A stretch of 44,383 nucleotides of DNA, from contig CANQOA010000015.1 in NCBI GenBank assembly GCA_947625355.1, positions 1 to 44,383 on the forward strand, read 5' to 3'. Made by a program: the position numbers and the translations under genes. Shown in pieces: positions 1 to 44,383 of the stretch. Every line of letters starts with the position of its first letter. The stretch's first letter is position 1. The stretch is from an uncultured Oscillospiraceae bacterium. Its GTDB lineage: Bacteria; Bacillota; Clostridia; Oscillospirales; Oscillospiraceae. Below the pieces are notes generated by a model. The model saw only the letters and a list, made by a program, of their open reading frames with translations, made no database searches and was not told the DNA's origin.

Positions 1-791
1 GTCAGCCGGGCCACCTTGTCGTCCTTGGCGATGCCGGTCACTTTCATCTCTTCCATGTTCTTGGTAACCTCCTTGACTTTTGTACCCGGCGCCCTCACAA
101 GGGAGGAGAGCACCTCCAGCTCCACGCCGTACCGCTTGGCCAGCTGTACGGACCGGTTCATCAGTACCTGCGCGCCCATGCTGGCCAGCTCCAGCATCTC
201 GTCGTAGGTGATCTCCTCCAGCTTCCGGGCCCCCGGCACCTTCCGCGGGTCGGCGGTATAGACGCCCTCCACGTCGGTGAAGATCTGGCACTTGTCCGCG
301 TGCAGGGCCGCCGCCAGAGCCACGGCGGTGGTATCGCTGCCGCCCCGGCCCAGGGTGGTGTAGTCGTCGAATTTGTTCACGCCCTGGAACCCGGCCACCA
401 GCACGATGCGCTTTTTGTCCAGCTCCCGGCGCAGCCGCTCCGCGTCCACCCGGCGGATGCGGGCAAAGCCGTAGGCCGCGTCCGTATGGATGCCCACCTG
501 CCAGCCGGTGAGGGATACCACCGGCAGGCCCATGCCCTCCAGACACATGGCCATCAGGGCGATGGACTGCTGCTCGCCGGTGGACAGAAGCATATCCAGC
601 TCCCGCTTGGAGGGATCCGGATTGATCTCCGCCGCCTTTTCCAGCAGGTCATCGGTGGTGTCGCCCTGGGCGGACAGGACCACCACGGTCTCGTTGCCCT
701 CCAGGAAGGTCTCGGCGATGATCCCGGCCACGTTGCGGATGCGCGCGGCGTCGGCCACGGAGGAACCGCCGAATTTTTGTACGATCAGCAT
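1..791 (-). CDS. lysC: Aspartate kinase, 3' end beyond window
   Basis: Phosphorylates aspartate to aspartyl-phosphate, the first step toward lysine, threonine and methionine. The visible 263 residues begin MLIVQKFGGSS; the KFGGSS nucleotide-binding motif of the amino-acid kinase fold is at residues 6-11, and the segments around GRGGSDTTAVALAAAL and DVEGVYTADPRKVPGA match the catalytic domain of aspartokinases. The C-terminal ACT regulatory domains would lie past the left edge, so the allosteric class cannot be read. An AAGGAG ribosome-binding site precedes the ATG at 791. It follows hom after 49 bases and is probably the last or a late gene of a pheB-hom-lysC operon. Confidence 0.95.
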   Translation of the reverse strand, partial: MLIVQKFGGSSVADAARIRNVAGIIAETFLEGNETVVVLSAQGDTTDDLLEKAAEINPDPSKRELDMLLSTGEQQSIALMAMCLEGMGLPVVSLTGWQVGIHTDAAYGFARIRRVDAERLRRELDKKRIVLVAGFQGVNKFDDYTTLGRGGSDTTAVALAAALHADKCQIFTDVEGVYTADPRKVPGARKLEEITYDEMLELASMGAQVLMNRSVQLAKRYGVELEVLSSLVRAPGTKVKEVTKNMEEMKVTGIAKDDKVARL

Positions 792-840
792 ATATATCAG
801 GTCTCCTTATTCTGTCAATGGGGGCTCGCGCCCCTCCATA

Positions 841-2037
841 CTATGCCAGCACCCGGTATGCGGCCCGTCCGTCCACGGCGGCCAGGCGCGCCTCCAGCGC
901 CCGGCGGTCCATGGGGCCGGTGATGAAGCCGCACTCGCCGCTGACGCCATAGACCGGCGCGGCGCCGGGGAATGCGCCGGCGGCGTCCTCCGGGGCGCAC
1001 TGGGCGCGGACATACCACCGGGAGCACAGCGCCTCCGCCGGCAGCAGCTTTCCGTTGGGCGCGCCCAGGTCCGGGATCATGGGGCTGCCCATATGCCGGA
1101 CCGCGTCGGCGATGTCCGCCGCCACGGCGCTGGCGGTGGGATGGGCGCCCGCGCCGGGGCCGCACAGCACCACCTCGCCCACGGCGCTGCCCCGGATGGC
1201 GCAGGCGTTCATTACGCCGTTCACCGACGCCAGGATGTGGTCCTGAGGGATCAGATGGGGCTCCACGAAGGCAAAGCAGCCGTCCTCCGCCCGGGCGGCC
1301 CGGCCCAGCAGCTTCACCGTATAGCCCAGCGCGTGGGCCAGCTCCAGGTCAGCCGGCGTGACAGAGGTGATGCCTCTGGTGGGGATGGCCGTCACGTCCA
1401 GGTTGCCGCCGAAGGACAGGTCCGCTAGGATGGCGGTCTTGCGGCAGGCGTCGATGCCCTCCACGTCGGCGGTGGGGTCCGCCTCGGCATAGCCCAGCTC
1501 CTGGGCCTTTTTCAGCGCGTCGGCAAAGGTCTGGCCCTGGGTGTCCATGGCGGTCAGGATGTAGTTGGTGGTGCCGTTGAGGATGCCGTACACCTCGTCG
1601 ATGCGGTTGGCCGCCAGGCACCGGCACAGGGGCCGCAGCAGGGGGATGCCTCCGCCCACGCTGCCCTCGAAGAGGTAGCTGACGCCATGCTCCTTTGCCA
1701 GGGCCGCCAGCTCCGCCCCATGGACCGCCACCAGCTCCTTGTTGCTGGAGACCACGCTCTTGCCGGCCAGGATGGCCCGGCGGGAGTACTCATAGGCCGC
1801 GCCCACGCCGCCGATGACCTCCGCCACTACGGCCACGTCGGGGTCGCTCTCGATCACGGCGAAATCCCGCACCAGCTTGTCCCGCCAGGGACTGTCCGGA
1901 TAGTCGCGGCGTACCAGGATATAGCCCAGCTCCATGCTCTGGCCCGCGGCGGCGGCCAGCTTTTCCTTCTGGTCCGCCATGACCTCCGCCAGGCCGCCGC
2001 CGACCGTGCCGAAGCCCAGTATCGCGTATTTTATCAT
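841..2037 (-). CDS. hom: Homoserine dehydrogenase
   Basis: NAD(P)-dependent reduction of aspartate semialdehyde to homoserine, the branch point to threonine and methionine. The protein has 398 residues. The Rossmann motif GFGTVGGG is at residues 8-15, and segments such as EGSVGGGIPLL, LNGTTNYIL and GYAEADPTADVEGIDA are typical of the catalytic core. The last ~75 residues resemble a shortened ACT domain: two beta-rich ends remain, but the usual middle helix-strand part is missing, and the protein is about 30 residues shorter than ACT-containing homologues. AAAAGGAG precedes the ATG. It lies 14 bases after the ACT-protein gene, consistent with one transcript. Confidence 0.95.
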   Translation of the reverse strand: MIKYAILGFGTVGGGLAEVMADQKEKLAAAAGQSMELGYILVRRDYPDSPWRDKLVRDFAVIESDPDVAVVAEVIGGVGAAYEYSRRAILAGKSVVSSNKELVAVHGAELAALAKEHGVSYLFEGSVGGGIPLLRPLCRCLAANRIDEVYGILNGTTNYILTAMDTQGQTFADALKKAQELGYAEADPTADVEGIDACRKTAILADLSFGGNLDVTAIPTRGITSVTPADLELAHALGYTVKLLGRAARAEDGCFAFVEPHLIPQDHILASVNGVMNACAIRGSAVGEVVLCGPGAGAHPTASAVAADIADAVRHMGSPMIPDLGAPNGKLLPAEALCSRWYVRAQCAPEDAAGAFPGAAPVYGVSGECGFITGPMDRRALEARLAAVDGRAAYRVLA

Positions 2038-2051
2038 ATGTATGCTCCTTT

Positions 2052-2498
2052 TCAGCCCGCCGCCACAGCGGCCTTGATCACGCCGTCGATGGCGCGCAGC
2101 GTGCCCAGCAGCGCCTCGGCGGTGGTGTCCAGCGCGGCCAGGTCCGCCGTGATCGTCACCGGCGCGGCCCCGTTGGTGGGGATGCCCTGATTGATGGTCA
2201 GGATATTGGCCCCCGTGTCGGCGAACACGGACAGCACCTCGCTGAGCAGGCCCATCTGGTGGCGCAGCATGATTTGGAAGGTGACGATGCGCCCGCCGGC
2301 GATGCTCTGGAAGGGCATGACGGAATTCTTATACTTATAGTATGCGGAGCGGGAGATGCCCACCCGCTCGGCGGCCTCCGCCACGGTCTGGGCCCGGCCG
2401 GTGTCCAGAAGCTCCCGGGCCTGGGTCACCCGGATGAACACCTCCGGCAGGGCGTCGCCGTCCACCAGATAAAACTTCCCTCGGCCGCTGTTATCCAT
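2052..2498 (-). CDS. pheB: ACT domain protein, PheB/UPF0735 family
   Basis: A 148-residue cytoplasmic protein. The N-terminal ~60 residues include a helix-turn-helix-like segment (AEAAERVGISRSAYYKYK), and the C-terminal ~75 residues form an ACT domain (FQIMLRHQMGLLSEVLSVFA). This is the UPF0735 arrangement, often encoded beside hom in Firmicutes. ACT domains bind amino acids; a regulatory role toward homoserine/threonine synthesis is inferred, not proven. The start ATG follows an AAGGGGG ribosome-binding site. It is the first gene of the operon with hom and lysC and has a promoter holding a perfect palindrome directly upstream. Confidence 0.88.
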   Translation of the reverse strand: MDNSGRGKFYLVDGDALPEVFIRVTQARELLDTGRAQTVAEAAERVGISRSAYYKYKNSVMPFQSIAGGRIVTFQIMLRHQMGLLSEVLSVFADTGANILTINQGIPTNGAAPVTITADLAALDTTAEALLGTLRAIDGVIKAAVAAG

Positions 2499-2540
2499 TG
2501 GAATGTCCCCCTTGTGTGGTCAAATGTCCACGTGCCGTGA

Positions 2541-2569
2541 ATGTTATCATGTTTAAACATGATATGCAA
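2541..2569 (-). promoter_or_regulatory. Promoter of the pheB-hom-lysC operon with internal palindrome
   Basis: On the minus strand, TTGCAT (2569-2564) and TAACAT (2546-2541) are separated by exactly 17 bases. A perfect 20-bp palindrome, TATCATGTTTAAACATGATA, occupies 2545-2564 and fills the spacer, overlapping both hexamers. This is the geometry of a repressor operator that blocks RNA polymerase. The regulator is not identifiable from the window; PheB itself, or a threonine/lysine-responsive repressor, are guesses. Confidence 0.65.
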
Positions 2570-2605
2570 GGGTATTTTAAAAATTGATATTTTTCCTGTC
2601 AGGAC

Positions 2606-2639
2606 GCACAAAACCCCCGGCTCCAAAAGGGGGCCGGGG
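2606..2639 (-). terminator. Intrinsic terminator after hsp20
   Basis: On the minus strand a 10-bp GC-rich stem (CCCCGGCCCC / GGAGCCGGGG, one G-T pair) with a 5-base loop is followed by GTTTTGTG. It lies between the small heat-shock gene and the pheB promoter and would separate the two units. Confidence 0.6.
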
Positions 2640-2731
2640 CGTGTAAAATGTCAGATGCTGCCTACGAAAAAAACCGGGCATTTTGCGGGAAACGGGCCGG
2701 GACAGGCGCGCCGCGGGAGACGGGCGAAACG

Positions 2732-2772
2732 GAGACCGGCCGCGCCATTTATGGCGCGGCCGGCCCGGTCTC
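2732..2772 (-). terminator. Long hairpin at the hsp20 stop codon
   Basis: A near-perfect inverted repeat, GAGACCGG..CGCGCCAT / ATGGCGCG..CCGGTCTC with a short loop, includes the hsp20 stop codon. It has no clear T-run on the minus strand, so it may stabilise the mRNA 3' end or act as a first weak terminator ahead of the one at 2606-2639. Confidence 0.5.
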
Positions 2773-3181
2773 ACTGGATCTCGATCTGGTGCTGCTGGGG
2801 GATGACCTCCGGAAGCTTGGGGAGAGTCAGCTTCAGCACGCCGTTCACGTACTCGGCCGTGATGGCGCCGGCGTCCACGCCGGAGACCTCGAAGCGGCGC
2901 TCCACGGTGGAGTTGGTGCGCTCCCGGCGGATATAGCCGTCGTCGGACTGCTCGTTGGTCTGGTGCTCGGCCCGGACGGTGAGCACGCCCTCCTTCATGC
3001 TGACGCTCAGCTCGCTCTTGTCATAGCCGGGCAGCTCGGTCTCGATGGTGAAGGCCTTGTCGGTCTCCCGGATGTCCGTGGCGGCGGCGTGGGCCACCGT
3101 GCCGAAAAATTCCTGGAACGGGTCCCAGTTGCTGCCGGACGCGTAAGGGTGGCTGTTCACAAAGGGGATCATATCAAACAT
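2771..3181 (-). CDS. Small heat-shock protein, Hsp20/alpha-crystallin family
   Basis: ATP-independent holdase chaperone that keeps unfolding proteins soluble. From the ATG at 3181 it has 136 residues: a short N-terminal arm (FDMIPFVNSHPY), then the alpha-crystallin domain with the typical stretch ETELPGYDKSELSVSMKEG and a GVLKLTLPK strand near the end, and a short C-terminal tail. This start is preferred over an in-frame ATG at 3238 because GGAGG lies 9 bases upstream of it and the longer N-terminus would be translated from the 5'-UTR hairpin. It is a single-gene unit with a CIRCE operator, so HrcA control and heat induction are expected. Confidence 0.95.
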   Translation of the reverse strand: MFDMIPFVNSHPYASGSNWDPFQEFFGTVAHAAATDIRETDKAFTIETELPGYDKSELSVSMKEGVLTVRAEHQTNEQSDDGYIRRERTNSTVERRFEVSGVDAGAITAEYVNGVLKLTLPKLPEVIPQQHQIEIQ

Positions 3182-3219
3182 TGTTTTGTACCTCCGTATC
3201 TTTGATTTGTCTGTATCAT

Positions 3220-3248
3220 ACACATAATTTGTGAACAAATTTATGTGT
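3220..3248 (-). promoter_or_regulatory. Hairpin in the hsp20 5' leader
   Basis: An A/T-rich inverted repeat (ACACATAATTTGT / ACAAATTTATGTGT, one bulged base, 2-base loop) lies about 40 bases upstream of the hsp20 start, inside the predicted 5' UTR. It may be an mRNA-stability or temperature-sensitive element; it does not directly cover the ribosome-binding site, so a classical RNA thermometer is not obvious. Confidence 0.4.
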
Positions 3249-3268
3249 ATATCGTGAACGAATTGTAA

Positions 3269-3298
3269 ATATTAGCACTCAAATAATGCGAGTGCTAA
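3269..3298 (-). promoter_or_regulatory. CIRCE element (HrcA operator) overlapping the hsp20 promoter
   Basis: A perfect CIRCE sequence, TTAGCACTC-N9-GAGTGCTAA, lies at 3272-3298. On the minus strand a candidate promoter TTAGCA (3298-3293), 18-base spacer, TAATAT (3274-3269) is embedded in it. HrcA bound here should block transcription until heat shock titrates GroE from HrcA. No hrcA, dnaK or groE gene is in this window. Confidence 0.92.
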
Positions 3299-3358
3299 AT
3301 CCTTGATCCGTCCCCTGGTCAGTATATCCGCCGGGGCGGGAACGATTGCGGATCGGCG

Positions 3359-3410
3359 TTGTAAAATGCCGGCGGACATGGTACAATAGCGGCAAAGCCG
3401 CTATTGTACC
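3359..3410 (+). promoter_or_regulatory. Promoter with inverted repeat upstream of the nucleotidyltransferase
   Basis: TTGTAA (3359-3364), 17 bases, TACAAT (3382-3387) preceded by an extended TGG. A perfect inverted repeat, GGTACAATAGCGGC-AAA-GCCGCTATTGTACC (3380-3410), begins at the -10 element and covers the predicted start site, so it could act as an operator or as the first hairpin of the transcript. A second imperfect hairpin (GTCGTGC..CCGGC / GCCGG..GCACGAC) occupies 3422-3455. Confidence 0.5.
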
Positions 3411-3499
3411 TCAAAATACCAGTCGTGCTCCCGGCATGCGCCGGAACCGCACGACATGGTAAAATGTGGCCAGATGCTTTGACAAGGAGGTCCCTTTGT

Positions 3500-4414
3500 A
3501 TGAAACCGATGCTTGTGATCATGGCCGCGGGGATGGGCAGCCGGTTCGGCGGGCTGAAGCAGATGACCGCCGTGGACGGCGCCGGACAGGTGATATTGGA
3601 CTACTCCGCCTATGACGCGCGGCAGGCCGGCTTTGAAAAGGTGGTCTGCGTGATCAAAAAAGAGATCGAGGCGGACTTTCGCGCCGCGGTGGGGGACCGG
3701 ATCGGCCGGGGATGCGAGCTCCATTACGCCTTCCAGGACCTCCATGACCTGCCGGCGGGGTTCTCCGTCCCCTCCGAGAGGACCAAGCCCTGGGGCACGG
3801 CCCACGCGGTCTACGCTGCCCGCGCGCTGATCGACCGGCCCTTCGCCGTGATCAACGCGGACGATTTCTATGGCCGGGGCGCGTTCCGGGCCCTGTATGA
3901 TTTCCTGTCCGGGGCGGGAGACGAGCGCACCCACGCGCTGGTGGCCTACGACTTGAAAAATACGCTGACGGAAAACGGCACGGTGGCCCGCGGCGTCTGT
4001 ACCGCCGATGACAGCGGATACCTGGCCACGGTCACGGAGCTGACCGCCATCCAGGGTCCCCCGGAGGCGCCCTCCTATACGCTGGACGGGGGCCAGAACT
4101 GGACGGCCCTGGCGCCGGACACGCCGGTGAGCCTCAATACCTGGGGCTTCCGCCGGGGCTTTATGGACGCCATCGGAGAAGAGCTGGTGAAGTTCCTGCG
4201 GGAGGTCATGCCGAAAAACCCCGCCAAGGCGGAATTTTTCCTGCCAAGCGTGGTGAACGCCTGCCTGGCGGCAGGCACGGCCCGGGTGAAGCTGGTGCCC
4301 ACGGACGAGGTCTGGCACGGCGTCACGTATCGGGACGATCTGCCGGCCCTTCAAGCGGCCCTTGCCGAGATGCGGGCCGCCGGGAAGTACCCCGAGCGCC
4401 TGTGGGAGGCTTGA
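3500..4414 (+). CDS. NDP-sugar pyrophosphorylase-like nucleotidyltransferase
   Basis: A 304-residue cytoplasmic enzyme of the nucleotidyltransferase (GT-A-like) fold, which couples NTPs to sugar phosphates. The glycine-rich NTP-binding loop GMGSRFGGLK is at residues 11-20 and the metal-binding NADD near residue 120; the PWGTAHAVYAAR segment is typical of this group. The sugar cannot be told from sequence, and no sugar-pathway neighbour helps. The start at 3500 is chosen because AAGGAGG lies 9 bases upstream; an upstream in-frame ATG at 3404 would translate the leader hairpin. It appears to be a single-gene unit between a hairpin-rich leader and a strong terminator. Confidence 0.85.
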   Translation: MKPMLVIMAAGMGSRFGGLKQMTAVDGAGQVILDYSAYDARQAGFEKVVCVIKKEIEADFRAAVGDRIGRGCELHYAFQDLHDLPAGFSVPSERTKPWGTAHAVYAARALIDRPFAVINADDFYGRGAFRALYDFLSGAGDERTHALVAYDLKNTLTENGTVARGVCTADDSGYLATVTELTAIQGPPEAPSYTLDGGQNWTALAPDTPVSLNTWGFRRGFMDAIGEELVKFLREVMPKNPAKAEFFLPSVVNACLAAGTARVKLVPTDEVWHGVTYRDDLPALQAALAEMRAAGKYPERLWEA

Positions 4415-4441
4415 GCGGGCGCGGCGAAGCAAAAGTCATGA

Positions 4442-4487
4442 CACAGCGGCATTCGGCGCTCACGCCGGATGCCGCTGTGATATTTTA
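4442..4487. terminator. Bidirectional intrinsic terminator
   Basis: A 17-bp perfect stem (4442-4458 with 4463-4479, loop CTCA) followed on the plus strand by ATATTTTATC. It sits between the convergent nucleotidyltransferase gene and the ABC permease gene and can serve both. Confidence 0.85.
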
Positions 4488-4509
4488 TCAAGATCGGGTG
4501 CCGCGCGGA

Positions 4510-5295
4510 TCATCGGATGTCCTTCCCGCAGTACCGGCAGTACGCCATGACGGCCCCGGCGGCGGCAAACAGCATGCCCGCCGCCACGGGCCCGGCGTCC
4601 AGACACCCGCCGGCGAGGATATCCGCGCCCTCGCAGTAGCTGAAGGGCGTGATATACCGGAGGGGGCCCGCCCGATCCGTCATGTTGGCGATCAGCTCCA
4701 GGGAGTACAGCGCGGCGGCGAGCCCGATGCCGATCCCGGCGCCGCCCCGGCGCAGGAACGCCGACAGGCCGACGCAGACGCACCCCAGCTCGATGTGAAG
4801 CAGGGCGTAAGCGCCATGCAGCAGCAGGATCTCCCGCCAGGGAACGGCCTCCCCGATCAGCCGGATCGACAGCAGCGCCGCCCCCAGCGCCGCCAGGTCC
4901 AGCGCGGCGATCTGCGCCAGGACCGCCGCCAGCTTTTCGGCGACGACGCGGCCTCGGGATATGGGGTGGGTCAGCAGCAGGTCCGCCGTGCGGCCCCGCT
5001 CCTCCTTGGAGAGGACCGAGGCGCCGGTGAGGGAGGCGAAAAACGCCCCGCCCAGCCCCAGGATGGTCCCGCTCTCCACAGCGTAGAACCCGGTCAGGGT
5101 CCCCACACGCAGCCGATCCATCCCGAACGCGGCGGTAAAGCTGCCCATGGAGGCGAACGCCTCGCTCACAGCGGCCATCTGCGAGCGCATCCCGGGGAAC
5201 AGGAACACACAGACGGCCAGCAGGGCCGCGATGGAGCCGGCCCATATCGCGAGGGCGGCCCTGCCCTGCCACAGCTCATGCCGGACGATGGTCAT
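4510..5295 (-). CDS. ABC-2 type transporter permease
   Basis: A 261-residue integral membrane protein with about six hydrophobic spans, such as the segment near residues 15-35 (AIWAGSIAALLAVCVFLF) and the last one (AAGMLFAAAGAVMAYC). The segment SLTGASVLSKEERGRTADLL between spans 2 and 3 is the usual cytoplasmic loop of ABC-2 permeases that contacts the ATPase. Its start overlaps the 3' end of the ATPase gene by 20 bases, implying translational coupling. Probably the membrane half of an exporter of unknown substrate under the TetR-type regulator two genes upstream. Confidence 0.88.
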   Translation of the reverse strand: MTIVRHELWQGRAALAIWAGSIAALLAVCVFLFPGMRSQMAAVSEAFASMGSFTAAFGMDRLRVGTLTGFYAVESGTILGLGGAFFASLTGASVLSKEERGRTADLLLTHPISRGRVVAEKLAAVLAQIAALDLAALGAALLSIRLIGEAVPWREILLLHGAYALLHIELGCVCVGLSAFLRRGGAGIGIGLAAALYSLELIANMTDRAGPLRYITPFSYCEGADILAGGCLDAGPVAAGMLFAAAGAVMAYCRYCGKDIR

Positions 5296-6169
5296 ATCTC
5301 GGTCCCTCCTGATAGTAATGCAAAAACACCTCTTCCAGATCCGGCTCGGAGACGGTCAGCTCGCGCACGTCCCCTTCCGCCAGCGCCGAGAGCAGCGCCG
5401 CTATGTCCCCGCTGAACAGGAAGTCGGCGCCGTCCGGGGATGGGTGCAGGTCCCGGACGCCGTCCAGCGCGTCCAGCCGGACGCGGCCCTGAACGCGGAC
5501 TCGCTTGGCCCCGGCGCGGGCCAGCTCCGCCACGCTGCCCCCGGCGATGAGGGAGCCCTCCCGGATGAAGGCGGCGTGGGTGCAGCTGCGCTGGATCTCC
5601 GAGAGGATGTGGCTGGAGAGGAACACGGTCGCGCCCCGCTCGTGGCGCTCCCGGAGAACGGCGAAAAACTCCCGCTGGATCAGCGGGTCGAGCCCCGCCG
5701 TGGGCTCGTCCAGGATGAGCAGCTCCGGCTCGTGCTGCAGAGCGCAGACGATGGCGGTCTTTTTCCGGCCGCCGAGGGAGAGCTCGTCGATTCTTTGGGA
5801 GGGGTCCAGCCGCAGCCGCTCGCACAGCCGCGCCGCCGTCCGCCGGCAGTCCCGCCGGCGCAGCCCGGCGGACAGCCGCAGCGCGTCCCCCGCCCGCATG
5901 CCGGGCCAGAACGCGGCCTCCGACGGCAGATACCCCACCCGCGCCAATATCTTTTCCCGGTCCCTCGCGATGTCCAGACCGAAGATCTCCGCCCGGCCGG
6001 CGCTGGGCCGGAGGAGGCCCAGGAGCGTGCGGATGAGCGTGGACTTGCCCGCCCCGTTGGGCCCGATGAAGCCGAAAAAGTCTCCCTGCCGGACCGTCAG
6101 ACTGACGTTCTCGATGCCCCGCGCCTTGCCGTAATGCTTGGTCAGGCCCTCTGTTTTGATGGCGTCCAT
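5276..6169 (-). CDS. ABC transporter ATP-binding protein
   Basis: A 297-residue ATPase subunit. Walker A GPNGAGKST is at residues 36-44; the signature is LSLGG rather than LSGGQ; Walker B with the D-loop is LLILDEPTAGLDP; the switch histidine is in LSSHILSEI. The C-terminal ~80 residues (RVRVQGRVRLDAL onward) form the extra domain common in drug or bacitracin-type exporters. It lies 4 bases downstream of the tetR-like gene and overlaps the permease gene. It energises an ABC-2 exporter; the substrate is unknown. Confidence 0.93.
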   Translation of the reverse strand: MDAIKTEGLTKHYGKARGIENVSLTVRQGDFFGFIGPNGAGKSTLIRTLLGLLRPSAGRAEIFGLDIARDREKILARVGYLPSEAAFWPGMRAGDALRLSAGLRRRDCRRTAARLCERLRLDPSQRIDELSLGGRKKTAIVCALQHEPELLILDEPTAGLDPLIQREFFAVLRERHERGATVFLSSHILSEIQRSCTHAAFIREGSLIAGGSVAELARAGAKRVRVQGRVRLDALDGVRDLHPSPDGADFLFSGDIAALLSALAEGDVRELTVSEPDLEEVFLHYYQEGPRYDHRPA

Positions 6170-6173
6170 GGCC

Positions 6174-6785
6174 TCACTCCCTTCGCAGATAGACGCTCTT
6201 CCAGAACGCCATGAGCCGGGTGAAATCCCGTTCCAGCAGCTCCATGTCCACGTCTCCCCGCTGGACCATCTCCCACAGGTACCCCTCCGAGGCCCAGTAC
6301 ATCTCCCGGTACATCATGGGGATGTCCAGCCCGGGAATGAACTGCGCCGGGTCCAGATTCAGCCGGGCCCGGTCCGCCTTGAGGCTGAAGTACCGGTGAT
6401 AGCTCTCCTGGATGGCGGCGCTGATCTCCGGGTCCTTCTCGTAGAAAGCGCGGATGGTGAAGTTGGCGATATCGGGGCATTGGCGGATGAGCTCCATCTT
6501 GGCCCGCATCCCGCGCTCCATGCTCACGAAGAGCTCCTCCTGGGCATAGCAGCCGTATCGCGTCAGGACCTCGATGGTCATCTGGGCGCACCGGTCCCAT
6601 AAAAACAGGTACAGCTCCTTTTTGTTGCGAAAGTAGTGGAACAGCAGGCTCTTGCTGATCCCCGCCTCGGCGGCGATCTCGCTCATAGGGCTGTTTTTAT
6701 AGGAATTCTGCGAGAACACGCGGTAACCCGCGTTCATGATGGCCTGCTGCTTTTCCTGGGGCAGGGAAAAGAATCTCTCGTTCAT
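6174..6785 (-). CDS. TetR-family transcriptional regulator
   Basis: A 203-residue repressor-type protein. The N-terminal ~55 residues form a TetR DNA-binding domain with the helix-turn-helix segment MSEIAAEAGISKSLLFHYF (residues 34-52); the remaining helical domain would bind a ligand. First gene of the regulator-ATPase-permease operon, with a perfect 14-bp palindrome just upstream, so autorepression together with repression of the exporter is likely. The ligand is unknown. The ATG at 6785 follows GGAGGT. Confidence 0.93.
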   Translation of the reverse strand: MNERFFSLPQEKQQAIMNAGYRVFSQNSYKNSPMSEIAAEAGISKSLLFHYFRNKKELYLFLWDRCAQMTIEVLTRYGCYAQEELFVSMERGMRAKMELIRQCPDIANFTIRAFYEKDPEISAAIQESYHRYFSLKADRARLNLDPAQFIPGLDIPMMYREMYWASEGYLWEMVQRGDVDMELLERDFTRLMAFWKSVYLRRE

Positions 6786-6798
6786 AGCGCACCTCCGC

Positions 6799-6846
6799 TG
6801 ACCGGCCGGTCAAGGGGATTCTATCTCCGTTGACCGATTTTGGGAA
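6799..6846 (-). promoter_or_regulatory. Promoter and candidate TetR operator
   Basis: On the minus strand TTCCCA (6846-6841), 17 bases, TAGAAT (6823-6818). The perfect palindrome TGACCGGCCGGTCA at 6799-6812 falls on the predicted start site, upstream of the GGAGGT ribosome-binding site, where a TetR-type dimer would block transcription. A further TGACCG half-site lies at 6831-6836 within the spacer. Confidence 0.6.
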
Positions 6847-6880
6847 GACCCCTCCTTCCGGAAAGGCGGTGTGTCCGCGC

Positions 6881-6909
6881 TTTACAAGCGCGGGAGAGCA
6901 GGGTATAAT
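6881..6909 (+). promoter_or_regulatory. Promoter of the MocR-type gene
   Basis: TTTACA (6881-6886), 17 bases, TATAAT (6904-6909), a near-consensus sigma-A promoter. The -35 lies inside the inverted repeat GCGCTT-TAC-AAGCGC (6877-6891), a possible regulatory site. It is divergent from the tetR promoter, with 34 bases between the two -35 regions. Confidence 0.75.
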
Positions 6910-6955
6910 CTGGTATGTATCAAGATGACGAAAAAGGAGCGGCCGACCATATCAG

Positions 6956-8041
6956 ATGCTGACCTATGACCTGCAGAAGCGGGGGCGGAGCCCCCTCTAT
7001 TATGCCCTGTACCGCGCCATCCGGGAGGACATCGCCGCCGGGACCCTGCCGCCGGGAGAGAAGCTGCCCTCCAAGCGGGCGCTGGCCGAGCACTTGGGCG
7101 TGAGCGTGGTGACGGTGGAGGGGGCCTACCGGCAGCTCATCGACGAGGGATACGTGTCCTCCCGGGAGCGGAGCGGGTTCTATGTCCGGGCGGTCGGCGC
7201 GGAGAGGATCGGCCCGGCCCCTGGCCGGGAGCCGCTGCGGCTGCTGCCGGAGGAGCCGGCCTCCGCCGGGACGGATTTTCCCTATTCCCTGTGGTCCAAG
7301 ACCCTGCGCCGCGTCATCTCCGATCAGGGGAGCCGCCTGGCGGACCGGCCGCCCAACGAGGGCTGCGCCGTGCTGCGCAACGCCATCGCCCGGTACCTGC
7401 TGCGCTACCGGGGGATGTATGCCCAGCCGGAGCGGATCGTGGTGGGGTCCGGCTCGGAGCAGCTGTACGGCTTCGTGGCCCGGATGCTGGCGGGGCGGAC
7501 CTTTGCCATCGAGTGGCCCTCCTATGGCCAGATCGAGGCGGTGTATAAAGGCGCGGGCGCGGCGGTGGAGCGGCTGCCCATCGGCGCGGCGGGCATCGAG
7601 AGCGGCGCCCTGGCCGCGGCGACGGCCCAGGTGCTGCACGTGACCCCCTTCCACAGCTGGCCTACCGGCGTCACCGCCCCCGCCGCCAAGCGGTATGAAT
7701 ACCTCCAGTGGGCGGCCGCCCGCCCGGGCCGGTATATCGTGGAGGACGACTTCGACAGCGAGTTTTTCATGCCCGGCAAGCCTCTGGAGAGCCTGTATTC
7801 CATGGACGAGCGGGGCGCGGTGATCTATCTGAACACCTTCTCCCGGAGCCTGGCCCCTTCCATGCGCATGGGGTACATGATCCTGCCGGAGGCGCTGCTG
7901 CCGGATTACCGGGAGCGGGTGGGGATGTACTCCTGCTCGGTGCCGGTGCTGGAGCAATACGCCCTGGCGGCGTTTTTGGACGAGGGCCACTTTGAACGCC
8001 ATCTGAACCGGGTCCGCCGCCGGCGGGAGCGGACAGAATAG
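6956..8041 (+). CDS. MocR/PdxR-type regulator, degenerate and C-terminally short
   Basis: MocR proteins join a GntR winged-helix domain to an aminotransferase-like domain that binds PLP. Here residues 1-75 form the winged helix (EKLPSKRALAEHLGVSVVTV), and residues ~100-361 match the aminotransferase fold, with VEDDFDSEF retained. The position that normally holds the PLP-forming lysine (NTFSKSLAPS in relatives) reads NTFSRSLAPS, with Arg297. The protein ends at residue 361, shortly after HLNRVRRRRE, so about 100 residues of the C-terminal small domain are missing, and a terminator follows immediately. It may be a decaying gene or a regulator that no longer uses PLP. Promoter and reading frame are intact. 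Confidence 0.85.
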   Translation: MLTYDLQKRGRSPLYYALYRAIREDIAAGTLPPGEKLPSKRALAEHLGVSVVTVEGAYRQLIDEGYVSSRERSGFYVRAVGAERIGPAPGREPLRLLPEEPASAGTDFPYSLWSKTLRRVISDQGSRLADRPPNEGCAVLRNAIARYLLRYRGMYAQPERIVVGSGSEQLYGFVARMLAGRTFAIEWPSYGQIEAVYKGAGAAVERLPIGAAGIESGALAAATAQVLHVTPFHSWPTGVTAPAAKRYEYLQWAAARPGRYIVEDDFDSEFFMPGKPLESLYSMDERGAVIYLNTFSRSLAPSMRMGYMILPEALLPDYRERVGMYSCSVPVLEQYALAAFLDEGHFERHLNRVRRRRERTE

Positions 8042-8045
8042 GACA

Positions 8046-8085
8046 CGCCTGCCGCGAAACGAGGTTTCGCGGCAGGCGCTTTTTT
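8046..8085 (+). terminator. Intrinsic terminator after the MocR-type gene
   Basis: A perfect 15-bp stem (8046-8060 with 8064-8078, loop GAG) followed by CTTTTTT. It lies 4 bases after the stop codon and in front of the convergent permease gene. Confidence 0.92.
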
Positions 8086-8089
8086 GGTT

Positions 8090-8863
8090 TTATGAGCCGG
8101 TGGAGGTGTAGTGCCGCACGCCCAGCCGCCAGAGGGCCAGGCAGGGGATCAAAAACAGCAGCGACACCGGCGGCAGCAGGCCGTACTGCCATGGCCCCCG
8201 GTCCAGCAGATACTGCAGCGGCCAGTGCTGGATCAGCGCCAGCGGCACGAGCGCCGTCAGCAGCCACAGCACACCCCTGCCGTACACCCCGAAGGGGTAT
8301 TTGCCGTATTCCCGGGCCCCGTCGGTGAAGATGTTCATCACCTCCAGCCCCTCCAGGGTGAAGAAGCACAGGGCGGCGTAGATGAGGAACAGCCCGAAGA
8401 ACACGCCGGCCCCGCACAGGATCATCAGCGCGAATACCGCCGCCTTGCCAAAGGTCCACGCCACCGCGCCGGCCCGGATGGCCCACACCGCCATCGCGGC
8501 CGCCTGGAGCAGGCGGGAGGCCACGGTGAGCTTCAGGTCCTGGCATATGACCTGGGCCACCAGGGACCGGGGCCGGACCAGGATGCGGTCGAACTGGGCC
8601 TGGCGCAGGATGCGGGGGAAGGCGTCGAAGCCCCGGGCGAAGCACTCCGCCAGGGATGTGGCCGCCAGGATGACCGCGTAGCACAGCGCCAGCTGGGGCA
8701 GGGTGTAGCCGCCGATGTCGCCGAACCGTTCCAGCAGGAACGTCACCCCCAGAAAGCAGTTGAGGGCGATGAGCAGATGGCCCAGGCAGCTGAGGAAAAA
8801 GGACGTCTTATAGGTCATGGCGCTCTTGACGTGGATGGCCAGAAATCGCAGATAGAGTCTCAT
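8090..8863 (-). CDS. ABC-2 family permease, second membrane subunit
   Basis: A 257-residue membrane protein with about six predicted spans and an N-terminal amphipathic start (MRLYLRFLAIHVKSAMTYK). The cytoplasmic segment RILRQAQFDRILVRPRSLVA matches the family of paired permeases (ABC2_membrane_6) that work with a DrrA-like ATPase. It starts 3 bases after the preceding permease gene. Together with the two genes upstream it forms an exporter of unknown substrate. Confidence 0.85.
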   Translation of the reverse strand: MRLYLRFLAIHVKSAMTYKTSFFLSCLGHLLIALNCFLGVTFLLERFGDIGGYTLPQLALCYAVILAATSLAECFARGFDAFPRILRQAQFDRILVRPRSLVAQVICQDLKLTVASRLLQAAAMAVWAIRAGAVAWTFGKAAVFALMILCGAGVFFGLFLIYAALCFFTLEGLEVMNIFTDGAREYGKYPFGVYGRGVLWLLTALVPLALIQHWPLQYLLDRGPWQYGLLPPVSLLFLIPCLALWRLGVRHYTSTGS

Positions 8864-8866
8864 GGC

Positions 8867-9670
8867 TCATCCTCCCGCCACGGCCGTCCGGCGCAGACCG
8901 GCCCGCATGAGGACCCAGCCGCCGGCGATCAGCACCGCCGCCCAGAACAGCTGCAAGCCCATGGCCCGGGGGATGTCCGCCCCGGCGATATCCCCGCCGA
9001 AGATGCGCAGCGGCACGTTCTGCATGGCCCCGAAGGGGGACAGCTCCGCGATCCGCCGCAGGCCCGCCGGCAGGAAGGGCAGCGGCACGATGGCGCCGCC
9101 CAGCAGGTCCGCCGCCGCCGTGGCGACCACCTGGACCCCGTTGGGGTCCGTCAGGTGGAAGGTGAGCGCGTACAGGAACATCACCATCCCACAGACCACC
9201 AGCATCATCAGCCCGGCGGACAGCAAAAACAGCCCGAATACCGCCGGCGATACGGTCAGCCGCAGGCCGTATGGCGCGGGGACGAGGCTCCCCAGCAGCA
9301 CCACCGGCGGCAGGCGCAGCAGCGCCCGGCCCAGCCGCAGCGCCAGGGACCGGGTCATCCACATCCCGTACAGGTCCATGGGCCGGATCAGCTCATAGGC
9401 CACGTCGCCGGTGCGCACGGACTGGATCAGCTCCTGCTCCCACTGCCACAGGGCGAACAGGGTCAAAAACGCCTGCTGCAGCCAGACATAGGACGCCAGG
9501 GCCTGCATGCCCATGGGGAACCGCTCCGGATGCTCCAGCCAGAAGGCCCGGTAGATGAGGATCTCCATGGCGCCCCATACGAACTGGGTGCTCAGCCCCG
9601 CCAGCGCCGCCGTCCGGTATTGCAGGCCGGCCATCAGGCGCATTTTGAAGAAGGAGAGATACTTTTTCAT
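8867..9670 (-). CDS. ABC-2 family permease, first membrane subunit
   Basis: A 267-residue membrane protein with about six spans. MKKYLSFFKMRLMAGLQYRT and the loop IQSVRTGDVAYELIRPMDLY are characteristic of ABC2_membrane_6 permeases; the RTGDVAYELIRP stretch parallels the equivalent loop in the partner gene, so the two permeases are paralogues forming a heterodimer. The gene begins 16 bases after the ATPase gene. Confidence 0.85.
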   Translation of the reverse strand: MKKYLSFFKMRLMAGLQYRTAALAGLSTQFVWGAMEILIYRAFWLEHPERFPMGMQALASYVWLQQAFLTLFALWQWEQELIQSVRTGDVAYELIRPMDLYGMWMTRSLALRLGRALLRLPPVVLLGSLVPAPYGLRLTVSPAVFGLFLLSAGLMMLVVCGMVMFLYALTFHLTDPNGVQVVATAAADLLGGAIVPLPFLPAGLRRIAELSPFGAMQNVPLRIFGGDIAGADIPRAMGLQLFWAAVLIAGGWVLMRAGLRRTAVAGG

Positions 9671-9686
9671 CCTGTCCCGCCTCCTC

Positions 9687-10484
9687 TCACAGCCCGAACC
9701 GGCGGTACAGGTCCGCCACCGATTCCTCGGTGGAGAGGTTCTCCCCGGCCATGGCCCGGATCTGGGCCGTGCTGCCGTCCAGCAGCAGCCGCCCCTTGCC
9801 GATGAGCAGCACCCGGGAGCACAGCGCGTCCACGTCCTGCATGTCGTGGGTGGTGAGCACCACCGTGGTGCCGCACAGCCGGTTCTGCTCCAGAATGAAC
9901 TGGCGCACCTTCAGCTTGCTCACCGCGTCCAGCCCGATGGTGGGCTCGTCCAGGAAAAGCACCTGGGGCGAGTGGAGCAGCGCCGCCGCGATCTCGCAGC
10001 GCATCCGCTGGCCCAGGGAGAGCATCCGGGCCGGGGTCCTTAAAAGGTCCCCCAGGTCCAGCAGCGCCGTCAGCCGGTCCAGGGTCCGGCGGTACTGCGC
10101 CTGGGGCACCCGGTAGATGTCCCGCAGCAGCGCCATGGAGTCCGCCACCGGCACGTCCCACCAAAGCTGGCTGCGCTGGCCGAACACCACCCCCAGCCGG
10201 GCGACATGCTTTTTCCGGTCCTCCCAGGGGACCAGGCCGTTCACCGTGCACACGCCGCTGTCGGGCCGCAGGATGCCGCTGAGGATCTTGACGGTGGTGC
10301 TCTTGCCCGCGCCGTTGGGGCCGATGTAGCCCACGATCTGCCCGTCGGGGATGGTGAAGCTCATCTCCCGCAGGGCGGGGATCAGGTCGTACTGGCGGGA
10401 GATCAGGCTCTTTACCGCGCTGCCCAGGCCCGCCTCCCGCCGCCGGACCCGGTATGTCTTGTTCACACCTCGCATTTCTATCAT
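9687..10484 (-). CDS. ABC transporter ATP-binding protein (DrrA-like)
   Basis: A 265-residue ATPase. Walker A GPNGAGKST is at residues 55-63, the signature is LSLGQRMR, Walker B is VLFLDEPTIGLD, and the switch region is LTTHDMQDV. The segment GQRSQLWWDVPVADS after the Q-loop is typical of ATPases paired with ABC2_membrane_6 permeases. The start at 10484 is chosen for its AAAGGAG; the frame stays open upstream into the leader, and ATG at 10544 (MKVPNAFRW) is the main alternative. First gene of the exporter operon, divergent from spo0A. Confidence 0.92.
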   Translation of the reverse strand: MIEMRGVNKTYRVRRREAGLGSAVKSLISRQYDLIPALREMSFTIPDGQIVGYIGPNGAGKSTTVKILSGILRPDSGVCTVNGLVPWEDRKKHVARLGVVFGQRSQLWWDVPVADSMALLRDIYRVPQAQYRRTLDRLTALLDLGDLLRTPARMLSLGQRMRCEIAAALLHSPQVLFLDEPTIGLDAVSKLKVRQFILEQNRLCGTTVVLTTHDMQDVDALCSRVLLIGKGRLLLDGSTAQIRAMAGENLSTEESVADLYRRFGL

Positions 10485-10667
10485 GGTCGTTCGCTCCTTT
10501 TCTGAAATGGCCCCGGCTCGGTCAGACCAGCGGAAGGCATTGGGCACCTTCATGGCCTTAAGGACGGCGGGAAATATTTCATCAGGAACCGCGCGGGCGG
10601 CAACGTGCCCCTCCTGCGCCAGACAAAATATCCTCTTCTCACCCGAAAAAGGGCAAAAAGGAAGCTC

Positions 10668-10697
10668 ATTATAAGACCGCCGGCCATCCGCTGTCAA
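10668..10697 (-). promoter_or_regulatory. Promoter of the ABC exporter operon
   Basis: On the minus strand TTGACA (10697-10692), 18 bases, TATAAT (10673-10668): consensus hexamers. The predicted transcript has a leader of about 175 nt before the ATPase start. A possible 17-codon upstream frame begins with TTG after AGGAGG (near 10607) and ends at a TGA overlapping the ATG at 10544. The 427-base gap 10485-10911 holds this leader, two Spo0A-box-like sites and the spo0A promoter. Confidence 0.85.
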
Positions 10698-10733
10698 GCG
10701 TTTTTTGCGCGTCCGCGGCGGCACAGCGGTCAT

Positions 10734-10765
10734 TTTTCGACCGGTCCGTGTCGGATATTGTCGAA
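10734..10765. promoter_or_regulatory. Two Spo0A-box-like sites
   Basis: GTCGAAAA on the minus strand (10734-10741) and TGTCGAA on the plus strand (10759-10765) match the core of the 0A box (TTTGTCGAAAA). They lie between the divergent promoters of spo0A and the ABC exporter. Autoregulation of spo0A by Spo0A~P is well known in Bacillus; whether the exporter is also controlled is inference from position. Confidence 0.55.
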
Positions 10766-10815
10766 GGATGTAAAATTATGTAAACAAAAAACCCCGCTGT
10801 TTTACCGGTTTTCTG

Positions 10816-10844
10816 TTGCAATAGAGCGGTCGTTATGGTAAATT
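10816..10844 (+). promoter_or_regulatory. Promoter of spo0A
   Basis: TTGCAA (10816-10821), 17 bases, TAAATT (10839-10844) with an extended TGG before the -10. No sigma-H style promoter was recognised with confidence. The start codon lies about 60 bases further on, preceded by AGGAGGAAA. Confidence 0.6.
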
Positions 10845-10911
10845 GTAAAAGCTGACGCAACGAGTTGCAAGAGAGAAAGGCGGCCCGAATTTCATACAGG
10901 AGGAAACGTTC

Positions 10912-11703
10912 ATGGAAACTACGACGCGCATTCTCATTGCCGATCCCGGCGAGGACTTCCGAAAAATGCTGGCGGAGGTCATGAATGGAGAGGAGGACCT
11001 CCAGGTCGTGGGAGCGGCCGGAGACGGACAGGAGGCGCTGGCGATGGCGGAAAAACTGCGCCCCGATGTCCTGGTCACGGACTTGGTGCTGACGCATCTG
11101 GACGGGGTGGGCCTGCTGGCCGCGCTGAAGGAGCGTGAGGACGCCCCGGCGGCCATCGTCCTGTCCGGCTTTTTCAATGACAAGACCGTGTCTGCCTGCG
11201 CGGAGCTGGGGGCGTATTACTTCATCCCAAAGCCCTGCGACGTGCCGGCCCTGCTGACCCATGTCCGCCAGGTGGCCGCCGGCCGGCGCCGCCCCGGACA
11301 GGCTCCCTCCCAGGGGGTGGCCATGGCGCCGCTGCCCAAGGAGCCCAGTCTGGAGGCGGTGGTCACCGACATCATCCACGAGATCGGCGTGCCCGCCCAT
11401 ATCAAGGGGTACCAGTATCTGCGGGAGGCCATCATCCTCACCGTCAACGACATGGAGGTCATCAACGCCGTCACCAAGGTGCTCTATCCCGCCGTGGCGA
11501 AGAAATTCGCCACCACCCCCAGCCGGGTGGAGCGGGCCATTCGCCACGCCATCGAGGTGGCCTGGGACCGGGGCGACCTGGAGACGCTGCAGAAGTTCTT
11601 CGGCTATACCGTGTCCAACATCAAGGGCAAGCCCACAAATTCCGAATTCATCGCCATGATAGCGGACAGCCTCACTTTGGGGCGGAAGTCAGGACAAGCG
11701 TGA
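10912..11703 (+). CDS. spo0A: Sporulation master regulator Spo0A
   Basis: Response regulator that commits the cell to sporulation when phosphorylated. It has 263 residues: receiver at 5-125, linker, and the Spo0A C-terminal DNA-binding domain at ~143-255 with [20 protein letters not shown] and the recognition region [17 protein letters not shown]. The phospho-acceptor is Asp57 (LVTD) and the conserved lysine Lys107 (IPKPCD). The acidic pocket is altered: the usual Asp-Asp pair reads Asp11-Pro12, the Met-Pro after the acceptor is replaced (DLVLTHLDG), and the switch Thr is Ser85. The DNA-binding half is conserved. Single gene with its own promoter and terminator. Confidence 0.96.
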
Positions 11704-11726
11704 GAAAAGCCGCGTATACGCGGACG

Positions 11727-11758
11727 CCCCCGGACCCTGGTCCGGGGGTATTGCTTTG
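11727..11758 (+). terminator. Probable terminator of spo0A
   Basis: A 10-bp GC stem (CCCCCGGACC / GGTCCGGGGG, loop CT) followed by TATTGCTTT. The T-tract is poor, but placement just after the spo0A stop supports it. Confidence 0.6.
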
Positions 11759-11784
11759 CAAAAATACCCATGGTAATATATACT
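11756..11784 (+). promoter_or_regulatory. Promoter of the DUF5067 gene
   Basis: TTGCAA (11756-11761), 17 bases, TATACT (11779-11784), directly after the spo0A terminator stem. The leader to the start at 11908 is about 115 bases. Confidence 0.7.
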
Positions 11785-11907
11785 TGTGATATAAACCGAT
11801 CTTACTGTGAGCGCGGCCACGATACGCGGACCGAAACGCTTGCATGGTCTCCGACCGGAGGGGCGAGATATCATAAGACGATATGAACAGAAAGAGAGGA
11901 CTACGAT

Positions 11908-12837
11908 ATGCCGGCTATAGCGAGATTTGTTTCTTTCGACGGAGTGGTCGCGTTCTCCGAACGGGTCATGAAGCTCCAGAAGCGCGACCAGGAGGCGATA
12001 ATGATCCCGCTCGACGACGTTGTATCCGTCAGAGTGAGGCGGCCCCAGGAGGATTCGGACGGATTCATCAGAATCGAGACAGCGGACGGTAAGCGGTACA
12101 GGATCTTTTTCGAGGATGACCAGCTGCAGGAGGCTGTGCAATTCAAGAGGTGCTTTGAAGATACAGTGTCGGACGGAGAAGATGAAACGACGGCGCCGCT
12201 CCCGGAAAAGGCGGTCTCTCCCCGTCCGGAGCGTCAAAGCCGCTATGAGGGAAACGCCCGGCCAGCCCGTGCAAATCCCGGAAGCGCGCCGAGAAAACCG
12301 ATATTCAAAAGATGGTGGTTTTGGGTTGCCTGCGCTGTCTTAGTCATCGGTATAGTCGGGATCATTGCAGGCGGACCGGGCAAAAAAGACGATACCGCCG
12401 CTGGCGCCGGCGCCAAAGTGTCGCAGTCGGGAGCATCCGGTGATGGTCAGTCCGCCCCGGGGCAGACCGGCGGCGCGGTGGACGTAGGAGACTATGCCGT
12501 CGAGATCAAAGACGCCTTTTTGGCGACGGATTACGAAGGAAAACCGGCATTGGTCGTGACATATACATGGACCAATAATAGCAGCGAGACGACCAGCGCG
12601 ATGGCGTCGCTTCTCGAAAAGGCTTTTCAAGACGGCATAGAGCTGGAACACGCGACCATGGGAGATGTCGAAGGTTATGACGGGGAAGCGGAGTGGAAAG
12701 ATATCCGCCCTGGCGTGTCCCTGGATGTTGATATGGCATTTTCTCTTAGAAGTGAATCTGACGTAGAAGTAGAAGTAAGTAATTGGCTTAATACTTATGA
12801 CCCGGCAGTAAAGACATTTAGTCTGGGCAGCCCTTGA
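11908..12837 (+). CDS. Membrane-anchored protein with PH-like and DUF5067 domains
   Basis: A 309-residue protein of unknown function. Residues 1-90 look like a small bacterial PH-like fold (IARFVSFDGVVAFSERVMKL, VVSVRVRRPQ). A charged, proline-rich linker follows, then one transmembrane span at about 137-154 (WWFWVACAVLVIGIVGII) and a Gly/Ser-rich linker. The extracellular DUF5067-like domain starts near residue 190 (YAVEIKDAFLATDYEGKPAL, VTYTWTNNSSE). The N-terminal part should be cytoplasmic. Codon use is visibly less GC-biased (more AGA, ATA, GAT, TTG) than neighbouring genes, which suggests acquisition or low expression. It is a single-gene unit with its own promoter and terminator. Confidence 0.8.
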   Translation: MPAIARFVSFDGVVAFSERVMKLQKRDQEAIMIPLDDVVSVRVRRPQEDSDGFIRIETADGKRYRIFFEDDQLQEAVQFKRCFEDTVSDGEDETTAPLPEKAVSPRPERQSRYEGNARPARANPGSAPRKPIFKRWWFWVACAVLVIGIVGIIAGGPGKKDDTAAGAGAKVSQSGASGDGQSAPGQTGGAVDVGDYAVEIKDAFLATDYEGKPALVVTYTWTNNSSETTSAMASLLEKAFQDGIELEHATMGDVEGYDGEAEWKDIRPGVSLDVDMAFSLRSESDVEVEVSNWLNTYDPAVKTFSLGSP

Positions 12838-12912
12838 ATGGGGGCCGGCCAGCTGCGCGGCAAGGCGGGGATGAGAAAAACCCCAATGAAACAGCAACAG
12901 GAACATAAAAAG

Positions 12913-12942
12913 ACCGGGGCGCGAAAGCGTCCCGGTTTTTTA
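12913..12942 (+). terminator. Intrinsic terminator after the DUF5067 gene
   Basis: Stem ACCGGGGCGC / GCGTCCCGGT (one G-T pair) closed by a GAAA tetraloop and followed by TTTTTATC. Confidence 0.85.
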
Positions 12943-12954
12943 TCAATCAAACTA

Positions 12955-14463
12955 CTATTGTTTAAAATATGTATCGAAGTAATTGCCGTCGCCGGAGGGG
13001 GGAGGCGGCTGCTGAGGAGCGTCGTCATACCGGCCGTCGCGGCCGCCGTCATAGACGCCGGGGTCGTCGTAGTAGTCATCCTCCGTGTCGCCGGGATCGT
13101 CCAGCCACTCCGCCTCCTGCTGGGCCTGGGAGATGGCCCGGTCCTTGCGGGCCACCCGCAGGCTGTGCAGGTGGCGCAGCCGCTGGATGAGGTAGATGAG
13201 CACCAGCAGCAGATAGATCGCCAGCACGATGATCAGCACGGTGACGATCTGCCGGATGGCCGGATTGCGGGGCAGTCCCTCGATCTGGGTGCGCATGTAT
13301 TCCAGACGGGATATCTCCGAGGTGGAGGCGGCCACCAGGCGGGAGGTGCCATACTCCACCCCGTCCATGTACACGGTGACCTCGCCCAGATGCTCGCCCG
13401 CGGCGATGGGCGCGGTGAGGGTGCGGCCCTCGGCCTCATGCAGATAGGTGACCGAGTAGGAGATGTCGCCCAGCTCCTGGTCGTTTTGCAGGATCACAGA
13501 GATCTGGGTCTCGGGCCGGACGCCCACATTGGCGGGATTGCCCAGCTCCACGGGCAGGGTGGCCAGCGTGGCGGTGGAGCTGAGGATGCTGCGGTAGCTG
13601 AAGTTGGCAAAGACCCAGTCGAAGAGGGTCACCGCGTCCCGGAACTGGTCGCCGTTGGAGGGGCAGCCCAGGACCACGGCGATGATATTCATGTCGTTCC
13701 AGTTGGCGGCGGCCACCAGGCACTGGCCCACCTCGGGGGAGTAGCCGGTCTTAAGGCCGTATGCCTCGGGATAATAGTAGTCGCTGCCGGGGGTCAGCAG
13801 GGCGTTGATGTTGGTCAGGGTCCGGGTCCCGGCGGCCTCCGTGGCCTCCACGGTATAGCCGGAGGAGCCGCACACTGCCAGCACCGGGGCGCTGGATACC
13901 AGCTCCCGGGAGATCAGTGCCAGGTCATGGGCGGAGGAATAGTGGCCTTCGGCGGCCTGGCCGTTGGGGTTGGCGAAGTGGGAGTTGGTGCAGCCCAGCT
14001 CCGCGGCGCGCTCGTTCATGGTGGCCACGAAGTTCTCCACCGTGCCGCCCACGTGTTCGGCCAGGATGATGGATGCGTCCGAGGCCGAGAGCAGCAGCGA
14101 GCAGTACAGCAGGTCCTCCACCGTCAGCGTCTCGCCGGGCACGATGGCCGGATTGGCCGTGGCGGCGGAGTCGCTCAGATAGCTGCGGAAATTCTCCGAC
14201 GCGGTCACGTCGTCCACCAGAGAGATGTTGCGCAGATCGATCTGCTCCGCCACCAGCAGCGAGCTCATCAGCATGGTCAGCCCGCCGGGGGCGAAGGCCT
14301 GGTCGCCGTTCAGCTCGTACAGCACGTCGCCCGTGTCCGCGTCCATCAGCACCGCCGCCTGGGCGGACACCACCGGATCGTCCAGCGCGAGGGCGGGGAC
14401 GGGCAGCAGCGCGGTGAACAGCGATATGATGAGAAGAAGAGACAGCAGCTTGAATTTTTTCAT
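12955..14463 (-). CDS. DacF-like penicillin-binding protein, predicted catalytically inactive
   Basis: D-Ala-D-Ala carboxypeptidase (peptidase S11) family, 502 residues from the ATG at 14463 preceded by GGAG. Order: signal peptide 1-27, transpeptidase-like domain ~30-270, a PBP5-type C-terminal beta domain to ~385, a transmembrane span (~395-420, VLIIVLAIYLLLVLIYLI) and an acidic, Tyr/Pro-rich cytoplasmic tail. The SxxK catalytic motif reads Gly61-Leu-Thr-Met64, so the nucleophilic serine and the lysine are both gone. The SxN motif reads Ser126-Ala-Ser128. Only KTG (238-240) is intact. It should not hydrolyse peptidoglycan; a binding or scaffolding role is inferred. The frame is undamaged and the promoter is good, arguing against a pseudogene. 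Confidence 0.9.
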   Translation of the reverse strand: MKKFKLLSLLLIISLFTALLPVPALALDDPVVSAQAAVLMDADTGDVLYELNGDQAFAPGGLTMLMSSLLVAEQIDLRNISLVDDVTASENFRSYLSDSAATANPAIVPGETLTVEDLLYCSLLLSASDASIILAEHVGGTVENFVATMNERAAELGCTNSHFANPNGQAAEGHYSSAHDLALISRELVSSAPVLAVCGSSGYTVEATEAAGTRTLTNINALLTPGSDYYYPEAYGLKTGYSPEVGQCLVAAANWNDMNIIAVVLGCPSNGDQFRDAVTLFDWVFANFSYRSILSSTATLATLPVELGNPANVGVRPETQISVILQNDQELGDISYSVTYLHEAEGRTLTAPIAAGEHLGEVTVYMDGVEYGTSRLVAASTSEISRLEYMRTQIEGLPRNPAIRQIVTVLIIVLAIYLLLVLIYLIQRLRHLHSLRVARKDRAISQAQQEAEWLDDPGDTEDDYYDDPGVYDGGRDGRYDDAPQQPPPPSGDGNYFDTYFKQ

Positions 14464-14513
14464 GTCATTCTCCGAGAAAGTATGGTATGATGTACAAAAC
14501 ACGGTCCGCTTTT

Positions 14514-14542
14514 ATTATAGAAAAAAAACCGGGGAAAAGCAA
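14514..14542 (-). promoter_or_regulatory. Promoter of the DacF-like gene
   Basis: On the minus strand TTGCTT (14542-14537), 17 bases containing a T8 run, TATAAT (14519-14514). It is divergent from the ComEA-like gene. Confidence 0.7.
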
Positions 14543-14565
14543 CTGCTATCTTTATTAATTCTTTT

Positions 14566-15204
14566 ATGCAAAATCTGGGGAAAAAGAGAGCGCCCACGCC
14601 CGGGCGGATTGCCCTTTGGGCGGCGACGGCGGCCCTGGCGGCGGTCACGGTGGCGTGCACGGTGCTGGACGGCGGCGCCCGTCCCATGGAGACGGCGCCT
14701 GTGGACGCCGCGCTGGGCGCGGACCAGCGGGGCCTGGACCTGAATGCCGCCACAGTGGAGGAGCTGGACGAACTGCCCGGCATCGGTCCGGCGCTGGCGG
14801 AGCGGATCGTGGCCTGGCGGGAGGAAAACGGGCCCTTTGCCGGGCCGGAGGACATACAGGCCGTGTCGGGCATCGGCCCGGCCACGGCGGAGGCCATAGC
14901 GCCGTATATCGAGTGGGGATGGGGAGCGAGGCATGAAGATACTGGTGGTGGACGACGAAGAGCTGCTGGTCAAGGGGATCAAGTTCAACCTGGAGAACGA
15001 GGGCTACGAGGTGGATGTGTGCTACGACGGCCAGACCGCCGTGGACATGGCCCAGACCGGCGGCTACAGTCTGATCCTGCTGGACCTGATGATGCCGAAG
15101 CTGGACGGCCTGGCCGCCTGCATGAAGATCCGGGAGTTCTCCACGGTGCCGGTCATCATGCTCACGGCCAAGAGCGAGGACACCGACAAGCTCATCGGCT
15201 TTGA
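14566..15204 (+). CDS. ComEA-like helix-hairpin-helix protein with frame irregularity at its 3' end
   Basis: ComEA-type proteins bind DNA through two helix-hairpin-helix motifs. Residues 10-35 form a membrane anchor; LNAATVEELDELPGIGPALA and the second GIGPAT repeat form the HhH domain (residues ~58-120), matching ComEA in order and spacing. The recognisable protein ends near residue 121 (IAPYIEW, about 14928), but the frame continues 272 bases into the next gene with no similarity and stops at 15204. One extra base in the G-rich run 14911-14928 would end it at TGA 14934-14936, overlapping the next ATG as ATGA. No clear ribosome-binding site precedes the ATG. A domestic DNA-binding role is likelier than proven competence. 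Confidence 0.7.
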   Translation: MQNLGKKRAPTPGRIALWAATAALAAVTVACTVLDGGARPMETAPVDAALGADQRGLDLNAATVEELDELPGIGPALAERIVAWREENGPFAGPEDIQAVSGIGPATAEAIAPYIEWGWGARHEDTGGGRRRAAGQGDQVQPGERGLRGGCVLRRPDRRGHGPDRRLQSDPAGPDDAEAGRPGRLHEDPGVLHGAGHHAHGQERGHRQAHRL

Positions 15205-15613
15205 GTACGGCGCGGACGATTACATCACCAAGCCCTTCAACATCCTGGAGCTGAAGGCCCGCATCCGGGCGCTGCTGCGCCGGGCCAACCTCCAGAGCGG
15301 CCAGGAGCCGGGGGACCGGATCACCCGCGGGCCCGTCACCCTTGACCGCTCCCGGCGGTCTGTGCTGGTGGACGGCCGGCCGGTGGAGCTGACGGTGAAG
15401 GAGTTCGACCTGGTGGAGCTGCTGATGCGCACGCCGGGGAAGGTATACTCCCGGGAGAACCTGCTGGACCTGATATGGGGCTACGACTATCAGGGCGACA
15501 TCCGGACGGTGGACGTGCATGTGCGTCGTCTGCGGGAGAAGCTGGAGCGCAACCCGGCGAAGCCGGCTTGCATCATCACCAAGTGGGGCGTGGGGTACTA
15601 TTTCAAGGAGTGA
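14933..15613 (+). CDS. OmpR/PhoB-type response regulator
   Basis: A 226-residue two-component regulator. Receiver domain 1-120 with acidic Asp7-Asp8, phospho-acceptor Asp51 (LILLDLMMP) and the conserved Lys in YITKPF; winged-helix DNA-binding domain ~130-226 with LTVKEFDLVELLM and DIRTVDVHVRRLREKL. It starts at the ATG overlapping the position where the ComEA frame should end, with GGGGAG upstream. Its partner kinase follows at once. The targets are unknown; the GerMN lipoprotein in the same run of genes suggests an envelope or sporulation link. Confidence 0.95.
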   Translation: MKILVVDDEELLVKGIKFNLENEGYEVDVCYDGQTAVDMAQTGGYSLILLDLMMPKLDGLAACMKIREFSTVPVIMLTAKSEDTDKLIGFEYGADDYITKPFNILELKARIRALLRRANLQSGQEPGDRITRGPVTLDRSRRSVLVDGRPVELTVKEFDLVELLMRTPGKVYSRENLLDLIWGYDYQGDIRTVDVHVRRLREKLERNPAKPACIITKWGVGYYFKE

Positions 15614-17102
15614 CAGAAAACAGAAAAAGCGGGAAAAGCGCGCGGAGAAGAAGGCGCGGCGGGCGCGAAAACAGCCGGCCAGGCGCGGGCTGTCGGTGCG
15701 CACGAAGCTGGCCGCGGCGTTCTCGCTGTTCACGGCGGGGCTGCTGCTGTTTTTGAACATCTATCCCATCCGCGCGTGCCAGGATATGGTGTTCACCGTC
15801 AAGCAGAGCGCCTTGCTGTCCCAGAGCGCGGCGGTCTCCGGGACCCTGGCGTCCCTGGAGACACTGACGGAGGAGACGGTGGCCCAGGCCATGGCGGGGC
15901 TGGACACGGCCCCGGTGACCCGGATGCTGGTCGCCGACCGGGACGGGCGCATCCTCTATGACACGGACCGCGCCGACAGTGCCGTCGGCCGCTATGGCCT
16001 GCTGACGGAGCTGGCCGGCGCGCTGGAGGGGCGGGCCCGGTTCACCTGCGCCTATTCCGCCGACGAGGGGGCCTTTATCAGCCGGGCCGCCGCGCCGGTC
16101 CTGACCGGGGGGACCGTGGCGGGCGCGGTGTTCCTCTACGATCAGGACGCCGCCCAGGGGAGGCTCGTCGAGGGCCTGCGGCGGGACCTGGCCAACGCCT
16201 CGGCGATCTTCGGCGGCGCGGGACTGGTGATCATCGTGCTGCTTTCCACCACCCTGACCCGGCGCATCAAGCGGCTCACCACCGCCATGGGCGTGGTCCG
16301 GCGGGGGGACTACAGCTACCGCATCCCCGTGCGGGGCCGGGACGAGCTGGCCCGGCTGAGCTCGGAGTTCAACGTGCTCACCGGCCGCCTGGAGAGCACC
16401 GAGGAGGCCCGGCGCCGGTTCGTGTCCGACGCCTCCCATGAGCTGCGCACGCCCCTGGCCGCCATCCGGCTGCTGTCGGACAGCATCGCCCAGGCGGACA
16501 ATATGGACCCCGGCACCATGCGGGAATTCTCCCACGACATCGCCGTGGAGGCTGACCGGCTCCAGCGCATCACGGAAAAGCTCATGAGCCTGTCGAAGCT
16601 GGACTCCGGTACCACGGACCGCCCGCGGGAGCCGGTGGATCTGAAGATCGTGACGGAGCGGACGCTCCATCTGCTGGAGCCGCTGGCGGCGGCCCAGCAG
16701 GTCACCATCGCCACCGACTTGGACGAGGGGTGCATCGTGGAGGCGGCGGCGGACGACTTGTACCAGATCGTGTTCAACCTGACGGAGAACGGTTTGAAAT
16801 ACAATGTCCCCGGCGGCCGGGTGGAGCTGCGGCTGCGGGCGGAGTCCGGCGCCGTGGTGCTCACCGTCGCGGACACGGGCATCGGCATCCCGGAGGCGGA
16901 TCTGAGCCACATCTTCGACCGGTTCTACCGGGTGGATAAGGCCCGGTCCCGGGCCTCCGGCGGCAGCGGCCTCGGGCTGGCCATCGTCCATGACGCGGTG
17001 GCGGCCAACGGCGGTACCGTCTGGGCCGCCCATCGGGCCCAGGGGGGCACAGTGTTCACCGTCACGTTCCGCCTGTGGAAGAAAAAGAGGGGGCGGCGAT
17101 GA
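15519..17102 (+). CDS. Sensor histidine kinase, start uncertain
   Basis: Membrane kinase partner of the preceding regulator. Order: a basic N-terminal stretch, first transmembrane span (FSLFTAGLLLFLNI), an extracellular sensor region of ~130 residues, a second span (GGAGLVIIVLLSTTL), HAMP linker, HisKA with SHELRTPLAAIRLL (His codon at 16437), and HATPase with the N box NLTENGLKYN and G boxes DTGIGIPEA and GGSGLGLAIV. The only in-frame ATG ahead of the first span is at 15519, 95 bases inside the regulator gene; in-frame GTG 15696 starts at VRTKLAAAF. GTG 15610, overlapping the regulator stop, would be natural but is out of frame by one base. Confidence 0.85.
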   Translation: MCVVCGRSWSATRRSRLASSPSGAWGTISRSDRKQKKREKRAEKKARRARKQPARRGLSVRTKLAAAFSLFTAGLLLFLNIYPIRACQDMVFTVKQSALLSQSAAVSGTLASLETLTEETVAQAMAGLDTAPVTRMLVADRDGRILYDTDRADSAVGRYGLLTELAGALEGRARFTCAYSADEGAFISRAAAPVLTGGTVAGAVFLYDQDAAQGRLVEGLRRDLANASAIFGGAGLVIIVLLSTTLTRRIKRLTTAMGVVRRGDYSYRIPVRGRDELARLSSEFNVLTGRLESTEEARRRFVSDASHELRTPLAAIRLLSDSIAQADNMDPGTMREFSHDIAVEADRLQRITEKLMSLSKLDSGTTDRPREPVDLKIVTERTLHLLEPLAAAQQVTIATDLDEGCIVEAAADDLYQIVFNLTENGLKYNVPGGRVELRLRAESGAVVLTVADTGIGIPEADLSHIFDRFYRVDKARSRASGGSGLGLAIVHDAVAANGGTVWAAHRAQGGTVFTVTFRLWKKKRGRR

Positions 17103-17722
17103 AAAAGCGCGTTTTTATCCTGGCCCTGATCCTGGCTCTGCTGCTGGGAGGCTGCTCCTGGAGCGCCCGGATCCCCCATATCCGGCTCCCGGAGATCGAT
17201 CTGCCGGAGATCCACTGGCCGCAGCTGCCCTTCGAGCTGCCGTGGCGGCGGGACGAGGCCGCGGACGGCGGGACGGTATCCGTCTGCCGGCTGGTGGCGC
17301 CGGACGCGGACACGGGGGAGCGGACCAGCGCCACCGGCGCGCTGACCGGCTGGGAGAGCTGCCCTTTGCCGGAGGGAGCCGACCCGGTGGAGACGGCCAT
17401 CGGGCTTTTCGCCGGGCCCAGCGGCGAGCGCGGGCTGGTCTGCGCCCTGCCGGAGGGCGTGCAGGTGGAGTCCTGGTCCCTCGAGGACGGCGCCGTCACG
17501 CTGGAGCTGTCGGAGGGGTATCTCTCCCTGCCGGGCATGGAGCGGACCGCCGCCGCCTTCTGCGCGGCGCTGACCCTGTGCCGGCTGGACGGGGTGGACC
17601 GCGTCGACATCGCCGCCGGCGGCGAGACGGTGTTTTCCGGCCTGACGCCGGATGACGCGCTGCTCCAGGCCGCCGCGCCGGCTTCCCCCGTCCCGCGGCA
17701 GACGCGGGAGCCCACCATATGA
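17099..17722 (+). CDS. GerMN-domain lipoprotein
   Basis: A 207-residue lipoprotein. The lipobox LLGGC places the lipidated Cys at residue 19, so it is anchored on the outer face of the membrane. After a proline-rich spacer (residues 25-50), the GerMN-like domain covers ~75-190 (DPVETAIGLFAGPS, VTLELSEGYLSLPG). This domain occurs in spore germination and sporulation lipoproteins such as GerM. Its ATG overlaps the kinase stop as ATGA, so it is translationally coupled to the two-component system. An upstream in-frame ATG at 17075 is less likely because it would put extra residues before the signal. Confidence 0.85.
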   Translation: MKKRVFILALILALLLGGCSWSARIPHIRLPEIDLPEIHWPQLPFELPWRRDEAADGGTVSVCRLVAPDADTGERTSATGALTGWESCPLPEGADPVETAIGLFAGPSGERGLVCALPEGVQVESWSLEDGAVTLELSEGYLSLPGMERTAAAFCAALTLCRLDGVDRVDIAAGGETVFSGLTPDDALLQAAAPASPVPRQTREPTI

Positions 17723-17738
17723 ACATCGGGAGGAAACG

Positions 17739-18719
17739 ATGAAACAGCTGGATACATTCGCGCGGATACCGCTGGCTGTCCTGCCCACACCGGTGCAGCG
17801 GCTGGAGAACATCAGCCGCATGCTGCGCACGAACGTGTGGATCAAGCGGGACGATATGACCGGCATCGGGCTGGGCGGCAACAAGGTCCGCAAGCTGGAA
17901 TTTCTGCTGGCCGAGGCCCGGGCCCAGGGCGCGGAGGTGGTGTTCACCACCGGCGGGGCCCAGTCCAACCACGCCATGCTGACGGCGGCCTGCGCCAGGA
18001 AGCTGGGCATGACGCCCATCCTGATCCTGAAAAAGCGGGGCGTCACGGCCTGCCGGGGCAACCTGCTGCTGGAGCGGCTGATGGGCGTGGACGTGCGGTT
18101 CGTGGACACGGACGACTATCAGGACATCTACGACGAGATGGACCGGGTGGGCCAGGCCCTGGGCCGGCCCTACTATAAGATCCCCTGCGGCGGCTCCAAC
18201 GCCGTGGGCGCGCTGGGCTATGTGGCCTGCGCCAAGGAGATCGCCGACGCCGGCATGCCCTTTTCCCATCTCGTCTGCGCTGTCGGCAGCGGCGGGACCC
18301 ACGCCGGCCTGGCCCTGGGGGCGAAGCTCTATCTGCCCCATACCAGGGTCATCGGCATGATGGTAGACACGGACCCCTTCGAGACGATCGTCCCGGACCT
18401 CATGGGCCAGGCGGCGGCGCTGCTGGAGACGGACGCGGACCTGGGCCCCGGCGATGTCTGTCTGCGGGACGTGTGCGGCCCGGGCTACGCCATCCCCTCG
18501 GAGGAGGGCATGGCCGCGGTGCGCCTGATGGCGGAGCAGGAGGGCCTGTTCCTGGACCCGGTGTACACCGGCAAGGCCTTTGCGGGCCTGCTGGCCATGG
18601 CCGCCGAGGGGGCATTTGCGCCGGAGGATGACGTGCTGTTCCTCTTCTCCGGCGGCGCGGGCGGCATCTTCGCCGGGGAACTTTTCGCCGACGGCGGTAC
18701 TGCCCGGGCAGACGCTTGA
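17739..18719 (+). CDS. D-cysteine desulfhydrase / ACC deaminase family PLP enzyme
   Basis: PLP-dependent lyase of 326 residues. The family cleaves D-cysteine to pyruvate, ammonia and sulfide, or deaminates 1-aminocyclopropane-1-carboxylate; D-cysteine desulfhydrase is favoured but not certain. The Schiff-base lysine is Lys49 in GGNKVRK; the substrate-binding stretch is TTGGAQSNHA, and the phosphate-binding glycine loop GSGGTHAG appears near residue 187. The start at 17739 has GGGAGGAAA 5-8 bases upstream; the longer frame from 17652 overlaps the GerMN gene and is rejected. It sits 16 bases after that gene and may share its transcript. Confidence 0.9.
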   Translation: MKQLDTFARIPLAVLPTPVQRLENISRMLRTNVWIKRDDMTGIGLGGNKVRKLEFLLAEARAQGAEVVFTTGGAQSNHAMLTAACARKLGMTPILILKKRGVTACRGNLLLERLMGVDVRFVDTDDYQDIYDEMDRVGQALGRPYYKIPCGGSNAVGALGYVACAKEIADAGMPFSHLVCAVGSGGTHAGLALGAKLYLPHTRVIGMMVDTDPFETIVPDLMGQAAALLETDADLGPGDVCLRDVCGPGYAIPSEEGMAAVRLMAEQEGLFLDPVYTGKAFAGLLAMAAEGAFAPEDDVLFLFSGGAGGIFAGELFADGGTARADA

Positions 18720-18745
18720 CTTATGGTTCCATGATGTAATAAAAT
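18716..18745 (+). promoter_or_regulatory. Promoter of the M24 peptidase gene
   Basis: TTGACT (18716-18721, overlapping the upstream stop codon), 18 bases, TAAAAT (18740-18745). It is followed by an A-rich leader with a tandem AAAATAAATG-like repeat (18741-18768). Confidence 0.6.
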
Positions 18746-18791
18746 AAATGAAAAATAAATGAAAAATGCGATTGTTAAGGAGACAGTTTCC

Positions 18792-19850
18792 ATGTCACAC
18801 GTAAAGCAAATACAGCAGGCCCTGGGCCAGCTCCCCGTCCTGGTCATGACGGACGCGGTCAGCATCCGCTATGCCTGCCAGTTCCACATCGACGACGGCG
18901 CCGCCGTCATCTCCCATGACAAGGCCTGGGTCATCACCGACTCCCGCTATGTGGAGGCCGCCCAGGCGGCCATCCGGGACATGGAGGTGCTGTGCACCTC
19001 CCGCGGTCACGGCGTGGACGCCATCCTGGGGGAGATCTTCGCGGCCGAGGGCTTCGACAAGGCCGGCGCCGATCCCACCCGCTTCAGCCACAGTCAGTGG
19101 CAGTGGCTGGAAAAGGCGGTGGGCGTGCCCCTGGTGGAGGACCGGACCACTCTCTATACCCTCCGGGCCAGCAAGGACCGGGGCGAGGTGGACTGCATCG
19201 TGAAGGCCCAGCGCATCGCGGAGCGTGCCTTTGACGACATCCTGGGCATCATCCGCCCCGGCCTGACGGAGAAGGAGATCACCGCGGAGCTGGTGTACCG
19301 GATGTACAAATACGGCGGCGAGGGGAACTCCTTCGATCCCATCGTGGTCACCGGCCCCAAGAGCTCCATGCCCCACGGCGTGCCCGGCGACAATGTGGTC
19401 AAGGCCGGGGACTTCGTCACCATGGACTTCGGCACGCTGTATAACGGCTACTGCTCCGACATGACCCGCACTGTGGCGGTGGGCCATGCCACCGACGAGA
19501 TGCGCCAGGTCTACGACGTGGTCCTGCGGGCCCAGCTGGCGGGCATCGAGGCCGCCGGCAGGCCGGGCATACCCGGCAAGGAGATCCACAACGCCGCCGC
19601 CAAGGTGATCGCCGACGCGGGCTACGGCGAGTATTTCGGCCACGGCTTCGGCCATGGCCTGGGCCTGGAGATCCACGAGACCCCCGGCGCCAACGGGGAC
19701 AAGCCCCTGCCGGAGGGCGCGGTCATCTCCGCCGAGCCCGGCATCTACCTGCCCGGCCGGTTCGGTGTGCGCATCGAGGACATGCTCTGGCTCCACGACG
19801 GCGTGGCCGAGGACCTGACGAAAGCCCCGAAACAGCTGATCATTCTGTGA
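18792..19850 (+). CDS. Xaa-Pro aminopeptidase (M24 family)
   Basis: Metallopeptidase removing N-terminal residues before proline. It has 352 residues: an N-terminal creatinase-like domain (1-120) and a pita-bread catalytic domain. All five metal ligands are visible: Asp in MDFGTLYNGY, Asp in CSDMTRTV, His in GHGFGHGLGLEIHE, Glu in SAEPGIYLP and Glu in RIEDM. The start at 18792 is preferred over 18759 because TAAGGAG lies 9 bases upstream. It precedes efp, a common gene order in Firmicutes, and may aid recycling of proline peptides. Confidence 0.95.
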   Translation: MSHVKQIQQALGQLPVLVMTDAVSIRYACQFHIDDGAAVISHDKAWVITDSRYVEAAQAAIRDMEVLCTSRGHGVDAILGEIFAAEGFDKAGADPTRFSHSQWQWLEKAVGVPLVEDRTTLYTLRASKDRGEVDCIVKAQRIAERAFDDILGIIRPGLTEKEITAELVYRMYKYGGEGNSFDPIVVTGPKSSMPHGVPGDNVVKAGDFVTMDFGTLYNGYCSDMTRTVAVGHATDEMRQVYDVVLRAQLAGIEAAGRPGIPGKEIHNAAAKVIADAGYGEYFGHGFGHGLGLEIHETPGANGDKPLPEGAVISAEPGIYLPGRFGVRIEDMLWLHDGVAEDLTKAPKQLIIL

Positions 19851-19866
19851 TCGCGTTACATTGGGG

Positions 19867-19895
19867 TTGTCAAACTGGAAAAAATATAGTAAAAT
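19867..19895 (+). promoter_or_regulatory. Promoter of efp
   Basis: TTGTCA (19867-19872), 17 bases, TAAAAT (19890-19895). It gives efp its own start in addition to any read-through from the peptidase gene. Confidence 0.65.
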
Positions 19896-19934
19896 AAATC
19901 GCTTGAATAAAACACTCATACGGAGGATGCTCAT

Positions 19935-20498
19935 ATGATTTCTGCAGGCGAATTTCGCAACGGCGTGACCTTTGAGATGGACGGACAGGTGATGCAGGTC
20001 ATCGAGTTCCAGCACGTGAAGCCCGGCAAGGGCTCCCCCTTCGTCCGCACCAAGATGAAGAACGTCATCACCGGCGCGGTGGTGGAGACCTCCTTCAACC
20101 CCACGGCTAAGTTCGAGAACGCTTACGTGGAGCGCAAGAACATGGAGTACAGCTATGCCGACGGCGACATCTACTACTTCATGGACGGTGAGACCTACGA
20201 GCTGATCCCCATCGACAAGTCGAAGCTCTCCGACGGCTTCCGCTTCGTCAAGGAGAACGAGGTCTGCACCATCAGCTCCTACAAGGGCGTGGTCTTTTCC
20301 GTGGAGGCGCCCAACTTCGTGACCCTGACCATCACCGAGACCGACCCCGGCTTTGCCGGCAACACCGCCACCAACGCCACCAAGCCCGCCACCCTGGAGA
20401 CCGGCGCCGAGATCAAGGTCCCCCTGTTCATCGAGCCGGGCGAGCGCATCGAGATCGATACCCGCACCGGGGAGTACCTGGGCCGGGCCAAGGGATGA
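19935..20498 (+). CDS. efp: Translation elongation factor P
   Basis: Rescues ribosomes stalled at polyproline stretches by binding between the P and E sites. It has 187 residues, the usual length, with three beta-barrel domains: domain I with the loop [12 protein letters not shown], whose tip lysine is the site modified in many species, and domain III ending [19 protein letters not shown]. No dedicated modification enzyme is nearby. It is followed 31 bases on by the CD1247-type gene. The two secreted proteins in this window carry long Pro-rich linkers, the kind of sequence EF-P helps translate. Confidence 0.98.
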
Positions 20499-20529
20499 GC
20501 GGAGCATCGCGTAAAGGAGGCCTTTTACC

Positions 20530-20979
20530 ATGACCACAGCCGAAAAAGTCGCGTACTTGAAGGGCCTGGCCGAGGGCTATGGCATCGCCGCCGACCAGAA
20601 GGAGGGAAAGCTCCTGGCCACCATCCTGGACATTTTGGAGGACCTCGCTCTGGACCAGGAGGACCTGAGCGGCTCTGTCGCCGAGCTGGAGGAGGGCCTG
20701 GACGCCGTCAGCGACGATCTGGAGGACGTGGAGGAGATCCTGTTCGGCGATGTCGATGAGTCCGATGAGGACGACGACGAGTCCGACGAGGACGACGACG
20801 CCGAGATCGACAGCTGGGATGGGGAGACGGTATTCTATGAGTGCCAGTGCCCCGCCTGCGGCGAGACCGTCACCTTCGACGAGAGCGTGCTGGCTCAGGG
20901 CGGCATCCAATGCCCCGCCTGCGGCGAGCAGCTGGAGTTCGACACGGAGGAGAATGATCCGGAGGCTCCGGAGGAATAA
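20530..20979 (+). CDS. CD1247-type zinc-ribbon protein
   Basis: A 149-residue protein of the family annotated after C. difficile CD1247, typically encoded near efp in Clostridia; function unknown. Residues 1-70 are helical and acidic (EKVAYLKGLAEGYGIAADQK), followed by an Asp/Glu-rich stretch (~75-100). A C-terminal zinc ribbon has two knuckles, CQCPACG and CPACG. It starts after AAAGGAGG and ends before a strong terminator, so it is probably cotranscribed with efp. A nucleic-acid or ribosome-related role is only a guess from the ribbon and neighbour. Confidence 0.85.
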   Translation: MTTAEKVAYLKGLAEGYGIAADQKEGKLLATILDILEDLALDQEDLSGSVAELEEGLDAVSDDLEDVEEILFGDVDESDEDDDESDEDDDAEIDSWDGETVFYECQCPACGETVTFDESVLAQGGIQCPACGEQLEFDTEENDPEAPEE

Positions 20980-20991
20980 CTTGAAACAGCA

Positions 20992-21023
20992 GAAAGGGCC
21001 AGCGTTCGCTCTGGCCTTTTTCT
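20992..21023 (+). terminator. Intrinsic terminator after the efp unit
   Basis: Stem AAAGGGCCAG..CG / C.CTGGCCTTTTT closed by a TTCG tetraloop and followed by T5. Confidence 0.9.
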
Positions 21024-21057
21024 GTTATTTCGCGGTGGATCGAAAGGGGAAGGCGGC

Positions 21058-22020
21058 ATGAAGCCGGAAAAGAAAGGAAAGCCAAAGGCGAAAAAGCTCA
21101 TGGCCGTGGTGCTGGTCATAGTCCTGGTGCTGGGCTGCTGCGCCGGGTTCGGCGCGCTGAAGGTCTGGCGGACCGCCCAGCGGCTGTATGTCGGGCTGGT
21201 GGAGCACATTCAGGAAGAGTCCGAGGACATCTCCCGGACGATCGCCGCCGACTGGGGCGGCATGGTGGGAGAGCAGCGGCATTATACCCTGGACCACGCC
21301 TGGACCGAGTCCTCCGGCGGGCTCATCGCCCACGCCATGGGCGGCATCGACGGGTCCGACTACACCAACTCCCCGGAGGCGTTCCAGGCCAACTATGCCC
21401 TGGGACACCGGGTCTTTGAAGTGGACTTCGACGTCTCCGAGGAATACTACCTCATCGCCTCCCACGACGTCTGGCGCTGGCGGGAGCGGACCGGGGCGGA
21501 GGGGGACTATACCGCGGAGAACTTCCTCGCCTCCAAGGTGGACGGGAAGTATACCACGATGGACTATCGGGATGTGATCGACCTGATGGCCGAGCACCCG
21601 GACATCTATATCGTCACCGACACCAAATATTATGACAAGACCACCGTCACCCTCCAGTTCACCCAGCTGGTGCGCTATGCCCAGCAGACGGCCCCGGAGG
21701 TCCTGGACCGGCTGGTGCCCCAGATCTACAAGACCGAGATGCTGGACTGGGTCATGGATGTGTATCCCTTCCGGTCGGTGATCTATACGCTGTACGATAC
21801 CACCTGGACGCCCCGGAGCGTGGTGGATTTCTGCCGGCAGCGGGGCGTGGATTTCGTCACCGTCCCGGCGGAGGAGCTGACGGAGGATATCGCCGGTTTG
21901 TGGCATGAGTCCGGCCTCACCATCGGCGTGCACACCGTCAACGACGAGGCCCAGGCCGACGCCCTGCGCAAGCTGGGCGCGGACGTCGTCTATACCGACT
22001 TTTTGGCCCCCGCCCCTTGA
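21058..22020 (+). CDS. Glycerophosphodiester phosphodiesterase-like membrane protein
   Basis: A 320-residue protein with a cytoplasmic basic start (MKPEKKGKPKAKK), one N-terminal transmembrane anchor (15-35) and an external domain related to GDPD/PI-PLC TIM barrels. LIAHAMGGIDGSDYTNSPEA followed by VFEVDFDVSEEYYLIASHD parallels the catalytic HRG..NT..E and DxH regions of GDPDs, but with Ala replacing Arg after the first His. DIYIVTDTKY and GVHTVNDEAQADAL match later strands. It likely cleaves glycerophosphodiesters or a related headgroup outside the cell; the exact substrate is open. GGGGAAGG precedes the ATG, and it is a single-gene unit. Confidence 0.8.
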   Translation: MKPEKKGKPKAKKLMAVVLVIVLVLGCCAGFGALKVWRTAQRLYVGLVEHIQEESEDISRTIAADWGGMVGEQRHYTLDHAWTESSGGLIAHAMGGIDGSDYTNSPEAFQANYALGHRVFEVDFDVSEEYYLIASHDVWRWRERTGAEGDYTAENFLASKVDGKYTTMDYRDVIDLMAEHPDIYIVTDTKYYDKTTVTLQFTQLVRYAQQTAPEVLDRLVPQIYKTEMLDWVMDVYPFRSVIYTLYDTTWTPRSVVDFCRQRGVDFVTVPAEELTEDIAGLWHESGLTIGVHTVNDEAQADALRKLGADVVYTDFLAPAP

Positions 22021-22040
22021 GGGCGGCGGGCGACGCGAAA

Positions 22041-22075
22041 GGGAGACGCCCCATCTGCGGGGCGTCTCCCTTTTT
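22041..22075 (+). terminator. Intrinsic terminator after the GDPD-like gene
   Basis: A 12-bp stem GGGAGACGCCCC / GGGGCGTCTCCC with a 6-base loop followed by TTTTT. Confidence 0.92.
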
Positions 22076-22079
22076 GCGG

Positions 22080-22110
22080 CAAAACACAGGCCCCGTCCGC
22101 AGACGGGGCC
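22080..22110 (-). terminator. Intrinsic terminator after the GHMP kinase gene
   Basis: A 9-bp stem GGCCCCGTC / GACGGGGCC (loop of 4) followed on the minus strand by TGTGTTTTG. It is back to back with the terminator of the convergent GDPD-like gene. Confidence 0.75.
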
Positions 22111-22142
22111 GTGGGCTGTTCATGAATATGGCGTATGAGCGC

Positions 22143-23300
22143 TTATCCCAGCAGGGAGGTGGCCTCCTCGGGGAAGCCCCGGCCGGAAAACAGCGCCTTG
22201 TCCTCCTGGGCCAGGCATACGCCCCGGGCGCTGATGTGGATGCGGTGGCAGGTCCCGGCCCCGAAGAGCGTGTCGATGGTGGAGCGGTAGAGCTCATAGT
22301 GCATCTCCGGCATCAGCGCCTGCACGCAGCCGCCGAAGCCGCCGCTGTGCACCCGCCAGGCGCCGCGGCCGGCGAGGATGTTGCCGGACGCCTCCAGCAC
22401 CCGGGCGAGCCTGTCGCTGCCGCCCTCCCGCGTGATGTTGTGAAGGAGCTTCTCCGAGCTGCGGCCGGACTGGTTCATCAGCTCCATATACCGCTGTCCG
22501 TCCCGCAGGCCCAGCGCGTCGGCCATGGAGGAGACGCGCCACGTCTCGTCAAAGAAGTGGCGGGCCCGCATCCACTGGGGATCGGTCTGGTGGGCGGGCC
22601 ACTGTTCGTCGAACACGGGGCCCCGGACCCGGGCCAGCACCGGCTCGCCAAAGGTCTGGGCCACGGCCGCCATGTCGGCGGCGATCTGGTCGAAGGCCGC
22701 CGCCGCGCCCACGGTGTCCTCCCCCGTGTCCGCCAGGCACAGGGCCAGCCCCAGGCTGTCGAAATCGCAGTCCAGCTGCCGGACCTTGTTTTCCAGCACG
22801 TCGACATATACCCCGCCGCCCAGCGCGCAGGTCAGGGGGTCTACCAGAGAGCAGGGCTTTCCGAACCAGCGGGATTCCGCCTTCTGGGCGGCCCGGGCCA
22901 GTTCCTCCGGGTCCGGCGCGGCCCCGGAAAAAGTGGCCAGGATGAACCCCGTCAGCACGGTCAGCGCCGCCGAGGAGGAGAGTCCCCTGTGGGGGGGCAG
23001 GTCGCTGAAAAGATACGCGTCGAAGCCCCGCAGGTCGGGGATGGTCTCTGCCAGGCACCCGGCGATGCCCCGCACCAGGGCGGAGGGCCGCCCCTTTTCG
23101 TTGGCGTCGGGCCAGAGCCGGCGCAGATCCACCTCTACCGGGTCGAAATCCTCGCAGAATATTCGGATGATGCCCTCGTCATTGGGCTCCGCCTCCGCCG
23201 TGATCCCCCGATCCATAGCGGCGGCCATGACCCGGCCCCGCTGCTGGTCGGTGTGGTTCCCGGCCAACTCCACGCGGCCGGGACAGAAAAATCGTGTCAT
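22143..23300 (-). CDS. Galactokinase-like GHMP kinase
   Basis: A sugar kinase of the GHMP fold, 385 residues. Motif 1 is PGRVELAGNHTDQQRG (residues 8-23), motif 2 GLSSSAAL (near 106), motif 3 HSGGFGGCVQA (near 320). The catalytic Asp region reads CSLVDPLTCALGG instead of the MDQ of classical GalK, and the galactose-signature His-Thr-Asp is kept but followed by QQ. It is therefore called galactokinase-like; the true sugar may differ. No other Leloir gene lies nearby. Its promoter interleaves with that of the divergent pncB. Confidence 0.82.
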   Translation of the reverse strand: MTRFFCPGRVELAGNHTDQQRGRVMAAAMDRGITAEAEPNDEGIIRIFCEDFDPVEVDLRRLWPDANEKGRPSALVRGIAGCLAETIPDLRGFDAYLFSDLPPHRGLSSSAALTVLTGFILATFSGAAPDPEELARAAQKAESRWFGKPCSLVDPLTCALGGGVYVDVLENKVRQLDCDFDSLGLALCLADTGEDTVGAAAAFDQIAADMAAVAQTFGEPVLARVRGPVFDEQWPAHQTDPQWMRARHFFDETWRVSSMADALGLRDGQRYMELMNQSGRSSEKLLHNITREGGSDRLARVLEASGNILAGRGAWRVHSGGFGGCVQALMPEMHYELYRSTIDTLFGAGTCHRIHISARGVCLAQEDKALFSGRGFPEEATSLLG

Positions 23301-23444
23301 TTTCTTTCCGCAGCCTCATATGGGCCTCCGCCGGGCGGACCAGCCGCACGGGGAGGGATTTGTCGTCATCTCGGACCGCCCGGTCCGGCACGCTGCCGAA
23401 GGCATGGTCCGCCATTGTTTCTAGTATAGCATAAATACTTAGCT

Positions 23445-23473
23445 ATTATATATTTGCTTTCCGGACGATTCAA
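23445..23473 (-). promoter_or_regulatory. Promoter of the GHMP kinase gene
   Basis: On the minus strand TTGAAT (23473-23468), 17 bases, TATAAT (23450-23445). It interleaves with the plus-strand pncB promoter, so the two cannot be occupied at once. A second -10-like TGCTATACT lies downstream at 23423-23431. Confidence 0.75.
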
Positions 23474-23482
23474 GGCTATAAT
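23454..23482 (+). promoter_or_regulatory. Promoter of pncB
   Basis: TTGCTT (23454-23459), 17 bases, TATAAT (23477-23482). The -35 falls in the spacer of the opposing promoter. The leader to the start is about 70 bases; no NiaR or NrtR-type site was recognised. Confidence 0.75.
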
Positions 23483-23559
23483 GTAAAATTAAGATTACAA
23501 ATAAATATAAAACCGACTATAAATAGACCGGAACGATCCGCAAAAGAGGAGGACCTGTC

Positions 23560-25008
23560 ATGCTGAACGACCGGAACGTCAATCTCACGATGCTGTGCGA
23601 TTTTTACGAGCTTACCATGGGCAACGGCTACCTTGCCGCCGGGATGGAGGACAAGATCACCTATTTCGATCTGTTCTTCCGCACGGTGCCGGACGGCGGC
23701 GGCTTTGCCATCGCCGCGGGCCTGGAGCAGATCATCGATTATGTGCAGAGCCTGCGTTTTGAGCCGGAGGATATCGCCTACCTCCGGGGCCGGGGGCTGT
23801 TCACCGAAGATTTTTTGAAATATCTGGAAAACTTTAAGTTCACCGGCGACATCTGGGCGGTGCCGGAGGGCACGCCGGTGTTCCCCCGGGAGCCGCTGGT
23901 GGTGGTCCGGGCGCCGGCCATCCAGGCCCAGCTGCTGGAGACTTATATGCTGTGCATGGTGAACCATGAGAGCCTGATCGCCACCAAGGCCAGCCGGATC
24001 GTCCGGGCGGCCAAGGGCCGGACGGTGCTGGAATTCGGCTCCCGCCGCGCCCAGGGCGGCGACGCGGCGGTGGTGGGCGCCCGGGCGGCCTATATCGGCG
24101 GCTGCGCCGGGACGGCCTGCGCCCTCAGCGACCAGATGTACGGCGTCCCCGCCGGGGGCACCATGGCCCACGCCTGGGTGCAGATGTTCGACACGGAGCT
24201 GGACGCCTTCCGGGCCTATTGCAGGACCTATCCCACCGCGGCTACCCTGCTGGTGGACACTTATAACACCCTGCAGAGCGGCGTGCCCAACGCCATCCGG
24301 GCCTTCGACGAGGTGCTCAAGCCCCTGGGCATCAAAAAATGCGGCATCCGCCTGGACTCCGGGGACCTGGCGTATCTTTCCCGGAAGGCCCGCCAGATGC
24401 TGGACGAGGCCGGCTGGACCGAGTGCACCATCACCTGCTCCAACGCCCTGGACGAGTACCTGATCCGGGATCTGCTGGGCCAGGGGGCCTGCATCGACTG
24501 CTTTGGCGTGGGCGAGCGGCTCATCACCGCCCGCAGCGAGCCGGTGTTCGGCGGGGTCTATAAGCTGGTGGCCGTGGAGGACCCCTCCGGCGCCATCACG
24601 CCCAAGATCAAGATCAGCGAAAACGTGGGCAAGATCACCATCCCCCATTTCAAGAAGCTCTGGCGGTTCTATGCCCGGGATACGGGCAAGGCCCTGGCGG
24701 ACTATCTCACCCTCTGGGACGAGACGGTGGACGACAGCGGCACGCTGGAGATCTTCGACCCGGAGGCCACCTGGAAGCGGAAAACGGTCTACGATTTTGA
24801 AGCCAGGGAGCTGCTGCGGCCCATCTTCCTGGGGGGACGGCTGGTGTATGAAAAGCCCGCGCTGGGCCAGATCAGGGACTATTGTGCCGCCCAGACGGAC
24901 ACGCTTTGGGACGAGGTGCGCCGGTTTGAGAATCCCCACCGGTACTATGTGGACCTGTCCCAAAAGCTGTGGGACATCAAAAATGACCTGCTCCACGCCA
25001 AAAAGTGA
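23560..25008 (+). CDS. pncB: Nicotinate phosphoribosyltransferase
   Basis: Converts nicotinate and PRPP to nicotinate mononucleotide in NAD salvage. It has 482 residues, of the Firmicute type. Diagnostic segments: LCDFYELTMGNGYLAAGM at the N-terminus, EFGSRRAQGGDAA (the active-site loop near residues 148-160), GIRLDSGDLAYLSRKAR and FGVGERLITARSEP (phosphoribosyl-binding region), and KRKTVYDFEARELL near the end. GAGGAGG precedes the ATG. No terminator with a T-run follows; instead a 14-bp inverted repeat at 25037-25073 merges with the next promoter. Confidence 0.96.
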   Translation: MLNDRNVNLTMLCDFYELTMGNGYLAAGMEDKITYFDLFFRTVPDGGGFAIAAGLEQIIDYVQSLRFEPEDIAYLRGRGLFTEDFLKYLENFKFTGDIWAVPEGTPVFPREPLVVVRAPAIQAQLLETYMLCMVNHESLIATKASRIVRAAKGRTVLEFGSRRAQGGDAAVVGARAAYIGGCAGTACALSDQMYGVPAGGTMAHAWVQMFDTELDAFRAYCRTYPTAATLLVDTYNTLQSGVPNAIRAFDEVLKPLGIKKCGIRLDSGDLAYLSRKARQMLDEAGWTECTITCSNALDEYLIRDLLGQGACIDCFGVGERLITARSEPVFGGVYKLVAVEDPSGAITPKIKISENVGKITIPHFKKLWRFYARDTGKALADYLTLWDETVDDSGTLEIFDPEATWKRKTVYDFEARELLRPIFLGGRLVYEKPALGQIRDYCAAQTDTLWDEVRRFENPHRYYVDLSQKLWDIKNDLLHAKK

Positions 25009-25036
25009 CGGGACAGGCCAGGATTTGGAAGCTGCG

Positions 25037-25079
25037 GCGGGTTTTCCTCCTTGCACTATGGAGGAAAACCCGCTATAAT
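25037..25079 (+). promoter_or_regulatory. Promoter A with flanking inverted repeat
   Basis: TTGCAC (25051-25056), 17 bases, TATAAT (25074-25079). A perfect 14-bp inverted repeat, GCGGGTTTTCCTCC / GGAGGAAAACCCGC with a 9-base gap, spans 25037-25073, so the -35 sits in its loop. It could be an operator or the 3' hairpin of pncB. In copy B (27603-27639) the left arm has two changes while the right arm is intact. Confidence 0.75.
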
Positions 25080-25086
25080 ATGGCCA

Positions 25087-25272
25087 CGAGATAACAAGGG
25101 CAGGCCGTGAGGTGTTTAGCCCGCCCCACGGCCCTATGCAGGAGCTCAACCTCCCACACAGCAGAATTCTGCGCCACGCCTCATTATACCCGCTCCCTGT
25201 TGTTTTTACAAGAGCCGGTGAGGTTTGTGTCGTCGCCTTTTTGCGGTGCAGGGGTGACTCTGCACCGCTTTT
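25087..25272 (+). ncRNA. Structured leader or small RNA, copy A, with intrinsic terminator
   Basis: From the predicted start (~25087) to a terminator, about 186 nt without a convincing ORF. Elements: a possible closing pairing of AACAAGG (25093-25099) with CCCTGTT (25195-25201); a 12-bp hairpin GGCCGTGAGGTG / CGCCCCACGGCC (25103-25133); a GCAGAATTCTGC self-complementary hairpin; and a terminator GCGGTGCAG / CTGCACCGC + TTTT at 25243-25272. The next gene starts 96 bases later after a GC hairpin (25297-25315). It could be a cis-acting attenuator of the secreted protein or an independent small RNA (length is 6S-like). No known Rfam family was recognised. Confidence 0.5.
25243..25272 (+). terminator. 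Intrinsic terminator inside the leader, copy A
   Basis: A 9-bp stem GCGGTGCAG / CTGCACCGC with an 8-base loop followed by TTTT. It stands between the promoter and the secreted-protein gene, the arrangement expected of transcription attenuation. Confidence 0.75.
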
Positions 25273-25367
25273 GTCATCTCGGCAGGAAAGCCCGCCGGGG
25301 GCCGCCCTGGCCCCCGGGCCGTACTGTTGAGAGCACCTTTGGCCCAAATTTGAAAGGAGGACCAAAA

Positions 25368-27428
25368 ATGAAAAGATCACTCACGCTTCTCCTCGCCCTG
25401 GCAATGCTGCTGGCGCTTGCCGTGCCGGCGTTTGCCGCGGAGGAGGACCCCGCGTCGCCGACGGTGCGTACGGTGAACCTGACAGACGCCAATGGCGCCA
25501 ACTATGGCACGGTCACCACGACGGACGGCGTCCTGGGCGAGCTGCCCACGCCCACTCGTACCGGCTGGACCTTTGTGGGCTGGTATGACGGCCAGGTGAC
25601 CGAAAAGCTCGACGATGACGCCTTCACCGCCGGCGGCAGTCCCAACGGCCACTACTGGCAGTGGACGGTCGAAGCCGGAGGTGAGCAGGTCCACGCCGGC
25701 GCTGACATCGGCGAGACGACCACCCTGTACGCGAAGTTCGAGCCCACCGTCGTCACCTATGCCATGTGGCCCAACGGCTGGATGGGCCAATCCACCGGCG
25801 CGCTCTATTGCACCCGTCAGTACGGCGTGCCCTTTGACCCCTATGTCATCGGCTGGAACGCCTCGTGGAATAGTGGCAGTGATACCATCAGCGAGCTGAA
25901 ATGGGAAGGCTATACCTTTGACGGCTGGTATACCACCCAGTATTCCAAGGACGGCGGATACCGGGTCACGGGGAGCGATACCGTCGGCGGCTTTGCGAAC
26001 GTCTACATGCGTTGGCACAAGGATGACAACACCGTCAGCTCCGATGACAACGGATACCTGGGCTATCAGGAGCCGACAGCTCTCTATGTCGGCCCCAAGG
26101 AAGTGCGCCTGGTGTGCAGCAAGCCCCAGACCGTCACGGCCGCCGTCATGCCCTCCGGCCAGACCGGCATCAAGACACTGGAATGGACGGCCAGTCCTGA
26201 CAACATCGTGAAGATCGAGGGCGACGGCCTGCAGGTGCAGCTGGTCCCTGTGGGGGACGGCTATGCCACCGTTACTGCCAGGATACCTGGCACTGACTTT
26301 TCTGACACCATCTCCGTGCGTGTAGGCGGTCACAACTGGAACAATGGCCGGGTGATCACGTGGGGCGGCTGCACCGAGCAATGTGTGGCGCGCTTCACTT
26401 GCAAGACCTGTGGCGCAACTGAAGATGTGACGTATCCGCCCGACGGCCACCGGTTCACCTACAACAAGACCGAACCCACCTGCACCACCGAGGGTCATGA
26501 GCGCTGGATATGCGTTGTCTGCGGCTATACGACGGACAATAAGACCCCGCCGAAAGGCCACGAGATGAAGGTCGAGAGCATCGAAGAGGGCTGCGGCGGC
26601 ACGGTGGAGACGGATGTTTGCACCGTCTGCGGCTATAAGATGACTCTCACCAACACCAGCGGCGCTGCCCACGCCTGGGACACCGCCTATACGGTGGATA
26701 GGGCGGCTACCTGCGCGGCGGAGGGCAGCAAGTCCATCCACTGCGCTCATTGCAGCGCTACCAAGGACAGCCAGCCCATCCCCGCCACCGGTGCACACAG
26801 CTATGGGGATTGGCAGGAAACCAAGGCTCCCACCACGGAGGAATTCGGCCTGAAGGAGCGCACCTGCTCCGTCTGCGGCGCGAAGGAGACCGAGCAGATC
26901 GAGAAGCTGAACGCCCCCGAGCTGTCGCAGGATGTCATCGATCAGCCCACTGAGACGCCTGATCCGGAGCAGACCCCTGAGCCCAGTGTGACTCCCGAGC
27001 CCGAGCAGACTCCCGAGCCCGAGCAGACTCCCGAGCCCGGCGAGACCCCGGCGCCTGAGGTGACGCCCAAGCCCGTGGTCCCCGAGGCCCCCAAGGCCGG
27101 CGAGTATCCCTGGGAGAAGAACGAGGCCGGCCAGTGGTTCGTCTTTGAGGAAGGCGAGCCGGTGAAGGACCAGTGGTACATGAGTAGCGAGAGCGGCTGG
27201 TGGTACCATCTGGATGAGAACGGCGTCATGGAGACCGGTCTCCAGACCATCGACGGCAAGATGTTCTGCCTCGGCGAGAACGGCCGGCTGCTCTGCGGCT
27301 GGCAGGAGCTGGGCACCTGCGTCAACAAGAAAGGCGCGACCGTCATCAACTGGGGCTGGTTCGAGACCGCGCACAAGGGCCACTTCGGCGAGTGCACCTG
27401 GACCACCGAGCTGGGCGACATCAAGTGA
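25368..27428 (+). CDS. Secreted multi-domain surface protein, copy A
   Basis: A 686-residue exported protein of unknown function. Order: signal peptide (1-24, ending VPAFA), two InlB-type beta repeats marked by GWTFVGWYD and GYTFDGWYT (~45-215), a Big_2-like Ig domain (~240-320), four to five Cys knuckle repeats (CKTCG, CVVCG, CTVCG, CAHCS, CSVCG; ~325-530), a Thr-Pro-Glu-Pro linker (~535-570), and a C-terminal module resembling choline/glucan-binding repeats (GWWYHLDENGVMETGLQTID). That module suggests attachment to the cell wall or a glycan. AAAGGAGG precedes the ATG. Last ~130 codons and ends are identical to copy B; the centre is not. Confidence 0.88.
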   Translation: MKRSLTLLLALAMLLALAVPAFAAEEDPASPTVRTVNLTDANGANYGTVTTTDGVLGELPTPTRTGWTFVGWYDGQVTEKLDDDAFTAGGSPNGHYWQWTVEAGGEQVHAGADIGETTTLYAKFEPTVVTYAMWPNGWMGQSTGALYCTRQYGVPFDPYVIGWNASWNSGSDTISELKWEGYTFDGWYTTQYSKDGGYRVTGSDTVGGFANVYMRWHKDDNTVSSDDNGYLGYQEPTALYVGPKEVRLVCSKPQTVTAAVMPSGQTGIKTLEWTASPDNIVKIEGDGLQVQLVPVGDGYATVTARIPGTDFSDTISVRVGGHNWNNGRVITWGGCTEQCVARFTCKTCGATEDVTYPPDGHRFTYNKTEPTCTTEGHERWICVVCGYTTDNKTPPKGHEMKVESIEEGCGGTVETDVCTVCGYKMTLTNTSGAAHAWDTAYTVDRAATCAAEGSKSIHCAHCSATKDSQPIPATGAHSYGDWQETKAPTTEEFGLKERTCSVCGAKETEQIEKLNAPELSQDVIDQPTETPDPEQTPEPSVTPEPEQTPEPEQTPEPGETPAPEVTPKPVVPEAPKAGEYPWEKNEAGQWFVFEEGEPVKDQWYMSSESGWWYHLDENGVMETGLQTIDGKMFCLGENGRLLCGWQELGTCVNKKGATVINWGWFETAHKGHFGECTWTTELGDIK

Positions 27429-27472
27429 GCTGAAAAACAAAAACGCCTCCGCTTCAACGGAGACGTGAATGA

Positions 27473-27505
27473 GGTGACCGGTCTTTGCGACCGGTCACCT
27501 TTTTT
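27473..27505 (+). terminator. Intrinsic terminator after copy A
   Basis: An 11-bp stem GGTGACCGGTC / GACCGGTCACC (loop TTTGC) followed by T6. A smaller hairpin CTCCG-CTTCAA-CGGAG lies just before it. Both are repeated after copy B. Confidence 0.93.
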
Positions 27506-27517
27506 GCCCGCGGCCGT

Positions 27518-27565
27518 TCAGGCCATCCGGCCTACGCGCTGGCCCCGGCGGACCGGTATTTCCAT
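27518..27565 (-). pseudogene. Remnant of the 3' end of psd
   Basis: On the minus strand 15 codons plus stop read MEIPVRRGQRVGRMA, aligning residue for residue with the end of the intact psd gene (METPIRQGQRVGRIA, 30046-30093). It has no upstream coding sequence. It shows that the duplicated unit carried the 3' end of psd along, so the locus grew by tandem duplication between pncB and psd. The rest of 27429-27933 holds the copy A terminator, this remnant, a poly-A joint (27566-27572), promoter B and leader B. Confidence 0.85.
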
Positions 27566-27616
27566 AAAAAAAGACGGGACAAGTCAGAATTTGGAAGCCG
27601 CGGCGCGTTTTCCCCC

Positions 27617-27645
27617 TTGCACTATGGAGGAAAACCCGCTATAAT
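27617..27645 (+). promoter_or_regulatory. Promoter B
   Basis: TTGCAC (27617-27622), 17 bases identical to copy A, TATAAT (27640-27645). The left arm of the surrounding inverted repeat (27603-27616) has two substitutions relative to copy A. Confidence 0.75.
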
Positions 27646-27652
27646 ATGGCCA

Positions 27653-27838
27653 CGAGATAACAAGGGCAGGCCGCGAGGCGTTTAGCCCGCCTCACGGCCC
27701 TATGCAGGAGCTCAACCTCCCACACAGCAGAATTCTGCGCCACGCCTCATGATGCCCGCTCCTTGTTGTTTTTACAAGAGCCGGTGAGGTTTGTGTTGTC
27801 GCCTTTTTGCGGTGCAGGGGTGACTCTGCGCCGCTTTT
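27653..27838 (+). ncRNA. Structured leader or small RNA, copy B, with intrinsic terminator
   Basis: Same layout as copy A with scattered substitutions. The 12-bp hairpin keeps 11 pairs, but the mismatch moves to another position: one A-C mismatch becomes A-T, one T-G becomes C-G, and one T-A becomes C-A. The closing pairing AACAAGG / CCTTGTT is perfect here. The terminator is GCGGTGCAG / CTGCGCCGC with one T-G pair, then TTTT. Persistence of the pairing despite sequence drift gives weak support for a functional RNA. Confidence 0.5.
27809..27838 (+). terminator. Intrinsic terminator inside the leader, copy B
   Basis: Stem GCGGTGCAG / CTGCGCCGC with an 8-base loop and TTTT, 95 bases upstream of the copy B start codon. 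Confidence 0.75.
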
Positions 27839-27933
27839 GTCATCTCGGCAGGAAAGCCCGCCGGGGCCGCCCTGGCCCCCGGGCCGTACTGTTGAGATCA
27901 CCCTTGGCCCAAATTTGAAAGGAGGACCAAAAA

Positions 27934-29955
27934 ATGAAAAGATCACTCACGCTTCTCCTCGCCCTGGCAATGCTGCTGGCGCTTGCCGTGCCGGCGTTTG
28001 CCGCGGAGGAAGACCCCGCGCCGACGGTGCGTACGGTGAACCTGACAGACGCCAATGGCGCCAGCTTCGGCACCGCCACGGTGACCGATGGCGTTTTGGG
28101 CGGCCTGCCCGGTGCCAGCCGCACCGGCTGGACCTTCGAGGGCTGGTATGACGGCCCCGTCACCGAGTATGTCGACAGGTCCGACCCCAAGAGCCCTGAG
28201 TACTGGTGGTGGAACATCTCTTCCAGCGGCAAGCTCGTCTCCGCCGGCGATAAGATCGACGACGGCGTGGGCACCCTGTACGCCATGTTCAAGCCTACGG
28301 TCGTCCATTACAAAATGTACCCCTCCGGCTGGAAAAATAAGTTTGGCGCTCTCAGTGTCTCCCGTGAGTACGGCGTCCCCTTCACGGGGCTCGTCTACAG
28401 CTGGAACGACACCGAATGGCCGGGCTTTGTGTTTGAGGGCTGGTACACCTCCCTCAACGGCGGCGAGCGTGTCGATGACGAAACAGCGGATATCGGCCGC
28501 AATGTCTATGCCCACTGGTATAAGATCGACGATCCCAGCATCAACCAGAGCACGGCCCAGGAGCACGCGGGCAGCGACGTCGATGCGAGCAAATCCCTTA
28601 CGAGCGTATATTTTTGGAACAAGGACAAGTCGGCCAAGTTCCATGTGGGCGAGACCATTTCGGTGACGGCACAGCCCAATCCCTCTACCGCTTGGGTCAA
28701 GAATGTCTCCTGGTCCAGCGGTGACAGCGGCATCGCCACTGTTTCCGGCTCCGGCCTGACCGCGACCGTGAGGGGCGTCAAGGAAGGCACCACCACCATC
28801 ACTGTCACGGCCGACGGCTGCTCCGCCAGCATGACGGTCAAGGTCGGCCATGACTTCAGCGTGAAGATCTACCACTCCAACGGGACCTGCACCGTGCAAG
28901 GCTGGACACAGTGGAAGTGCTCGATGTGTGACGAGAAGTATATTGAATACTTCCCCGCTTCCCACTCCTTCACCCGCGGCACGACCGTGCTGCCCACCTG
29001 CACCAGCGAGGGCTACACCCTCCAGGTCTGCTCCAAGTGCGGCGCCACCGAGAAGGCCGACGTGAAGCCCGCTACCGGACACAAGACCACTACCAAGACC
29101 ATCAGAAGCTGCGGCGGCTCCGTGACGGAGAAGATCTGCACCGTCTGCAACGCTGTCGTGGAGACCATCAGCGATACCTCCGGCGCCGAGCACAGCTGGA
29201 ACGACTACTATACCGTCGACAAGAAGGCCACCTGCGCCGCCGAGGGCAGCAAGTCCATCCACTGCGCCAACTGCGCTGTCACCAAGGACAGCCAGCCCAT
29301 CCCCGCCACCGGCGAGCATTCCTGGGGCGAGTGGAAGACCGTCAAGAAAGCCGACTATCAGACTGAGGGCCTGAAGGAGCGCACCTGCTCTGTCTGCGGC
29401 GCGACCGAGTCCGAGATCCTCCCGCTGGTGCCCAACTATCCCGACCCGAAGCCCAATGATCCCGAGCCCAGTGTGACCCCCGAACCCGAAAAGACTCCTG
29501 AGCCCAGTGTGACCCCCGAGCCCGAAAAGACTCCCGAGCCCAGTGTGACTCCTGAGCCCGAGCCCGGCGAGACCCCGGCGCCTGAGGTGACGCCCAAGCC
29601 CGTGGTCCCCGAGGCCCCCAAGGCCGGCGAGTATCCCTGGGAGAAGAACGAGGCCGGCCAGTGGTTCGTCTTTGAGGAAGGCGAGCCGGTGAAGGACCAG
29701 TGGTACATGAGTAGCGAGAGCGGCTGGTGGTACCATCTGGATGAGAACGGCGTCATGGAGACCGGTCTCCAGACCATCGACGGCAAGATGTTCTGCCTCG
29801 GCGAGAACGGCCGGCTGCTCTGCGGCTGGCAGGAGCTGGGCACCTGCGTCAACAAGAAAGGCGCGACCGTCATCAACTGGGGCTGGTTCGAGACCGCGCA
29901 CAAGGGCCACTTCGGCGAGTGCACCTGGACCACCGAGCTGGGCGACATCAAGTGA
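27934..29955 (+). CDS. Secreted multi-domain surface protein, copy B
   Basis: A 673-residue paralogue of copy A with the same order: identical signal peptide, two beta repeats (GWTFEGWYD, GFVFEGWYT), a Big_2-like domain (VTAQPNPSTAWVKNVSW, EGTTTITVTADG), Cys knuckle repeats (CSMCD, CSKCG, CTVCN, CANCA, CSVCG), a linker of repeated SVTPEPEKTPEP units, and the same C-terminal glycan-binding-like module. The first ~43 codons differ by one base and one missing codon; the region from ~45 to ~540 is clearly diverged; the final ~130 codons are identical at every base. AAAGGAGG precedes the ATG. Function unknown. Confidence 0.88.
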   Translation: MKRSLTLLLALAMLLALAVPAFAAEEDPAPTVRTVNLTDANGASFGTATVTDGVLGGLPGASRTGWTFEGWYDGPVTEYVDRSDPKSPEYWWWNISSSGKLVSAGDKIDDGVGTLYAMFKPTVVHYKMYPSGWKNKFGALSVSREYGVPFTGLVYSWNDTEWPGFVFEGWYTSLNGGERVDDETADIGRNVYAHWYKIDDPSINQSTAQEHAGSDVDASKSLTSVYFWNKDKSAKFHVGETISVTAQPNPSTAWVKNVSWSSGDSGIATVSGSGLTATVRGVKEGTTTITVTADGCSASMTVKVGHDFSVKIYHSNGTCTVQGWTQWKCSMCDEKYIEYFPASHSFTRGTTVLPTCTSEGYTLQVCSKCGATEKADVKPATGHKTTTKTIRSCGGSVTEKICTVCNAVVETISDTSGAEHSWNDYYTVDKKATCAAEGSKSIHCANCAVTKDSQPIPATGEHSWGEWKTVKKADYQTEGLKERTCSVCGATESEILPLVPNYPDPKPNDPEPSVTPEPEKTPEPSVTPEPEKTPEPSVTPEPEPGETPAPEVTPKPVVPEAPKAGEYPWEKNEAGQWFVFEEGEPVKDQWYMSSESGWWYHLDENGVMETGLQTIDGKMFCLGENGRLLCGWQELGTCVNKKGATVINWGWFETAHKGHFGECTWTTELGDIK

Positions 29956-29999
29956 GCTGAAAAACAAAAACGCCTCCGTTTCAACGGAGACGTGAATGA

Positions 30000-30032
30000 G
30001 GTGACCGGTCTTTGCGACCGGTCACCTTTTTT
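30000..30032 (+). terminator. Intrinsic terminator after copy B
   Basis: Same stem as after copy A (GGTGACCGGTC / GACCGGTCACC, loop TTTGC, then T6). It stands between copy B and the convergent psd gene. Confidence 0.93.
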
Positions 30033-30045
30033 GCGCCGCGGCCGT

Positions 30046-30858
30046 TCAGGCTATCCGGCCTACGCGCTGGCCCTGGCGGATCGGCGTTTCCATGCCCTTG
30101 GCCGATGCCTCGTCAAAGGGCGCGTCCGGGACCGCCGCACCGGCACGGGTGATCAGGATGACGGTGGAGCCGCCGAAGGCGAAGTTGCCCTTCTCCATCC
30201 CCCGGACGGCGGGGCCCTCGCCGGGCCGGTTCTCGATGCGGCCCACCAGCAGCGCCCCTACCTCCATCATGACCACCGGTCCGAACCGGTCCGAATCGAT
30301 GAGGCGGTACTCCCGGGTGTTCTCGTGGTATACCGGCCGCTGGCCCCGCTCCAGGGGCTGGACGGTGTGATAGAGCCCGGGGATGCGCACCGCCGGACCT
30401 ATGGTCCCGTCCACAGGCCAGATGTAGCGGTGGTAATCCTCCGGACACAGCCGGAACAGCCACACCAGCCCGCCGCTGAACCGCTCTGCCAGCGCCTGAT
30501 CCCGCAGCAGCCCCGCCAGGGTGTACATGGTGCCCTTCACGGGAAAGCGGCCGTCCGGCTCGATGGGCCAGACCGTCAGCCGCCCGTCGCAGGGGCTCAC
30601 CAGCGCCGCCGGGTCCGGGTCCACGGGCCGGGCGTCCGGGGCAAGGGTCCGGGTGAAGAAGTCGTTGAAGGAGCGAAAGCGGTCCCGGGGGCACGCCGTC
30701 ATGTCGATGCCGTGGGCCCGGATATAGGGCTTCACGGCCAGGGCGGAGAGGCGGGTATCCAGCGCCCAGCCGCCCAGGCGGGAGAACCAGGGACGGGTCA
30801 GGCCCCGGAGCAGAAAGCGCCCCGGGGCCGTGCCATATAAAAATTCCGCCGCTCTCAT
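30046..30858 (-). CDS. psd: Phosphatidylserine decarboxylase
   Basis: Converts phosphatidylserine to phosphatidylethanolamine at the membrane. It has 270 residues. SFNDFFTRTLAPDARPVDPD, SPCDGRL, PEDYHRYIWPVDG, YHENTREYRLI and MMEVGALLVGRI are family hallmarks. The self-cleavage motif is GGST in FAFGGSTVILI (near residue 240), where the serine becomes the pyruvoyl cofactor. The start at 30858 overlaps the pssA stop as ATGA; the longer frame upstream is a shadow of pssA. It is the last gene of the envelope operon. Confidence 0.96.
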   Translation of the reverse strand: MRAAEFLYGTAPGRFLLRGLTRPWFSRLGGWALDTRLSALAVKPYIRAHGIDMTACPRDRFRSFNDFFTRTLAPDARPVDPDPAALVSPCDGRLTVWPIEPDGRFPVKGTMYTLAGLLRDQALAERFSGGLVWLFRLCPEDYHRYIWPVDGTIGPAVRIPGLYHTVQPLERGQRPVYHENTREYRLIDSDRFGPVVMMEVGALLVGRIENRPGEGPAVRGMEKGNFAFGGSTVILITRAGAAVPDAPFDEASAKGMETPIRQGQRVGRIA

Positions 30859-31523
30859 GGGGTGCGCACCCTGCGCAGCACCCATTTCCAGGGCAGCGGG
30901 CTGCCCCACAGGTGACAGGCCAGGATGTACAGCACCACCGCCGCCACAAAGGCGATGAGCAGCATCAGCTCCTTGTTGGTGGGCTTGCGGAAGGGGAAGC
31001 GCAGCACGAACAGCAGTCCCGTCGCCAGCATGACGACAGGCAGCCCGTACAGCACCAGGGTCGGCCACAGGGTGCCCACCGCGTAAAAGACGGGCAGGAT
31101 CACCGCGATGGAGGTGATGGGCAGGCCCTGATAATACTTCCGGCCGTTGGCGTGGGGAGGGTCGCTCTCGGTGGTGACGTTGAACCAGGCCAGCCTGATC
31201 AGCCCCGCCAGGCAGTACAGCGCCAGCACGGCCATGCCGAACAGGGTGTTCATCCCCAGAAAGTAGCAGATGACCACCGGCAGCGTCCCGAAGCAGACGA
31301 TGTCGCACAGGGAGTCCAGCTGCACGCCGAAGGCCTTTCCCAGGTCGGTGCGGTCCTTTTTCGTGCGGGCCACCTTCCCGTCGAAAGCGTCCAGCAGCCC
31401 GGACAGGGCCAGACACGCCAGCGCCCAGCGCAGATGGCCGGAGCAGGCGCAGAAGATCCCGGACACGGAGGAGATCAGACTCAGGTATGTAAGGATGACG
31501 GTATAGTCATAGATGCCGATCAT
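30855..31523 (-). CDS. pssA: CDP-diacylglycerol-serine O-phosphatidyltransferase
   Basis: Makes phosphatidylserine from CDP-diacylglycerol and serine; its product is the substrate of the next gene, psd. It has 222 residues with about six membrane spans. The CDP-alcohol phosphotransferase signature D-G-x2-A-R-x8-G-x3-D-x3-D is complete, beginning at FDGKVAR and running through LGKAFGVQLDSLCD. ATGA overlaps on both sides link it to the flippase-like gene and psd. Confidence 0.95.
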   Translation of the reverse strand: MIGIYDYTVILTYLSLISSVSGIFCACSGHLRWALACLALSGLLDAFDGKVARTKKDRTDLGKAFGVQLDSLCDIVCFGTLPVVICYFLGMNTLFGMAVLALYCLAGLIRLAWFNVTTESDPPHANGRKYYQGLPITSIAVILPVFYAVGTLWPTLVLYGLPVVMLATGLLFVLRFPFRKPTNKELMLLIAFVAAVVLYILACHLWGSPLPWKWVLRRVRTP

Positions 31524-32560
31524 GATTCCACCTCTCTTCCTTTTCGGCGTCCCAGCACCAGGAACGCCGCCGCCGTGAAGGCCGCCGAGATCAGCAGCCG
31601 GCAGTAAAAGTCCGCGCCCCGGCTCAGGACCATGGCCGGCAGGGCCAGTTCCCCAAATACCGGCGCGAACACGGTCAGAAACAGCGCCTCTGTCACGCCC
31701 ATGCCCCCCGGCAGAGGGAGCATGTCCGCCGCCACGGCGATCACCGCCTGGGCCAGCGCGATGTCCGCCCAGCCATGGCCCGTCAGCCCGAAGGCACGGT
31801 ATACCAGCCAGGGGACCGTGAACAGGGCGAACCGCTGGGCAAAGGTGATGAGCTGCACCAGCACCATCAGCCCCATGTGGGTCTTGAAATAGGCCGCCGT
31901 CTCATGGTAGCGCTCCATGGCGTCCAGCAGCTTCTCCCGCCGGGACTGCTTGTGGCGCAGGATGCGCAGCCGCACCAGCAGCCGGTGCCCGCCGTCCATG
32001 GCCGCTTTGGCCAGACTGGGATGGAACACCAGGATCAGCAGCAGCGCCGTGAAGCCCACGGTCAGCGCCAGGCCGATCCAGAACAGGAACATCATGTTGT
32101 CGAACCGGGCCCGCAGCCAATCCAGCCGGAACAGCGCCATGGCGGCCCCCACGGCCACCAGCACCAGCTTATAGGTGATGGTCACGGCCATGAGCGCCAC
32201 GGCGGCCACCGGCACGGGGACCTTCTCCCGGCTCAGGAAGTACACCTGCATGGGCTGGCCGCCCCCGGCGGAGGGGGTCACGGCGGAGAAGAAAAAGCCC
32301 GCGGAGGAGACGAGAAAGCACCGGCAGCCGCCCAGCTTTATGCCGCAGGAGCGCAGCAGCAGCCGGATGATGACGCTCTCGCCGCCGATGAACACCAGCA
32401 CGCAGGCGACCGCGGGGATGAGCCAGCGCTCGTCGCAGTCCCGGATGGCGTCCCGGATGTCGCCCAGGTCCTCCCCGTGAAACACCATGTATAAGGTCAG
32501 GGCCAGCAGCCCCACGAAGAGGAGCGCGTCCAGGACGGCCTGCTTAACTTTTTTGCTCAC
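31520..32560 (-). CDS. LPG-synthase-TM/flippase-like membrane protein
   Basis: A 346-residue polytopic protein of the UPF0104 / lysylphosphatidylglycerol-synthase transmembrane family, with about eight spans. SSAGFFFSAVTPSAGGGQPMQ and DMLPLPGGMGVTEALF are the characteristic motifs. It lacks the soluble aminoacyl-transferase domain of MprF, so a lipid-flipping or lipid-linked transport role is inferred. The start is taken as GTG 32560 (SKKVKQAVLDAL) with GAGGAG 9 bases upstream; the earlier ATG at 32701 would overlap the PAP2-like gene heavily. It overlaps pssA by 4 bases. Confidence 0.85.
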   Translation of the reverse strand: MSKKVKQAVLDALLFVGLLALTLYMVFHGEDLGDIRDAIRDCDERWLIPAVACVLVFIGGESVIIRLLLRSCGIKLGGCRCFLVSSAGFFFSAVTPSAGGGQPMQVYFLSREKVPVPVAAVALMAVTITYKLVLVAVGAAMALFRLDWLRARFDNMMFLFWIGLALTVGFTALLLILVFHPSLAKAAMDGGHRLLVRLRILRHKQSRREKLLDAMERYHETAAYFKTHMGLMVLVQLITFAQRFALFTVPWLVYRAFGLTGHGWADIALAQAVIAVAADMLPLPGGMGVTEALFLTVFAPVFGELALPAMVLSRGADFYCRLLISAAFTAAAFLVLGRRKGREVES

Positions 32561-32588
32561 GGCCGTCCGCTCCTCTCTTGGCGCCCCA

Positions 32589-33263
32589 TCAGAGAGGGAC
32601 GTTCTTTTTTCGGCCCCAGAGCCGGCCGTACCAGGCGCCCAGCCCGGTATGCCCGGCGGCCTGCCAGCACAGCTCCGCCAGAACGAAGCCGGCGGCCACA
32701 TCCGCGATCACGTGCTGCTTGGTGGTCAGCGTGGACACGCCGATGGCCAGTGTGAACACCAGCGAGAAGTGCCGCCAGAAGGCCGGGATGTCCCGCCGGT
32801 CCCGGATGCCCGCCCAGCAGAGCCAGCTGTTGAAGCAGTGGACGGAGGGGAACAGGTTGTCCGGCGTGTCCAGCAGACGGATCAGCCCCATCAGCCAGCC
32901 CAGCGCCGCGCCGTCCGGGGTGGGGGAGCGGACGTTGGCGGTGGGCAGGACCATGAACACGGCCAGACAGACCGTCTTTCCCAGCGCGTCCGCCGCCAGG
33001 AACCGCCAGGCCCCGCTGCCGCCGTTCAGGGCGGCCAGGTTATAGTTGACGGCCCAAAAGAAGTAGGCGGCCACATAGACGGCCACCGTCCAGGGCCAAA
33101 ACGGCGTGGCCGCGTCGAACGCCGTGGTCATGTCCGTGTGTCCCCAGCCGGCCGTGATGAGCCGGCTGCCGCTGTAGACCAGGCACTGAAAGACGAACGA
33201 AAAGACGAGCGGCCAGAGGCCCGGCGAGCCGGCCAGCTTTCGGACAGGGCGGGGCAGAGTCAT
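32589..33263 (-). CDS. PAP2-superfamily membrane protein
   Basis: A 224-residue protein with about six spans. Two of the three PAP2 phosphatase motifs are present: PSVHCFNSW (PSxH motif) and STLTTKQHVIADVAAG (SxxxTxxHxxxD). The first motif, KxxxxxxRP, is not seen, as in the inositolphosphotransferase-like branch (PAP2_3). It could act as a lipid phosphatase or as a headgroup transferase. First gene after the predicted promoter of the phospholipid operon. Confidence 0.85.
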   Translation of the reverse strand: MTLPRPVRKLAGSPGLWPLVFSFVFQCLVYSGSRLITAGWGHTDMTTAFDAATPFWPWTVAVYVAAYFFWAVNYNLAALNGGSGAWRFLAADALGKTVCLAVFMVLPTANVRSPTPDGAALGWLMGLIRLLDTPDNLFPSVHCFNSWLCWAGIRDRRDIPAFWRHFSLVFTLAIGVSTLTTKQHVIADVAAGFVLAELCWQAAGHTGLGAWYGRLWGRKKNVPL

Positions 33264-33317
33264 GAGTCGGTGTCTCCTTCCTGTCCGGCGGATGGGATCG
33301 GCGCGGGTACTATCTAT

Positions 33318-33346
33318 AGTTTATCAAAAAAATCACAAGGACGCAA
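33318..33346 (-). promoter_or_regulatory. Promoter of the PAP2-flippase-pssA-psd unit
   Basis: On the minus strand TTGCGT (33346-33341), 17 bases, TAAACT (33323-33318) with an extended TGA. A short inverted repeat ACTAT-CT-ATAGT (33309-33320) lies at the start site. Confidence 0.6.
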
Positions 33347-33398
33347 TCGGCAGGCCATTACAAATATCTTACATTTTTGTCACAGCCTGTCACCCTCA

Positions 33399-34694
33399 TC
33401 AGTGGATCTTGGCGGGGATCCGGCGGCGCTCCTGCTGGGGCATCTTATCCACGCCCACCGCCACGGTGTGGCTGGTGGGGGTCCACTGGAACTTGCAGAA
33501 GCAGGCGCATACCGCCACAGGCAGATAGGTCATCATGAACACCGGGAAGGTCAGACAGCTGACGAGCTTCTGCCGGAGGGTGCCGGGGATGCGCTCCCGC
33601 TCCAGCAGCGTGGTCAGAGCGCCCATGGCCAGCAGGCCCATATACATGCCCGCCGCGGACAGCGCCAGGCACCGGATCAGTCCGGCGGCGCCGGCGGTCA
33701 TCAGCGCCAGCAGCGCCGCCAGCACCGCCGAGAGGGTGCAGGCGCCATAGCCGGTCATGGTGAGGGTCAGGTTCTCAAAGCATGTCCACCGCTGCCAGGC
33801 TTTGCCGTGGAACAGCCCCCGCAGCAGCGCGGCGGTGTATTTGAAGCTCACCTGCATGCCGCCCTGGACCCATCTGGTGCGCTGGACCCAGGACTGGCGG
33901 AAGGTGACCGGCTGCTCGTCGTAGACCACCGCGTCCGGGCAGTAGCCCATGCGGACCCCGTTCACGGCGCACCAGGTGTCGAACTCGATGTCCTCCACCA
34001 GGGTGTGGAAATTCCAGCCGCCCATCCGCTCCAGCAGCCGGCCGGTGAAGCCGAAGCCGGTGCCCGTGCAGGCGCAGCCGACACCCAGACGTTTGCGGGA
34101 GGCGTTCATGTGGGCGCAGTCGTGGACGTACCAGAGGCCGTAACCGGCGGTGATCCAGTTGGTCATGAAGTTCTTGGAGCCCCGGTAGCCGCACACGGTC
34201 TCATAGCCCTCGGCGAAGGTCCGGTCCATCTGGGTGATGTAATCCGGCCGGAGCAGGTTGTCCGCGTCAAAGACCAGGAAGGCGTCGTGCCGGCCCAGAG
34301 CCCCGTCCCGGCGGATGTTTTCCAGCAGGGCCTGGATGGCGTAGCCCTTGCCCACATGGACCCGGTCGAAGCGCTCGTAGACCACGGCCCCGTGCTCCCG
34401 CGCCACCGCCGCGGTCCGGTCGGTGCAGTTGTCGGCGATCACATAGGGCACGATATGCCCGCCGGTGTAGTCCTGGGCGCGGATGCTGTCCAGCAGATAG
34501 GGCAGCACCTTTTCCTCGTTCCGGGCGGCGATGAGCACGGCGTAGTCGTATCCGGCGCCGGGGGACTCATGCTTCTCCGCCCTGCGGCGGCGCAGCATCG
34601 GCAGGGCCATATAGACGGTCTGGTAAAAGTAGCTCACGCCCACCAGGGCGGACAGGACCAGCAGGATGTACTGGAGCAGTTCTGCGGATGACAT
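33399..34694 (-). CDS. Family 2 glycosyltransferase, membrane-bound
   Basis: A 431-residue enzyme with an N-terminal span (LLQYILLVLSALVGVSYFYQ), a cytoplasmic GT-A domain and three to four C-terminal spans. It shows the processive-type motifs: AARNEEKVLPYLLDSI at the start, DADN (DxD), EDIEFD and QRTRWVQGG (QxxRW). This pattern is shared with BcsA, NodC and many polysaccharide or glycolipid synthases. The sugar and acceptor are unknown. It lies downstream of the two-component system but is separated from it by a terminator. Confidence 0.9.
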   Translation of the reverse strand: MSSAELLQYILLVLSALVGVSYFYQTVYMALPMLRRRRAEKHESPGAGYDYAVLIAARNEEKVLPYLLDSIRAQDYTGGHIVPYVIADNCTDRTAAVAREHGAVVYERFDRVHVGKGYAIQALLENIRRDGALGRHDAFLVFDADNLLRPDYITQMDRTFAEGYETVCGYRGSKNFMTNWITAGYGLWYVHDCAHMNASRKRLGVGCACTGTGFGFTGRLLERMGGWNFHTLVEDIEFDTWCAVNGVRMGYCPDAVVYDEQPVTFRQSWVQRTRWVQGGMQVSFKYTAALLRGLFHGKAWQRWTCFENLTLTMTGYGACTLSAVLAALLALMTAGAAGLIRCLALSAAGMYMGLLAMGALTTLLERERIPGTLRQKLVSCLTFPVFMMTYLPVAVCACFCKFQWTPTSHTVAVGVDKMPQQERRRIPAKIH

Positions 34695-34757
34695 GGTCGG
34701 TTCCCTCTTTCGCGATGATTACAGTCAGGATAATAAAGACGCGGGGTAAAGCGAGCG

Positions 34758-34801
34758 GTAAAGAAAAGCGTAAAAGTTGCGGACGGCCGCGCGGCCGCAA
34801 C
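34758..34801 (-). terminator. Terminator after the histidine kinase
   Basis: On the minus strand GTTGCGG / CCGCAAC with an inner GC-rich self-complementary part is followed by TTTTACGCTTTTCTTT. The 157-base gap 34695-34851 holds this terminator; no clear promoter for the glycosyltransferase was found beyond a TATACT-like -10 near 34807-34812. Confidence 0.7.
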
Positions 34802-34851
34802 ACGCAGTATAAACCATTTTCAGCGATCTGTCTTTTAAATTTTTCTTAAAA

Positions 34852-36180
34852 TCATCGGCGGTCTGTGCCGGGCTCCGCCGGGACCGGGGACCGCCGGGGC
34901 AGGACGATGGTCATGCGGGTGCCCACGCCCTCGTAGGAGCGGACCTGGAAGCGGCCGCCGTGGCGGGTGACGATCCACCGGGCGATGGACAGGCCCAGGC
35001 CGCTGCCGGCGGCGTCGGTCCGGCGGGCGGTATCGGAGCGGAAGAAGCGGTCGAAGATCTTCGGCGCGTCCTCCGGGGAGATGCCCACGCCGTTGTCCTG
35101 CACGTCCATGCAGGCCGCGTCCCCCTCCTGGTAGGCCCGCAGGGTGACGCGGGTATAGACGGGGGAGTATTTGCAGGCGTTGTCCACCAGGATGCGCACC
35201 GCTTGCTTGAGCAGCGCCTCGTCTCCCCGGAAGGGCACCGGCGCGGCGGCCTCCAGGGCGTATTCGTGCAGGGAGTCGATCATGCGGCTCTCCTCCCACA
35301 CCTCCTGGATCAGTGCCGCCAGGTCCAGGTCCGCCAGCTTCAGCTCCTGCCGGCCGGTGTCGCCCCGGGCCAGGAACAGCAGCTGTTCCACCAGGGTCTT
35401 CATGTGGGCCGTCTCGTTTTGGATGGCCCGGATGGACTCCTGGAGCACCTTCTCGTCGGTGGAGCCCCAGCGGGCCAGCATGTCGGCGTAGCCCTGGATC
35501 ACGGCGATGGGCGTGCGCAGCTCATGGCTGGCGTCGTCCACGAAGCGGACCTGCTGGCGGTAGCCGTTGTGCATGCGCACGATCAGGTTGTTCACCGCCG
35601 TCTCCAGCCCCGCCAGGTCGCTGTCGCCGATGCGCAGCTGCTCGTCGGGGGAGGCGCCGTTCAGATGGTCGATGGCCTCCTCCAGGGAGTGGAACTTGCC
35701 CTCGTCGAAGCCGTGGGAGGAGATGCTCTCCGTCACCTGGGCGATGTCGTCGATGGGCCGGAGGAATTTCCGGATGCGCCGGGTGGCCCACAGGCAGCTG
35801 AGGACCCACCAGAAAAGCCGCAGCGCCGTCAGATTCAGCAGGATGAAGGTGAGCCAGAAGAAAAACAGCCCCATCTCCACCGACTGATCCCCGATCCGGT
35901 AGAGGACGCTGCCGGCGAACGTGTCCGTGCCCGTCAGCTGGACCAGGATGTTGGACGGGAAGACCAGAAACTTGTCCAGAAAGTCGTAGAACTGGATGCT
36001 CCGCTGGCTCCAGCGCAGACCCAGGTCCCCCCGGGCGCCCATCTCCGCGCCGACGCACCACACCGCCATGCACAGGCAGAAGAGCATCACCGTCTGCCAG
36101 AGGATGCGCACCAGCTTCTTCCACTGCTGGTTCCAGGCGATGCGCCGGGCGATGGAGCCGGTGCTGCCGGGGTTTTTCAT
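34852..36180 (-). CDS. Sensor histidine kinase
   Basis: A 442-residue membrane kinase. Two spans (VMLFCLCMAVWCVGAEMG and MGLFFFWLTFILLNLTAL) flank an external loop of ~65 residues; then a HAMP-like linker, HisKA with SHELRTPIAVIQGYADML, and HATPase with LVDNACKYSP (N box), DNGVGISPED (G1) and GSGLGLSIARW (G2). It overlaps the response regulator stop as ATGA, so the two are cognate. The signal is unknown. Its position ahead of the glycosyltransferase and phospholipid genes suggests an envelope cue. Confidence 0.95.
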   Translation of the reverse strand: MKNPGSTGSIARRIAWNQQWKKLVRILWQTVMLFCLCMAVWCVGAEMGARGDLGLRWSQRSIQFYDFLDKFLVFPSNILVQLTGTDTFAGSVLYRIGDQSVEMGLFFFWLTFILLNLTALRLFWWVLSCLWATRRIRKFLRPIDDIAQVTESISSHGFDEGKFHSLEEAIDHLNGASPDEQLRIGDSDLAGLETAVNNLIVRMHNGYRQQVRFVDDASHELRTPIAVIQGYADMLARWGSTDEKVLQESIRAIQNETAHMKTLVEQLLFLARGDTGRQELKLADLDLAALIQEVWEESRMIDSLHEYALEAAAPVPFRGDEALLKQAVRILVDNACKYSPVYTRVTLRAYQEGDAACMDVQDNGVGISPEDAPKIFDRFFRSDTARRTDAAGSGLGLSIARWIVTRHGGRFQVRSYEGVGTRMTIVLPRRSPVPAEPGTDRR

Positions 36181-36872
36181 GTGCTGTCCCCCTTGATGAC
36201 GTAGCCCACGCCCCGGACGGTGTGGATCAGCTTGACGCCGAAGGCGGCGTCGATCTTCTGGCGCAGATAGCGGATGTACACGTCCACCACGTTGGTCTCT
36301 CCGGCGTAGTCATAGCCCCAGACCTTTTCCATCAGCATGTCCCGGGTCTGGACGATGTCCCGGTTCTCCAGCAGGGTCTGGAGCAGGAAGAATTCTTTAT
36401 AGGTCAGCTGCAGGGGCGTCTCGCCGTAGACGGCGGTGTGCCGGGCCGGGTCCAGGGCCAGCTTGCCGCACCGGAGCACAGCGGTCCTCCGCTCCGCCGC
36501 CGCGCCGGACCGGAGGGCGGCCCGGATGCGGGCCAGGAGCTCCTCGATGGAGAAGGGCTTGGTGATGTAGTCATTGGCGCCCATGTCCAGGCCGCTGACC
36601 TTGTCCATCACCGCGTCCCGGGCGGTGAGCATGATGACGGGCACGCCCGACTCGTTCCGGAGCCGGCGCAGCACCTCCAGCCCGTTCAGACCCGGCAGCA
36701 TCACGTCCAGCAGGATGAGATCGTACTCCCCCGCCAGGGCCATGTCCAGACCCGTGCGGCCGTCGGCGGCCTTGTCCACGGCGTAGCCCTCGTGGGTCAG
36801 CTCCAGCTCCAAAAACCGGGCGATGCCGCTCTCGTCCTCCACGATCAGGATGTTGGTGGGCAAATCGGCCAC
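36177..36872 (-). CDS. OmpR/PhoB-type response regulator
   Basis: A 231-residue regulator with a receiver domain (acidic Glu-Asp near 12-13, phospho-acceptor Asp56 in LILLDVMLP, Lys in YITKPF) and a winged-helix domain (~130-231, with LTYKEFFLLQTLLENRDIV and NVVDVYIRYLRQKI). The start is GTG 36872; no stronger in-frame start is available because a terminator lies directly upstream. It forms a two-component pair with the next gene. Candidate targets are the downstream envelope genes. Confidence 0.95.
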   Translation of the reverse strand: MADLPTNILIVEDESGIARFLELELTHEGYAVDKAADGRTGLDMALAGEYDLILLDVMLPGLNGLEVLRRLRNESGVPVIMLTARDAVMDKVSGLDMGANDYITKPFSIEELLARIRAALRSGAAAERRTAVLRCGKLALDPARHTAVYGETPLQLTYKEFFLLQTLLENRDIVQTRDMLMEKVWGYDYAGETNVVDVYIRYLRQKIDAAFGVKLIHTVRGVGYVIKGDST

Positions 36873-36879
36873 CTGCCTT

Positions 36880-36912
36880 TCTCATAAAAAAGGGGACGGG
36901 CGTCCCGTCCCC
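36880..36912 (-). terminator. Intrinsic terminator after the DUF4342 gene
   Basis: Stem GGGGACGGG / CCCGTCCCC (loop ACG on the minus strand) followed by TTTTTTATGAG, just upstream of the response regulator start. Confidence 0.92.
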
Positions 36913-36927
36913 GCGTTGCGGTGTCAG

Positions 36928-37482
36928 TCACTGCTTGTCGCCGCCGTCGCCGTCGCCCATGATGGACTCCTTGATGTCCTCGGCGATGTCGCTGGCCTTG
37001 TCCATGGCGGCGTTGATGCCGTCCCTGCCCAGCTGCCGGCCCTCGAACCGGTACTGGCAGCCGCAGAACAGCCCCGCGATCAGCACCACCAGCATCAGTC
37101 CGAAGCTGACCAGCAGCAGCACCAGCAGCACCAGCACCGGCACCGCCAGCAGCTGCTTGTTCCGGTGCAGGACGATGAAATCGTTCTCCAGCAGGATGCG
37201 CCACAGCTTCTTGATGTATTCCCACATAACGGCGAAGCCGTTGGTGAAGAAGGTCTGGCTCTTGCGCACGCTGACGTTCTTCACGGGCCGGACCGGGTTG
37301 GTATAGGCCGGGCCGGCGTCGGTCTCCATGTTCACGGAGGGGCCTGCCGCTTTTCTGGCCCGCTCCAGGGCCACCATGGCGTCCAGCAGATCCCAGTTGT
37401 TCTGCTCCAGGGCTGTCTTGGCGTCCTCCAGGGATACGCCGGCTTTTTGGCTGAGCAGCTCCGCCATTTCGTACCGTTCCAT
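36928..37482 (-). CDS. DUF4342 protein with UBA-like domain
   Basis: A 184-residue protein of unknown function. Residues 1-45 form a UBA-like helical domain (AGVSLEDAKTALEQNNWDLL), as in EF-Ts and nascent-chain proteins. DUF4342 then follows with an amphipathic segment (WEYIKKLWRILLENDFIVL), one to two transmembrane spans (LLAVPVLVLLVLLLVSFGLM) and a charged tail (DKASDIAEDIKESIMGDGDGG). The start at 37482 is chosen for AAGGAGG 8 bases upstream; the longer frame from 37512 lacks one. Single-gene unit. Confidence 0.88.
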   Translation of the reverse strand: MERYEMAELLSQKAGVSLEDAKTALEQNNWDLLDAMVALERARKAAGPSVNMETDAGPAYTNPVRPVKNVSVRKSQTFFTNGFAVMWEYIKKLWRILLENDFIVLHRNKQLLAVPVLVLLVLLLVSFGLMLVVLIAGLFCGCQYRFEGRQLGRDGINAAMDKASDIAEDIKESIMGDGDGGDKQ

Positions 37483-37581
37483 TGACGGGACCTCCTTGTT
37501 CTTTCTGCCCAAGAGGATAGCACGGTTTTTTTAAAGCCCCATAGAAGGGAGATTAAAGCTCCATTAAAAAACGGGGAGGTT

Positions 37582-38169
37582 TTAGAAGCCCAGGTCCTGG
37601 TGGATGAGGACCACCTCCATGCTGCCGCACCACATGGGCTTGCCCCAGAGCACCAGCAGGGCGTTGCAGATGCGGTCGGGGCTGTGGCAGTCGTGGCATA
37701 CCCCGTCCACGGCGCAGGGGGTGTTCTTGTGCAGCCGCTTGGCGTTCAGGGGGCCCGCCACGTTCCGGGCCCGTTCCAGAGCCTGGGGGAAGGGGCCGCA
37801 GAACTTGTTCTCGCCGATGACGAAGATGACACGCTCCTTGCGCATGGCGGAGGCGGCCAGGCGGTTGCCCCGGCCGTCGATGTTCAGTATGTATCCCTCT
37901 TCCGAGACGGCGTTGGCGCTGGTGAGGAACACCTGGGCGTTGACCTCCCTGTCGCACACGTCCGGGCCGTTGTCCACGGCGTGCCAGTACACGGTGTTGT
38001 CCGCCTTCAGCCGGTCGTATACGCCCAGCGCCCCCAGGGTGGCGCTGCCGCCCATGCCCACGGTCTTGCCGTGGATGCTGCCCGCCAGATAGTCCGCCGC
38101 GGCCTCCGCCGTGTCGAACTCCGTGACGGCAAAGCCGTTTTTGCGCAGATTCCCGATGATCTTTTCCAT
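37582..38169 (-). CDS. LUD-domain (LutC-like) protein
   Basis: A 195-residue cytoplasmic protein of the lactate-utilization LUD family. GKTVGMGGSATLGALGVYDRL and FLTSANAVSEEGYILNIDG are the family core. A Cys-rich stretch CAVDGVCHDCHSPDRIC near residues 155-172 may bind metal or a cofactor. Despite the family name, stand-alone members without LutA/LutB partners, as here, have no established role in lactate oxidation. It follows yitT by 24 bases and is probably cotranscribed. Confidence 0.88.
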   Translation of the reverse strand: MEKIIGNLRKNGFAVTEFDTAEAAADYLAGSIHGKTVGMGGSATLGALGVYDRLKADNTVYWHAVDNGPDVCDREVNAQVFLTSANAVSEEGYILNIDGRGNRLAASAMRKERVIFVIGENKFCGPFPQALERARNVAGPLNAKRLHKNTPCAVDGVCHDCHSPDRICNALLVLWGKPMWCGSMEVVLIHQDLGF

Positions 38170-38193
38170 ATGCTCTGTTCCTCCTGAAAAACG

Positions 38194-39066
38194 TCAGTCT
38201 ATTTTCTCGATATTTTGGAAGTTCTTGCCAAACACCTCGTGGGACTGGGTGACCATCACGAAGGCGTGCTCGTCGATGCCGGAGACCAGCTTTTTCAGCG
38301 CCGGGATCTGCTGGCGCTTCACGGCGCACAGCACCACGTCCCGCTCCTCGCCGCTGTAGGCGCCCTCGCCCTTGAGCAGCGTGGCGCCCCGGCGCAGGCT
38401 GTCGCCAATGGCCCGGGCGATCTCGTGGGGATGCACGGTGACGATGTAGCACACGCTGGAGGTAAAGGCGCCGTAGAGGATCAGGTTGATCACCTTGCTG
38501 GAGACGAACATGGTGATGACGGTATACATGGCCGCGTCCGCCCGCTTAAAGATCAGCGCGAAGGCCAGCACCACCGCGGCGTCCAGCACCAGGCCGATGG
38601 TGCCCAGCTGGATGTAGGCGAATTTGCGCCGGAGCATCCGGGAGAGGATGTCCGTGCCGCCGCTGGTGCCGCCGGCGGAGAAGATGAGCCCATAGCCCAG
38701 GCCCTTGGTGATGCCGCCGTATACCGCCGCCAGAAGGATGTCGTTGGTGAGCGGGCGGGCGAACAGGTTGAACAGGTCGATGGCCACGCTGGAGCCCGCC
38801 ATGCCGATGAACGAATAGATGATGAACCGGGGGCCGAACTGTTTCCACGCCACGGCGAACAGGGGTATGTTCATCACGATGACCATCGTGCCCACCGGCA
38901 GGCCCAGCAGCAGATTCAGGATCTGCGCCACGCCGGTCAGACCGCCGGAGACGATGTTGTTGGGGAAGGTGAAGAAGGAGAAGCTGAAGCCCACGATGGC
39001 GCACCCCGCCAGGGTGAGCAGGACGGCCCGGCCGTCCGTTTTGAGGAATCGTTTTATCTTTTCCAT
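38194..39066 (-). CDS. YitT family membrane protein
   Basis: A 290-residue protein with five to six N-terminal spans (DUF161 repeats: FSFFTFPNNIVSGGLTGVAQ and LIFSAGGTSGGTDILSRML) and a C-terminal cytoplasmic DUF2179 domain (~205-290, RDVVLCAVKRQQIPALKKLV). The function of YitT proteins is unsettled; transport is suspected. The start at 39066 is preferred: the frame stays open to 39258 but would translate the hairpin-rich intergenic stretch. Confidence 0.93.
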   Translation of the reverse strand: MEKIKRFLKTDGRAVLLTLAGCAIVGFSFSFFTFPNNIVSGGLTGVAQILNLLLGLPVGTMVIVMNIPLFAVAWKQFGPRFIIYSFIGMAGSSVAIDLFNLFARPLTNDILLAAVYGGITKGLGYGLIFSAGGTSGGTDILSRMLRRKFAYIQLGTIGLVLDAAVVLAFALIFKRADAAMYTVITMFVSSKVINLILYGAFTSSVCYIVTVHPHEIARAIGDSLRRGATLLKGEGAYSGEERDVVLCAVKRQQIPALKKLVSGIDEHAFVMVTQSHEVFGKNFQNIEKID

Positions 39067-39083
39067 AGTTGCTAGCCTCGCAG

Positions 39084-39240
39084 AGTTTGCGCCCGCAGGC
39101 GCAAATAAAGTTGGATATGATTTCCGGGGGCGTGTACCTCGGAAATCATTCTTTGCGGCCTGCAAACGTGCGAACGCAGCGAGTGCGCTGCAGCAGGCCG
39201 AAGCCTTCTCATTTGAAAGGAGCTTGCTCCTTTCAAATGA
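39084..39240. repeat. Hairpin-rich intergenic element between the topoisomerase and yitT genes
   Basis: At least three perfect inverted repeats in ~155 bases: TTTGCGCC-CGCA-GGCGCAAA (39086-39105); ATGATTTCCG-N13-CGGAAATCAT (39117-39149); TCATTTGAAAGGAG-CTTG-CTCCTTTCAAATGA (39209-39240, including the topoisomerase stop codon). Between them, GCCTGC/GCAGGC arms enclose GCAGCG/CGCTGC. None has a T-run. It looks like a REP- or MITE-like dispersed element or a processed structured spacer. Only one copy is in the window. Confidence 0.5.
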
Positions 39241-41473
39241 ACGACATCTGTTCTTCACCCCGGTCGGCGTCGGTGAGCTTCGCGCCGGCGGCGGGAAGGG
39301 ATCGGACCCGGTAACGGGACTGGTTTTGGATGGCGGTGTCCGACAGGAACGCCGCCTTGACCACCGGATGTTTTTTCACGGCCATGACGGCCACGCCCTG
39401 GGTGGTGCGGCTGGTCTTAGGGGCGAGGAGCGCCGAGGAGAACACCACGCACCGGCCCTCGGCGGAGGTGACGGCGATCTCCTGCTCCCCCTCCAGGGGC
39501 AGTAGCGCCGCCAGGGGGGACTTGTCGGAATAGGCGCCGGTGAGCTTTTTCCGGTTGGTCTTGGTGGCATAGGCCGCCAGGGGCAGCCGGGCGCACTTTC
39601 CGTTTTGGAAGAACAGCAGGATGGTCCCGGAGTAGTCCCCGCACAGCACGGCGGCGGCCAGGCTCTCCCCCTCGTCGAAGCCCAGCTTTCCGGGCAGGTA
39701 CTCGCCCAAGGCGCTGGCTTTCGTCTCGGCGAGGTCCGCCGCCCGCAGCTTATACGCCTGCTGCCGGTCGGTGAACAGCAGCAGCTCCGCGGTGTTGGTC
39801 GTCTCCCAGTACCAGCCCAGGCTGTCGTCCTCTTTGTATTTCTGTTCCCCGCTCATGCGCAGGCTCTGGGGGGTGATCTTCTTGAAGTAGCCGTGGCGGG
39901 ACAGGAACAGGTGCACCGGATAATCCTCCGCCGCGGCGGGGCCGTCGTCGTATTCCTCCACCTCCCGGGCGTACACCAGGCCGGTCCGGCGGGGGGAGGG
40001 GTATTTTTTGATGACGGCCTTCAGCTCGTCGGTGATGATGGACCGCAGCCGCCGTTTGGAGGACAGGGTGTCCTCCAGGTCCCGGATCTCTTCGGCCAGG
40101 GCGGCGGTCTCCTCGGTGCGCTTGAGGATGTACTCCTGGTTGATGTTGCGCAGCTTGATCTCCGCCACGAAGTCCGCCTGGACCTCGTCGATGCCGAAGC
40201 CGATCATCAGGTTGGGCACCACCTCCGCCTCCGCCTCCGTTTCCCGGATGATGGCGATGGCCCGGTCGATGTCCAGGAGGATGGCCTTGAGGCCCTCCAG
40301 GAGGTGGAGCTTCTCCTTCTTCCGGGTCATGTCGAACCAGACCCGCCGTCGGACGCATTCGGTCCGCCAGGCGATCCACTCGGTCAGGATCTCCCCCACG
40401 CCCATCACCTGGGGGGAGCCGGCGATGAGGATGTTGAAGTTGCAGGGGTAGTTGTCCTGCAGGGGGGTGAGCTTGAAGAGCTTGGCCATCAGCCGGTCCG
40501 GGTCCGCGCCCCGCTTGACGTCGATGGCCAGCTTCAGGCCGCCCAGGTCCGTCTCGTCCCGCATGTCGGCGATCTCGCGGATCTTGCCGTCCTTGATCAG
40601 CTCCCGGCACTTGTCCAGGATGGCCTCCACGGTGGTGGTGTAGGGGATCTCATAGATCTCGATGATGTGGTCCTTTTCCGCATAGCGCCACCGGGCCCGG
40701 ACGGGGAAGGAGCCCCGGCCGGTGCGGTAGATCTCCGCCATGGCGCCGGGGTCGTAGATGATCTCGCCGCCGGTGGGAAAATCCGGGGCCGGCATGGTGG
40801 AGAGGATGCTGTGGTCCGGATTTTTGATGAGCTCGATGGTGGTCTGGCAGACCTCCGCCAGGTTGAAGCCGCATATCTGGCTGGCCATGCCCACGGCGAT
40901 GCCCAGGTTGGCGCTGACCAGCACATTGGGGAAGGTGGTGGGCAGCAGACTGGGCTCGGTGGTGGTGTTGTCATAGTTGGGGACGAAGTCCACCGTGTCC
41001 TTGTCGATGTCCCGGAACAGCTCCGCGCAGATGGGCGCCAGCTTCGCCTCGGTATAGCGGCTGGCGGCATAGGCCATGTCCCGGGAGTACACCTTGCCGA
41101 AGTTGCCCTTGGAGTCCACGAAGGGCACGTTCAGAGCCTCGTTGTCCCGGGTGAGCCGGACCATGGTCTCATAGATGGCCGCGTCGCCGTGGGGGTTATA
41201 GTGCATGGTCTGGCCCACGATGTTGGCGGACTTGGTCCGCCCGCCGTTGAGCAGGCCCATTTTGTACATGCAGTACAGGAGCTTGCGGTGGCTGGGCTTG
41301 AACCCGTCGATCTCCGGGATGGCCCGGGAGACGATCACGCTCATGGCGTAGGGCATGAAGTTGCGCTCCAGCGTATCGGTGATGGGCTGGTCGATGGTCT
41401 CGCCCCGGAGGCCCATCACATTGCTGTCCAGGCCCCGCTTTTGGGGCTGCTGGTCCTTGGATTTCCGTGCCAT
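39233..41473 (-). CDS. Type IIA topoisomerase A subunit (ParC/GyrA-like)
   Basis: Cuts and religates DNA together with the B subunit encoded two genes upstream. It has 746 residues. The catalytic tyrosine is Tyr140 in ASRYTEAKL; SVIVSRAIPEIDGFKPSHRK opens the winged-helix domain; the C-terminal third has the beta-propeller blades of ParC/GyrA but no GyrA-box, so decatenation (topo IV-like) is favoured over supercoiling. This is the additional Clostridia-type pair rather than canonical gyrase. At the quinolone pocket, the residues equivalent to E. coli GyrA Ser83 and Asp87 are Ala98 and Glu102. Confidence 0.92.
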   Translation of the reverse strand: MARKSKDQQPQKRGLDSNVMGLRGETIDQPITDTLERNFMPYAMSVIVSRAIPEIDGFKPSHRKLLYCMYKMGLLNGGRTKSANIVGQTMHYNPHGDAAIYETMVRLTRDNEALNVPFVDSKGNFGKVYSRDMAYAASRYTEAKLAPICAELFRDIDKDTVDFVPNYDNTTTEPSLLPTTFPNVLVSANLGIAVGMASQICGFNLAEVCQTTIELIKNPDHSILSTMPAPDFPTGGEIIYDPGAMAEIYRTGRGSFPVRARWRYAEKDHIIEIYEIPYTTTVEAILDKCRELIKDGKIREIADMRDETDLGGLKLAIDVKRGADPDRLMAKLFKLTPLQDNYPCNFNILIAGSPQVMGVGEILTEWIAWRTECVRRRVWFDMTRKKEKLHLLEGLKAILLDIDRAIAIIRETEAEAEVVPNLMIGFGIDEVQADFVAEIKLRNINQEYILKRTEETAALAEEIRDLEDTLSSKRRLRSIITDELKAVIKKYPSPRRTGLVYAREVEEYDDGPAAAEDYPVHLFLSRHGYFKKITPQSLRMSGEQKYKEDDSLGWYWETTNTAELLLFTDRQQAYKLRAADLAETKASALGEYLPGKLGFDEGESLAAAVLCGDYSGTILLFFQNGKCARLPLAAYATKTNRKKLTGAYSDKSPLAALLPLEGEQEIAVTSAEGRCVVFSSALLAPKTSRTTQGVAVMAVKKHPVVKAAFLSDTAIQNQSRYRVRSLPAAGAKLTDADRGEEQMSFI

Positions 41474-41491
41474 AGTTCACGCTGCCCTTTC

Positions 41492-42505
41492 TCAGAATCC
41501 CTGCTCGGCCTGGTAGTCGAGGACCAGGCGGATGTTTGCCATCTGATAGGGGCCGAGAAGATCGTCGGTGAACTGGTCGGGCTCGATGGAGGGCCGGTAC
41601 CAGACGAACCGGGAGAAATACTCCTCCAGAGCCGGGTCGGCAAAGATGCGGCCCGCGCGGGCGTAAGCGCCGTTGATGGCATAGACGCACATCTGCTCAT
41701 CGAAGCCGGCGATGTCCGCCGGGGCGAAAAATTCGCTGTCGCAGCGCTCGATGAAGCAGGCAAGCCGTTCCTCCGCCGACAGCGTCTCGGGCAGGGAGGC
41801 GCTGCTGATGACCGCGGGGAGCCGGTCCGCGGTCATCACCGTCAGCGGCTGGGCATATTCCCCGGCGCCGGCCATGGCGCAGATCCGCCCGATCACGCAC
41901 AGATCGCCGTTCCCGTCCAGATAAGGCCGGACGGCCCGGACGTTGGCGGGGTCGTTGTTGGCCTGGCGCTGCAGGGCCTTGAACTCGTCCTCCGGGGACA
42001 TGGAGGACTGTTCCTCGAAGGTGTCCGACAGCACCAGGGCCGCCTGGCCGTAAAACTCGTCCGGGTCCAGCCCCAGCACGTCCAGCAGCTCCCGGTCGGT
42101 GATGCGCCGGCCGGCGGAGAGGGAGACGTTGTAGACGAAGTAGACGTTATAATCGTTGCTGTAGCTGGACACGGTCCACAGGGAGAGCACGTCGCCGTTG
42201 ACGGCCCAGTCGTAGGTCATGTTGTAGGGCTCCGGCGACCAGCCCTCCTCGATGGCGGTCATGGCCCCGTACTCGCTGTAGAGCTCCTCCTCGTAGAGCT
42301 CCCGCCAGATGGCGTCGTTCACCGCCTGGATGCCCTCGCCCTCCCGGTCGATCCGGGGCACGGCAAAGCGGTTGTAGTCCCCCTCGGTCTGGTAGGAGAA
42401 CGCATCGGTCACCAGATCGGTATCGTCCGGCGCCTCCGCCGCGCAGGCGGTGGTCGGCGCGGCCAGCAGCAGCGCCGCCAAAAGAATGGAAAGAAGTTCT
42501 CTCAT
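41492..42505 (-). CDS. Secreted YARHG-domain protein
   Basis: A 337-residue exported protein with a signal peptide (1-22, LAAPTTACAAEA), a central domain of unknown function with a beta-rich stretch (YDWAVNGDVLSLWTVSSYS), and a C-terminal YARHG domain (~265-337). There the usual Y-A-R-H-G reads AYARAGRIF, followed by DPALEEYFSRFVWYRPS and YQMANIRLVLDYQ. YARHG is an extracellular domain often paired with peptidase-like modules; its role is unknown. AAGGAG precedes the ATG. It is oddly placed between two topoisomerase subunit genes in the same direction. Confidence 0.85.
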   Translation of the reverse strand: MRELLSILLAALLLAAPTTACAAEAPDDTDLVTDAFSYQTEGDYNRFAVPRIDREGEGIQAVNDAIWRELYEEELYSEYGAMTAIEEGWSPEPYNMTYDWAVNGDVLSLWTVSSYSNDYNVYFVYNVSLSAGRRITDRELLDVLGLDPDEFYGQAALVLSDTFEEQSSMSPEDEFKALQRQANNDPANVRAVRPYLDGNGDLCVIGRICAMAGAGEYAQPLTVMTADRLPAVISSASLPETLSAEERLACFIERCDSEFFAPADIAGFDEQMCVYAINGAYARAGRIFADPALEEYFSRFVWYRPSIEPDQFTDDLLGPYQMANIRLVLDYQAEQGF

Positions 42506-42529
42506 GGCTTTCTCCTTGTGATGTCGTGA

Positions 42530-44383
42530 TCAGGATATGTCGGCCAGCTCCAGGTATTTGTAGCCCTCCTGGGCGATGTGGGCCTTGCGCCCCTCCAGAT
42601 CGTTGCCCTCGAACAGCTCGAAATAATAGGCCGTGCGCTCCGCCTCCTCGGGCATGACGCGGATGAGGCGGCGGGTCTCGGGGTTCATGGTGGTCAGCCA
42701 CATCATCTCCGCCGAGTTCTCCCCCAGGCCCTTGGAGCGGTTGACGGAGAATTTGGCCTTGCCCAGCTCGTCCACGATGCGGTTCTTCTCCGCGTCGGAG
42801 TAGGCATACCAGGTCTTTTCCCGGCAGGTGATCTCATAGAGGGGCGATTCGGCGATATAGACGTATCCCTCCCGGATGAGGGTGGGGGTCAGCCGCCAGA
42901 GCATGGTCAGGATCAGGGTCCGGATCTGGAAGCCGTCCACGTCCGCGTCGGTGCAGATGACCACCTTGTTCCAGCGGAGGTTGGCCAGGTCGAAGTTGTT
43001 CAGGTCCTTGCCGTGCTTGGCCACCTCCACGCCGCAGCCCAGCACCTTCAAAAGGTCCGTGATGATGTCGCTCTTGAAGATGCGGCCATAGTCGGCCTTC
43101 AGGCAGTTGAGGATCTTGCCCCGCACGGGCATGATGCCCTGAAATTCCGCGTCCCGGCCCATCTTGCAGGAGCCCAGGGCGCTGTCGCCCTCCACGATAT
43201 AGAGCTCCCGCCGCTCCGGGTCCCGGCTGCGGCAGTCCACGAATTTCTCCACCCGGCTGACGATGTCCATGGAGCCGGTGAGCTTTTTCTTGATGTTCAG
43301 CCGCTGGCGCTCCGCCTGCTCCCGGCTGCGCTTGTTGATGAGCACCTGCTCGGCCATCTTGTCCGCCTCGGCCTTGTGCTCGATGCACCAGATCTCCAGC
43401 TTCTGCTTGAAGAAGTCGGTCATGGCGTCCTGGATGAACCGGTTGGTGATGGCCTTTTTCGTCTGGTTCTCATAGCTGGTCTGGGTGGAGAAGCAGTTGG
43501 TCACCAGCACCAGGCAGTCCTGCACGTCCTGGAAGGAGATCTTCGACTCGTTTTTCTGGTACTTGCCGATCTTCTTGATATAGGCGTCCACGGCGTAGAC
43601 GAAGCCCTGTTTGGCCGCCTTGTCCGGCGCGCCGCCGTGCTCCAGCCAGGAGGAGTTGTGGTAGTATTCCAGCAGGCTCACCCGGTTGGAAAAGCAGAAC
43701 GCCGCGGAGAGCTTGACCTTGTACTCGGGCTTGTCCTCCCGGTCCCGGCCCCGGCGCTCGGTGTCGATGAACACCGGCGCGGTCAGCGTCTCGGCCCCGG
43801 CGGTCTCCGTCACATAGTCCAGGATGCCGTGCTCATAGACATAGTCGGTGGTCTCGAATTTGGCCCCGTGCTGGATGCGCAGCCGGAAGGTGACGCCCGC
43901 GTTCACCACCGCCTGCCGCCGCAGGGTGTCCCGGAACCACTCCTCCGGGATGTCGATGTCGGTGAACACCTCCAGGTCCGGCTTCCAGTGATGGGTGGTG
44001 CCGGTCTTTTTCCGGTCCATGGGGGACTTTTTCAGCCCGCCAACGATCTCGCCCTTTTCAAAGCGCAGGTCGTACCGGGTCCCGTCCCGCCAGACCGTCA
44101 CGTCCATATATTGGGAGGCGTACTGGGTGGCGCAGGCGCCCAGACCGTTCAGACCCAGGGAGTACTCGTAGCTCTCCCCCTCGTCGTTGCCGTATTTGCC
44201 GCCGGCATAGAGCTCGCAGTACACCAGCTCCCAGTTATAACGGCTTTCCGACGGGTTCCAGTCCACCGGGCAGCCCCGGCCGAAATCCTCCACCTGGATG
44301 GACTTATCCTCGAACCGGGTGACGGTGATCACATCGCCGTAGCCCGCCCGGGCCTCGTCGATGGAGTTGGACAGGATCTCGAA
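42530..44383 (-). CDS. Type IIA topoisomerase B subunit (ParE/GyrB-like), 5' end beyond window
   Basis: ATPase subunit partnering the A subunit. The open frame continues to the right edge, where it reads FEILSNSIDEARAGYGD, the ATP-binding N-box region, so about 30-40 residues are missing. Visible parts: GHKL ATPase with the divergent glycine loop SLGLNGLGA (usually SGGLHGVG), transducer, and TOPRIM domain with EGDSALGS and CTDADVDG, then MPVRGKILNCLKADYGR. These deviations define the Clostridia-specific branch. The 618 visible residues suggest a full length near 650. Confidence 0.92.
   Translation of the reverse strand, partial: FEILSNSIDEARAGYGDVITVTRFEDKSIQVEDFGRGCPVDWNPSESRYNWELVYCELYAGGKYGNDEGESYEYSLGLNGLGACATQYASQYMDVTVWRDGTRYDLRFEKGEIVGGLKKSPMDRKKTGTTHHWKPDLEVFTDIDIPEEWFRDTLRRQAVVNAGVTFRLRIQHGAKFETTDYVYEHGILDYVTETAGAETLTAPVFIDTERRGRDREDKPEYKVKLSAAFCFSNRVSLLEYYHNSSWLEHGGAPDKAAKQGFVYAVDAYIKKIGKYQKNESKISFQDVQDCLVLVTNCFSTQTSYENQTKKAITNRFIQDAMTDFFKQKLEIWCIEHKAEADKMAEQVLINKRSREQAERQRLNIKKKLTGSMDIVSRVEKFVDCRSRDPERRELYIVEGDSALGSCKMGRDAEFQGIMPVRGKILNCLKADYGRIFKSDIITDLLKVLGCGVEVAKHGKDLNNFDLANLRWNKVVICTDADVDGFQIRTLILTMLWRLTPTLIREGYVYIAESPLYEITCREKTWYAYSDAEKNRIVDELGKAKFSVNRSKGLGENSAEMMWLTTMNPETRRLIRVMPEEAERTAYYFELFEGNDLEGRKAHIAQEGYKYLELADIS

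What the first reader, a model, noticed from the sequence alone, without database searches (positions are those of the whole stretch)
25009..30093. Tandem secreted-protein cassettes with identical ends and diverged centres
Two ~2.5 kb units each hold promoter, leader, signal peptide, variable centre and a fixed C-terminal module. The last ~395 coding bases (27033-27428 vs 29560-29955) are identical at every site including synonymous positions, and the 3' UTR differs by one base, while codons ~45-540 are clearly diverged yet keep the same domain order. Simple duplication followed by drift cannot give both. Either gene conversion keeps the ends uniform or the centres are exchanged between alleles, as in surface-antigen variation. 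The fixed end resembles a glycan-binding anchor and the variable part would be displayed.
Basis: partly seen in the sequence, partly recalled or inferred. Interest (0 to 1): 0.78.

Follow-up and report, generated by a model that had tools for sequence, protein, structure and literature searches.

The report
Twin surface genes, shared RNA leader
Two neighbouring genes in a gut bacterium make related secreted proteins whose ends have been kept alike by recombination while their middles differ, and both begin with an elaborately folded RNA that recurs, mostly in front of secreted-protein genes, in many related gut bacteria.

Summary
Units 1 (25009-27564) and 2 (27565-30092) encode 686- and 673-aa secreted proteins with an identical 422-bp stretch at the 3' end (27030-27451 = 29557-29978) and centres about 46% alike. 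A sister species has one gene here; its centre pairs with unit 2 (98/98 support), and grouping units 1 and 2 by centre is rejected (AU p 0.024). The last 130 codons have dS 0 between units but 0.27 to the sister; centres differ by dS 0.5-1.3, flanking genes by 0.11-0.24. Duplication plus drift cannot give this; recombination at the ends after the species split can. One other species shows a similar array; two do not. No silent donor segments were found, so antigenic variation is unsupported.

The leader is not homogenised: it is about 98% alike between species because it is a ~200-nt structured RNA (50 of 58 modelled pairs change on both sides over 62 copies). Of 60 copies with a callable gene, 45 precede a secreted-type gene, against 17% at random points. 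It has no Rfam 15 match and occurs in 42 of 150 family genomes. The published 'SLH motif' may be the same; I could not compare them. This RNA is the more interesting result.

The parts
25051..25079 (+). promoter-like pair of unit 1 (TTGCAC, 17 nt, TATAAT) just before the leader RNA
   Evidence: read from sequence; TTGC and TATAAT stay in place over the 32-copy alignment with few exceptions; a TTG-N20-23-TANNNT pattern stands before 54 of 60 RNA copies. The consensus scan did not list it, its first hexamer matching only 3 of 6
25087..25283 (+). structured leader RNA of unit 1
   Evidence: R2 160.1 bits; covariation
25243..25268 (+). terminator-like hairpin inside the RNA of unit 1, followed by TTTTG
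25368..27428 (+). unit 1 gene: signal peptide, InlB/List_Bact-type repeats, Cys-rich repeats, PEPT spacer, C-terminal binding module (686 aa)
27030..27507 (+). 3' block shared with unit 2 (478 bp, one difference): C-terminal module and 3' hairpins
27510..27564 (.). relic of the 3' end of psd; junction of the tandem duplication
   Evidence: 50 of 55 identical to 30038-30092
27617..27645 (+). promoter-like pair of unit 2
27653..27849 (+). structured leader RNA of unit 2
   Evidence: R2 155 bits
27809..27834 (+). terminator-like hairpin inside the RNA of unit 2
27934..29955 (+). unit 2 gene: same layout with an Ig-like Big_2 domain (673 aa)
29557..30034 (+). 3' block shared with unit 1
30038..30092 (.). 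3' end region of psd (opposite strand), source of the relic

Best explanation
A tandem pair of surface-protein genes at a locus downstream of a NAPRTase gene that changes quickly between species. Each is a cassette: promoter, structured leader RNA, signal peptide, central display region, proline-rich spacer, choline/glucan-binding-type C-terminal module. Shown: the block with the C-terminal module and 3' hairpins, and the stretch around the start codon and signal peptide, were homogenised between the copies after the split from the sister species; the centres are much older; the promoter and RNA were not homogenised. Inferred: homologous recombination between copies (gene conversion) keeps these ends uniform, and the centre of unit 1 is either an old paralogue that escaped conversion or an allele imported by recombination through the conserved ends. 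Also inferred: the leader RNA acts in cis on the gene behind it, probably as a transcription attenuator or riboswitch-like switch around its terminator-like hairpin; its signal is unknown.
For: dS: C-terminus 0 between units, 0.27 to G029; signal region 0.03 against 0.23-0.28; centres 0.52-1.30 between units, unit 2 to G029 0.26-0.53; eleven flanking genes 0.11-0.24. Centre tree: unit 2 + G029 98/98; unit 1 + unit 2 rejected, p-AU 0.024; C-termini of the units identical. One gene in G029 at the same place. Duplication relic. Three tandem genes in G022 with different centres and last 390 bases 89-99% alike. RNA: 50 of 58 pairs change on both sides, 466 such cells against 127.0 in shuffles and 60-85 when slid; closing stem in 32 of 32 copies, 0 of 2000 permutations as good; 45 of 60 copies before a secreted-type ORF against 197 of 1141; terminator-like hairpin in both units.
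Against: In G026 and G014 the last 390 bases are not more alike within the genome (86.8%, 69.3%) than to another species (G030 90.3%, G022 74.2%), so strong homogenisation is seen in 2 of the 4 genomes compared. p-AU 0.024 is not far under 0.05 and two deep forks of the centre tree are open, with one long branch. The relic and the RNA give different hints on the age of the duplication. Collapse of the repeat in assembly is not excluded. The RNA was not found at the same locus in G022, G014 and G026, so these genes work without it there; in G022 a 20-bit match on the opposite strand is unexplained. The alignment counted is fitted to the model. No expression data.
Confidence: 0.75

Rival explanations
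1. Programmed antigenic variation: expressed genes take up new centres from silent cassettes.
For: Conserved ends around diverged centres; raised dN in the centre between unit 2 and G029 (0.10-0.24).
Against: No other copy of the centre in the held genome; each unit has its own promoter-like pair, leader and signal peptide.
Confidence: 0.07
2. Allele import: a diverged allele of the same locus from an unsampled relative recombined into the array, bringing the unit-1 centre; the ends are alike because the crossovers lay in them or were converted later.
For: Unit-1 centre is older than the species split and outside G022 and G014 in the tree, on open forks; the relic (5 of 55 differences within, 8 and 11 to G029) suggests a duplication not older than the split.
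Against: No donor: the best match in 35 genomes of the genus is its own twin at 46%. RNA distances (8/197 within; 3 and 7/197 to G029) suggest an older duplication.
Confidence: 0.4
3. Assembly artefact: the identical 422 bp are one repeat consensus placed twice.
For: Exact identity over 422 bp in a draft genome of 78 contigs.
Against: The leaders at 96% were kept apart; the G022 array is resolved at 89-99%; the end is distinct from G029 by 12%, so only small differences could be hidden.
Confidence: 0.08
4. The leader RNA is a free-standing small RNA made from its own promoter, not a cis regulator.
For: Many copies per genome (up to 16) and a terminator-like hairpin near its 3' end.
Against: 45 of 60 copies stand before a secreted-type gene in the same direction, mostly within 60-150 nt (control 17%); the closing stem lies beyond the terminator-like hairpin.
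Confidence: 0.2

Closest known systems
SLH motif riboswitch candidate (Stav et al. 2019, PMC6429828; section 13 and passages read)
   Same: RNA before surface-protein genes (about 60% SLH-domain genes), taxa include Clostridia
   Different: Sequence and structure could not be compared (figure and supplements not available); that report gives 80 examples. May be the same family
Concerted evolution of paralogous genes by gene conversion
   Same: Ends more alike within the genome than to the sister species
   Different: Restricted to the ends; the centres are far older. Not seen in G014 and G026
Antigenic variation by gene conversion (pilE/pilS, vlsE, msp2 types; recalled)
   Same: Fixed ends, variable middle
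   Different: No silent donors found; both copies have their own promoter-like pair and leader
Choline-binding and glucan-binding repeat surface proteins
   Same: Secreted, C-terminal repeat module alike to choline-binding protein F and glucosyltransferase-S by sequence
   Different: No Pfam choline-binding family rings in units 1 and 2, though it does in G022

Membership tests
Antigenic variation by gene conversion from silent cassettes | silent donor segments of the variable part in the genome | tested here: not met
   only the two units carry the centre in a genome 96.75% complete
Antigenic variation by gene conversion from silent cassettes | exchange of centres within a population | not testable with these tools
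   one genome per species held; no reads
Concerted evolution by gene conversion | copies more alike within the genome than to their orthologue | tested here: met
   ends only: C-terminus dS 0 vs 0.27, signal region 0.03 vs 0.23-0.28; RNA and promoter not
Concerted evolution by gene conversion | same pattern in other arrays of the family | tested here: inconclusive
   G022 yes; G014 and G026 no
Choline/glucan-binding repeat proteins | signal peptide and C-terminal aromatic repeats of this superfamily | tested here: met
   sequence matches to solved choline-binding protein F (E 4.5e-11) and glucosyltransferase-S (1.6e-18); below curated cut-offs in NCBIfam, none in Pfam
Choline/glucan-binding repeat proteins | binding to the cell wall or a glycan | not testable with these tools
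   needs a binding assay
Cis-regulatory structured RNA (riboswitch-like) | conserved structure with compensating changes | tested here: met
Cis-regulatory structured RNA (riboswitch-like) | position before functionally related genes, same strand | tested here: met
   45 of 60 secreted-type vs 197 of 1141; Pfam on 20 of the 60
Cis-regulatory structured RNA (riboswitch-like) | ligand or factor that changes expression | not testable with these tools
   needs probing and reporters
SLH motif RNA | match to its consensus sequence and structure | not testable with these tools
   consensus not held; no family of that sort rang in Rfam 15
c-di-GMP riboswitch | match to the Rfam family | tested here: not met
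   no c-di-GMP family rang on the window or on 15 loci with other copies; the search of RF01051 in the genus is uninformative, its controls being silent
RNA sensing c-di-GMP | GGDEF enzymes in every genome with the RNA | tested here: inconclusive
   GGDEF in 20 of 25 genomes with the RNA and 5 of 10 without; the five exceptions include G002, 97% complete, others 73-89%

The most novel reading that the evidence does not exclude
The leader is an undescribed class of regulatory RNA that governs a set of surface proteins in Oscillospirales and beyond. Together with recombining signal-peptide and anchor ends it makes a plug-in display cassette: any central domain placed between the shared ends inherits regulation and anchoring, so surface proteins diversify by exchange of centres while their control stays fixed.
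Probability: 0.3. Interest if true: 0.78.

Novelty: new variant of a known kind. Interest (0 to 1): 0.6.

Why it matters
Gut Oscillospirales carry large sets of surface proteins whose control is unknown. If the RNA is a shared switch for many of them, one search for its ligand or factor would open the regulation of their cell surface, and model R2 gives a ready way to list the targets. The tandem pair is a clean case, dated against a sister species, of gene ends homogenised while the middles stay diverged.

Tried and rejected
Silent donors: none in the held genome. Leader kept alike by conversion: rejected. Known RNA family: none. c-di-GMP as the signal: weakly disfavoured only. GGDEF was found in 20 of 25 genomes with the RNA and 5 of 10 without, which if anything leans towards an association; but five genomes with the RNA have none, one of them 97% complete, and RNA-free G017 has 20. 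The c-di-GMP-I search was uninformative.

RNAalifold on the first alignment missed the closing stem because the 5' ends were misaligned, so model R1 lacks it. R2 was built from 16 copies chosen for equal 5' stem length. Nine weak matches (E 2.8e-6 to 8.9e-4), all opposite in strand to a true copy, were dropped by a stricter cut. On average 18.1% of non-cognate strands pair as well as the true partner, since many copies are close kin. A first background for secreted genes (50 of 215) was flawed (shadow ORFs, alignment rows counted as loci) and was replaced by random anchor points (197 of 1141). My rule for secreted-type genes is a simple one of my own and also passes membrane proteins (e.g. L009). 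One of 12 flanking-gene comparisons (30046-31416) gave an implausible value and was dropped. The promoter scan did not list the promoter-like pairs.

Structure prediction was not run. Literature: nine searches. I make no claim that the RNA is absent from print. PMC8040213: abstract, outline and section 7 seen, term look-up empty; its supplementary tables were not open to me and could list this RNA. PMC11109978 and PMC8632094: term look-ups only, empty. PMC6429828: section 13 and passages.
Full report
What is there. The window is contig C15 of a draft genome of 2.10 Mb in 78 contigs, 96.75% complete. Two genes lie in tandem between a NAPRTase gene (23560-25008) and, on the other strand, psd (Pfam). 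Each has a promoter-like pair, a leader of about 290 nt, a signal peptide, a centre with List_Bact/InlB-type repeats, an Ig-like stretch (Pfam Big_2 in unit 2) and Cys-rich repeats, a PEPT-type spacer and a C-terminal module. The module is like choline-binding protein F and glucosyltransferase-S repeats by sequence.

The contrast is real. The longest identical stretch is 422 bp, then one mismatch, then 55 identical bases. In 60-column blocks the centres fall to 30-82%; in residues they share 44-46%. The junction is visible: 55 bp of the 3' end of psd are repeated between the units with 5 differences. The array therefore arose by tandem duplication of this locus, or by recombination with the same locus of a relative.

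Dating against the sister. G029 has one gene here between the same neighbours. Eleven of twelve flanking genes compared (87-99% identical in protein) give dS 0.11-0.24; the twelfth comparison failed. The centres of unit 2 and G029 differ by dS 0.26-0.53 and dN 0.10-0.24. The centre of unit 1 differs by dS 0.52-1.30 from unit 2 and 0.67-1.28 from G029. Yet the last 130 codons of the units have dS 0 between them and 0.27 to G029, and the signal region 0.03 against 0.23-0.28. On the centre, unit 2 groups with G029 (98/98); unit 1 falls outside G022 and G014 as well, but on open forks; a unit 1 + unit 2 clade is rejected with p-AU 0.024; on the C-terminus the two are identical. This calls for recombination at the ends after the species split. 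It does not settle whether the unit-1 centre is an old paralogue or an import. The relic (5/55 within; 8 and 11/55 to G029) hints at a duplication slightly younger than the split, the RNA (8/197 within; 3 and 7/197 to G029) at one as old or older. No source of the unit-1 centre was found in the 35 genomes of the genus: its best match is its twin, 46%.

Other species. G022 has three tandem genes at the same place beside the NAPRTase gene. The first has a unit-2-type centre (71.7% DNA identity over 1044 bases), the next two have BspA leucine-rich centres; the last 390 bases are 98.7% alike between the second and third and 89-90.5% between these and the first. Against a general rule: in G026 two opposite-facing genes share 86.8% of the last 390 bases with no alignable centres, but G026 and G030 share 90.3%; in G014 the two neighbours share 69.3%, less than G014 and G022 (74.2%). 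So homogenised ends stand out in 2 of the 4 genomes compared.

The leader is something else. It also precedes two unrelated genes of the same genome (C61, C33). In the genus its DNA matches in 25 of 35 genomes, up to 15 times in one. An alignment of 32 copies shows invariant blocks and compensating changes. A closing stem of about 12-15 pairs, whose strands lie some 190 nt apart, forms in 32 of 32 copies; over 23 distinct strand pairs none of 2000 permutations reached the mean energy of the true partners. Model R2 with this stem (58 pairs) matched each of the 61 sources given: the window (two copies), 30 further loci of the genus (16 of these trained it), 29 of other genera of the order, found with R1, and one viral contig found by a DNA pattern. 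These 62 copies are those for which loci were at hand, not all matches listed. On them 90.1% of cells pair, 50 of 58 pairs change on both sides, with 466 such cells against 127.0 in shuffles and 60-85 when slid (the alignment is fitted to the model). Helix 8 is weak (66.8% paired).

Distribution. R2: 42 of 150 genomes of the family, this one included (35 of 106 genera), up to 16 matches in one. In a phylum draw 4 of 398: this genome and three of two other families, five copies at 35-50 bits; in four of the five the invariant blocks can be recognised, and behind two (L123, L125) a signal-peptide gene follows. R1: 34 of 295 in the order. The wide searches use stricter filters and lose weak copies.

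What it stands before. Of 62 copies 60 had a callable downstream ORF (L062 and L116 had 200 and 173 bases left). By a simple rule of my own 45 of 60 look secreted or membrane-anchored, against 197 of 1141 at random anchor points in the same loci. Copies are not independent. Pfam on 20 of the 60 finds SLH above cut-off in five, BspA LRR in five, and single cases of RCC1, GLUG, RHS, acyltransferase and SUFU; three have no family at E<=0.01. Two other copies (L068, L071) stand before proteins that look to me like AMP-dependent acyl ligases (recalled, not scanned). The last hairpin followed by TTTTG is terminator-like in both units, and the same U-tract is part of the closing stem; this suggests attenuation, an inference. 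At the same locus of G022, G014 and G026 the RNA was not found; in G022 a similar promoter stands before a different short leader, with an unexplained 20-bit match on the opposite strand. The RNA is thus a separable module.

Known or not. Rfam 15 gives no match on the window or on 15 loci, while the same scan found a lysine riboswitch at L009 810-981. The published SLH motif candidate (PMC6429828, section 13) has a similar gene association and overlapping taxa; its consensus could not be compared. A large list of human-microbiome candidates (PMC8040213) has tables I could not open. c-di-GMP, proposed there for the SLH motif, is only weakly disfavoured: GGDEF occurs in 20 of 25 genomes with the RNA and 5 of 10 without, but G002 (97% complete) and four less complete genomes have the RNA and no GGDEF match.

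Verdict. The finding is real and is best read as homogenisation of the two ends with an old or exchanged centre, not as shown antigenic variation. The unforeseen and more interesting part is the leader: a widespread, strongly supported structured RNA before surface-protein genes, absent from Rfam 15 and possibly the same as a published orphan candidate.

Noticed in passing
G000:C61:4275-4478 (L009, strand -) and G000:C33:11979-12182 (L010, strand +): Two more copies of the leader RNA in the same genome, before a small membrane protein and a lipoprotein.
   Followed up: yes
25151-25159 with 25245-25253: The invariant CUCCCACAC block could also pair with the 5' side of the terminator-like hairpin, a possible alternative fold; seen by eye only.
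   Followed up: no
L068, L070, L071: A few RNA copies stand before acyl-ligase-like or acyltransferase genes, not surface proteins, hinting at a wider cell-envelope theme.
   Followed up: partly
L117:5317-5539: One RNA copy lies on a contig of the viral collection (IMG/VR), before a signal-peptide ORF; whether it is in phage or host flank was not checked.
   Followed up: no
L009:810-981: Lysine riboswitch (Rfam RF00168, 87.9 bits) before an amino-acid ABC transporter-like gene.
   Followed up: no
L045:13176-13385: Weak (20-bit) match of the RNA model on the strand opposite to the gene, exactly in the leader of the G022 orthologue that lacks the RNA.
   Followed up: partly
26944-27075 and 29460-29561: 18/36-base tandem repeats coding the proline-rich spacer differ between the units and bound the identical block.
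   Followed up: no
L119, L120, L123, L125: Distant RNA copies in other families have longer, AT-richer variants with the same invariant blocks; a model of their own would test how far the family reaches.
   Followed up: partly
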